Shown one piece after another: positions 1-21,407 of a stretch of DNA of 21,407 nucleotides. The notes beneath the pieces are model-generated. The model was not told the DNA's origin, did no database searches, and saw nothing but the letters and a program-made list of their open reading frames with translations. Source of the stretch: a virus. Made by a program: the position numbers and the translations under genes. The stretch spans positions 1 to 21,407 of IMG/VR virus record IMGVR_UViG_3300046514_000280, one strand, 5' to 3'. The stretch's first letter is position 1; the number at the start of each line of letters is the position of its first letter.

Positions 1-174
1 ATCGTGGTATCAGCAAAAACATTACAAGAGATTGCAAAGGTCATCTTAAGGCATGTTACACCTGAAGTGGCTGATGCGATATGCCAAGACCTGATGAAGG
101 TTCAGGGAAACAAGAGTTATACAGATACAGTTCATCATCTGGGAATTCTGCTTCAAAGGATCACCCTAATCTAG
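1..174 (+). CDS. 3' end of an unrecognised gene, open at the left edge
   Basis: Frame 1 is open from the first base to a TAG at 172-174 and gives about 57 residues rich in Leu, Val, Ile and His. No family is recognised. A GTG at position 4 could be an internal codon or the true start; the window edge hides any ribosome binding site, so the gene may be a fragment of something longer. A terminator-like inverted repeat begins seven bases after the stop, which supports this being the real end of a gene. Confidence 0.5.
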   Translation: MVVSAKTLQEIAKVILRHVTPEVADAICQDLMKVQGNKSYTDTVHHLGILLQRITLI

Positions 175-180
175 CCTTGA

Positions 181-230
181 ATTGAGTCTTGATTTCAGGC
201 CTTTCTAAGTCAAGACTCAATTAGCCTTTT
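181..230 (+). terminator. Probable terminator after the left-edge gene
   Basis: A perfect 12-bp inverted repeat, ATTGAGTCTTGA at 181-192 and TCAAGACTCAAT at 210-221, has a 17-base loop and is followed by TAGCCTTTT. The long loop and modest T-run make it weaker than the terminators at 2143 and 6375, but it sits exactly between a stop codon and a gene-free region. Confidence 0.55.
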
Positions 231-388
231 CACTAATTCATAAAGTGATAAATAACTAAATTAACCTTTAGGTTAATGATGCGCGCGACCGTGCGTGCGC
301 AGGCGTGCGTCATGCGCGCATATATACGCGTACGCGCGCAAGACGATGTAAGAGTCAAGAAATTTTTGGTGCTGGCTCAAATCAGGTA
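231..388. other. Gene-free segment: small inverted repeat and alternating purine-pyrimidine tract, possible replication origin
   Basis: The first part (231-279) is AT-rich and holds an inverted repeat, ATTAACC (260-266) and GGTTAAT (271-277). It passes abruptly into a tract made of GCGCGC, GTGCGTGCGC and then a 30-bp run (311-340) in which purines and pyrimidines alternate strictly, including TGCGCGCA, TATATA and ACGCGT. Such tracts can adopt Z-DNA under negative supercoiling. An AT-rich segment beside a structured element, a little upstream of a possible helicase loader and a helicase gene, would suit a replication origin, but no iterons or DnaA boxes are seen. I find no convincing coding frame here. 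Confidence 0.4.
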
Positions 389-417
389 TTGCTTTTCGTC
401 GCAAGATCAGTTATATA
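389..417 (+). promoter_or_regulatory. Putative sigma70-like promoter for the 508 gene
   Basis: TTGCTT at 389-394 and TATATA at 412-417 are separated by 17 bp. This would start RNA near 424, about 84 bases upstream of the ATG at 508. The -35 box matches only TTG of the consensus, so the call rests on spacing and position after a terminator. Confidence 0.4.
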
Positions 418-424
418 TATCTTT

Positions 425-501
425 GGAGGTGTAGTACCTCCCAGGCCGGTTTTGATGCGTTCCGGCAACCCATCAATAAACGCACGCGGGCCAGGAGGCC
501 C
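425..501 (+). promoter_or_regulatory. Structured leader with SD and anti-SD repeats
   Basis: Three small inverted repeats lie in the leader. GGAGGT (425-430) pairs with ACCTCC (436-441) around a 5-base loop. TTGATG (452-457) pairs with CATCAA (471-476). GGGCC (488-492) pairs with GGCCC (497-501) around AGGA. The third partly buries the AGGAGG (493-498) that lies nine bases before the ATG at 508. ACCTCC could instead pair with that AGGAGG, so two exclusive folds are possible. This suggests translational control but is not shown. Confidence 0.35.
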
Positions 502-507
502 TATTAA

Positions 508-960
508 ATGCCTGATGGTAACTTCAAACCACCCGCTCCACCCCTTCCAGCGACTATTGCTGATTGGGATGCAGCACGAGTCAATCGCAATTTGCCGAGG
601 AGTCTCAATGATATTGTTGAAGAGATTCATCGTCGGCTAGTTGTCGATGATTCAGAGACTGGTCGTGATTATCGTAAGTATCTGTTTGCTATTTGGCCAA
701 GCGAAGCGATCGAAGGTGCGATCGTTTATGACGACGCCAAGGCAGCGATGATCATCCAGCAATTTGCGCAGGATGTTGGCATTGAAATTCCTGCGAGTAG
801 CAACAAGATCGACCCGATCGTAAAGTCGCTGCACGTAACGCTAAGTCGTTATGAGCAGTCGAGAAAGCAACGTCGGGATGTGGTCCAAGGCATTCCTGTT
901 ACTCGTCGTCGTGGTCGTCCGCGTCGTAATCAGACCGACGATAACAACAACAACGAGTAG
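508..960 (+). CDS. Hypothetical protein with C-terminal AT-hook-like motif
   Basis: Encodes 150 residues. The ATG at 508 has AGGAGG nine bases upstream. The N-terminus is Pro-rich (residues 7-14), the middle (about 30-115) looks helical and globular, and the tail carries RRRGRPRR at 133-140 followed by DDNNNNE. RGRP flanked by arginines is the core of an AT-hook, which inserts into the minor groove of AT-rich DNA, so DNA binding is a reasonable inference. The rest of the protein is not recognised. The gene sits between a putative promoter and leader (389-501) and a terminator (970-998), so it is probably transcribed alone. It may act on the neighbouring AT-rich, structured gap. Confidence 0.75.
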   Translation: MPDGNFKPPAPPLPATIADWDAARVNRNLPRSLNDIVEEIHRRLVVDDSETGRDYRKYLFAIWPSEAIEGAIVYDDAKAAMIIQQFAQDVGIEIPASSNKIDPIVKSLHVTLSRYEQSRKQRRDVVQGIPVTRRRGRPRRNQTDDNNNNE

Positions 961-969
961 GTATCTTGG

Positions 970-998
970 GTGAGGGGGATCAGCCCCCCTCACTTTTT
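970..998 (+). terminator. Rho-independent terminator after the AT-hook gene
   Basis: GTGAGGGGG (970-978) and CCCCCTCAC (985-993) form a 9-bp GC-rich stem with a 6-base loop, followed directly by TTTTT (994-998). It lies between the stop at 960 and the AAGGA (1001-1005) that serves the next ATG at 1013. Confidence 0.85.
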
Positions 999-1012
999 AT
1001 AAGGATGTAACA

Positions 1013-2107
1013 ATGCCTGAGGATAATGTCTTTCCAATGCCAACACCGTTAGATCGACTAGCTGCCTTAATCCCACGAGATCTTGAGCGGCAGAAACTTG
1101 GCCGTCAAGAATGGATTGAAGGGTCATTCAATCTTTGTATCCACCTCGCTGAAGCTAAGGCACTTCATCCAGCGACTGTTGAATTCAGTCAGTGGTGTAC
1201 TGATAACGGTTTTGGTGAGACCGTTATTAGTTCTGATAAAAGAGCCGCCGCTATTAAAATGGGTCAGCAACCTGAGGCTTTACGTGTAGCATTAGAAATA
1301 ACAAAACGTAGTTCGTTAGAAACAATCTACGATAACGACTTTAGAAGCTCGACTTCGGAACGTTCCGAAGTCGATAGCCGCGCGGATAGCTCAAACGAAC
1401 CAACACCAACACCAACACCAACACCAACACCAACACCAACACCAACACCAACACCAACACCAACACCAACTAATACAACTACATCAAGACCAACACCAAC
1501 ACCAACTAATACAACTACATCAAGACCAAGAACGGAGAGACCAGTGCAAGAGCCACCTCGTGATAGGGTAGACGAGGTTCTTCGTCGACTGGATGCAGGA
1601 GAACCAGTCACTAGGGTTGTAATTGCTGAAGTGTTTAATTGTGGTGAAACCGCAGCATCAAATGCAATCCTTGTAGCGCAAGTGGAACGTCGGATTAGAC
1701 AGGAACCCACTCCAGTTGCTGTTACTGAGATGCCGGAGAATATGCGACAACGTTACGAAGCCGCAGTTCGAAAGGCAAGGCGGGAGTTGAAAGTAGAAAT
1801 CACTGCTGAAGTAAGAGCAGAAGTTCATGCTAATTACGATGTAATGATTTCGGGTGTGAGGAGACGACTTGAGCGGGCAGATCGACTTATTGCGCGTGAT
1901 CGTGGTCTTATGCTTCGTCAGGATTATCGAAAACTTCTCGCTGCCTTGCATGTGGATCATAATACGTATGAACATGCGCGCGAGATGTTTGAACTAGTAA
2001 AACGGCTAGAAGATGTTCTGGTAAAACCAGATGATCCACCTAGCCTAACTTTACCAACCAGTGCTGCGGGTCTTGCCGAATGGGCTAGACAACATAGAAG
2101 CAACTAG
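1013..2107 (+). CDS. Hypothetical protein with Pro-Thr repeat linker and C-terminal coiled coil
   Basis: Encodes 364 residues. The ATG at 1013 has AAGGA seven bases upstream. The N-terminal domain (about 15-110) includes HLAEAKALHPATVEFSQW, which reminds me of small phage and plasmid regulators of the DUF3102 sort; that is a weak resemblance only. A Ser-rich stretch leads into a Pro-Thr linker (130-152) and two copies of a Thr/Asn/Ser/Arg block (about 153-172). The C-terminal half (about 183-335) is charged, helical and probably coiled coil, with many Arg and Glu residues around EITAEVRAEV and VRRRLERADRLIARDRG. No catalytic motif is seen. Overall it resembles an architectural or DNA-binding protein. 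Its own DNA contains a 26-bp perfect palindrome. It is flanked by terminators on both sides. Confidence 0.8.
   Translation: MPEDNVFPMPTPLDRLAALIPRDLERQKLGRQEWIEGSFNLCIHLAEAKALHPATVEFSQWCTDNGFGETVISSDKRAAAIKMGQQPEALRVALEITKRSSLETIYDNDFRSSTSERSEVDSRADSSNEPTPTPTPTPTPTPTPTPTPTPTPTNTTTSRPTPTPTNTTTSRPRTERPVQEPPRDRVDEVLRRLDAGEPVTRVVIAEVFNCGETAASNAILVAQVERRIRQEPTPVAVTEMPENMRQRYEAAVRKARRELKVEITAEVRAEVHANYDVMISGVRRRLERADRLIARDRGLMLRQDYRKLLAALHVDHNTYEHAREMFELVKRLEDVLVKPDDPPSLTLPTSAAGLAEWARQHRSN
1349..1374. repeat. 26-bp perfect palindrome inside a coding region
   Basis: The left arm TCGACTTCGGAAC (1349-1361) is followed at once by its exact reverse complement GTTCCGAAGTCGA (1362-1374), with no spacer. 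It encodes the Ser- and Glu-rich stretch just before the Pro-Thr linker. It could be an operator or centromere-like binding site, or a cruciform/hairpin. Confidence 0.9.
1400..1529. repeat. CCAACA hexamer array followed by a 36-bp tandem repeat
   Basis: From 1400 to about 1470 the sequence is nearly twelve copies of CCAACA, which encode alternating Pro-Thr. A 36-bp unit starting TAATACAACTACATCAAGA then occurs at 1471-1506 and again, without its end, from 1507 to 1529. Both unit lengths are multiples of three, so slippage would change linker length without breaking the frame. Confidence 0.95.
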
Positions 2108-2115
2108 CGAATGTA

Positions 2116-2168
2116 AGCCTTTAATTCTTAAAGGCTAAAAAGGCCCCGCCTTCGGGCGGGGCTTTTTT
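2116..2168 (+). terminator. Tandem hairpins ending in a strong terminator
   Basis: The first hairpin is AGCCTTTAA (2116-2124) with TTAAAGGCT (2128-2136) around a 3-base loop. The second is GCCCCGCC (2143-2150), loop TTCG, GGCGGGGC (2155-2162), followed by TTTTTT (2163-2168). The second is a textbook intrinsic terminator with a stable tetraloop. The A-run before it (2137-2141) means it could also stop transcription from the other strand. Confidence 0.93.
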
Positions 2169-2202
2169 ATGTCTGATTTAATAATTCTAGATTGAATAGC
2201 CG

Positions 2203-2230
2203 TATATTAGCTAGGCGGAGGGAAGCCTAG
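2203..2230 (+). promoter_or_regulatory. Possible -10 box and an SD presented in a hairpin loop
   Basis: TATATT at 2203-2208 could be a -10 box, though no good -35 is seen. Next, CTAGGC (2211-2216) and GCCTAG (2225-2230) form a stem whose 8-base loop, GGAGGGAA, is the Shine-Dalgarno sequence for the GTG at 2230. The first G of that start codon is the last base of the stem. This would fix how the SD is presented to the ribosome. Confidence 0.4.
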
Positions 2231-3009
2231 TGATCGTTAAGCATGTCGAAATTAAACCAAAACAAGTAATCAGGAAATTTGAGTTTGAGCGGACTGAACG
2301 CTTTGTTCGGAATGCTGATAAGTGGTATCGTATTGTAGCTGAAATGCTGGCTGAGATTAGACTTGATCGCGCGCATATGCGGACCAGTGATCAACAGATT
2401 GTCAATTGGGTTAAGCAGATTAAGAGGTTTTCAAAGCAGTTAGCTGGTGGGGAACCTCCTATAGTCAGACTCTACACTCTGATTAAGTGGTACAAAGATC
2501 ATTATGACGATGATGAGTACATCCCTAGGGTTGAGTCTGCTACATCATTAGTCAGCAAGTTTGAGAGGCTTGAAGCTGCGATGATTCGTAGGGTCAAGTT
2601 AAAGACGGCTAACGGACATGATTTGTCAATCAAACAGGTGTTGCAGCAGAACGGTATTACACATCCTCGCATTGTTGATACAATCGAGAGGGATCTAGTT
2701 ATTCCAGCCCGAAGGCTTCATCTGTCAGATATGACTAATGATGCGGTATTGACCGATAAGATTGTTGGACTGTATAACGAGATCCAGAATGAACGAGCAA
2801 CGGTAAGACTCTCCCCTGCCGTTAAGCTGAACATTGGTGGCCCATTGGAAGTTATGCGCAGGTATATTAGTTGGCTAGCTGAAAAGGATTGGGATGCCAG
2901 TAGTAGAGTATTGAAATCAGACAGTCCAGCCTTTAACCAGTTTAGGCGGGATTTTCGTAATATGGAGGGTAATGACCCAGTAAACGGTAAGGAAAGGGTC
3001 TATGAATGA
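2230..3009 (+). CDS. Possible replication initiator or helicase-loader-like protein
   Basis: Encodes 259 residues from GTG at 2230, with GGAGGG seven bases upstream. The region about 75-125, with KWYKDHYDDDEYIP followed by SATSLVSKFERLEAAM, looks like the end of phage replisome-organiser or helicase-loader domains, where a Trp/Tyr-rich helix is followed by a segment selecting a template position and then a KF.RL helix. That resemblance and the downstream DnaB-like helicase (3674) are the basis of the call. The rest is charged and mostly helical, and no ATPase motif is seen. The stop overlaps the next ATG by four bases. The C-terminus, KERVYE, is repeated at the end of the following ORF. Confidence 0.6.
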   Translation: MIVKHVEIKPKQVIRKFEFERTERFVRNADKWYRIVAEMLAEIRLDRAHMRTSDQQIVNWVKQIKRFSKQLAGGEPPIVRLYTLIKWYKDHYDDDEYIPRVESATSLVSKFERLEAAMIRRVKLKTANGHDLSIKQVLQQNGITHPRIVDTIERDLVIPARRLHLSDMTNDAVLTDKIVGLYNEIQNERATVRLSPAVKLNIGGPLEVMRRYISWLAEKDWDASSRVLKSDSPAFNQFRRDFRNMEGNDPVNGKERVYE

Positions 3010-3243
3010 GGAAGAAGATTATGTCACCTAGTCGTGGGTTTTACAAGAGAGAAGACCGGGTATTCTGTCGATGTGAATTGTGTCGCTTGCGTTTCGGTCG
3101 CTTGCTTTACCGAAGAAACTCTAGTGGTCCGGCTTTGGGTATGGGTCGAGACGGTTGGAGTGAGTACAAACATGCCTATCCTGTATCAAGATGGGGTGGG
3201 CATCGAACTCGCTTTCCTCCCAAGGAAAGGGTTTATGAATGAG
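2989..3243. repeat. Duplicated 22-nt gene junction at 2989-3010 and 3222-3243
   Basis: A 22-nt sequence starting AAGGAAAGGGT and ending TATGAATGAG occurs twice, 233 bp apart, with one C/T mismatch. In both places it encodes the last residues ERVYE of one gene, contains a usable GGAAAGG ribosome binding site and holds the ATGA stop/start overlap. A poorer third copy, AAGGAAAGCGGGTATG, starts at 3413. Confidence 0.85.
3006..3242 (+). CDS. Small hypothetical Arg/Cys-rich protein
   Basis: Encodes 78 residues from the ATG at 3006, which overlaps the upstream stop as ATGA and follows GGAAAGG at 2991-2997. A CxCxxC cluster (FCRCELCRLRFGRL, about residues 20-33) could bind a metal, and the protein is very basic. 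Its last residues, KERVYE, repeat those of the preceding gene. The composition is unusual and a second open frame (from 3034) overlaps it. The translational coupling at both ends is the main reason to accept this frame. It could be a chance ORF created when the gene junction was duplicated. Confidence 0.4.
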   Translation: MRKKIMSPSRGFYKREDRVFCRCELCRLRFGRLLYRRNSSGPALGMGRDGWSEYKHAYPVSRWGGHRTRFPPKERVYE

Positions 3244-3433
3244 TTATCCTGTTGCTTATGCTTTTATCTTTTACTTTGTAATGGGTGGTTTCTTTGCAAG
3301 TGGTGTTTACCGGGGAATGCGTAAGAACCCTCGCTATACTAGACGTGTGATTGTGTGGGTCACCGTTGTTATGGTTGTCTTTATTTGGCCTTATGGTATC
3401 TACCTTTTGTTGAAGGAAAGCGGGTATGTCTGA
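3239..3433 (+). CDS. Small two-helix membrane protein
   Basis: Encodes 64 residues from the ATG at 3239, overlapping the previous stop as ATGA, with the repeated GGAAAGG binding site upstream. Two hydrophobic segments, about residues 3-24 (YPVAYAFIFYFVMGGFFASG) and 37-57 (VIVWVTVVMVVFIWPYGIYLL), are joined by a basic loop with RKNPRYTRR. Under the positive-inside rule the loop would be cytoplasmic with both ends outside. Function unknown. Phage proteins of this size and shape include holin-like and host-takeover membrane proteins, but this one lies among replication genes, not lysis genes. Confidence 0.7.
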   Translation: MSYPVAYAFIFYFVMGGFFASGVYRGMRKNPRYTRRVIVWVTVVMVVFIWPYGIYLLLKESGYV

Positions 3434-3451
3434 AAGTAGGTGGGGCGACCG

Positions 3452-3673
3452 ATGACTGAGCTGATCGGCAGCTCGACATATTCCGGCGACGCTTGCCCGT
3501 CCTGCGGCTATCGCTACGGCCATGTTGAGCAAGACCACAAACCGGTGATTACGGTCTACTACTCTGATCGTGCCGACCTCGCCATCGTCGGGTTTCGCTG
3601 CCCGCAATGTAACTACGAGTACATGCCCAAGAGATGTTGTCCTGAAACAATTGTAAGGCGGAAGGATAATTAG
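3452..3673 (+). CDS. Small zinc-ribbon protein
   Basis: Encodes 73 residues. I choose the ATG at 3452 because AGGTGGGG lies just upstream; an in-frame GTG at 3440 is the alternative. Two CxxC knuckles, CPSC near residue 15 and CPQC near residue 50, followed by a further CC pair, make a four-cysteine zinc ribbon. Such proteins bind nucleic acid or other proteins. The first two thirds use clearly more GC-ending codons than the genes on either side, which hints at a separate origin or high expression. It ends at the base before the helicase ATG, and its last codons include that gene's GGAAGGA binding site. Confidence 0.8.
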   Translation: MTELIGSSTYSGDACPSCGYRYGHVEQDHKPVITVYYSDRADLAIVGFRCPQCNYEYMPKRCCPETIVRRKDN

Positions 3674-5272
3674 ATGTCTGAATTTATTGAGCGTAGGATA
3701 GTAACCGGACTGATCGTAAGCAATGAATTTGCTCGAAAGATAGTCGCCTATTGGCGAGATGACTTGCTGGTCGCACCGGAATTACAGAAACTGGCTCGTT
3801 GGTGTGTAGACTTTTATGAGCAATACCACAAGGTACCCGATCGTGATATTGAAATGATCTTTTTTGATCACCTGCGCTCCAATCGGATATCGAAACCAGA
3901 AGGTGAGTTGATTGAACAGATTCTGACTCGTATCAGCGATGATTACGAGCGTGGTGATCAATACAATGCAGGGTATCTGTTTGACCGAGCAGTCGCCTAT
4001 TTCCGCTCCAGGGAACAGGAAAACCTAAAGGAACAACTGGAAGATCTGACAGATAGGGGAGAAGTAGAGAGGGCAGATGATCTGCTTAGGTCCTACACTC
4101 CAACCAGTTACATTACTTCACTTGGGTTGGAAGTTGGTAGTGAAGAAGGTTACCGAGCAATTGAAGAAGCCTTTTCAATTGTCTCTCAACCTGTAGTAAA
4201 GTATCCCGGTGCCTTTGGTCGGATGGTCAATCCACATATGATTAGGGGTGGATTTGTTGCATTCTTGGCACCAGAAAAGCGTGGTAAGACTTGGTTGATG
4301 ATGGATATTGCGTTTAGGGGATTACGACAAAAGGCAAATGTGGCATTCTTTCAAGCGGGTGACTTAACCCAGTCTCAGATGCTGCGCAGAACTTGTATTT
4401 ATATGTCGCGGAGATCAGATCAGGAAGAGTATTGTAAATCTTACTATCGTCCGGTGGGGGATTGTGTAAAGAATCAATTCAATACTTGTCATAGATCGGA
4501 TCGTAATTGTAACTTTGGTATTCACGATGAAGAGATAGATTCCTTTGATGAAGATCCTCGCGAGTTTGAGAATTATGATAAACTGAGCGACTTGGCAAAA
4601 CGTAATTCTAAGTATCAACCTTGTGACAGTGCGACCTGTAATGAAAGGAGGGGAACTGTATGGTTGAAAAAGGAGCCTGCGCGTCAACCTTTAACGGCAA
4701 AACTTGCGGTAGAGTCTGCCCGTGGGTTCTTTGATAGGTATAAACGTCGATTCAAAGTAATGACTGTTCCCTCGGATTCGCTTAGTGCTGATGATCTGCG
4801 CGGAGCATTGGATGAATGGGAGCACAAGGATGATTTTGTCCCTGACATTATTGTGGTGGATTATGCAGACCTGATGACGGCAAGAGTAGCTGAGTTCCGT
4901 CACAGGATAGATGCTGTCTGGAAGGGCTTGCGCGCGATCAGTCAGGAGAGACACTCTCTGGTGGTCACAGCAACTCAAGCGGATGCGAGAAGTTATGCCC
5001 AGAACACGTTAAATCTGTCTAACTTCTCAGAGGACAAGCGTAAGTACGCCCACGTTACGGCAATGTATGGGCTGAATCAAGACCCTAAGGGTCGCGAAAA
5101 GATGCTGGGTATTATGCGCATCAACGAACTAGTCGTTCGGGAGGGCATCTTTAATGCCAATAATGACGTGATTATCTTACAGGATTTGCGGTCAGGGCGA
5201 CCGTTTCTTGAGTCCTACGATAAGCTGAGCCATCACATGAGAGGACCCGCCGAAGCGGGTCCTGATTGTTAG
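3674..5272 (+). CDS. DnaB-like replicative helicase with a cysteine-rich insertion
   Basis: Encodes 532 residues. The ATG at 3674 has GGAAGGA seven bases upstream. Residues 1-145 resemble the helical N-terminal domain of DnaB-type helicases. The RecA-like motor starts around 190. Walker A is APEKRGKT (199-206), with Ala in place of the usual first Gly. Walker B is DIIVVDYAD (391-399), and the conserved Gln sits in TATQAD (435). Between Walker A and B is an unusual stretch of about 85 residues (241-325) with seven cysteines (241, 254, 264, 272, 279, 317, 322), probably a metal-binding insertion. It would unwind the phage fork together with the polymerase and clamp genes downstream. The final codons form a terminator-like hairpin. 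Confidence 0.9.
   Translation: MSEFIERRIVTGLIVSNEFARKIVAYWRDDLLVAPELQKLARWCVDFYEQYHKVPDRDIEMIFFDHLRSNRISKPEGELIEQILTRISDDYERGDQYNAGYLFDRAVAYFRSREQENLKEQLEDLTDRGEVERADDLLRSYTPTSYITSLGLEVGSEEGYRAIEEAFSIVSQPVVKYPGAFGRMVNPHMIRGGFVAFLAPEKRGKTWLMMDIAFRGLRQKANVAFFQAGDLTQSQMLRRTCIYMSRRSDQEEYCKSYYRPVGDCVKNQFNTCHRSDRNCNFGIHDEEIDSFDEDPREFENYDKLSDLAKRNSKYQPCDSATCNERRGTVWLKKEPARQPLTAKLAVESARGFFDRYKRRFKVMTVPSDSLSADDLRGALDEWEHKDDFVPDIIVVDYADLMTARVAEFRHRIDAVWKGLRAISQERHSLVVTATQADARSYAQNTLNLSNFSEDKRKYAHVTAMYGLNQDPKGREKMLGIMRINELVVREGIFNANNDVIILQDLRSGRPFLESYDKLSHHMRGPAEAGPDC
5242..5263. terminator. Hairpin at the convergent helicase / - strand gene ends
   Basis: AGGACCCGC (5242-5250) and GCGGGTCCT (5255-5263) form a 9-bp stem with loop CGAA. 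It lies inside the last codons of the helicase and 17 bases beyond the stop of the - strand gene. No T-run follows directly on either strand, so it may act as an RNA 3'-end stabiliser or a weak terminator for both convergent transcripts. Confidence 0.55.
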
Positions 5273-5279
5273 CGTTTCT

Positions 5280-5594
5280 TTAGTGGATCGTATTGAGATC
5301 GACACCCTTACGATCAAGCCAACCAACAATATCTTGGCAAGCTCTGAGTGCACGATCAAGTGTCTTGAGGCTGTACACTTCACCGTTGCTCTTCCTGATC
5401 TCCTCTTGAAGATCCCCGAGATTGATGTCGCGATTTAGTAGATAGTGCGGCATAATCTTGGCATAGCGACCATCGGGTTCCTTGGGCAGCTTCGGTTCTG
5501 GTTCCTTAACCAGTCCGAGACGCTGTTCAAGGATTTTAAGACGTGACTCAATCGATACCATCATGAGGAGGTCTTTTTCGTCTTTTTTGAGCAT
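5280..5594 (-). CDS. Hypothetical coiled-coil protein, the only - strand gene
   Basis: The - strand frame ends in TAA at 5280-5282. From the ATG at 5594 it gives 104 residues: a charged N-terminus, a predicted coiled coil (SIESRLKILEQRLGLVKE), a Pro/Glu/Lys hinge (EPEPKLPKEP) and a C-terminal helical domain with RALRACQDIVGWLDRKG. The composition is that of a real protein. The start is uncertain: the frame stays open to a TTG at 5717 (145 residues), but no good SD precedes either codon. No family recognised. It is convergent with the helicase and divergent from the 5835 gene. A gene pointing against the rest is often regulatory, but nothing here proves that. Confidence 0.6.
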   Translation of the reverse strand: MLKKDEKDLLMMVSIESRLKILEQRLGLVKEPEPKLPKEPDGRYAKIMPHYLLNRDINLGDLQEEIRKSNGEVYSLKTLDRALRACQDIVGWLDRKGVDLNTIH

Positions 5595-5733
5595 AGCATT
5601 TCCATAGGTTTGGGTGATCCAATGAGCGGAAAATTCCCGCCCGGCTGGGTTAAGTGTCGTATGTGAATTCCCATCCTCATGATAAGGTACATATAAGCAT
5701 TTTGCGGCACATTGCAATAGCTGGTGTGGTAAA

Positions 5734-5757
5734 AAAATTGCTCAAAGTAGCAATTTT
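5734..5757. promoter_or_regulatory. Perfect inverted repeat just upstream of a strong promoter (operator or - strand terminator)
   Basis: AAAATTGCT (5734-5742) and AGCAATTTT (5749-5757) form a 9-bp perfect stem with a 6-base loop. On the - strand it is followed by a run of seven T, so it could stop leftward transcription. It also ends four bases before the -35 box at 5762, where a dimeric regulator could bind or the A-tract could act as an UP element. Confidence 0.45.
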
Positions 5758-5761
5758 GTGC

Positions 5762-5790
5762 TTGTCATGCGCGACAGCATCAGCTATTAT
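5762..5790 (+). promoter_or_regulatory. Strong sigma70-like promoter
   Basis: TTGTCA (5762-5767) and TATTAT (5785-5790) each match five of six consensus bases and are 17 bp apart. Transcription would start near 5797, inside or beside a hairpin made by CTGTGTT (5794-5800) and AACACAG (5812-5818), and lead to the GTG at 5835. This is the best promoter in the window. Confidence 0.75.
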
Positions 5791-5834
5791 CCGCTGTGTT
5801 CGCAAATTCGCAACACAGGATAGAGGAGCAAAAA

Positions 5835-6356
5835 GTGGTAACCAGAGCGCAATTGGTTGACGCGGCCAACGAGCTCAACACGGTTCTTTCGCTCGATCCA
5901 AAGATTGATCTGAAGATGGCCGTCATTGAGCTTACAGCCAGCGTCCATGAGGCAGGTGAACTGCTGCGACCGGGAGACGATGTCTCTCCGGAAACACAGG
6001 CCATCGTTGATGCGTTGAAAGCCGGTACCGAACCGGCCGAGGCGGAACAGGAGCCCGAGCCCGAGGTCGAAGAGGAGGGTGAGGTTGTCACCAAGCCTCG
6101 TCGTACTCGTGGTGACACGGCCGCACCCGCAACTACGCCAACTCGGCGTGGTGGTGGGTTCCGCTATGAAGGCAGTGGTGCTCAGAAGATGGACCTGGCG
6201 CTGATGCGCGGTGGGCCCATTAGCGATCTGGCCGAAGAGGCTGGTGTCAAGAAGGGAATGCTGCGCGCCCATGCAAAGTTTCGGGCGAAGAGCGGCAAGT
6301 GGTCGATGAGCGAGGATGGTGAATACATCCAGTTGACCAAGCTCGACGCTGCATAG
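5835..6356 (+). CDS. GC-rich hypothetical protein with acidic linker and HTH-like C-terminus
   Basis: Encodes 173 residues from GTG at 5835, with GAGGAG (5823-5828) six bases upstream; this SD rules out the longer frame from 5796. The N-terminal helical domain (1-62) has VDAANELNTVLSLDPKIDLKM. A Glu/Pro/Ala linker (66-85) follows, then a basic Arg/Thr/Pro/Gly stretch (88-108), then a compact C-terminal domain (113-170) in which GGPISDLAEEAGVKKGMLRAHAKF looks like a helix-turn-helix. DNA binding is likely but unproven. The gene has its own strong promoter and terminator, and codon choice is visibly richer in G and C than in neighbours. Either high early expression or recent acquisition would explain this. 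Confidence 0.8.
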   Translation: MVTRAQLVDAANELNTVLSLDPKIDLKMAVIELTASVHEAGELLRPGDDVSPETQAIVDALKAGTEPAEAEQEPEPEVEEEGEVVTKPRRTRGDTAAPATTPTRRGGGFRYEGSGAQKMDLALMRGGPISDLAEEAGVKKGMLRAHAKFRAKSGKWSMSEDGEYIQLTKLDAA

Positions 6357-6374
6357 CCCAATGTTGCTGAAATA

Positions 6375-6410
6375 GGGTGGGCGAAAATTTATTTTTCGCC
6401 TGCCCTTTTT
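6375..6410 (+). terminator. Strong rho-independent terminator
   Basis: Bases 6375-6387 pair with 6393-6405 in a 13-bp stem with two G-T pairs and a 5-base loop, followed by TTTTT (6406-6410). It closes the single-gene unit that starts at the 5762 promoter and separates it from the folE operon. Confidence 0.9.
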
Positions 6411-6428
6411 CATGTGTTCGAATTCGCG

Positions 6429-6434
6429 TATAAT
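6429..6434 (+). promoter_or_regulatory. Putative -10 box for the folE operon
   Basis: A perfect TATAAT at 6429-6434 lies between the terminator and the folE start, in the right place for a promoter. No -35 box close to consensus is found 16-18 bp upstream, and there is no TG extension. The promoter may need a phage activator or host-specific sigma factor. Confidence 0.5.
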
Positions 6435-6462
6435 AATTTGATGCCTATTTTTGGGGGAAGCA

Positions 6463-7032
6463 ATGGTTGATTGGTTAAAGGTCAGACAAGGAGTCATTGA
6501 TATTCTGGATGGTTTGGGATTGGATGCTAGAGATCCAAACTTTTTCGATACACCGGATCGGGTTGTGCGGGCTTATCAAGAGATCTTTGCAGGTCTAGAT
6601 GAACGGAATACCGTTGAAGAGATGCTTAAAAGTGTGTTCCCCTGTGAACACCAACAGATGATTTTAGTTAAACATGTTGAAGTGTTTAGTATGTGTCCTC
6701 ATCATCTTCTTCCAGTCCGTTATGATATTACGGCTGGGTACTTACCTGGTCCGGGGATTCGAGCAAAGGTCTTGGGCCTGTCAAAATTGGCTAGGATCAC
6801 AAAGCTTCTAGCTGCCCGACCTGTTCTTCAGGAGCAAGTGGTTAACGATATCGCCAATACTCTAATGCGTATACCTGAATGTCGTGGGGCTGGCTGCATT
6901 GCTACTGGTGAACACTATTGTATGCGTATGCGTGGAGTCAATCAGAGTGGCTCAATTGTTGTTACCAGCGCCTTGCGTGGTGAGTTCTTATCTGATTCAA
7001 TGGTCCGTGAAGAATTCATGGACTTTAGATAG
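6463..7032 (+). CDS. folE: GTP cyclohydrolase I
   Basis: Encodes 189 residues from the ATG at 6463, preceded by GGGGGAAG; an in-frame TTG at 6451 is less likely. FolE converts GTP to 7,8-dihydroneopterin triphosphate, the first step to both folate and 7-deazaguanines. Family features are clear: MCPHHLLP (77-84), GLSKLARI (105-112), RPVLQEQV (119-126), EHYCMRMRGV (150-159) and TSALRGEF (168-175). Zinc ligands by homology with E. coli (C110, H113, C181) are C78, H81 and C153. The usual CEHH is CPHH here, a change next to the metal site. In phages folE is typically found with queuosine-type DNA modification genes, which agrees with QueC and the DpdA-like gene downstream. It is the first gene of the long operon. 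Confidence 0.95.
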   Translation: MVDWLKVRQGVIDILDGLGLDARDPNFFDTPDRVVRAYQEIFAGLDERNTVEEMLKSVFPCEHQQMILVKHVEVFSMCPHHLLPVRYDITAGYLPGPGIRAKVLGLSKLARITKLLAARPVLQEQVVNDIANTLMRIPECRGAGCIATGEHYCMRMRGVNQSGSIVVTSALRGEFLSDSMVREEFMDFR

Positions 7033-7041
7033 GAGAAGTAG

Positions 7042-7701
7042 ATGGGTATCGCTGTTGTTACTGGAGCATCTTCTGGTATTGGTAAGGCAATCTATGATCA
7101 CTTTAATACAAGCGACCGGTTTGATAGTGTTGTTGGTATAGCTAAGAACGGTCCGGATCTTGAATATGACTTGTCGAGTGAGAAGGATATTCAAGAGATT
7201 GTGGATGACCTGCGCACCGCAGGTGACATTTCTTGTCTTGTAAATTGTGCGGGAATTTTGAAGCTTGAAGAGGTTGGAAATGAAGGTCAGATATTTGACG
7301 TTAACTTTTGGGCGCCATACTACCTGACTAATGCACTAAAGCATGAGTTGATTGCTGCACGTGGTTGTGTTATCAATATTGCCTCAGTTAGTGGGATGAT
7401 TGCCGAGCCTGAGATTCCGATCTATGCCGCATCTAAGGCCGCGCTGATTTCACTGACCAAGAGTCTCGCTATTAGGTTCTCACCCTTTTTTGTTAGGGTG
7501 AATTGCATTAGTCCTGGATTTGTTAAGACGAATCTGATTCCGGGTGATACACCAATTGAACTTCTCAACGCAATCCCCTTAGGGTTTGAAGCAGAACCCG
7601 CAATGCTCCTTCCAGTCGTCGATATGATACTTGATTGTCCTTACGTTACTGGTGCAAACTTTGTAGTTGACGGCGGGGGTTCTTGTAGAGCTGCAATGTA
7701 A
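7042..7701 (+). CDS. Short-chain dehydrogenase/reductase
   Basis: Encodes 219 residues from the ATG at 7042, with AGGAGA upstream. This is a classical SDR with a Rossmann fold: TGASSGIG (7-14) binds the dinucleotide, NCAG (68-71) stands for NNAG, the catalytic residues are S115, Y128 and K132 (YAASK), and SPG at 157-159 follows. It is slightly shorter than the usual 240-250 residues, mainly around the substrate loop. It uses NAD(P)H on an unknown substrate. Pteridine and sepiapterin reductases belong to this fold, so action on a pterin or deazapurine made from the FolE product is a possibility. A nucleotide sugar is another. It lies between folE and the radical SAM gene with a 9-bp gap to folE. 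Confidence 0.9.
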   Translation: MGIAVVTGASSGIGKAIYDHFNTSDRFDSVVGIAKNGPDLEYDLSSEKDIQEIVDDLRTAGDISCLVNCAGILKLEEVGNEGQIFDVNFWAPYYLTNALKHELIAARGCVINIASVSGMIAEPEIPIYAASKAALISLTKSLAIRFSPFFVRVNCISPGFVKTNLIPGDTPIELLNAIPLGFEAEPAMLLPVVDMILDCPYVTGANFVVDGGGSCRAAM

Positions 7702-7734
7702 TGTGAGACACGGTGCCACGTAAGGGAAGGTAAG

Positions 7735-8805
7735 ATGTCTGAATTACACACACCACGGTACTCCTGCATATTCCAGTCGAGAATGTGCCCACGTTCTTGT
7801 TCCTATTGTCTGAGCAAAGACGTTAGAGGAGATGGGACTTTTCTGTCACCGGAGCAATGGGCAGATGCATTACACATTCTGGAGTATCATGGTGTCCAGT
7901 TCCACTTGTTTATCGGTAATGAACTGTTTTCCTATTCCGATCCTGTTGGCTTTGTCAAGGCAATCAAACCCTTCTATGGGAGGTATGGTATCTATTCGAC
8001 ATTCCCACCAGGATGGACTGAAAAATATTTTGATGACTGTATTAACGCTGGTCTGTATAACATCTCTGGTGGTGTGGACGTCCTTCCCGGGTTACATAAG
8101 ACAGGTGACGTCCACATTGATCGCAAGGCTCAAGCGGTGCTTAGTTGGTTGGAGTATGCGCTGATGCGCGGTGTACCGGACGTGCAAGCGCAAATTACTA
8201 TTCATCGACACAATTACGATAAGCTCTATCCATTGCTTGACTTGTGTACAGAAAAGGGGATGTGGGTTGGGTGTTCTCTAGTAGAAGCATCTGCGGATGG
8301 ACTACACGATTTTTACGGTACTGCTGATACAATGACTGAATGGTTAATACCAGCAGATGAACGTAACAAGTTTAGCGATGAGATGTACAAGTTAGCGGAT
8401 GAGGTTGCCACCGGCAGGTGGAAGATGCAGTTACCACCAACATACTTTCGTGAACTAGCAGATCGTGAAGTGAGGCGTGATCCTTGGCATTGCAGTTTGC
8501 CTATGCTGATCTCAATTGAAGAGGATGGTTCTCTGCGCGGGTGCGGGTATAGGGGACCACTATCAGAAAAATATTCGATATTCGACCTTCGTGAGGGCGG
8601 AAAGTTGCCCATGTCTGAGTATATAAGGTTGCAGAGGGAAAAGACCAGTCAGTGCCCTGGTTGTGGAGTTGGTGGCGGGGCTTGGTCGTTCTGGTGGATG
8701 GCTGAGTATTGGTTAAAGGGTGATGTGGCAATGGGAGACAGAATCTTCCAGACACATGCACCGGGGCATCTCTTTGAAGCGACGGTGAGACAGGATGAGC
8801 AATAA
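7735..8805 (+). CDS. Radical SAM enzyme with possible C-terminal auxiliary cluster
   Basis: Encodes 356 residues from the ATG at 7735, preceded by GGGAAGG. CPRSCSYC (C18, C22, C25) is the CX3CX2C site for the SAM-cleaving 4Fe-4S cluster. More cysteines near the end (WHCSL, RGCGYRG, CPGCGVGGG) resemble a SPASM or twitch auxiliary-cluster domain, including the LISIEEDGSLRGCGYRG strand pattern. At 356 residues it is much longer than QueE (about 210-250) and lacks the QGEG-type N-terminus of QueE, so I do not call it QueE. The reaction is unknown. Its place between folE and queC suggests work on a deazapurine or its side chain. Its 3' end overlaps the next gene by 11 bp. Confidence 0.85.
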   Translation: MSELHTPRYSCIFQSRMCPRSCSYCLSKDVRGDGTFLSPEQWADALHILEYHGVQFHLFIGNELFSYSDPVGFVKAIKPFYGRYGIYSTFPPGWTEKYFDDCINAGLYNISGGVDVLPGLHKTGDVHIDRKAQAVLSWLEYALMRGVPDVQAQITIHRHNYDKLYPLLDLCTEKGMWVGCSLVEASADGLHDFYGTADTMTEWLIPADERNKFSDEMYKLADEVATGRWKMQLPPTYFRELADREVRRDPWHCSLPMLISIEEDGSLRGCGYRGPLSEKYSIFDLREGGKLPMSEYIRLQREKTSQCPGCGVGGGAWSFWWMAEYWLKGDVAMGDRIFQTHAPGHLFEATVRQDEQ

Positions 8806-9052
8806 GCCAACAGTTGCTGAAGTGATGATAAAATTTCTTGTTGAAGAAAAGATTGCCAATCCTCATTCGACATCTAAGAATGCCTCGGATGAAGAAGCGA
8901 TAGCAATTTACGATAATTGTGTGGCATTTGTTGAGCGTTATTACCCTGATGTTACTACAGAAGAACTCCGCAAGGCTTTTCGTAAAGTACACAAGACTCC
9001 AGCGTCGAAGATGTGGGCTATAGCGAATAAGTACAAGGGTGGTACTGCATGA
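8795..9052 (+). CDS. Small hypothetical protein
   Basis: Encodes 85 residues from the ATG at 8795, inside the end of the radical SAM gene. It is acidic in the middle and basic at the end, mostly helical, with one cysteine. ASDEEAIAIYDNCVAFVERYYPDVTTEELRKAFRKVHKT could form two or three amphipathic helices. No family recognised. It is coupled on both sides: 11-bp overlap upstream and ATGA overlap with the methyltransferase-like gene downstream. It might be a partner protein of one of these enzymes. Confidence 0.75.
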   Translation: MSNKPTVAEVMIKFLVEEKIANPHSTSKNASDEEAIAIYDNCVAFVERYYPDVTTEELRKAFRKVHKTPASKMWAIANKYKGGTA

Positions 9053-9726
9053 AGTCCTATTCAAAGAAGACAATCAAGCGATTTAACCTAACCATTGAAG
9101 GTGATGAATTTAATGATGCTGAACAGAATAAATCACTCTATGATGATCACGTGAGTGGATATGATGAGTTGACTAAGTTGTTAGACATCAATGATACAAC
9201 CTATGTCTATCGTAAGGTACTCAATGTTGGTGCAGGTTCGGGTTCTCCGTTAAAGTTTCCCCATCCAGTTGATATGTACTATCTTGAGCCCAATCCAGAT
9301 CGGGTTGAAGAGATTGATGTCGATCGTGATGATAACATAATCTCTGGTTGGTGTGAGAACATCGAGACTGAACTAAAGTTTGATATGATTATCTGTTGGG
9401 GAACATTGTGCTTTGTACGTTCTATACCAGAAACCCTAATTCAGTTTAATGATCGTTTGTTTAAAGAAGGTATGTTGGTACTAGATGTAGTTAAATCAAC
9501 ATCATTCCCACTATGCCAGACTGCTGATCCTGATAGTTTTATTAGAAATGTGAGTTTGTATGGGTTTGAATTACAACATCGTATCCCCTTTGATCATTTG
9601 GGACACAATCGTGAGGGGATTCGCTTTAAGAAGGTTCGCGACTTTGACCCTAGGTATCTGCGGATGCCTCAGGCTAAGGATGGCTTGAGGAACTTCATCC
9701 CTGAGAGAGACTGGTTTCTATCTTAG
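9049..9726 (+). CDS. Class I SAM-dependent methyltransferase-like protein
   Basis: Encodes 225 residues; the start overlaps the upstream stop as ATGA. It has a Rossmann-type methyltransferase core: motif I VLNVGAGSG (57-65), the acidic residue ending strand 2 in YYLEPNPDRV (E80) and motif IV-like FDMIICWGTL (111-120), then a strand at LVLDVV (143-148). The N-terminal 45 residues are specific to this protein. There is no DPPY/NPPY motif as in N6-adenine or N4-cytosine DNA methylases and no PCQ cysteine of C5 methylases, so ordinary base methylation is unlikely. Small-molecule, sugar or deazaguanine side-chain methylation fits better. It lies directly before queC. Confidence 0.75.
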   Translation: MKSYSKKTIKRFNLTIEGDEFNDAEQNKSLYDDHVSGYDELTKLLDINDTTYVYRKVLNVGAGSGSPLKFPHPVDMYYLEPNPDRVEEIDVDRDDNIISGWCENIETELKFDMIICWGTLCFVRSIPETLIQFNDRLFKEGMLVLDVVKSTSFPLCQTADPDSFIRNVSLYGFELQHRIPFDHLGHNREGIRFKKVRDFDPRYLRMPQAKDGLRNFIPERDWFLS

Positions 9727-9736
9727 AGGAGATAAC

Positions 9737-10291
9737 ATGACACCTGGTCTAGTCGTTCTTACCAGCGGTGGTTTTGATAGTGCATTATTGTTACACATGG
9801 CAAAGCGGATGAACTATAATCCAATCGCCCTATTGATTGATTATGGTCAGAAACACGTTCGGGAATTGGATGCTGCTGTTAAGTTGTGCGATGATCTCCA
9901 GGTTTCCTTTAAGCGGATGAAGGTTGATCTTGCTCAAGCAGTTGACTCTGGGTTGACTGGTACTTTGCAGGGTGGTAAGTATGAGGGACTGCATGAGATG
10001 CACGTCCCTGGACGCAACACTATCTTTGTTGGTCTAGCTCTGTCACTGGCAGAAGCTGTCGGTGCAACAAAGATTTGGTATGGAGCGAATTTTGAGGACC
10101 GGATAAATGAGTTTGCGGACTGCAAACAAGACTGGGTCCTCGAGATGAACAAGTCTCTAAAGATCGCGGGAAGCTACCCAGTGGAGTTGGAAGCCCCTTT
10201 GCTTGGGATGCGCAAGGACACTATTGTGCGCATGGGTAAGCTGTACCACGATATTAAGGAAGAGGAGGTTCACAGTGGGTATGCCGTCTAA
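9737..10291 (+). CDS. queC: QueC-like 7-cyano-7-deazaguanine synthase lacking the zinc-binding tail
   Basis: Encodes 184 residues from the ATG at 9737, with AGAGGAG upstream. QueC turns 7-carboxy-7-deazaguanine into preQ0 using ATP and ammonia. Family motifs are present: PP-loop SGGFDS (10-15), DYGQKH (35-40), VPGRN (90-94), YGANFEDR (115-122) followed by DCK (128-130), and LEAPLLGMRKD (151-161). Typical QueC is about 220-230 residues and ends with an SCY segment plus a CGxCxSC zinc site. Here the protein stops just after EEEVHSGYAV (175-184), where SGY aligns with SCY, so all the zinc cysteines are missing. The other frames downstream do not supply them. It may be a working short form, or a copy cut by arrival of the next gene, whose SD and start lie inside it. 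Confidence 0.88.
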   Translation: MTPGLVVLTSGGFDSALLLHMAKRMNYNPIALLIDYGQKHVRELDAAVKLCDDLQVSFKRMKVDLAQAVDSGLTGTLQGGKYEGLHEMHVPGRNTIFVGLALSLAEAVGATKIWYGANFEDRINEFADCKQDWVLEMNKSLKIAGSYPVELEAPLLGMRKDTIVRMGKLYHDIKEEEVHSGYAV

Positions 10292-11102
10292 TAATGATAA
10301 GAAGATTCTTCACTGGAGATCCACGGCAAACGGAGGTGATCCTTCTTCTCCTACACAACCGGATTTGCCTGATGGGTTTATCACTATAAGGGAGGCTGTT
10401 AGTCTTACAGGTTTTTCTAAAACAACTATTCGTAAAACAAAAGTGACCCATCGACAAGAATGGCGTAGGATAGATGGGAGGGTATTTGTACGCAAAGACT
10501 TTATCTTGGAATATTGTGCGGTTAGAGCTAGGCTTAGGGCTAGACCTGAACCCAGGAGGCGGAAAAAGAAGTACCCTAATCGTGTACCTGCTCGTTTTTT
10601 ACTGCCTCTTAAACCAGGTGAATGGTTTATTAGGACTGAAGTTGAGAGGAGAAAGGGAACAGAAGGTGTATACCTTCACTTTGTCTCTGGTGATGATCTT
10701 TCCGATCTGAATATCTACTCGTTTGATTGTATGTATAACGCGCTTAAAGCTGGTGGGTATTCTGAACTTAAAGGTTTACCAGAATGGACTGCAGTGACGG
10801 TTCCTAAGAATCGTAATATTCCGCAGTTAGAATTTGAACACAAGTATACAAAGAGGGAACAGGGTTTAGGTCATGTATGCCGAATTGGTACAACGGATGG
10901 TGCAGCTATTCCTTCCTGGATGAAGGCTCCTGGTTTGATGAAAGGTAAAATGGAGAGGGAATCGTTTGTAGGAAAGACTATTCTGCGAATTACGGCTACT
11001 CAAATGATCGAGATGGAGGGTTTTACACCTGGAGAGTTTGTGGACGAACGTATAAAAGAAGAAGGAAAAGCTTACTGGGGTCCTCTTTGGGATTTAACTT
11101 GA
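10275..11102 (+). CDS. Hypothetical HTH protein overlapping the end of queC
   Basis: Encodes about 275 residues. AGGAGG (10263-10268) is six bases before the GTG at 10275 and twelve before the ATG at 10281; either could be the start. Residues about 33-80 look like a MerR/excisionase-type helix-turn-helix (FITIREAVSLTGFSKTTIRK, then a wing-like VFVRKDFILEY). A very basic segment follows (ARLRARPEPRRRKKK). The C-terminal 170 residues hold several aromatic and charged strands and are not recognised. DNA binding is likely. A regulator, or the DNA-recognition half of a mobile endonuclease, are both possible; no nuclease motif is seen. Its start lies inside the truncated end of queC. Confidence 0.78.
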   Translation: MGMPSNNDKKILHWRSTANGGDPSSPTQPDLPDGFITIREAVSLTGFSKTTIRKTKVTHRQEWRRIDGRVFVRKDFILEYCAVRARLRARPEPRRRKKKYPNRVPARFLLPLKPGEWFIRTEVERRKGTEGVYLHFVSGDDLSDLNIYSFDCMYNALKAGGYSELKGLPEWTAVTVPKNRNIPQLEFEHKYTKREQGLGHVCRIGTTDGAAIPSWMKAPGLMKGKMERESFVGKTILRITATQMIEMEGFTPGEFVDERIKEEGKAYWGPLWDLT

Positions 11103-11112
11103 GGGAATGAAA

Positions 11113-11493
11113 ATGGAAGAGCAGATCGCACACACTATGCTGATGAATAAGCACTATAGCCCGATGGTTGTCAGGAAGACCTCAACATGGGGCTTCCCAG
11201 TGTTTGTTGCTTTGATCACCGATGACGACTTGGCGGATCTGGATCAGGTTATTCTAAAGTTTATGCTGGATGCAAAGGCAGTCAACGGGTGGTCAGATAA
11301 TATTCAAAAGATGCGCAACCTGGCGGGAGCAATGGTTGAGATGCTCAATAATAGGTATCCGAAGGTTGAAGGATCAGCTGTGATAATTTATTCAGACAAA
11401 TGCTTCATCTCTAGTTTGCATGGCGATCTGATGACACATCTTAGTTGTAAAGTTGAACTTTTCGAGCTTCTCAATATGAGTACTGGAGTTTAG
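11113..11493 (+). CDS. Hypothetical protein
   Basis: Encodes 126 residues. I choose the ATG at 11113 because GAGGGA (11101-11106) is six bases upstream; the ATG at 11107 touches that SD. The protein is alpha/beta in character: WGFPVFVALITDDDLADLDQVILKF suggests a strand then a helix, and AVIIYSDKCFISSL a strand pair. No catalytic pattern or family recognised. It lies in the stretch between queC and the deacetylase/glycosyltransferase set, so it may belong to the modification module or be an unrelated passenger. Confidence 0.72.
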   Translation: MEEQIAHTMLMNKHYSPMVVRKTSTWGFPVFVALITDDDLADLDQVILKFMLDAKAVNGWSDNIQKMRNLAGAMVEMLNNRYPKVEGSAVIIYSDKCFISSLHGDLMTHLSCKVELFELLNMSTGV

Positions 11494-11495
11494 TT

Positions 11496-11645
11496 ATGTC
11501 TCGTCCACGTGGGTATAAACATACTGAGGCTACCCGAAAGAAGCTTAGTGAAGGAACTAAATTACGTTATGAGGCTGGGATATTGATGGGGTTTCGTGCT
11601 AAACCGTTGTCTGAGGAGGCACACGTTATGCTCAATTCCGTGTGA
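11496..11645 (+). CDS. NUMOD3-like mini-protein, possibly a homing-endonuclease remnant
   Basis: Encodes 49 residues from the ATG at 11496 to a TGA at 11643-11645, with GGAG seven bases upstream. GYKHTEATRKKLSEGTKLRYEAG (about residues 6-28) matches the pattern of NUMOD3, a short DNA-contacting module usually repeated in GIY-YIG and HNH homing endonucleases (consensus like GkkHSeEtrkKiSea). No nuclease domain is nearby, so this is either a stand-alone DNA-binding peptide or what remains of an endonuclease gene. Its stop overlaps the GTG of the next gene. Confidence 0.6.
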   Translation: MSRPRGYKHTEATRKKLSEGTKLRYEAGILMGFRAKPLSEEAHVMLNSV

Positions 11646-12094
11646 CAAAAGATGAGAAGTCATCTAAGGAATTAGCCATCTATGTCAACCATGCAGTGGA
11701 TGGACACGTTTGCGCTGACTGTTCTATGTTTGATCCACCTGCCTCTTGCAATGCAGTGGCTGGTCCAATTAGTCCAGCGGGTCATTGCAGTTTCTGGACG
11801 GCCAAAGAAAACAATCTAAGAATAAGCAGTTTCCAAGGCTTACCCGTATTTATTGAGACATCTAAAGGTGAAAGACGTAGACAAGATTGGCCTATTATGC
11901 CAGCACACTATGGATTTATTACTATGACTAACTCACCAGAAAAGAATGATGGATTAGACGTCTTTATTGGAGACAATAAAGCCTGTCGTCACTGTTGGAT
12001 TATTGACCAAATCCATCCAGATACAGAGGAGTTTGTCAATGACTTCCGAGATTCGTGGTCTTGTAACTTGCGAAATTCAAGAGATGCTCCATGA
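11642..12094 (+). CDS. HiPIP-like plus phage inorganic-pyrophosphatase-like domain protein
   Basis: Encodes 150 residues from GTG at 11642, which overlaps the upstream TGA (GTGTGA). Residues 24-49 hold four cysteines (C24, C27, C36, C49) in CADCSMFDPPASC...GPISPAGHCSFW, the pattern of high-potential iron-sulfur-like domains in phage proteins. Residues 64-130 (GLPVFIETSKGERRR, MPAHYGF, DGLDVFIG, WIIDQIHPDTEEF) match the pyrophosphatase-like domain found in phage polyvalent and head proteins. The usual following block (EHKVMLGF type) is replaced by an unrelated tail, so the fold may be incomplete. Whether it hydrolyses pyrophosphate is unknown. It overlaps the deacetylase by ATGA. The nearest AGGAGG (11614-11619) is 22 bases upstream and better placed for a 5-codon ORF at 11628. 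Confidence 0.72.
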   Translation: MTKDEKSSKELAIYVNHAVDGHVCADCSMFDPPASCNAVAGPISPAGHCSFWTAKENNLRISSFQGLPVFIETSKGERRRQDWPIMPAHYGFITMTNSPEKNDGLDVFIGDNKACRHCWIIDQIHPDTEEFVNDFRDSWSCNLRNSRDAP

Positions 12095-12552
12095 CGATAG
12101 CGATATGGGCTCCCCATGCAGATGACGAGATAATTGGTTGCTACCATGTACTTATGTCTAAAGAAAAGGTACAAGTATACTATGGGGGGATTGTTGAAGA
12201 TGGCTGCAAGAGAGCCTCTAGACTATTCGGTTTCGAATTTTACCATCTCAGCAATCTCGCTCGTCCTTGGGATGTCGTCTATGCTCCTGATCCTAATGTG
12301 GATATGCATCCGGAGCATCGCCGATTAGGCCAGATGGCCCATCAAATGTTTAGGGCGGGCAAGATAAGGCGAGTAATTCACTATTGTACAACGATGCAGG
12401 CGCCGTATATATTTGAAGTACCAGATCCCGAGGCAAAGCGGAATGCGTTGAATCAATGCTATCCTGAAAAGGGAGATTTATGGCGATACGAATGGAAATA
12501 TGTATTATTTGAAGGATACTGGGAGGTATTAAGATTGGATCATAGAAAATGA
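12091..12552 (+). CDS. PIG-L/LmbE-type deacetylase
   Basis: Encodes 153 residues; the start overlaps the upstream stop as ATGA. The family removes N-acetyl groups from GlcNAc-type sugars with a zinc ion (MshB, BshB and PIG-L are members). The metal site is complete: APHADDE (7-13) gives H9 and D12, with D11 as the likely general base, and HPEH (73-76) supplies H76 and the neighbouring H73. At 153 residues it is shorter than the usual 220-290, with loops trimmed and the family core kept. It is followed by a glycosyltransferase with another ATGA overlap, so the two are surely made together. That pairing suggests that an N-acetylated sugar is transferred and then deacetylated, or deacetylated first. 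Confidence 0.88.
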   Translation: MTIAIWAPHADDEIIGCYHVLMSKEKVQVYYGGIVEDGCKRASRLFGFEFYHLSNLARPWDVVYAPDPNVDMHPEHRRLGQMAHQMFRAGKIRRVIHYCTTMQAPYIFEVPDPEAKRNALNQCYPEKGDLWRYEWKYVLFEGYWEVLRLDHRK

Positions 12553-13496
12553 GACTGATAGTTGTACCCCAATATCCTGCGCAGCTACGATATCAATCCT
12601 GGTGGTTGACACGACTTGAAGATTACTATCTGTACTTTGATAAGGTACTTATCCTCCACCCACCGCAGTTTACCAATCAAGCTCATTTAAGTGGTGAATT
12701 TGCCCCGGCAATGGCGGCAATTGATTATGAGGTTAGACAGATCAGTTTGTATAATCAGTTAGTAATTGATGAAGAGGATGATATATTACTTCTTTGTGAT
12801 ATTAGCTTTCCTGGACTATTCTCATCTGTTTTATTTCATAAGCGTCCTAAGAAATGCTTTGCCATTTGCCACGCAACATCGCTTAATAGGTATGATTACT
12901 TTGCTGCGGTGCGTCCCGGGAAGTGGAGAGTGGAAACAGGGACTAGCAAGATATTTGATAAGATTTTTGTGGCAAGTGAGTATCATAAGGAGCGGTTAGG
13001 CTGGAAGAACACGGTGGTGATCAAGTTTCCGTTACCAAAGATTGATGAATTAGTGGAAAAGCGGTTGAGTAAGGAGCAACAACATCACCATAGTAGATCG
13101 TTTATTAGTGTGGCCCGGAAAGGGGTGCAAAAGATTGATTTAGAATTGGAGAGGTTTTTTGAATGGAGTGAGAGGACTAGTATACACAGGTTTTATCAAA
13201 CTAAAGGTAAGACTTGGACTGATTACTATGGATTTGTTGAGGCTGGGCGGTTTATGATTATTACTTCCCGCGAAGAGACTTATGGCTATCAAGTCATAGA
13301 CGCGTTATCAGTAGGCACTATTCCACTTGCTCCAAGAGCATTGTCCTACCCTGAATTGTTACCAGATGAAAATTTATACGAACCCGGAAGGGCTACTGAT
13401 CTGATAGATACGTATAAAAGGTATGGAGATAAGCCCGCGCCTCCTTTGTGGGAAGACAAGTTCTTTGAGTTCACAGCAACTGAGATGAAAAGATGA
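12549..13496 (+). CDS. GT-B fold glycosyltransferase
   Basis: Encodes 315 residues; the start overlaps the deacetylase stop as ATGA. The N-terminal half (1-160) has alternating strands and helices and a clear strand at ILLLCDISFPGLFSS (79-93). The C-terminal half holds the donor-site signature: FMIITSREETYGYQVIDAL (235-253), then SVGTIPLAPRALSYPELL (254-271). That is the EX7E-type motif of GT4-like retaining enzymes, with Asp in place of the second Glu (E243, D251). The donor sugar is not readable from the sequence. There is no signal peptide or membrane segment, so it acts in the cytoplasm. Its gene overlaps the DpdA-like gene, which makes modified DNA or a deazapurine nucleotide a plausible acceptor. 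Confidence 0.85.
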   Translation: MRLIVVPQYPAQLRYQSWWLTRLEDYYLYFDKVLILHPPQFTNQAHLSGEFAPAMAAIDYEVRQISLYNQLVIDEEDDILLLCDISFPGLFSSVLFHKRPKKCFAICHATSLNRYDYFAAVRPGKWRVETGTSKIFDKIFVASEYHKERLGWKNTVVIKFPLPKIDELVEKRLSKEQQHHHSRSFISVARKGVQKIDLELERFFEWSERTSIHRFYQTKGKTWTDYYGFVEAGRFMIITSREETYGYQVIDALSVGTIPLAPRALSYPELLPDENLYEPGRATDLIDTYKRYGDKPAPPLWEDKFFEFTATEMKR

Positions 13497-14581
13497 AAAA
13501 CTATGTGGTAATGTTGGATAGCGGTGCCTGGACTGCCCATACCAAGGGTATGACGATTAACTTGGATAAGTATGCAGAATTTGTTCATCAGAATAAACAT
13601 CTGTTTGGTGGTGGTGTGTTCAATTTGGACTTCATAGATCCACCGGTCTCTGCTGCATACCAGACTGAATCAGCTGAAAAGAGCTATAAGAACTGGATTG
13701 AGCTGCGCAAGCTTGGGATTGATACCATACCTGTTCACCATATTGGCGATGATGACGAGTCATACCTAAAGAAGTATTTAGAGCAGACTGATTATATTGG
13801 AATTGGTGCAATTGCCAAACTAAACGCTGAAGCTCGAATTTACGGACTTGATTATATCTGGAAAGAATATCTGTCAAATAAGGATGGTACGCCCAGGTAT
13901 AGATGTCATGGTCTTGGTTTGACTGATATCAAGATCACGCTGCGCTATCCTTGGTTCTCTGTGGATAGTACTCGTGCGATTATGCTGGCTGCACATGGTG
14001 GTATCTTGCTGCCTAAACTTGATGGTGACAAGTTCTCCTACAGAGAGATATACCAGGTTGCGGTGAGTAATCAAGGTCGTAGTCATTATCGGGGTAAGGG
14101 TGATAGTTTTTATGGCATGTCAAAGCTCATCCAGGGTCAGATAAAGCACTATTGTACTTCGTTAGGTTATGAGTTGGATGATTCTATTGCGGGACGTACA
14201 CTTAATCCCCTGATGAAGAGTCGAAAGAAGGTAGATGGTAAGTGGACGTCAGATTTTGCTTCACGTCAATTGGGGTTCCCTGAAGAAGCTGCGCTTGCTG
14301 ATGCTCCTTTAGTAAGTAACAATGTAGATGAGAAGAACTTGTCGGCAAGCTGGGTTCCCAGGTTTATCTTTAATCTATATGTGTCGGATCAGTTTATCAA
14401 GTATTGGCGCACACAAGGTAAAACGATCAGGATCTATAATGTAGTTGGTGGAGGCAATGTGTTCGACACGTTTGTTGTTGGATCACAGAGTGTCCCAGCT
14501 AATAGATGCTTGGTCAGTTATGCTAGGCTTTCCGGTTCCTTTCTTGATCGGTTAAAAGAGGTTGTCAATGGACATCACTAG
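13493..14581 (+). CDS. dpdA: TGT-superfamily DNA transglycosylase, DpdA-like
   Basis: Encodes 362 residues; the start overlaps the glycosyltransferase stop as ATGA. tRNA-guanine transglycosylases and their DNA counterparts (DpdA) swap a guanine for a 7-deazaguanine base. Visible matches: LDSGAW (8-13) corresponds to the TGT DSGGFQ motif, with D9 as the base-contacting Asp; IGIGAIA (102-108) to the substrate-pocket Gly loop; HGLGLTD (139-145) to the late strand motif; and FSVDST (155-160) places D158 as the likely nucleophile. The tRNA-type CXCXXC zinc site is absent, as expected for a distant, non-tRNA branch. With FolE and QueC in the same operon, DNA modification is the best reading. Its last bases overlap the sliding clamp gene, which links modification with replication. 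Confidence 0.75.
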   Translation: MKNYVVMLDSGAWTAHTKGMTINLDKYAEFVHQNKHLFGGGVFNLDFIDPPVSAAYQTESAEKSYKNWIELRKLGIDTIPVHHIGDDDESYLKKYLEQTDYIGIGAIAKLNAEARIYGLDYIWKEYLSNKDGTPRYRCHGLGLTDIKITLRYPWFSVDSTRAIMLAAHGGILLPKLDGDKFSYREIYQVAVSNQGRSHYRGKGDSFYGMSKLIQGQIKHYCTSLGYELDDSIAGRTLNPLMKSRKKVDGKWTSDFASRQLGFPEEAALADAPLVSNNVDEKNLSASWVPRFIFNLYVSDQFIKYWRTQGKTIRIYNVVGGGNVFDTFVVGSQSVPANRCLVSYARLSGSFLDRLKEVVNGHH

Positions 14582-15584
14582 AGAAGCATTAACAAAGGCA
14601 ATTGGTTTAGTTGTACCAGGTATTGCGAGGAAGGAAGTCTTTGATCAGGCTAATAAACTAGCCTTTGATCAAGGTAATCTGATATCTTACAATGATCAAG
14701 TTTCGATCTTTCACCCGCTTGAAGGAAGCGAAGAACTTTCCGGTGCTCTTGATGGTCGTCGCTTGTACGACCTTCTGAACAAGACTGATTCTAGTAATGT
14801 TAAGATGATCCAAAAGGGTAACAATATTGAAGTAAGTGTTGGAAGGACCACGGTCAGTCTAATCACAGCACCGGTGGCTTTACCCTTTGCTGAGATCGAC
14901 TGGACTGGTGAGGATCAGATTTTACCGAATGATTTTAAGAAGGGGCTAAAGTTGGTTGCTAGTACCTGTGCGCGCGACATGAGTAGGCCCGTTTTGACCT
15001 GCGTTTATATGGCGGGTGAGTATCTGACTGGGTCAGATGGGTATCGCGTAGCCCAGTTTAGGATTGAAGGGGCGGATCTTCCATCTATTCTGTTACCCGT
15101 TACTGCTGCTGAATTGTTAGAGGATGAGGATTACGTTATCAAGACTGTTGCCGTTGGAGAGAAAGGTGAGTGGGTTAGGTTTGCTACAGAAGACAATACT
15201 GTGATTTGTGCGCGTACGTCATCTGGTACTTACCCGGATCTCTCTGCCACATTGTCTACAGAGGGAGAGGATATTACTCTACCAAAGAGGTTAACCGAAA
15301 CACTGGAGCGCGCGCAGATCTTTTCCAAGCGGGATCACAGGATTGACGAAGAGGTTAGAATCACTTTAAGTGGGACTCAAATTGTTGTTGGGGCTAGTTG
15401 TGATGGTGGAACGTTTAAGGAGATTGTGAGGGCAAGTCAAGAAGTCAGTGGTGAGTTTATGTTTAATATACATCCTGAGTTCTTGTCGAGAGCTTTAACC
15501 GAAGAGAATGCAAACTGTGTCCTAAATACTTCGAAGATTAAGTTTACCGGACCGCAATGGGAACATGTGGTAGCACTTCGATGA
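14568..15584 (+). CDS. DNA polymerase III beta-like sliding clamp
   Basis: Encodes 338 residues. The ATG at 14568 has AGAGG upstream and lies inside the end of the DpdA-like gene; a TTG at 14562 is less likely. The protein has the three-domain beta-clamp layout: an N-terminal domain ending near residue 110, a middle domain beginning PNDFKKGLKLVASTCARD with the characteristic TGSDGYRVAQFRI strand (compare TDGHRLA), and a C-terminal domain with HPEFLSRAL. Length is close to the bacterial clamp (about 366). It would encircle DNA and hold the family A polymerase, loaded by the DnaX-like ATPase at 18821. Its stop overlaps the next ATG as ATGA. Confidence 0.85.
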   Translation: MDITREALTKAIGLVVPGIARKEVFDQANKLAFDQGNLISYNDQVSIFHPLEGSEELSGALDGRRLYDLLNKTDSSNVKMIQKGNNIEVSVGRTTVSLITAPVALPFAEIDWTGEDQILPNDFKKGLKLVASTCARDMSRPVLTCVYMAGEYLTGSDGYRVAQFRIEGADLPSILLPVTAAELLEDEDYVIKTVAVGEKGEWVRFATEDNTVICARTSSGTYPDLSATLSTEGEDITLPKRLTETLERAQIFSKRDHRIDEEVRITLSGTQIVVGASCDGGTFKEIVRASQEVSGEFMFNIHPEFLSRALTEENANCVLNTSKIKFTGPQWEHVVALR

Positions 15585-15769
15585 AGAAAGCTCAAGGTAA
15601 TGATTTAGTTGAGGTCTCCGGCGAAGTTCGCAGTGAAACGGAGAAAGCCTATAGGTTTTATGACGGGAAAGAATACGTTTGGCTGCCTAAATCTCTGTGT
15701 GAGTGGGATAAAGGTGCTAAGGAAATGACAATGCCCGAATGGCTTGCGCAGGACAAAGGACTCATCTAA
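15581..15769 (+). CDS. Small hypothetical protein
   Basis: Encodes 62 residues. The ATG at 15581 overlaps the clamp stop as ATGA and is preferred over an in-frame ATG at 15557. VEVSGEVRSETEKAYRFYDGKEYVWLPKSLCEWD followed by TMPEWLAQDKGLI is a pattern I associate with small phage proteins encoded near replication genes: a beta-rich fold with a C-terminal TMPEWLA helix. The function is not known. The stop TAA is shared with the next start (TAATG). Confidence 0.75.
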   Translation: MKKAQGNDLVEVSGEVRSETEKAYRFYDGKEYVWLPKSLCEWDKGAKEMTMPEWLAQDKGLI

Positions 15770-16029
15770 TGCGTATACACATCTATGAAGAAGAACTAGG
15801 TGAAGGTGTCGAACTTATCCGCAAGGATAACGTTAATGGTAACGAGACTTTTTATGGTCTTCGTATATGGCTTAAATCACCAAAAGAGATACTTGAGCAT
15901 TCTACACCAGAAGATGACGATCGTAATGCCGTAACTTTTTGGTGCCGCTCAAAGGATGACCTGTTTGGGATGCTGGTTTCCATGTCAGATGCACTTGGTT
16001 GTTCGAGAATCACAAGGCTCGACGGGTGA
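15769..16029 (+). CDS. Small hypothetical protein
   Basis: Encodes 86 residues from the ATG at 15769, which overlaps the previous stop by one base (TAATG). It has acidic and mixed alpha/beta character: MRIHIYEEELGEGVELI and FYGLRIWLKSPKEIL suggest paired strands, and SKDDLFGMLVSMSDALGC a helix. No motif or family recognised. It lies three bases before the glycosylase/exonuclease gene and is probably translated with the replication proteins. Confidence 0.7.
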   Translation: MRIHIYEEELGEGVELIRKDNVNGNETFYGLRIWLKSPKEILEHSTPEDDDRNAVTFWCRSKDDLFGMLVSMSDALGCSRITRLDG

Positions 16030-16032
16030 TAA

Positions 16033-17268
16033 ATGCCAATACCGAGGTTATTCGGGGATAATGAACCTCCAGCTAAAGGTGGGCTGGGTAAACCTCTGTC
16101 ATGTGTATCTTGTGGTCTGTATAATGGACCAATCAACCCAAAGATGCCTCCCTTCGGGGATTTCAAGAAACAGATTATGGTTATTGGTGAAGGACCCGGT
16201 GAACAAGAGGATCGAAAAGGTAGACCATTCCAGGGACCAACCGGTAATGCTATCAAAGAAGCATTGAGTGATCTTGGTATTGATCTATTTCGTGATTGTA
16301 TAAATTTGAATGCAGTTAATTGTCGACCACCTAGTAATAGAGCACCATCTGTCCACGAGATTGCGTGTTGTAGAGCGCGGATAGTGTCCCCCGCTATAGC
16401 TGCGCATAGTCCTCGATTAATGCTGCTACTGGGCGGGAGCGCCGTTACTAGTGTCCTTGGAAGTGTGCTACCGGAAGCGCAGGACTCGAGCATTGGAAAG
16501 TGGCGTGGTTTTCACATCCCTCTACCGGAATTAGGTGCCTGGATTTGCCCAACGTATCATCCCAGTTATGTTTCCAGGTCCAGTGATAGGCCTGAAGTAG
16601 AGACAGTTTGGAAGAATGATTTGAAACAAGCTATTGACTTGCTAAATGTATCTGTACCCAGAGTAGAGATTTTACGTAATAGGATTGTTCTTCTTCATGG
16701 TGAAGAAGAGATTCTTAGAGCATTGAATAGGGTAAAAGTACGAAAAGGTCTGTTCTCATTTGATTATGAGACTGTAGGATTAAGTGCAAAGTTACACAGT
16801 ATAGTTTGTGCGTCTTTTTGTCAGTCACCTGAGCGTGCGTATGCGTTTATGTTTACTGATGCTTCCGAGGCTGTTCGTCAAGCTTGGCGGGATATTCTAG
16901 TAAACGAAGATATTGGTAAGATCTCACATAATCTATCATTTGAATATGAGTGGAGCCGCTTCCATTTTGATATTGATGAGATAAATTGGGCTTGGGATAG
17001 TATGCTTGCAGCACATGTTATTGATAATCGTACGGGTATTTGTGGGTTAAAGTTTCAATCTTTTATCAATTTTGGTGTTGTAGGGTATGAGAATTTAATC
17101 GATCCCTATTTAAAGTCTGTAACACCGCGAGATCCCACTGCGCCAAACCGTATACTAGAGTTTATAGAGAGGCATGGTGAAGATGAATGCCTAATCTATT
17201 GCGGGATTGACTCCCTTCTCGCCTATAGGTTAACCATGAAGCAAATGAAAGAGATTGAAGATGGCTGA
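16033..17268 (+). CDS. Family 4-like uracil-DNA glycosylase fused to a 3'-5' exonuclease
   Basis: Encodes 411 residues from the ATG at 16033. Residues 20-205 form a uracil-DNA glycosylase of the iron-sulfur type: C24, C27, C97 and C112 or C113 are likely 4Fe-4S ligands, GEGPGEQED (52-60) is motif 1, NAVNCRPPSNRAPS (93-106) the family block and HPSY (176-179) the catalytic-loop motif. Residues 238-405 are a DnaQ/Pol I-type exonuclease: FDYET (D244, E246), HNLSFEYEW (299-307, Glu where Asp is usual), WDSMLAAHVID (D322) and YCGID (Y389, D393). In some phages these domains are the N-terminal part of one long family A polymerase; here the polymerase is a separate gene at 17445. It would supply proofreading and perhaps uracil handling. 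Confidence 0.88.
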   Translation: MPIPRLFGDNEPPAKGGLGKPLSCVSCGLYNGPINPKMPPFGDFKKQIMVIGEGPGEQEDRKGRPFQGPTGNAIKEALSDLGIDLFRDCINLNAVNCRPPSNRAPSVHEIACCRARIVSPAIAAHSPRLMLLLGGSAVTSVLGSVLPEAQDSSIGKWRGFHIPLPELGAWICPTYHPSYVSRSSDRPEVETVWKNDLKQAIDLLNVSVPRVEILRNRIVLLHGEEEILRALNRVKVRKGLFSFDYETVGLSAKLHSIVCASFCQSPERAYAFMFTDASEAVRQAWRDILVNEDIGKISHNLSFEYEWSRFHFDIDEINWAWDSMLAAHVIDNRTGICGLKFQSFINFGVVGYENLIDPYLKSVTPRDPTAPNRILEFIERHGEDECLIYCGIDSLLAYRLTMKQMKEIEDG

Positions 17269-17467
17269 TGTTCACTTTGATTTTGGTATTTGGAATCAAA
17301 AGGCAGGTTGGATAGGAAAGTGCCCTAAACATGGTCCTCAGCAGAGTGGTCTTTCTATTTCCCTCCCACCCCTAATTAGAAATTATTGTGGTGAATGTTT
17401 AATTGAATTGTTAGATCAGTTTTGTCATCCTCTGGAGTACGTCAATGAAAATGATGGAAGCCTATAA
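17261..17467 (+). CDS. Small Cys/His protein between the two polymerase halves
   Basis: Encodes 68 residues from the ATG at 17261, overlapping the exonuclease gene by 8 bp; its end overlaps the polymerase gene by 23 bp. GKCPKHG (about 21-27) and YCGEC (about 42-46), with a later CH pair, make a likely zinc knuckle. WNQKAGWIGKCPKHGPQQSG suggests a small nucleic-acid or protein-binding module. No family name. Its place between exonuclease and polymerase genes raises the possibility of a bridging subunit, but a simple passenger gene is as likely. Confidence 0.72.
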   Translation: MADVHFDFGIWNQKAGWIGKCPKHGPQQSGLSISLPPLIRNYCGECLIELLDQFCHPLEYVNENDGSL

Positions 17468-18824
17468 GCTGCTCCAACGAGGGGCTGAAGCTCTTACCCT
17501 TGTAGAGGAAGCGGGGATTTGTATTGATCTTGTTTATGTTAGGGAGAAACTGGCTTGGGTTGAGCAAAAGTTAAAGCAGTCAGAATTACGACTAAAGAGC
17601 AGTGAGTTAGGCATTGCTTGGCTTGGTCGCTATGGTGATGCAATGAAGATTCAAAGTGTCCCTCAATTGAGACACATCCTTTATCAGGATATGCGAGCTA
17701 AACCATTCAAGATGTCTGAGGGTGGTGAAGAGAGTACAAACGAGGAATCCCTTCGACAGACTAATGTTGATGGTGTTGTCCATTTGTTGCGGATGCGGAG
17801 GCTGAAAAAGGCTAAAGATGTTTTGAAAGTGTTGATTAGATCTACAGTCAATGGCAAGATCCACCCATCTTTTCTGTTGCATACAGTATCAACGTATAGA
17901 TCGTCTAGTGCTGATCCCAACCTGCAGAATATACCAGCCCGAGATAAAGAAATTATGGACATCTGTAGAAGGGCGTTTCTTCCCAGCCCTGGTCATATTT
18001 TGATGGAGATTGACTTTTCAGGTATTGAAGTCGGTATTGCAGCAACTTATCACAAAGATCCTGTAATGATTAAGTACTTACAGGATGAGACAAGTGATAT
18101 GCACGGGGATATGGCAGGTGAGATTTTCTTGCTGCCCAAATTGAATACCCCTCTCAAAGAGATGGAAGGTGGGTATACATTAAGGCAGTCAGCAAAGAAC
18201 GGGTTTGTCTTCCCGCAATTCTACGGTGACTATTACGAGCCCTGCGCGCTTAATGTCGCTTGTTCCTGGTGCAAGCTACCAAAGGATGGAATGTGGAAGC
18301 CTAATCACGGTGTTGTATTTAATGGTAAACCCATAGGGGAACATTTGATATCTAAAGACATTGATTCGTTTAGTGTATTTGTTGATCACATGGAACGGGT
18401 ACAAAACAACTTTTGGGGCAAGCGTTTCAAAGTATATAATGCTTGGAGAAAGACTTGGCATTCTAAGTACCAAAAGACCGGTGAATTTGAAATGAAGACC
18501 GGGTTTAGGGTCTCCGGTGTTATGGAAAAGAATCAAGTAATCAATTTCCCTGTACAAGGGGCCGCATTCCATTGTTTGTTATGGTCTTTGATTGAAATGG
18601 TAAAGCAGTTAAAGGGTTGGCAGAGTAAGGTGGTTGGTGAGATACACGACAGTATGCTGATAGATGCACATCCAGACGAGATCTCTGATATTATTCTAAT
18701 GGCGCAGCAAATCTGCACGGTCGATCTACCAAACCACTGGTCTTGGATAGATATACCTATGCGTATCGAAGTTGCTGCCTCAGAAATAGATGGTAACTGG
18801 GCTGAAATGAAAGGTGCAGCATGA
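17445..18824 (+). CDS. Family A DNA polymerase, polymerase domain only
   Basis: Encodes 459 residues from the ATG at 17445, with GGAG eight bases upstream. It begins at the thumb (GICID, 24-28) and lacks the exonuclease, which is encoded upstream. TYRSSSADPNLQNIPAR (150-166) is the conserved template-grip block. Motif A is EIDFSGIEV (188-196, metal ligand D190). Motif B is RQSAKNGFVFPQFYG (247-261, with R247 and K251). Motif C is EIHDSMLID (399-407, metal ligand D402), with Ser where most family members have Glu (HDE). Both catalytic aspartates are intact, so it should be active. Motif B is one residue longer than in E. coli Pol I, so the 762-equivalent cannot be assigned safely. The stop overlaps the clamp-loader ATG as ATGA. 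Confidence 0.93.
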   Translation: MKMMEAYKLLQRGAEALTLVEEAGICIDLVYVREKLAWVEQKLKQSELRLKSSELGIAWLGRYGDAMKIQSVPQLRHILYQDMRAKPFKMSEGGEESTNEESLRQTNVDGVVHLLRMRRLKKAKDVLKVLIRSTVNGKIHPSFLLHTVSTYRSSSADPNLQNIPARDKEIMDICRRAFLPSPGHILMEIDFSGIEVGIAATYHKDPVMIKYLQDETSDMHGDMAGEIFLLPKLNTPLKEMEGGYTLRQSAKNGFVFPQFYGDYYEPCALNVACSWCKLPKDGMWKPNHGVVFNGKPIGEHLISKDIDSFSVFVDHMERVQNNFWGKRFKVYNAWRKTWHSKYQKTGEFEMKTGFRVSGVMEKNQVINFPVQGAAFHCLLWSLIEMVKQLKGWQSKVVGEIHDSMLIDAHPDEISDIILMAQQICTVDLPNHWSWIDIPMRIEVAASEIDGNWAEMKGAA

Positions 18825-19780
18825 GTTTATATCAAAAATATCGTCCCCATTCTTTTGCTGAGATGGTCGGTAATGAAACGCTTGTATCTAATCTTAAAGG
18901 GTTGTTGGCTCTTGATGATCCTCCACATGCTTTTCTATTTCACGGACCCACTGGGTGTGGAAAAACGACACTGGGGAGGATAGTCGCAACCGAGTTAGGT
19001 TGTCATGAACAAGACTTTAAGGAAATAGACACTGCTGACTTTCGTGGTATTGATACTGCTCGTACTATTAGGCATAACGCACACTATAAGGCATTGGGTG
19101 GCACCAGACGTGCCTGGCTTATTGATGAGGCACATAAGCTGACTAATGATGCGCAAAATGCTTTGTTAAAGGGTCTGGAAGATCCACCAGATCATTGTTT
19201 TTATGTGCTTGCTACTACTGATCCTGATAAGCTTCTTGATACAATAAAGGGTAGATGCTCTGTTCACACGGTCAGTCCATTGACTATACCGAATATGGTC
19301 AGGTTAATGGTTAAGGTATGCGCCCGTGAGCATGTATCTTTACCAAAGAATGTACTAAGTGCTGTAGCGCTTAAGGCTTCACTTGGGTTTGACGCTGACA
19401 AAGTTGATATTGATAAAGCCGAGATATGTTATCCCAGACACGCTCTTCAGCTTTTAGAAAAAGTCGTTGCGGCGGGTCCAGATGATTATATTAAGGTAAT
19501 TGAAGCGTCCGACAATATAGCTAAGAATGCAGACAGGTTGGTGACATCGTTGCTTCAAAAACATCGTTGGCGTCAAGTTAGTTCGATTCTATCGATAATT
19601 CCTGAAGATGATGTTGAAATAACCCGTAGGCGTGTAATTGGTTATGCTCGTCAGGTTCTGTTGAATGGAGATGGGAATGACGTTGCTGCTGAAATAATTC
19701 ATCATTTTTCAGCACCATTCTTTGATAGTGGACCTCCTGGTCTAGCATTGGCATGTTATATGGTAATCAAAAGTGGGTGA
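18821..19780 (+). CDS. DnaX-like clamp-loader ATPase
   Basis: Encodes 319 residues; the start overlaps the polymerase stop. It starts with the family signature YQKYRPHSFAEMVGN (4-18). Walker A is GPTGCGKT (42-49), Walker B LIDEAH (100-105), sensor 1 is in LATTDPDKL (130-138), and GRC (144-146) stands for the usual SRC arginine-finger motif. The four-cysteine zinc module of bacterial DnaX is missing. The C-terminal part (about 210-319) is helical and would form the collar. No separate delta-type subunit is seen in the window, so the loader may be a homo-oligomer, borrow host subunits or be completed by genes beyond the edge. Confidence 0.92.
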   Translation: MSLYQKYRPHSFAEMVGNETLVSNLKGLLALDDPPHAFLFHGPTGCGKTTLGRIVATELGCHEQDFKEIDTADFRGIDTARTIRHNAHYKALGGTRRAWLIDEAHKLTNDAQNALLKGLEDPPDHCFYVLATTDPDKLLDTIKGRCSVHTVSPLTIPNMVRLMVKVCAREHVSLPKNVLSAVALKASLGFDADKVDIDKAEICYPRHALQLLEKVVAAGPDDYIKVIEASDNIAKNADRLVTSLLQKHRWRQVSSILSIIPEDDVEITRRRVIGYARQVLLNGDGNDVAAEIIHHFSAPFFDSGPPGLALACYMVIKSG

Positions 19781-19788
19781 CGTAATCG

Positions 19789-19804
19789 TATAATATAGTA
19801 GGAG
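19789..19804 (+). promoter_or_regulatory. Possible -10 box and SD before the 19812 gene
   Basis: TATAAT at 19789-19794 lies in the 31-bp gap after the clamp loader, followed by AGGAG (19800-19804) seven bases before a GTG at 19812. No fitting -35 box exists, and a promoter here would leave no room for RNA upstream of the SD. The AGGAG is convincing; the promoter is doubtful. Confidence 0.3.
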
Positions 19805-19811
19805 ATGTCAA

Positions 19812-20279
19812 GTGTCCTATGAGCAAGACATTGAGATTGATGAATCCGCTCTAGATGTAGAATGGGTAGATCATTCACGTAGGATGCTTGTGTACACAAC
19901 CAATGCAGCTGAGGCACATCGCGATATGGATTTGGCAAAGGCGCAAGTTGACTATGTTAAAGCCCGACTTGATAAAGAAGTAAGAGAAGATCCCAGGGCG
20001 TTTGGTCTTGGAGATCGTATAACAGAGGGAGCAATTTCTTCTGTAATTACTATCAATGATGAATATGATGCAATTAATCGAGACTATATTGAAAAGAAGT
20101 ATCAATATGAGGTGGCCACTGGAGTTGTTAAGTCGTTTGAGCATCGCAAAAGTGCCTTGGAAAATTTAGTGAGGCTGCATGGGCAAAGTTACTTTGCAGG
20201 ACCCTCGGTTCCGCATAATTTATCCGAAGAGAGGCAAAAGCGAATTAATCGATCTATTAGACTACAGAGGAGAAATTGA
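19812..20279 (+). CDS. Coiled-coil protein, possible recombination-mediator type
   Basis: Encodes 155 residues from GTG at 19812, with AGGAG seven bases upstream. The N-terminus is acidic (EQDIEIDESALDVEW). A long helical region (about 30-125) follows with VREDPRAFGLGDRITEGAIS in the middle and FEHRKSALENLVRLHGQSYFAGP after it. The tail is basic and Arg-rich. Proteins of this layout, ending in a RK.AL..LV.L.....YFA.P block, occur beside SSB and polymerase genes in phages, and I suspect a UvsY-like mediator role. That is context-based and not proven. It lies just upstream of a small membrane protein and the SSB. Confidence 0.78.
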   Translation: MSYEQDIEIDESALDVEWVDHSRRMLVYTTNAAEAHRDMDLAKAQVDYVKARLDKEVREDPRAFGLGDRITEGAISSVITINDEYDAINRDYIEKKYQYEVATGVVKSFEHRKSALENLVRLHGQSYFAGPSVPHNLSEERQKRINRSIRLQRRN

Positions 20280-20465
20280 TTGGAATTTGCAATCGCAATC
20301 GTGGTTGTGGGTTTAGCCGCCTTGCCTTTCTATGTTTTTGTATTGGCTAAGTGCGCAGCATCGGGTTGGGCCGCTGGGACGATATCTTATCTGTCCTATA
20401 CACGGAGGAAACAATCTAATGGCAAAGAGTCGCTTCACGAGTTTCAAGGACAAGATTGTCTTTAA
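20280..20465 (+). CDS. Small single-pass membrane protein with TTG start
   Basis: Encodes 61 residues. The only reasonable start is TTG at 20280, directly after the previous TGA, with AGGAG (20268-20272) seven bases upstream. Residues about 2-30 (FAIAIVVVGLAALPFYVFVL, then AKCAASGWAAG) form one membrane helix, followed by a polar basic tail. The last 47 bases overlap the SSB gene in another frame, which is a large overlap; the end of the protein may therefore be under little selection. Function unknown. Confidence 0.6.
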   Translation: MEFAIAIVVVGLAALPFYVFVLAKCAASGWAAGTISYLSYTRRKQSNGKESLHEFQGQDCL

Positions 20466-21407
20466 CGCTACTCAACAGCGTAACAAGGCAGCAAATTACG
20501 GTCATTTATCCATCCCGCGAGGATTTACGGTCTTCAAGGAAGAGCCCGGTTCCCGCATTTCTATTGATATTATGTCTTATGTTGTCACAGACCCCAACCA
20601 TCCAGATAAGGATGAGACAACGGGTAGTGCTGAAAAGGGTGGTCTTTGGTACCGTCGCCCTTACAAGTTGCATCGTAATGTTGGTGCTGATAAGTCATCG
20701 GTTGTCTGCCCCACAAGTATTGGGAAGAAGTGTCCGATTTGCGAGTATCGGTCAAAACTTCTTTCTGATGGTGTGGATTGGAAAGATGATGCAGTAAAGA
20801 ACGCCCGTCCCAGTTCGCGGTCACTTTATTTGATTATTCCCAAGGATAACAAGAAGTTTGAAGAGAAACCGCATCTTTGGGATATATCGGACTTTCTGTT
20901 CCAGGCTAAGTTGAATAATGAGATTGAGGAAAACCCTGATGAGCTTGGGGATTTTCCGCATCCTGCTAATGGGTTGACGTTAAAGATCCGATTCTCTGAA
21001 GAGAAGCTTGGTGGGAACACGTTTGCGGAAACCTCGCGCATTGATTTTGAACAGCGTGGGTATGCTTACGATGATGCCACTATTGATGCACTGCCCTCAC
21101 TTGACGAGGTCGTTACAATTAAGGATTACAAGGAAATCCAAAAGATGTTCCTTGAGGGTGGGGATGATGATGAACCAGAGGAAGAGAAACCAGTTATTCA
21201 GGTTACTCGTATCTCTGCGCGAACCGCACCCGCGCGAACTACACCAATAAGAACTGTTGTTGTACCTATAGAGGAAGAGACCGAAGAGGAACCAGAGGAG
21301 GAGCCCGAAGAGCCCGAAGAGGAGACACGTACGCCTTCTGTTTACCGTAGGCCTACACCGGTAGCGAAACCTGCAGAAAAGCCCGCAGCAAAGCCTCTAA
21401 CACGTGG
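20419..21407 (+). CDS. gp32-like zinc-containing single-stranded DNA-binding protein, cut by the right edge
   Basis: The frame runs open from the ATG at 20419 to the window end (329 full codons, no stop). GGAGGA (20404-20409) is nine bases upstream. A basic N-terminus (MAKSRFTSFKDKIVF) is followed by an OB-fold-like region. H85, C97, C105 and C108 have the His-Cys3 spacing seen in the zinc site of T4 gp32 (CPTSIGKKCPICEYR at 97-111). After residue about 250 the protein becomes acidic and low in complexity (repeated EEEPEEPEEE) with basic Arg/Pro/Ala interruptions. An acidic tail is typical of SSBs and recruits other replication proteins. Early codons favour C-ending forms, as in strongly expressed genes. 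Confidence 0.88.
   Translation, partial: MAKSRFTSFKDKIVFNATQQRNKAANYGHLSIPRGFTVFKEEPGSRISIDIMSYVVTDPNHPDKDETTGSAEKGGLWYRRPYKLHRNVGADKSSVVCPTSIGKKCPICEYRSKLLSDGVDWKDDAVKNARPSSRSLYLIIPKDNKKFEEKPHLWDISDFLFQAKLNNEIEENPDELGDFPHPANGLTLKIRFSEEKLGGNTFAETSRIDFEQRGYAYDDATIDALPSLDEVVTIKDYKEIQKMFLEGGDDDEPEEEKPVIQVTRISARTAPARTTPIRTVVVPIEEETEEEPEEEPEEPEEETRTPSVYRRPTPVAKPAEKPAAKPLTR

Follow-up and report, generated by a model that had tools for sequence, protein, structure and literature searches.

A conserved phage gene set that probably replaces guanine in DNA with a 7-deazaguanine bearing an amino sugar

The window, i.e., the whole stretch of 21,407 nucleotides of viral DNA analysed here (IMG/VR record IMGVR_UViG_3300046514_000280), encodes a conserved group of proteins that probably exchange guanine for a 7-deazaguanine decorated with an amino sugar; related sets occur in many phages and would represent an undescribed kind of DNA armour. 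Recurrence in divergent phages and predicted folds strongly support the grouping of a glycosyltransferase (GT) and a PIG-L-like deacetylase with the genes for 7-deazaguanine and DpdA.

The gene run, base synthesis and the transglycosylase

The window corresponds to positions 59843–81249 of a longer record of the same phage (92,966 bases), with 21,406 of the 21,407 bases identical. Genes for FolE, an SDR, a radical SAM enzyme, a methyltransferase-like protein, a QueC-family protein, a PIG-L-like protein, a GT4-like GT and a TGT-fold DpdA lie on the same (+) strand and are surrounded by phage replication genes. All the open reading frames listed in the first-pass annotation were found at their coordinates on one strand, as were the ATGA overlaps said to chain the deacetylase, GT and DpdA-like genes: ATGA occurs at the starts 12091, 12549 and 13493, each time as a four-base overlap with the preceding gene. 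The description of one run of pathway genes holds for the families; however, the run also contains three ORFs (8795–9052, 10281–11102 and 11642–12094) present, among the loci scanned, only in copies of this phage. The gene following DpdA looks like a sliding clamp by inspection; a Pfam query beginning at 14571, which is not its true start, had no match.

FolE (GTP cyclohydrolase I, 6463–7032, +) is confirmed as a member of the run (PF01227, E = 2.6e-51). QueD and QueE are encoded 14 kb downstream in longer copies of the phage, outside the window, so that the set FolE, QueD and QueE for synthesis of 7-carboxy-7-deazaguanine (CDG) is complete in this phage. The PP-loop ATPase at 9737–10291 (+) matches the QueC family above cut-off (PF06508, E = 1.9e-35) up to profile position 184 of 210, and carries SGGFDS, YxQxHxxE and VPGRN. 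On the other hand, the C-terminal zinc motif C(x)8CxxCxxC is absent and the ORF stops before it (motifs as defined in the accessible part of PMC13329287). The enzyme is thus QueC-like, as proposed, but zinc-less, and the same holds for 21 of the 24 distinct QueC sequences of such modules, the other three keeping the motif. As four named phages with a GT beside que genes also gave no QueC match, the canonical preQ0 pathway implied by the first-pass annotation becomes less sure. Furthermore, no QueF match over cut-off was obtained in 8 records, so that an obvious amine acceptor seems to be missing; three matches were sub-threshold, the best (0.0026) falling inside the FolE gene of ACP17, while two records classed by IMG/VR as linear, which may be fragments (G001 and G002), gave none at E 0.1.

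The DpdA-like DNA guanine transglycosylase (13493–14581, +) was compared with DpdA families by HMM, as had been suggested, and matched phrog_887 (E = 1.2e-33) over residues 6–180. The same profile is matched by 12/12 members of its alignment, all of which conserve D9, D46, H83, H139 and D158. Since the profile search against PDB sequences gave chance matches only, the TGT fold was settled by fold search. The model (pLDDT 80) superimposes on TGT chains with a VIA Z of 13.4 (225 residues, rmsd 3.1), and the best Foldseek E is 0.0059, with none at 0.001. The first-pass annotation had made its reading depend on this fold, and the predicted protein falls inside it.

The glycosyltransferase, the deacetylase and their recurrence

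As a single sequence, the GT (12549–13496, +) is weakly recognisable: Pfam gave no match above cut-off, phrog_4356 was reached at 0.002, and PF00534 is matched at E 0.01 by 6 of the 14 alignment members, the window's own not among them. The family alignment and the models strengthen the calls. The predicted structure (m6a9292945ba2, pLDDT 83) is that of a GT4-like enzyme with a GT-B fold, which resembles GT4-type chains at VIA Z 18–21 among the matches listed (n = 50), including BshA and MshA; the leading Foldseek matches include TarM, BshA and MshA. These three enzymes use UDP-GlcNAc. Because the GT4 entries among the VIA matches listed are closely ranked over many donors and acceptors, we only infer GlcNAc as the donor.

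The PIG-L-like de-N-acetylase (12091–12552, +) scores 20.3 bits against PF02585 (E = 8.2e-4), below the gathering cut-off of 28.2, and 3/14 alignment members match this model at E 0.01. Nevertheless, HxDDE and a later His are invariant in 14/14 members. Over 58 PIG-L loci, 52 fit both strict metal patterns, four lack the second and two the first, one of the latter reading CHPDDE and the other being cut at the contig end. Against PDB sequences, the profile had two matches, 3we7 (0.002) and 3wl4 (0.0046), both labelled uncharacterised, which we take to be diacetylchitobiose deacetylases.

Given that neither megablast of the whole window nor tblastn of the radical SAM protein gave any match in phages, divergent relatives were sought by profile. 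In IMG/VR, a gene of FolE, QueD, QueE or DpdA type is found within about 10 kb in 78/80 GT loci (the best 80 of 295 relatives) and 53/58 PIG-L loci, compared with 0/86 random loci, which are shorter (mean 8.0 kb, test loci up to 21 kb). With FolE, QueD or QueE alone the counts are 72/80 and 51/58; within 4 kb they are 73/80 and 33/58, and within 2 kb 55 and 27. Clustering at 50% identity yields 26 GT clusters; que or DpdA genes accompany 24 of them, PIG-L accompanies 11, and 10 have both. The neighbourhoods recur with differing gene orders and transglycosylase types; the window-type operon (radical SAM, SDR, QueC, PIG-L, GT, DpdA) itself recurs in divergent phages, and in Xanthomonas phage X1, FolE, QueE, GT and PIG-L are grouped with a gene annotated as a transglycosylase. 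Isolated PA5oct-like phages such as PAC2 and Paride, which grow on P. aeruginosa PAO1, likewise have the GT next to que genes. The association of GT and PIG-L with 7-deazaguanine genes is beyond local chance. These clusters, which answer the survey for GT and PIG-L near dpdA suggested earlier, and the predicted folds bear out the assignment of both enzymes to the 7-deazaguanine/DpdA set.

No PIG-L locus is without GT (0/58), and the two lie at most 1.5 kb apart in 52/58; conversely, PIG-L is present in 7/80 GT loci and missing from 73/80. This asymmetry fits a GT acting first and, as most GT loci are without PIG-L, indicates that deacetylation is not general.

The transglycosylases are diverse (DpdA1, DpdA2 and DpdAx are our working profile names). 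The X1 protein belongs to phrog_10773, a PHROG without function label. DpdAx (540 aa in PAC2) was identified by a DSGG motif together with 17–20% identity to the DpdA2 set, and has no PHROG match; among the GT loci, 23 of the 60 DpdA calls are of this type alone. Neither phrog_887 nor phrog_10773 is matched in Phosso or PAC2. No match to the DpdA profiles was found in the fetched stretch of 35/58 PIG-L loci, and phrog_887 searched against six whole records of DpdA-less loci gave three weak matches and three none. Replacement of DpdA in large phages by a nucleoside 2-deoxyribosyltransferase was considered; Nuc_deoxyrib_tr stayed below cut-off and three of the six records have the weak DpdA matches, which leaves only a lead.

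Several further genes, putative tailoring enzymes among them, accompany this core; the SDR, the radical SAM enzyme and the methyltransferase-like protein all pass the Pfam cut-off. The FabG-like SDR (7042–7701, +; PF00106, E = 6.4e-29) is present in 8/15 DpdA1-bearing relative loci. The radical SAM enzyme (7735–8805, +; PF04055, E = 2.2e-8, matched in 11/11 alignment members) has extra conserved cysteines, Cys 253, 270, 307 and 310 being invariant in 11/11. The matches of its profile to SkfB (2.3e-9) and MoaA (4e-6) cover part of the length, and the protein appears SPASM/twitch-like by inspection, with no match to a SPASM model. The class I methyltransferase-like protein (9049–9726, +), barely above cut-off (PF13489, E = 2e-6), occurs in 5/15 loci. 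The conserved protein w128 (11107–11493, +), usually between QueC and PIG-L, occurs in 14/15 and has no Pfam or PDB match. Its homology to the T-fold-like phrog_17812 is unsupported (hhalign probability 0.6%); phrog_17812 for its part resembles QueD (75%, E 2.5e-5), with no significant PDB match. As for the ORFs that the scanned loci show only in this phage, 8795–9052, between the radical SAM and methyltransferase-like genes, has no Pfam or PHROG match, and 11642–12094 encodes an inorganic-pyrophosphatase-like domain (PF18823, E = 5e-10) with an N-terminal Cys-rich stretch, an iron oxidase model (5.9e-5) lying far below cut-off; the membership of both in the module is uncertain.

Proposed pathway and alternative readings

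We consider it rather probable that the operon encodes a pathway for DNA hypermodification, in which GlcNAc-type transfer and then deacetylation take place on a 7-deazaguanine destined for DNA. FolE, QueD and QueE would produce CDG, which the QueC-family ATPase would amidate to the amide or carry on to preQ0, and DpdA would put the 7-deazaguanine in place of guanine in the phage DNA. The GT4-like enzyme would act either before or after this insertion and transfer an N-acetyl-hexosamine, in the simplest case GlcNAc supplied by UDP-GlcNAc, to the 7-substituent; PIG-L would then take off the acetyl group to leave a free amine, and the radical SAM, SDR and methyltransferase enzymes may further tailor sugar or linker. 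The resulting base would be bulky, probably with a positive charge, and would shield the DNA from restriction enzymes. From the gene families, the predicted folds, the gene order and the recurrent association, we infer the sugar identity, the acceptor atom, the order of the steps, the presence of the base in virion DNA and its protective role. Transfer plus deacetylation is the simplest reading, with putative substrate and acceptor.

A bolder and decidedly tentative extension is that guanine in DNA is made to carry an aminoglycoside-like group, and that the phages doing so form a widespread class. The hexosamine on the 7-deazaguanine would be deacetylated and remodelled by the radical SAM and SDR enzymes (oxidation, epimerisation or deoxygenation) and the methyltransferase into a cationic sugar-bearing base; in QueC-less phages, the sugar could sit on CDG itself or on a CDG product.

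Alternatively, the amino sugar could be amide-linked: PIG-L would free the amine of a GlcNAc-bearing small molecule made by the GT, the zinc-less QueC would couple the CDG carboxylate to this amine, and DpdA would insert the conjugate. The PP-loop ATPase (QueC-like or PAPS-reductase-like) found in 37/58 PIG-L loci and the prevalence of zinc-less module QueC sequences (21/24) favour this route, as does the deazaguanylation of proteins by QueC-family proteins in anti-phage defence (PMC13279940, accessible part), a reaction also proposed for QatC in the available part of PMC13329287. However, the three module QueC that keep the zinc motif fit ordinary preQ0 synthesis, the fetched stretch of 21/58 PIG-L loci has no PP-loop match, and the GT must have a role without PIG-L and PP-loop ATPase, as 73/80 and 74/80 GT loci, respectively, have no match for them. 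We regard this route as unlikely.

It is also quite improbable that GT and PIG-L merely adjoin the 7-deazaguanine genes and serve another target, such as a mycothiol-like thiol, a host surface glycan or a protein of the virion. Pathways of this kind usually contain a GT4 and PIG-L pair. The PIG-L gene of phage DLP3 adjoins the sugar genes WcaG and WecE, according to the available part of PMC7326821, although by the same source DLP3 DNA also resisted 15 restriction enzymes. Against this stands the recurrence of the same neighbours in 24/26 GT clusters, in varied gene orders and with varied transglycosylase types, but in 0/86 random loci.

Finally, action on tRNA to yield a glycosylated queuosine-like base would agree with the TGT fold and with the glycosylated queuosine that exists in animal tRNA, but is very improbable given the match of the window transglycosylase to phage 9g DpdA (27.4% over 61% of the query) and the location among phage replication genes. 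DNA modification by the 9g DpdA together with Gat-QueC has been demonstrated (PMC6884629, accessible part).

Relation to known systems and significance

The proposed hypermodification of DNA through transfer and deacetylation of a sugar has parallels elsewhere. In bacillithiol and mycothiol synthesis (BshA/BshB, MshA/MshB), a PIG-L deacetylase likewise acts after a GT4 enzyme, and the solved folds nearest to the GT model among the matches listed include BshA and MshA; in the window, by contrast, the pair neighbours 7-deazaguanine genes. Glycosylated queuosine shares a sugar on a 7-deazaguanine nucleoside, although in tRNA and not in DNA, and we know of no deacetylase for it. The T4-like glucosyltransferase systems also shield the phage by attaching a sugar to a modified base (PMC13216743, accessible part), but act on 5-hydroxymethylcytosine, whereas the window phage has 7-deazaguanine base genes and a GT of the GT4 kind.

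The described phage 7-deazaguanine modifications (9g, CAjan, Rosebush; FolE, QueD, QueE, QueC, DpdA) share the base-making enzymes and the TGT-fold DpdA family. The window phage adds GT, PIG-L, radical SAM, SDR, methyltransferase-like protein and w128, and differs by its QueC without zinc site; no QueF match over cut-off was obtained, and QueF occurs only in some known members. In the accessible part of PMC6884629, preQ0 genes account for the phages, either by themselves or combined with ArcS, QueF-L/QueF or Gat-QueC, and the main text has no words starting with glycosyl, sugar or deacetylase. Our search of the literature other than Cui 2023 and the 2024 review found no description of GT and PIG-L with phage 7-deazaguanine genes.

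If the proposed pathway is correct, hypermodification of DNA with sugars would build on 7-deazaguanine as well as on modified pyrimidines, and would do so in many phages and not in one; a new nucleoside is predicted in phages already isolated. The enzymes involved would be new as well, namely a GT acting on 7-deazaguanine, a nucleobase-linked deacetylase and a zinc-less QueC, and the question would arise of which restriction and defence systems are evaded or triggered by such DNA.

Association of the glycosyltransferase and deacetylase with 7-deazaguanine genes

The association of the GT4-like glycosyltransferase (GT) and the PIG-L de-N-acetylase-like protein with 7-deazaguanine genes, and the nesting of PIG-L within GT loci, are established by a survey of IMG/VR of the kind proposed in the first-pass annotation. 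The best 80 of 295 relatives found with the GT alignment and 58 loci found with the PIG-L alignment were analyzed using profiles made from the module proteins. A gene of the FolE, QueD, QueE or DpdA type is present in 78 of these best 80 GT loci (not in L075 and L089) and in 53 of the 58 PIG-L loci (not in L122, L132, L163, L169 and L171), while none of 86 random loci, picked by two arbitrary 15-mers (692,084 bases, mean 8.0 kb), matches any of the 13 profiles. FolE, QueD or QueE alone occur in 72/80 and 51/58 loci, at least two of the three in 49/80 and 22/58, and a match to the DpdA1 or DpdA2 profile in 37/80 and 23/58, respectively. Since the test loci are longer than the random ones, narrower counts were also made: que or DpdA genes lie within 4 kb in 73 of the best 80 GT loci and 33 of the 58 PIG-L loci, and within 2 kb in 55 and 27. 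Five copies of the window phage and some contigs that are almost identical to one another are counted among the PIG-L loci, a redundancy for which cluster counts correct. Que or DpdA genes accompany 99 of 105 GT clusters at 90% identity and 24 of 26 at 50% identity; 11 of the latter have PIG-L and 10 have both. All 58 PIG-L loci contain a GT match, within 1.5 kb in 52, and only 7 of the best 80 GT loci contain PIG-L, a nesting expected if the GT acts first.

The operon of the window phage and its counterparts

Inspection of the open reading frames confirmed the one-strand gene run previously claimed at 6463-14581, and the claimed chaining of the deacetylase, GT and DpdA-like genes was likewise seen: ATGA overlaps occur at the pyrophosphatase-like/PIG-L (11642-12094/12091-12552), PIG-L/GT (GT, 12549-13496) and GT/DpdA (DpdA, 13493-14581) junctions. 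Pfam and PHROGs name the FolE (6463-7032), SDR (7042-7701), radical SAM (7735-8805), methyltransferase-like (9049-9726), QueC-family (9737-10291) and pyrophosphatase-like products. Among the families first assigned, FolE, QueC and DpdA stood, the last with a clear PHROGs match across residues 6-180, whereas PIG-L and GT match weakly as single sequences. The product of 11642-12094 is an odd fusion, in which a Cys-rich stretch weakly matching an iron oxidase precedes the pyrophosphatase-like domain. The neighbours of the run are replication genes. A protein combining UDG with a 3'-5' exonuclease domain (16033-17268) has downstream of it a separate gene with a family A polymerase domain (17445-18824); this polymerase, a helicase, a clamp loader and a sliding clamp, the last without a Pfam match, were assigned by inspection. 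The central part of the ORF at 1013-2107 holds a long Thr-Pro repeat.

The DpdA and GT queries each found seven IMG/VR loci. Six hold the whole DpdA at 100% and one its residues 62-362; five hold the whole GT at 100%, a sixth is cut by the contig end to the last 41 residues, and the remaining locus is L015, a 25% relative. The longest record (92,966 bases) contains the window at 59843-81249 with one mismatch. QueD was found in five of six records searched; in the longest, QueD (88209-88664) and QueE (88905-89609; PF04055, 1.1e-9; QueE-like PHROG, 5.7e-32) stand apart from the operon, and their presence completes the gene set for 7-carboxy-7-deazaguanine in this phage.

A scan with window-type GTs yielded 34 loci, of which many lie on contigs from the earlier sets, plus one GTDB contig (L187); 30 were counted, with L187 included and the five window-phage copies excluded. 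DpdA1 is present in 15 of them, together with GT (15), the 11107-11493-type protein (14), PIG-L (14), radical SAM (13), QueC (13), FolE (12), QueD (11), QueE (11), SDR (8) and methyltransferase (5). The order QueD-QueE-FolE-SDR-radical SAM-methyltransferase-QueC-11107-11493 type-PIG-L-GT-DpdA is preserved apart from gene losses and some relocations. The 15 loci lacking DpdA1 have QueE in 11 and PIG-L in 13; SDR, radical SAM and methyltransferase occur in none. L187 (PUNT01000062.1), probably a phage contig, carries a nearly full window-type operon with no methyltransferase match; its binning as a Halanaerobiales MAG is a possible hint of the host.

In some large phages, PIG-L and GT are accompanied by a gene weakly resembling nucleoside 2-deoxyribosyltransferases (L136:6824-7645, where it forms a fusion with a homologue of window 11107-11493, and L124, L139, L144, L193, L195 and L196). 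A phrog_887 search of four whole records with this gene gave no match in three and a weak one in L139, which hints at a nucleotide-level route.

Independent relatives in L015 and named phages

The GT of L015 shares only 25% identity with that of the window; in this locus, one run has PIG-L, a PAPS-reductase-like PP-loop protein, GT, QueD, QueE, FolE and DpdA, as well as a protein that matches methyltransferases weakly (0.035). Xanthomonas phage X1 (L026), a complete-genome record that names the host, contains FolE, the PP-loop protein, PIG-L (start annotated at 15028, read here from 14944), GT, phrog_17812, QueE and a gene whose annotation is queuine tRNA-ribosyltransferase; the QueD profile has no match in the stretch examined. 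The X1 GT matched 16 phage records including X1 itself. Four of the other 15 were taken as representatives (Acidovorax ACP17, Sinorhizobium Phosso, Synechococcus BUCT-ZZ01 and Pseudomonas PAC2), the remaining 11 comprising ten Pseudomonas phages plus the RefSeq duplicate of ACP17. QueE lies within about 5 kb of the GT in all four, FolE is also near in three and QueD in two. An X1-like phrog_10773 protein is present in ACP17 and BUCT-ZZ01, while Phosso and PAC2 match neither it nor phrog_887. QueC has no match in the four and only a sub-threshold one in X1; QueF was not found over the cut-off in eight records tested.

The QueD-like domain phrog_17812 is fused to PIG-L in L015:2606-3382 and free-standing in X1 (L026:18642-19013); it has relatives in all four representatives, and its own profile matches 66 of the best 80 GT loci. 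In Xanthomonas phage PhiXhv-15 (L027:12465-16551), a glutamine-amidotransferase-QueC fusion with the zinc motif, a PIG-L-annotated deacetylase, an oxidoreductase-like gene and a GT related to the window family are clustered. The FolE gene of this phage has another location, and the only transglycosylase match is very weak.

Predicted folds, the QueC clade and the proposed modification

The predicted folds are equally established. The GT model (14 sequences, pLDDT 83) adopts a GT-B fold of the GT4 kind, with 85 chains reaching E 0.001 or lower in Foldseek, TarM, BshA and MshA among the leading rows, and VIA Z of 18-21 across about 260-310 residues. BshA, MshA, sucrose-phosphate synthase and tetrahydrobiopterin glucosyltransferase rank closely in VIA, so donor and acceptor are not settled by the fold. 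The TGT fold of 13493-14581, on which the first-pass reading depended, was borne out: the DpdA model (12 sequences, pLDDT 80) matches tRNA-guanine transglycosylases (VIA Z 13.4, rmsd 3.1, 225 residues; best Foldseek E 0.0059, none at 0.001), and Asp9, Asp46, His83, His139 and Asp158 are invariant in 12/12 sequences. The PIG-L profile matches two PDB sequences labelled uncharacterised, 3we7 (0.002) and 3wl4 (0.0046), which we take to be diacetylchitobiose deacetylases. The radical SAM family gives partial-length matches to SkfB and MoaA structures, and PqqE and MoaA models match it far below the cut-off; by analogy with aminoglycoside pathways, the radical SAM and SDR pair could carry out an aminoglycoside-like sugar remodelling.

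The zinc motif is missing in 21 of 24 distinct module QueC sequences and kept in three. In nineteen of the 21, S/T-G-Y stands close to the C-terminus; in L141 a tail follows FSGY, and L193 fits neither pattern. The window QueC keeps SGGFDS, YxQxHxxE and VPGRN, motifs taken from PMC13329287, which also reports a zinc-region tyrosine as essential; judging from position, this may be the Tyr of S-G-Y. The zinc-less clade with the conserved S/T-G-Y (window 9737-10291, with relatives among L121-L201) may be an amide-only maker, or a ligase.

Among the papers listed by literature searches, several of which showed just the first part of longer lists, no title or abstract start describes a glycosylated 7-deazaguanine in phage DNA; exact-phrase matching found a single paper, a review on tRNA. 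The main text of PMC6884629 has no words beginning glycosyl, sugar or deacetylase and does not name ACP17 or PA5oct, and passages of PMC12028318, PMC10761892 (Paride), PMC13390438, PMC12707154 and PMC8306585 mention no sugar on the 7-deazaguanine base. That certain phages further modify this base is stated in PMC12783734, citing Cui 2023. GlcNAc would be the transferred sugar by analogy, because of the PIG-L partner and the likeness to BshA and MshA. Gene association, predicted folds and nesting are shown; the sugar on phage DNA is putative, and a glycosylated 7-deazaguanine there would likely, if not provably, be novel.
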